Shown here: positions 1 to 7,485 of the stretch, piece by piece
Position numbering within the stretch: the first letter of the stretch is position 1
How the letters are laid out: the number at the start of each line of letters is the position of its first letter
Assembly: GCA_030639395.1 (NCBI GenBank)
Contig: DAOWCW010000039.1
Span: 1 to 7,485 of the forward strand
Length of the DNA stretch: 7,485 nucleotides
Reading direction: 5' to 3'
Origin: an archaeon
GTDB taxonomy: Archaea; Nanoarchaeota; Nanoarchaeia; Pacearchaeales; GW2011-AR1
The notes under the pieces: generated by a model
What the model saw: only the letters and a program-made list of their open reading frames with translations
Told to the model about the DNA's origin: nothing
The model's database searches: none
Made by a program: the position numbers and the translations under genes

Positions 1-196
1 GGTTTACGGAGTAAATCATGCAACTTGTTGCCGAAGTCTCTGCTTTTTTCTGGGAAGATGAATCATGGGTTCGATTTGGTTTACGGAGTAAATCATGCAA
101 CTTGTTGCCGAAGTCTCTGCTTTTTTCTGGGAAGATGAATCATGGGTTCGATTTGGTTTACGGAGTAAATCATGCAACTTGTTGCCGAAGTCTCTG
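1..196. repeat. 77-bp direct tandem repeat, two full copies plus a 42-bp partial copy
   Basis: Copies start at 1, 78 and 155, each beginning GGTTTACGGAGTAAATCATG. The first two are identical over 77 bp. The third matches only its first 42 bp (to 196) and then changes to unique sequence. The unit holds a short inverted repeat, CAAC-TT-GTTG, and two AATCATG words. Its length is not a multiple of three, so successive copies are read in different frames and a coding role on the plus strand is unlikely. The array reaches the left edge, so the true copy number is unknown. Perfect identity suggests recent amplification or an assembly effect at a contig end. The geometry (42 shared plus 35) is CRISPR-like, but the two would-be spacers are identical. 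Confidence 0.95.
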
Positions 197-257
197 TTTC
201 ACAAACCCATTTTCGAATAAAAATATAAGTACTTCAAAGTAACGACAAATAGCAAAA

Positions 258-265
258 TTTATAAA
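258..265 (+). promoter_or_regulatory. TATA box of a leaderless promoter for the SleB-like gene
   Basis: TTTATAAA is preceded by the A-rich tract AGCAAAA. Its centre lies about 25 nt before the ATG at 287, the spacing expected when an archaeal transcript starts at or next to the start codon. No Shine-Dalgarno sequence is visible before that ATG, which fits a leaderless mRNA. Confidence 0.7.
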
Positions 266-286
266 CAACTTCTTTAATAAATTAAA

Positions 287-889
287 ATGAAAAACGAACA
301 CAGTCGTAGAGAATTTCTGAAAAGATCTGGGTCAGCACTAGCAGGGATACTATATCTAACCTCACCTCTGCAAACAATAGCATCAACAAAACAAGGAAAG
401 ATATACGATTTCTATCAGGATTCAGAAAAAACCCTAATGGCAAAAATGTTATATGGAGAGGCAAGAGAGCTACTAAAAGAAGAAGACCAAAAGGAGATTA
501 TAATGATAGGCTTCACTGCAATAAACAGAGCAAGCGACAGGATAAAAGGAAACGGTATAACACTAAAAGAAGCCATACTAAAAAACAAACGAGTAAGAAA
601 AAAATCGGGGAAAATAATTCGGGTACATCAATACAGTTGTTTCAATTCATGGGATCCAAATTTAGAAAAAATAAAAAACCCAAAAAAATACAATGCAAAG
701 GCATGGGAAGAAGCACTAGAATTATCAGGCAAACTACTAGAAGGAAAACTAACACACCTAAATTACGGACAAGATCATTATCATAGCAAAAACATACCAG
801 CACCATCTTGGGCAAACAGTTCAAGAATGAAAAAAATATGGGGACAACCTTTCTTTAAACACGAATTTTACAAAGACACAAAAGCTTAA
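287..889 (+). CDS. Tat-exported SleB-type cell-wall hydrolase (Hydrolase_2 family)
   Basis: This is a 200-residue protein. Residues 6-12 (SRREFLK) are a twin-arginine motif followed by a hydrophobic stretch to about residue 33, so export in folded form by Tat is expected. No lipobox cysteine is seen. From about residue 48 it follows the SleB/Hydrolase_2 pattern: MLYGEAR with the probable catalytic Glu58, then FTAINRASD near 77-84, QYSCFN at 115-120, the HYH motif at 164-166, PSW at 173-175 and a closing KHEFY. Bacterial family members cleave the glycan strands of peptidoglycan, notably spore cortex. An archaeal cell is not expected to make peptidoglycan, so the target may be a neighbouring bacterium, pseudomurein-like material or another wall glycan; this is inference. 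The ATG is supported by a TATA box about 25 nt upstream. The next gene has its own promoter, so this is probably a single-gene transcript. Its third positions are more mixed than those of its neighbours, which could indicate transfer. Confidence 0.85.
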   Translation: MKNEHSRREFLKRSGSALAGILYLTSPLQTIASTKQGKIYDFYQDSEKTLMAKMLYGEARELLKEEDQKEIIMIGFTAINRASDRIKGNGITLKEAILKNKRVRKKSGKIIRVHQYSCFNSWDPNLEKIKNPKKYNAKAWEEALELSGKLLEGKLTHLNYGQDHYHSKNIPAPSWANSSRMKKIWGQPFFKHEFYKDTKA

Positions 890-894
890 CAAAA

Positions 895-902
895 TTTATA
901 TA
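895..902 (+). promoter_or_regulatory. TATA box for the MinD-like gene
   Basis: TTTATATA starts six bases after the stop of the hydrolase gene. Transcription would begin near 922-927, giving an untranslated leader of about 65 nt before the ATG at 991. This contrasts with the leaderless layout of the neighbouring monocistronic genes. Confidence 0.6.
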
Positions 903-950
903 CCATAAACCCGTCATTCACAACAGGTGATAAAAAGATCGAACTAATTC

Positions 951-990
951 AAAGGAGGCTACTTGTAGGGAACCTTGGTTCCGTCGAAAA
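951..990 (+). promoter_or_regulatory. Displaced Shine-Dalgarno sequence and hairpin in the MinD leader
   Basis: AAAGGAGG (951-958) is a very good Shine-Dalgarno match but ends 32 nt before the ATG at 991. Between them lies the perfect inverted repeat GGAACC-TT-GGTTCC (969-982). Folding it would shorten the effective spacing to about 18 nt. The frame upstream of 991 has no ATG, GTG or TTG back to a TAA at 931, so no extended start explains the distance. Four bases after the SD there is TTG-TAG, a possible start-stop pair. A regulatory role is inferred. Confidence 0.5.
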
Positions 991-1779
991 ATGACAAACA
1001 TTCTAAGTTTCGTATCAATAAAAGGTGGCGTCGGAAAAACAACCTTAGCACTAGAAACCGCAATATCTCTAGCAAAAAACTTCGACAAAAAAGTCCTCCT
1101 AGTCGACGCCAACTTCTCCGCACCAAACATCGGACTTTACCTCGACCTAACAAGCGACTACACACTCCAAGACTCCCTCAATTCAAAAACTCTCTTACAA
1201 AATACAATCTACGAAGCCCACGGAATCGACATCATCCCCTCCGCCCTAAATTACCACAAAGAAATCGACCCATACAAACTAAAAAAACTCCTCCAGAAAT
1301 ACAAACCAAGATATGATTTCATAATCCTAGACACCTCTCCAAACTACAAAGAACTCGAGCCAATCATCGCAGCTTCAGACAAAATATTCCTCGTAACATC
1401 CCCAGACCACGTCACCCTACACACAACACTCAAAGCCGCAAAAATAGCCCAAGAACAAAAAACCCCGATACAAGGAATAATCGTAAACAAAATAAGATCT
1501 CCGAAACACGAATACAATCTCCAAGAAATAGAAAAAATATCCAACATCCCAGTCCTAGCAAAAATACACGATCATAAAAAAATAGCACAATCCCTTCACA
1601 AAAAAACCCCACTATCTATCTTAGACGAAAAAAACACAATCTCAAAAGAAATAACAAAATTCGCAGAAGCAATTGCAGGCTCCCCAGCAAAAGAAGGTTG
1701 GTTCCAAAAATTCTTGCCATGGAAACCTCTCGTACCAAAAGAAGAAATCAATCGACAATTTTACAAAAACCAACTTTAA
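991..1779 (+). CDS. MinD/ParA-family deviant Walker A ATPase
   Basis: This 262-residue P-loop ATPase carries the deviant Walker A motif KGGVGKTT at residues 11-18 (signature Lys11, nucleotide-binding Lys16). It also has the A' segment VLLVDANFSAPNIG with Asp39 and the Walker B segment FIILDTSP with Asp114, plus the VNK segment (165-167) typical of MinD proteins. Family members dimerise on ATP and position proteins or DNA, often on the membrane. Residues 235-247 (EGWFQKFLPWKPL) mix aromatic and basic residues and resemble the C-terminal membrane-targeting helix of MinD, but another 15 residues follow, which is unusual. The cargo is unknown. No partner such as ParB, FtsZ or an archaellum gene is adjacent. 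Codons end mainly in A or C (Phe is nearly always TTC), unlike the minus-strand genes. The gene converges on the small gene ending at 1813, with 33 bp between. Confidence 0.85.
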   Translation: MTNILSFVSIKGGVGKTTLALETAISLAKNFDKKVLLVDANFSAPNIGLYLDLTSDYTLQDSLNSKTLLQNTIYEAHGIDIIPSALNYHKEIDPYKLKKLLQKYKPRYDFIILDTSPNYKELEPIIAASDKIFLVTSPDHVTLHTTLKAAKIAQEQKTPIQGIIVNKIRSPKHEYNLQEIEKISNIPVLAKIHDHKKIAQSLHKKTPLSILDEKNTISKEITKFAEAIAGSPAKEGWFQKFLPWKPLVPKEEINRQFYKNQL

Positions 1780-1812
1780 TAATTCCAAATCATTTAATTA
1801 CTCAAATTCTAT

Positions 1813-2127
1813 TCACGTTGTCAAACGCGGATGATATTCATCTACCAAACCAGACATCAACACGTAAGAAATAAACAAATCCTCCCACGGCAACCTTTCT
1901 TCCCACGGCAACGCATAATTCCGATACATCTCAGATGCTTTTTCAAATAACCTGCAAGAAAACTCCGGATACTTCCTATGCATTTCCGCATAAGCAGACC
2001 AATCTTCCCTCCTATTCTCTCCAGAAACAGAGCTCTCAACCCACACATTCCAATAATTATTATTATATTCAATAAAATCCTCCAAACATTTAATCTCCAA
2101 TTGCAAAACCTTTTCCCTATCTATCAT
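1813..2127 (-). CDS. Small unrecognised acidic, Trp/Tyr-rich protein
   Basis: This is a 104-residue protein I do not recognise. It is rich in Glu, Trp and Tyr, has no membrane segment or signal peptide, and is predicted to be a soluble, mostly helical cytosolic protein. An in-frame 12-bp repeat (TCCCACGGCAAC on the plus strand at 1883-1894 and 1901-1912) encodes LPWE twice, giving LPWEERLPWED near residues 73-83. The start is ATG at 2127. A longer reading from TTG at 2199 (128 residues) would begin in the loop of the terminator-like inverted repeat of the upstream gene. A TATA-like box 25 nt before the ATG supports the shorter, leaderless form. It appears to be its own transcription unit, downstream of and co-directional with the MoxR cluster. 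The function is unknown. Confidence 0.6.
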   Translation of the reverse strand: MIDREKVLQLEIKCLEDFIEYNNNYWNVWVESSVSGENRREDWSAYAEMHRKYPEFSCRLFEKASEMYRNYALPWEERLPWEDLFISYVLMSGLVDEYHPRLTT

Positions 2128-2146
2128 ATTACTACAATGATTTACC

Positions 2147-2156
2147 AATAAATAAA
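2147..2156 (-). promoter_or_regulatory. TATA box of a leaderless promoter for the small gene
   Basis: On the minus strand TTTATTTATT is centred about 25 nt before the ATG at 2127, the same spacing as at the SleB-like gene. No Shine-Dalgarno sequence is visible between the box and the ATG. Confidence 0.5.
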
Positions 2157-2181
2157 CTTTCCCCAACAAGCCCTCTTTAAC

Positions 2182-2224
2182 AATTTTGATTTTTACCAAG
2201 AACTAACCGCTAAAAATCAAAATT
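2182..2224 (-). terminator. Perfect 14-bp inverted repeat with T-rich arms at the end of the MoxR-VWA cluster
   Basis: AATTTTGATTTTTA (2182-2195) and its exact reverse complement (2211-2224) flank a 15-nt loop. The outer arm overlaps the TAA stop of the VWA gene at 2223-2225. On the minus strand the stop is followed immediately by TTTTGATTTTT, the oligo-T context used by archaeal RNA polymerase for termination. Because the repeat is perfect, T-rich runs are present on both strands and it could act in both directions. Confidence 0.6.
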
Positions 2225-3146
2225 ACGGCAAAACCCTAAATCTAAAATTATGCAAAACCCAAAGTAGCGTCAACATCAAAATCGCACCAATCAAAAAATA
2301 AAAACTCAAATCAACAGTAACCTCTCTACTCATCTTATTCATCAAACTATCAAACAATAAATCAAAGTCCTCAACATCCCGAACCCTAAAAAATTCACCA
2401 CCAGAATTAAACGCTAAAGACTTCAAAACATCTTCATCAACTTCAGAAATCGTATTAAACCCTGTAATCCCACCTTCCTCACTTCCAACAGCAATAGTAT
2501 TCACAGTCAACTTATTTCGATTAATATATTCAATCACCCTCGGAACATCCCCAACATTCAACTGCCCATCACTAATCAAAATCACCGCCTTCATCTGCCT
2601 ATCCCCAAAAAGCTTATCCGCACCAATTAATGCATTATAAATATTAGTCCCCTGAACCTCTCCATATTTAATCGCATCAAGTGCAATATTCACCTTAAAC
2701 TTATTACTATCCAAAACTTGCAAAACACTAGCATCCCCCGAAAATTCCAAAACTCCAACCTCAACTCCAATCGGCAACAACTCCACAAACTTTTTCGCAC
2801 CACTCCGAGCAGCCTCAAGCCGATTCGGATAAAGATCATCACTAGACATACTACTTGACGAATCCACCGCAATCACATATGAAAAAACCGAAGTATCCGC
2901 AATAAAAGAAATACCCGTCCCAGCCAAAGCCAAAACCAACAAAATCAAAACCAACAAATTCATATAAAGTGCAAAAAAATTCTTCGAAAAAAACTCAACA
3001 TCATAAAATCTTTCCATCGCTTCAAAATTAGAAAACACAACCGCCTTTCTCTTGCTATAAATCAAGCTAAAAAAATAAACAAAAACAAAAAGCGGAACTA
3101 ACAACAAAAATCCTAAAAACTTCGGATAAAGAAAAACTAACTCCAT
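2223..3146 (-). CDS. Membrane-anchored VWA-domain protein, BatA-like
   Basis: This 307-residue protein has hydrophobic segments at about 8-30, 59-83 and 281-299, and a von Willebrand A domain at about 88-270 between the second and third. The MIDAS metal site is complete: DSSSS with Asp95, Ser97 and Ser99, Thr167 in GTNIYNAL, and Asp193 in LISDG. The KRK after segment 1 and the arginines after segment 3 suggest those ends are cytosolic, placing the VWA domain outside the cell. The layout matches Bat (aerotolerance-type) proteins that work with MoxR ATPases; in those systems VWA proteins bind partner proteins through a metal. GGAGG lies 7 nt before the ATG and an in-frame TAG directly precedes it, so the start is firm. 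The gene lies downstream of moxR and DUF58 but is separated from them by a structured G-rich spacer. Confidence 0.88.
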   Translation of the reverse strand: MELVFLYPKFLGFLLLVPLFVFVYFFSLIYSKRKAVVFSNFEAMERFYDVEFFSKNFFALYMNLLVLILLVLALAGTGISFIADTSVFSYVIAVDSSSSMSSDDLYPNRLEAARSGAKKFVELLPIGVEVGVLEFSGDASVLQVLDSNKFKVNIALDAIKYGEVQGTNIYNALIGADKLFGDRQMKAVILISDGQLNVGDVPRVIEYINRNKLTVNTIAVGSEEGGITGFNTISEVDEDVLKSLAFNSGGEFFRVRDVEDFDLLFDSLMNKMSREVTVDLSFYFLIGAILMLTLLWVLHNFRFRVLP

Positions 3147-3153
3147 CTATAAA

Positions 3154-3158
3154 CCTCC
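3154..3158 (-). promoter_or_regulatory. Shine-Dalgarno sequence of the VWA gene
   Basis: GGAGG on the minus strand lies 7 nt before the ATG at 3146. Together with the one at 5233 it shows that genes inside the cluster use leadered, SD-dependent initiation, while single genes nearby appear leaderless. Confidence 0.75.
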
Positions 3159-3159
3159 T

Positions 3160-3332
3160 TATTAACACCTCGAGCAAGATGCCAAACCTCGGGGTCAGCA
3201 GAGCCATGCCCAATTGGGGCCAACCTCTTGTAATTTCTCATGTAGCAACCCCCACCAACCCGGGCAGCAAAGCTGCCCTACCGAAACCCCGAAATACCAA
3301 AACCCCGAAACCCCACGAATACGAAATAAAAG
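3160..3332 (-). other. G-rich structured intercistronic island, possible ncRNA, cis-element or dispersed repeat
   Basis: This segment between DUF58 and VWA is clearly more GC-rich than the genes around it. In mRNA sense it starts with G-runs at 3314-3311, 3306-3303 and 3290-3287 set in repeats of TTTCGGGGTTT. Then comes a perfect 7-bp hairpin, GGGCAGC-loop-GCTGCCC (3278-3262), and a GTTGGTGGGGGTT stretch. The palindrome CCCAATTGGG follows inside a possible AGAG...CTCT stem. Its last part, ACCCCGA (3195-3189), can pair with TCGGGGT copies at the start, which would enclose the island as one fold. The G-runs could also form a quadruplex. I could not fit a tRNA or other known RNA to it. It also holds a 34-codon reading frame (ATG at 3241) that ends inside the VWA gene start. 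Confidence 0.45.
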
Positions 3333-3346
3333 ATTTCATATTCGTG
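3314..3346 (-). terminator. 14-bp stem-loop over the DUF58 stop codon
   Basis: CACGAATACGAAAT (3314-3327) pairs with ATTTCATATTCGTG (3333-3346), with a 5-nt loop and a single G-U-type mismatch. The TGA stop of DUF58 (3338-3336) lies in the first arm in mRNA sense, and the loop contributes CTTTT. It could slow termination of translation, protect or define an mRNA end, or act as a partial terminator before the G-rich island. Which of these applies cannot be told from sequence alone. Confidence 0.5.
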
Positions 3347-4241
3347 CCCCCACTGCACGACCACGCAAAAAACTAGAAACCGCAATAACAAAACTCTTAT
3401 CACTAACTAATTCCAATAAATCAACACGCGACTTCCTCATCATCTCCCTAATCATCATCTTCTGCCTTAAAACATTTTTCCGATATTTATCCCTCGCAAT
3501 CGCAGGATCCAAAACCATTTGCTTCCCAGAATAAGGATCCTGCACCGCAAACTGACAATTCGAGTCAGGCAAATCCTCATCCAACCTATCCCTAACCATA
3601 ACAGCCAAACTTTCAAACCGCGTCCCCATCAATTTCAAATTAGCCAAACTCTCCTTCTTCGTCCGAATAAAATCCGACACCAAAATAAAAATAGTATACG
3701 GAGATTTAACAGTTTGAAGCACATGATTTACTGCCTTATCTATATCAAACCCACCGCCATACAAACTAGAATCCGCCAAAAACTTTGTAAACAAAGCAAA
3801 CTGATTCTTAGTCCGAGCAGGCCTCAAAAACTTAACAACTTTATCACTAAACATTACCAATCCAATCCTATCCCCAGAACCCAAAACCAAATGACTAAGC
3901 GACGCAACAAACTCAGCAGCATACTCAGCCTTCAACTTATCCCCAGAACCAAAAAGCATACTATTCGAAACATCAACCAAAAAATAAACATTCAACTCCC
4001 TCTCCTCAATATACTTCTTAGCTAAAATCTGATTAGACCTCAAACTCGCCTTCCAATCAATTAAACTCGCATCGTCATCCTGCTGAAACACGCGATAAGA
4101 ATCAAACTCCAAACCTTTCCCTCTAAAAATATTCTTATACAAAATCTTCTTAACCGGAAACTTCTGCATCGCATTCTCAAACTCCGCAATCGCCCTAGGA
4201 AAATTCAAAACAAACTTACCCCTATTAGAAACTTCTGTCAT
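3336..4241 (-). CDS. DUF58 family protein with degenerate VWA fold, MoxR partner
   Basis: This 301-residue soluble protein has the DUF58 signature at about 43-68, read as GLEFDSYRVF followed by DDDASLIDWKASLR. A VWA-like fold follows, with DVSNS (Asp90, Ser92, Ser94) and VSD (Asp190). The position where a MIDAS Thr is usual (GGT) reads GGGFD at 162-166, so the metal site looks incomplete. Many bacterial DUF58 proteins have N-terminal membrane helices; none is visible here, so it is probably cytosolic. DUF58 genes usually sit beside moxR and their products are thought to act with the ATPase in assembly or activation of envelope complexes. The ATG follows the TAG of moxR with no gap, and no clear SD is seen, so translation is probably coupled. 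The C-terminal region (about 250-275) is rich in Lys, Arg and Met. Confidence 0.88.
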   Translation of the reverse strand: MTEVSNRGKFVLNFPRAIAEFENAMQKFPVKKILYKNIFRGKGLEFDSYRVFQQDDDASLIDWKASLRSNQILAKKYIEERELNVYFLVDVSNSMLFGSGDKLKAEYAAEFVASLSHLVLGSGDRIGLVMFSDKVVKFLRPARTKNQFALFTKFLADSSLYGGGFDIDKAVNHVLQTVKSPYTIFILVSDFIRTKKESLANLKLMGTRFESLAVMVRDRLDEDLPDSNCQFAVQDPYSGKQMVLDPAIARDKYRKNVLRQKMMIREMMRKSRVDLLELVSDKSFVIAVSSFLRGRAVGARI

Positions 4242-5222
4242 CTACGGAACACTAACCCTGCCAAGAATTTGCTTAATCACCTTATCTGTAGTAATCCCCT
4301 CAGCCTCAGCCTCATAATTTAAAATAATTCTATGTCTCAAGACAGGATAAACAACCTCCCTCACATCTTCCGGAATAACATAATCTCTACCACTCATCAA
4401 TGCCTCAGCCTTAGACGCAATATAAAGAGCAATCGAAGCCCTAGGGGAACCACCATAAGAAATATACTTTCCAAATTCCCAGTCCTTATTCCGCGACTCA
4501 CCAACAATCTCAACAATATACTCCTCAATCACTTCCGAAACAAAAACATCCTTTACCCTCTCTTGTGCATCTATAATCTTCTTGGGATTCAAAATAGCCT
4601 TCAAGTTAAAACTCTCAAAAGTCTTAGTCGTTGTATTTTTATTCAAAATCCCTTTTTCCTCTTTAGGCTCAGGATAATCAATCAACAACTTAAATAAAAA
4701 TCTATCAATCTGAGCCTCAGGTAAAGTATAAACCCCACTATTCTCAACCGGATTCTCAGTAGCCATAACAAAAAAAGGTTTAGGCAAAACATGAGTCTCC
4801 TTAGCAATAGTGACCTCCTTCTCCTGCATAGCCTCCAGTAAAGCAGACTGCGTCTTAGGGGGACTACGATTAATCTCATCAGCCAAAACAAAATTCGTAA
4901 AAATCGGACCCTTCTCAACCTTAAAACCCTTTTCTGGAGTATAGCTCATAATACCAGTAATGTCCGTCGGCAACAAATCAACAGTAAACTGAATCCTCTT
5001 CATATCACAACCAAGAACCGTCGCCATCGATCTAACAATCAAAGTCTTCGCAGTACCAGGAACACCCTCAACCAAAACATGTCCATTACAAAGAACCGCC
5101 CGCAAAATCCCATGAATAATCTCTTTTTGCCCAACAACAATATTTCCCATCTCCTTCTCAATATCAGACAAAATCCTCATAATATCAATATCTTTTTTCT
5201 TACTCACCATTTTTTTCATCAT
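4242..5222 (-). CDS. moxR: MoxR-family AAA+ ATPase
   Basis: Counted from ATG at 5222 this is 326 residues, normal for MoxR. It shows Walker A GVPGTAKT (53-60, Lys59), Walker B VLADEIN (112-118, Asp115-Glu116) followed by RSPPKTQSALLEAMQE, sensor 1 ATENPVE with Asn157, the arginine-finger segment LPEAQIDRF with Arg174, and sensor 2 GGSPRA with Arg261. A C-terminal lid domain completes it. MoxR ATPases act as chaperones that insert metals or remodel partners together with VWA proteins, and both expected partners (DUF58, VWA) follow directly. The frame is open further up to a TTG at 5252, but that would put the good SD GGAGGG (5238-5233) inside the gene. From this SD, ATG at 5222 is 10 nt away and is preferred; ATG at 5219 is also possible. 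The stop abuts the DUF58 start. Confidence 0.92.
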   Translation of the reverse strand: MMKKMVSKKKDIDIMRILSDIEKEMGNIVVGQKEIIHGILRAVLCNGHVLVEGVPGTAKTLIVRSMATVLGCDMKRIQFTVDLLPTDITGIMSYTPEKGFKVEKGPIFTNFVLADEINRSPPKTQSALLEAMQEKEVTIAKETHVLPKPFFVMATENPVENSGVYTLPEAQIDRFLFKLLIDYPEPKEEKGILNKNTTTKTFESFNLKAILNPKKIIDAQERVKDVFVSEVIEEYIVEIVGESRNKDWEFGKYISYGGSPRASIALYIASKAEALMSGRDYVIPEDVREVVYPVLRHRIILNYEAEAEGITTDKVIKQILGRVSVP

Positions 5223-5232
5223 CTTTTTATTA

Positions 5233-5264
5233 CCCTCCAAAAACCCCGCCAAGCCCCCAACCCC
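5233..5264 (-). promoter_or_regulatory. G-run cluster containing the moxR ribosome binding site
   Basis: In mRNA sense the 78-nt spacer before moxR contains GGGG, GGGGG, GGGG and GGAGGG separated by 2, 6 and 8 bases, a plausible four-tract G-quadruplex. The last tract is the Shine-Dalgarno sequence, so folding would compete with ribosome binding. Just upstream is a direct repeat, AGGTCAGAGGTC. A TATA-like GTATATAC (5315-5308) at the end of the preceding gene might drive an internal start. Regulation is inferred only. Confidence 0.45.
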
Positions 5265-5300
5265 GACCTCTGACCTGACATCTAGCCTCTAATAAGGCAT

Positions 5301-7485
5301 TCACTTAGTATATACACCCTCTGCAGATTTATTAAACCTTACCCTTTTATACACATAAACAATAAACCCAGCAAAAAAAATCATCAACGTCACAAAAGAA
5401 ATATAATAAAAATTCTTCTCTACAAAACCCTCAATTCTATACCTAATCTGCTCATTCGCACTAATCGCATCCTCACAGGCAGCACTCACTTCCATCGCCA
5501 ACTTCACAGCCCCAGCCTCGTCCCCAGATTCAAACGCCTCTTGTGCTCGACGAAAAATCTCAGTCAACTCCAAGCACTCAGGATTATCTGCTATAATCTT
5601 CTCCGTAAAAATCAACAATTCCTCTGCTTCACTCTCATTCGTCCTTCTTAAATCAATAAAAAAATCTCCCCAATCCATAAACTTCGGCGAACTAATATTC
5701 GCAAAAATCGTAGCCTTATATCTACCAGACCTATCTGTATCAGCCAAAATCTTCATAGTATAATCCCTCCTCTCACCAGCCTTCAAAACATCAACATATG
5801 TCTCACCCAATTCAATCTTAACATCATCAGAAAACTCATTATTATACAAAACCTCACTCGACAAGTCAATTCCCGACAAGTCAATCATCCCAGAATTCTC
5901 AAGCCCAAATGGAATTTCAATATAATTTTCATCCGAAATAATCACATCTTCCGGAACAATAATCCTCAGCGAATAAAATTTCAACTTAGTAGAAGATCCA
6001 CTGCTTCCCCCTGAAGAAGGAGTGGATGTAGTAGTCGGAGCCACAAATTTAACCTCAATATCCTCAATAATATCCGAAGTCAAATTATCACTCCCTGTAA
6101 TAGAAATAAAATCATCATGCACTGTTTTCAATGTAGTGCCAATAATAATATCCCATCCACTAGAATGCGTAACAAAAATATCCCCACCTCCAACCTGTGC
6201 CGACTTTACAAAACTTACATTTTGCAAATAATAAGTATCGCTTACATCTTCATCAGCAAAATACCCACTTAAATCAACATTAATATTGCTATTATAATCT
6301 GACTGCAAAAGCCCAACAGGAGCAACTGCCCGCATCGGAGCATTCGTGTGACTAATATTCAACTTAAAACTAAAATTCACAGCAACAGACTCACTCTGAT
6401 TTGAACTGAGCAAACTAGAGTTAGGATAAACCTTCACCGTCAAATTCTTTTCTCTCCCATAACTCTCATCACCAAAATCAGGAACAAAACTCCAACCAAA
6501 AATACTCCCATCCCCAAACGAGCTATTCAGCTCCCTCAAGCTCAAATTCCCATAACTGCAATTCGAATTATTCTGAAAAAGACACGACATATCATCAATC
6601 CAAAACTCATAAGTCAAATTATCTCCAACCGAATGATTAATGGTAAAATTCAAAACACTAGATACATTTTCTGTCAAAGAAAAATCCTCAAGCACAGAAA
6701 CATTCCAAGCAAGCCCATAAACAGATAAATAAAACACTTGCCAATCTACACTAGAGTTACTATCAACAACACTCACATTATAACCCCAGATTCCATCATA
6801 ACTCTGATTAGAACTCATATTAAATTCAATACTCCCATTCACAATCCCAACCGTTAAATTAGGGGCTCCTAAATCCAAAGCAACAACAAAATAACTCAAA
6901 CTCAAATTAAGATAATCATCCTCGTCATCAGTCGCATTCACACTAAAATTAACATAATCATGAATAGTCAACGACACATTATCAACCTGCCCCAAAACCG
7001 GAGCCTCCAGACTTTCTGTTACATTTAAATAAAAAGTCCGATTCGTAGAATTCCCAGCCACATCCGTTATATTAACAACAACAACATAATTCCCAACATC
7101 TCCAACCTCAGCAGTAAACGTTGCATTATAGGAAACACTCTCATCATTTGGATTACCAAACTCCACAAAAGAAAAATTAAAAAAATTAAAAAAACTCCCA
7201 CTCGAATTTTCAAAAGTCACACTAACATTCAATGACTCATTATAATAACTTTTCTGCCCCTCTGGAATCAAAAAATCGTCATCATCCACGACCAAAGAAA
7301 AATTAACAGCAACACCCTCTGGAACAATAAAACTAACACCCTCATTTAAATTGATTTGAGTCGTCCCATTGTCCCCAGTAAACGTATTTGTAGGCATTAT
7401 CGGAACATCCGCAATATTCGAAACGTTAAAAACAAAATCCCAAGAACTATTCAACTTTCCATTCCCAGAAATAATCGTCACATCA
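5301..7485 (-). CDS. Large sequon-rich surface protein with C-terminal membrane anchor (N-terminus outside window)
   Basis: At least 726 residues are visible, counted from the GTG at 7481. The frame stays open to the right edge, so the true start and signal peptide lie outside. Residues 1 to about 480 are Ser/Asn-rich beta-type repeats of Ig- or cadherin-like style (for example NATDDEDDYLNLSLSY) with about 39 NxS/T sequons and a close pair, Cys300 and Cys308. A TTTSTPSSGGSSGSST linker (483-498) follows, then a sequon-poor beta domain (about 499-615), a helical domain with Cys636 and Cys669, one membrane helix (about 691-711) and a basic cytosolic tail. It is thus a type I surface protein, probably heavily glycosylated and involved in adhesion or cell-surface contact. 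It lies just upstream of moxR on the same strand and may be in its operon, making it a candidate client of the MoxR-DUF58-VWA machinery. Confidence 0.85.
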   Translation of the reverse strand, partial: DVTIISGNGKLNSSWDFVFNVSNIADVPIMPTNTFTGDNGTTQINLNEGVSFIVPEGVAVNFSLVVDDDDFLIPEGQKSYYNESLNVSVTFENSSGSFFNFFNFSFVEFGNPNDESVSYNATFTAEVGDVGNYVVVVNITDVAGNSTNRTFYLNVTESLEAPVLGQVDNVSLTIHDYVNFSVNATDDEDDYLNLSLSYFVVALDLGAPNLTVGIVNGSIEFNMSSNQSYDGIWGYNVSVVDSNSSVDWQVFYLSVYGLAWNVSVLEDFSLTENVSSVLNFTINHSVGDNLTYEFWIDDMSCLFQNNSNCSYGNLSLRELNSSFGDGSIFGWSFVPDFGDESYGREKNLTVKVYPNSSLLSSNQSESVAVNFSFKLNISHTNAPMRAVAPVGLLQSDYNSNINVDLSGYFADEDVSDTYYLQNVSFVKSAQVGGGDIFVTHSSGWDIIIGTTLKTVHDDFISITGSDNLTSDIIEDIEVKFVAPTTTSTPSSGGSSGSSTKLKFYSLRIIVPEDVIISDENYIEIPFGLENSGMIDLSGIDLSSEVLYNNEFSDDVKIELGETYVDVLKAGERRDYTMKILADTDRSGRYKATIFANISSPKFMDWGDFFIDLRRTNESEAEELLIFTEKIIADNPECLELTEIFRRAQEAFESGDEAGAVKLAMEVSAACEDAISANEQIRYRIEGFVEKNFYYISFVTLMIFFAGFIVYVYKRVRFNKSAEGVYTK

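What the first reader, a model, noticed from the sequence alone, without database searches (positions are those of the whole stretch)
3160..3332. G-rich, self-complementary island between DUF58 and VWA
In an AT-rich operon this stretch has several nested pairings: a perfect 7-bp hairpin, the CCCAATTGGG palindrome, and ACCCCGA at one end matching TCGGGGT copies at the other. It also has a quadruplex-capable set of G-runs. Its composition differs from both flanks and it splits genes normally kept together. It could be an undescribed structured RNA controlling the VWA gene, an independent ncRNA, or a short mobile repeat of MITE or REP type. I suspect it is present in more than one place in related genomes, but I have not searched.
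Basis: partly seen in the sequence, partly recalled or inferred. Interest (0 to 1): 0.7.

Follow-up and report, generated by a model that had tools for sequence, protein, structure and literature searches.

The report
Tiny hairpin repeats invading archaeal genes
The odd stretch between two genes is a patchwork of two very short repeated DNA pieces that are scattered through genomes of tiny uncultured archaea, where related copies also sit inside essential genes and add a few amino acids instead of breaking them.

Summary
It is a lineage-specific insertion built from two dispersed repeat families; in relatives DUF58 and VWA mostly overlap. The 3' half (3191-3220) is a copy of a 27-30 nt, two-hairpin element ("F1"): 94 exact core matches in 25 of 200 genomes of one archaeal order (reversed control 0), and 0 of 300 sampled genomes elsewhere in the phylum. 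Of 117 copies studied, 86 lie in open frames, mostly one sense reading (SPRDDSGEP / ALxGHDSGEP) but also antisense ones: in-frame insertions in genes such as gyrA, topA, polB, proS, secD and kae1. Among 120 listed HIT homologues 117 lack the insert, two have 10 residues, and one has a second element nested inside the first. Both hairpins covary. The 5' half (3279-3346) is a quasi-palindrome plus a TTTCGGGG-like array ("F3"), dispersed in one relative (G173), also in-frame in RLI, PGK, LeuRS and IleRS. Y1 transposase and reverse transcriptase do not track F1; how it moves is unknown. It works like Rickettsia palindromic elements or mitochondrial GC clusters, but is shorter and archaeal.

The parts
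3191..3220 (-). F1 copy, 30 nt: hairpin 1 GCCC(3220-3217)-CAATT-GGGC(3211-3208), then ATG, then hairpin 2 around loop TGCT (3200-3197)
   Evidence: Covariance model match 3189-3223, 48.2 bits, E 3e-13; other copies in 25 of 200 genomes of the order; stem statistics
3279..3310 (-). F3 array, four degenerate 8-nt units TTTCGGGG TTTTGGTA TTTCGGGG TTTCGGTA
   Evidence: Tandem repeat; dispersed in genome G173
3314..3346 (-). Quasi-palindrome: upstream arm 3346-3333 is the 3' end of DUF58 with its stop codon, downstream arm 3327-3314 is its inverted copy, 3 nt before the array
   Evidence: same layout at 6 of 11 arrays examined in G173
3262..3278 (-). Perfect 7-bp hairpin GGGCAGC-TTT-GCTGCCC directly after the array
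   Evidence: counterpart with changed loop GGGCAGTTATGCTGCCC in L192 of G173
3154..3160 (-). Shine-Dalgarno-like AAGGAGG of VWA, outside the repeats
   Evidence: Read
3336..4241 (-). DUF58 protein gene
   Evidence: Pfam PF01882, E 2e-38
2223..3146 (-). VWA protein gene
   Evidence: Pfam PF13519 / PF00092
4242..5252 (-). MoxR-type AAA ATPase gene
   Evidence: Pfam PF07726, E 4e-59

Best explanation
The island is a composite insertion of two dispersed hairpin micro-elements (F3, then F1) at a junction where the two genes ancestrally overlapped or nearly so. F1 is a 27- or 30-nt DNA element with two covarying hairpins that has spread through genomes of one archaeal order. Shown: dispersed copies, covariation, in-frame presence in genes, absence from most homologues, one copy nested in another. 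Inferred: it spreads as a DNA or single-strand hairpin by copying into new sites; copies in genes survive where the length is a multiple of three and the site is a tolerant polar loop, and they are translated, not spliced out. In the window, between genes, the copy is most likely neutral; VWA keeps its own ribosome-binding site. The moving agent is not identified; my preferred guess is a hairpin-based template-switch or recombination process rather than a Y1 transposase.
For: F1 core: 94 matches in 25 of 200 genomes of the order, reversed control 0; 32 matches in 5 of 7 genomes, control 0. Hairpin 1: 87 of 117 copies with a full 4-bp Watson-Crick stem against 26.7 expected when partners are swapped; arms TCCC/GGGA 37, TCCT/AGGA 27, GCCC/GGGC 13, GTCC/GGAC 5. 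Hairpin 2: variable pair TA 88, CG 22, against CA 3, TG 3, AA 1. Genic copies occur in sense and antisense readings, so it is not a protein motif. Solved homologues show a gap at the insert for HIT, Kae1, P-type ATPase and GyrA. HIT: 117 of 120 listed homologues lack it; P0123 carries a 9-residue copy inside the 10-residue one. 80 of 86 genic copies have a length divisible by 3. F3.
Against: No target-site duplication was convincing (best k=2: 24 against 15.2 expected, the best of 49 border choices). No candidate enzyme was found; Y1 transposase and reverse transcriptase do not track F1. Some half-unit arrays (L064, L098, L120, L125, L153) are uneven and need tandem duplication as well as, or instead of, nested insertion. 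Some hairpin 2 positions do not pair in many copies (C4-S13 is CC in 40 of 117; R3-C14 is AC in 103). 5 of 12 F3 arrays examined lack the strong upstream hairpin. At least one exact core match (L146, G095) has no hairpin 1 and is probably chance. The window's own genome is not held, so its other copies could not be counted.
Confidence: 0.82

Rival explanations
1. REP/RAYT- or MITE-like: F1 is a non-autonomous element moved in trans by an IS200/IS605-type Y1 transposase or by another transposase.
For: Size (27-30 nt), hairpins and dispersal match REPs as defined in the passages of PMC12306157 that I saw. Y1 transposases do occur in the order: 20 of 50 genomes.
Against: Y1 in 11 of 25 F1-bearing and 9 of 25 non-bearing genomes (p 0.77); none found in G002, G004, G006 or G094, which hold many copies (draft genomes, so absence is not proof). 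REPs are described as seldom overlapping coding regions, whereas 86 of 117 F1 copies lie in open frames. Other transposase classes were not tested.
Confidence: 0.2
2. Host-driven origin without any enzyme of the element: replication template switching and slippage at hairpins and G-rich arrays make and multiply the units.
For: In F3 the upstream arm is host sequence and the downstream arm its inverted copy, 3-5 nt before the array, in 7 of 12 arrays against 2.9% of 664 control windows. Uneven half-unit arrays in F1.
Against: F1 copies share a common sequence at unrelated sites, and nested copies belong to another subtype than their host copy; local template switching alone does not explain long-range spread.
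Confidence: 0.3
3. A structured RNA or leader that controls VWA, or an independent ncRNA.
For: Covarying hairpins; same orientation as the operon in the window.
Against: Absent at this junction in the resolved relatives and, by the covariance model, in L001-L006; no Rfam match; minus-strand fold z -0.65; most copies lie inside coding genes.
Confidence: 0.05
4. A protein-level linker motif (SPRDDSGEP) duplicated between genes, not a nucleic-acid element.
For: 68 of 86 genic copies use one reading, a polar acidic peptide.
Against: Intergenic copies (23 of 117), antisense readings GSPESSLG and AQQSHPLG, and covariation of both stems.
Confidence: 0.03
5. Micro-introns removed from the RNA.
For: Insertions sit in essential genes and are structured.
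Against: 80 of 86 genic copies have a length divisible by 3 and keep the frame open, which splicing would not require. No tool test for splice motifs was made.
Confidence: 0.04

Closest known systems
Rickettsia palindromic elements (RPEs)
   Same: Dispersed palindromic repeats of several families inserted in-frame into unrelated genes and translated as part of them (passages of PMC10969869).
   Different: RPEs are about 150 bp and bacterial; F1 is 27-30 nt, with two small hairpins, in archaea of one order; no sequence relation was tested.
Yeast mitochondrial GC clusters (GC42) and double-hairpin elements
   Same: Short GC-rich hairpin elements in AT-rich genomes, with constrained stems, merger and shuffling, and an unresolved way of moving (passages of PMC4478555).
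   Different: GC42 is 42 nt, mitochondrial, most GC clusters are intergenic and carry a putative AG target duplication; F1 is mostly in genes and shows no clear duplication. Double-hairpin elements: seen only as a term in listings.
REP sequences / REPINs
   Same: 20-40 nt hairpin repeats in many copies (passages of PMC12306157; REPIN paper seen only as listing).
   Different: REPs seldom overlap coding regions; F1 mostly does, and Y1 transposase does not track it.
Small dispersed repeats of cyanobacteria (SDR5)
   Same: Very small mobile repeats of 20-30 bp (recalled, not read).
   Different: Not compared here; recalled only.

Membership tests
Rickettsia palindromic elements | Element of about 150 bp | tested here: not met
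   F1 is 27 nt in 65 and 30 nt in 30 of 117 copies
Rickettsia palindromic elements | In-frame insertion into unrelated genes | tested here: met
   86 of 117 copies in open frames; gaps in homologues
Rickettsia palindromic elements | Sequence of a known RPE family / Rickettsia host | tested here: not met
   Hosts are archaea by the record titles of the loci; RPE sequences were not compared
REP / RAYT | Short hairpin repeat in many copies | tested here: met
REP / RAYT | Extragenic location | tested here: not met
   23 of 117 copies classed intergenic, 86 genic, 8 unclear
REP / RAYT | Associated Y1 (RAYT) transposase in the genome | tested here: not met
   11 of 25 bearing against 9 of 25 non-bearing genomes; none found in several copy-rich ones (drafts)
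MITE | Terminal inverted repeats and target-site duplication | tested here: inconclusive
   Two internal hairpins but no terminal inverted repeats were seen; no clear duplication
MITE | Parent transposon | not tested
   Only Y1 transposase and reverse transcriptase families were searched
Mitochondrial GC clusters / double-hairpin elements | Short GC-rich element with conserved hairpin stems | tested here: met
Mitochondrial GC clusters / double-hairpin elements | Mitochondrial genome | tested here: not met
   Archaeal genomes
Known structured RNA (Rfam) | Match to a curated family at gathering score | tested here: not met
   0 matches in the window

The most novel reading that the evidence does not exclude
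These archaea carry a class of genomic micro-parasites without an enzyme of their own: at least three unrelated hairpin repeat families (F1; F2 around GGGCACGAGAACCT; F3 = snap-back copy of the host gene plus a telomere-like TTTCGGGG array) that spread by replication template switching at hairpins and G-rich arrays, and that are small and polar enough to live in-frame inside essential genes. In F3 the hairpin arm would be copied from the host gene itself, a footprint of the mechanism.
Probability: 0.3. Interest if true: 0.9.

Novelty: new variant of a known kind. Interest (0 to 1): 0.75.

Why it matters
Palindromic elements living in-frame inside genes are best known from Rickettsia. Here the same phenomenon appears in a small-genome archaeal lineage with much smaller units (27-30 nt), several unrelated families, and stepwise nesting visible at single loci such as HIT and Kae1. 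That makes two open questions directly testable by comparing states at orthologous sites: how elements under 50 nt move, and whether they are a source of new protein loops. It also warns that gene models and alignments of these archaea contain repeated foreign inserts.

Tried and rejected
Rfam on the window: no match. Island against phage records: no match. DUF58 relatives in viral contigs: none confirmed. Viral contigs with the exact F1 core: 6 stretches in two scans, GC 0.38-0.66; by eye none has hairpin 1, so I judge them chance. Y1 transposase and reverse transcriptase: no association with F1. Target-site duplication: not convincing. Chance as the source of F1: rejected by reversed-pattern controls, 0 of 7, 0 of 200 and 1 match in 371 genomes. 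VWA leader RNA: rejected. Protein motif: rejected. Papers on Pacearchaeota repeats or in-frame insertions in DPANN: no paper held both 'Pacearchaeota' and 'repeat element', and nothing relevant in the listings; preprints and most subscription journals are not in that library. Alignments of RtcB and eL31 to solved structures began after the insert, so they do not test it. My guess that the GSCLV gene is an RNase P protein is recalled and got no Pfam or NCBIfam match.

Full report
WHAT IS THERE. The window encodes MoxR (4242-5252), DUF58 (3336-4241) and VWA (2223-3146), all on the minus strand. All described motifs exist; GC is 0.52 against 0.377 for the window. Singly the motifs are weak against shuffles (5.7% and 12.5% of 1000), and the transcribed strand folds no better than shuffles (z -0.65). 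A stronger feature was missed: 14-nt inverted arms at 3314-3327 and 3333-3346.

IT IS A LINEAGE-SPECIFIC INSERTION. The seven DUF58 relatives found in genome contigs are archaea; three record titles say Candidatus Pacearchaeota, four only 'archaeon'. Their DUF58-VWA gaps are 52, -1, 103, 19, -1, -1 and 1 (L001-L007). In a second set of 30 loci my script resolved 14 (seven of them from the same genomes as before), with gaps from -17 to 103, eleven of them 1 or less; 16 were not resolved. The window's gap is the largest seen, and the ancestral state is overlap or near-overlap.

THE 3' HALF IS A DISPERSED ELEMENT (F1). blastn of the island against six relatives hit other places with its positions 111-147, or part of them, in four of six genomes. 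The core GGCATGGCTCTGSTGACCC with up to 3 mismatches gave 32 matches in 5 of 7 genomes and 0 for the reversed control. A stricter core, SATGRCYCTGSTGRSCC without mismatch, gave 94 matches (my sum of the table) in 25 of 200 genomes of the order and 0 control matches. In 371 genomes of the phylum it was found in 8, all 8 already known from the order; none of the 300 newly drawn genomes had it; 1 control match. A covariance model found it in 21 of 138 genomes of the family (at most 50 candidates per genome were scored, so copy counts are lower bounds). At least one exact match (G095, L146) has no hairpin 1 and is probably chance.

STRUCTURE. I collected 122 distinct copies from the fetched loci and used 117, dropping five that were too near an end or lacked the AT/AC after the first base. 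Hairpin 1 has arms TCCC/GGGA 37, TCCT/AGGA 27, GCCC/GGGC 13, GTCC/GGAC 5, GCCT/AGGC 3 and rarer ones. 87 of 117 have a full 4-bp Watson-Crick stem, against 26.7 when partners are swapped between copies. In hairpin 2 the variable pair is TA 88, CG 22, CA 3, TG 3, AA 1 (Fisher p 2e-17, which ignores relatedness of copies). Other positions of hairpin 2 support it less: C4-S13 is CG in 77 but CC in 40, and R3-C14 is AC in 103.

INSIDE GENES. By open frame (my script, longest frame, 130 codons or more) 86 copies are genic, 23 intergenic, 8 unclear. 72 are sense, 68 of them in one frame (SPRDDSGEP, SSKDDSGEP or ALxGHDSGEP), and 14 antisense; a few of the minor readings are likely wrong frame calls. 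Clear antisense cases are GSPESSLG in SecD and AQQSHPLG in the eL31 gene. Host genes by best family match: gyrA, RtcB, Kae1 (two loci), eL31, topA, HIT, eL32, TYW1, SecD (most of these fragments or inserted proteins score below NCBI's curated cut-offs); topoisomerase, diphthamide synthase, NUDIX, rubrerythrin, HIT, prolyl-tRNA synthetase and DNA polymerase B (Pfam); three of the ten proteins matched no family. 80 of 86 genic lengths are divisible by 3, against 16 of 23 intergenic (Fisher p 0.006).

EMPTY SITES AND NESTING. Solved homologues align with a gap at the insert: HIT 10 residues, Kae1 10, P-type ATPase 9, GyrA 10. RtcB and eL31 alignments did not cover the site. For the HIT protein, the 120 listed of 553 homologues were aligned: 117 have no residue at the site, two have 10 (one of them is the query's own protein P0121), and P0123 has 19, reading VLNGHD[SSKDDPEGP]SGEP: one 27-nt-type element inside a 30-nt-type element. 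The same internal point (GATGAC^TCTGG, or GATGAT^TC) is used in L138 and L144, where host and inserted copy are of different subtype. At one Kae1 loop four genomes show SPRDDSGDP, SPRDDSDEPSGEP, SPRDDSSKDDSGEPSGEP and SPRDTQGGHENLQAGDSAEP. Uneven half-unit arrays (L064, L098, L120, L125, L153) show that tandem duplication also acts.

A SECOND FAMILY (F2). The foreign piece inside some F1 copies, GGGCACGAGAACCT, occurs 46 times in 18 of 180 genomes, with 1 control match. In the 20 loci fetched of these 46 it too reads in-frame in long frames, in more than one frame, as well as between genes.

THE 5' HALF IS A THIRD FAMILY (F3). The rest of the island (3224-3335) matched 4 places in genome G173 and none in the other 179 genomes searched (only 4 of 27 candidates in G173 were scored). 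L192 shares 75 nt at 81%, including the 7-bp hairpin with a changed loop. TTTCGGGGTTTCGG occurs 42 times in G173 (overlapping units of one array count several times), once in G005, in none of the other 178; 1 control match. I examined 11 G173 arrays and the window; other G173 arrays were not listed and not seen. Seven of these 12 have a hairpin of score 8 or more ending 3-5 nt before the array, against 2.9% of 664 control windows; five do not. In the window the upstream arm is the native end of DUF58, in L193 the hairpin loop is the gene's stop codon, and in L244 the upstream arm aligns with orthologues, so the downstream arm looks like an inverted copy of host sequence. Arrays lie in-frame in RLI, phosphoglycerate kinase, leucyl-tRNA synthetase and, antisense, isoleucyl-tRNA synthetase (the kinase match is below NCBI's cut-off). 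In the GSCLV gene of G173 the array sits in the same loop that holds F1 in G002 and G004.

HOW IT WORKS. Shown: dispersal, covariation, in-frame presence, absence from most homologues, nesting. Inferred: DNA-level copying of hairpin units, survival in polar loops, translation. Unknown: the agent. Y1 transposase (11 of 25 bearing, 9 of 25 non-bearing genomes) and reverse transcriptase (6 of 25, 10 of 25) do not track F1. No clear target duplication. The sense bias (72 to 14) may be selection for the acidic peptide or strand-specific insertion; I cannot separate them.

COMPARISON. It works like Rickettsia palindromic elements (passages of PMC10969869) and yeast GC clusters (passages of PMC4478555), but is not filed as a member: length and host differ, and for REPs the location differs (passages of PMC12306157). 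Seven library searches turned up no description of such elements in these archaea (apart from the three papers named, listings only).

LIMITS. The window's own genome is not held. The relatives are unnamed, mostly draft genomes; genic status is by open frame; E-values and p-values ignore relatedness; there are no expression data.

Noticed in passing
window 1-196: 2.5 perfect copies of a 77-bp direct repeat at the start of the window; could be biological or an assembly effect at a contig end.
   Followed up: no
L063 1476-1562 (G035): Three tandem F1 copies lie between a tRNA-like stretch and a second copy of its 3' end (AAATCCCCCCGGGGCCA), as if inserted at the tRNA end.
   Followed up: no
L009, L026, L079, L080, L089, L092 (G003): Intergenic F1 copies in G003 sit beside further palindromic repeats of the type CTTCCATRAGAAAT...ATTTCTCATGGAAG and GCACCCTCAC; the window has CTACATGAGAAATTACAAG just before its F1 copy.
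   Followed up: partly
L172-L191: Second family F2 (GGGCACGAGAACCT) occurs inside F1 copies and on its own, also in genomes without an exact F1 core such as G037 and G140.
   Followed up: partly
L003 6904-7009 (same junction in G003): The 103-base gap there also begins with a hairpin spanning the DUF58 stop (GAAGAAATC-GAA-GATTTCTTC) followed by GGGTCGCGGG, like an F3 without octamers.
   Followed up: no
L120 1330-1500 (G172): Seven left half-units TCCTCAAAGGATGAC followed by three right half-units TCTGGTGAGCCT in one gene, read as SKDDS repeats then GEPS repeats.
   Followed up: partly
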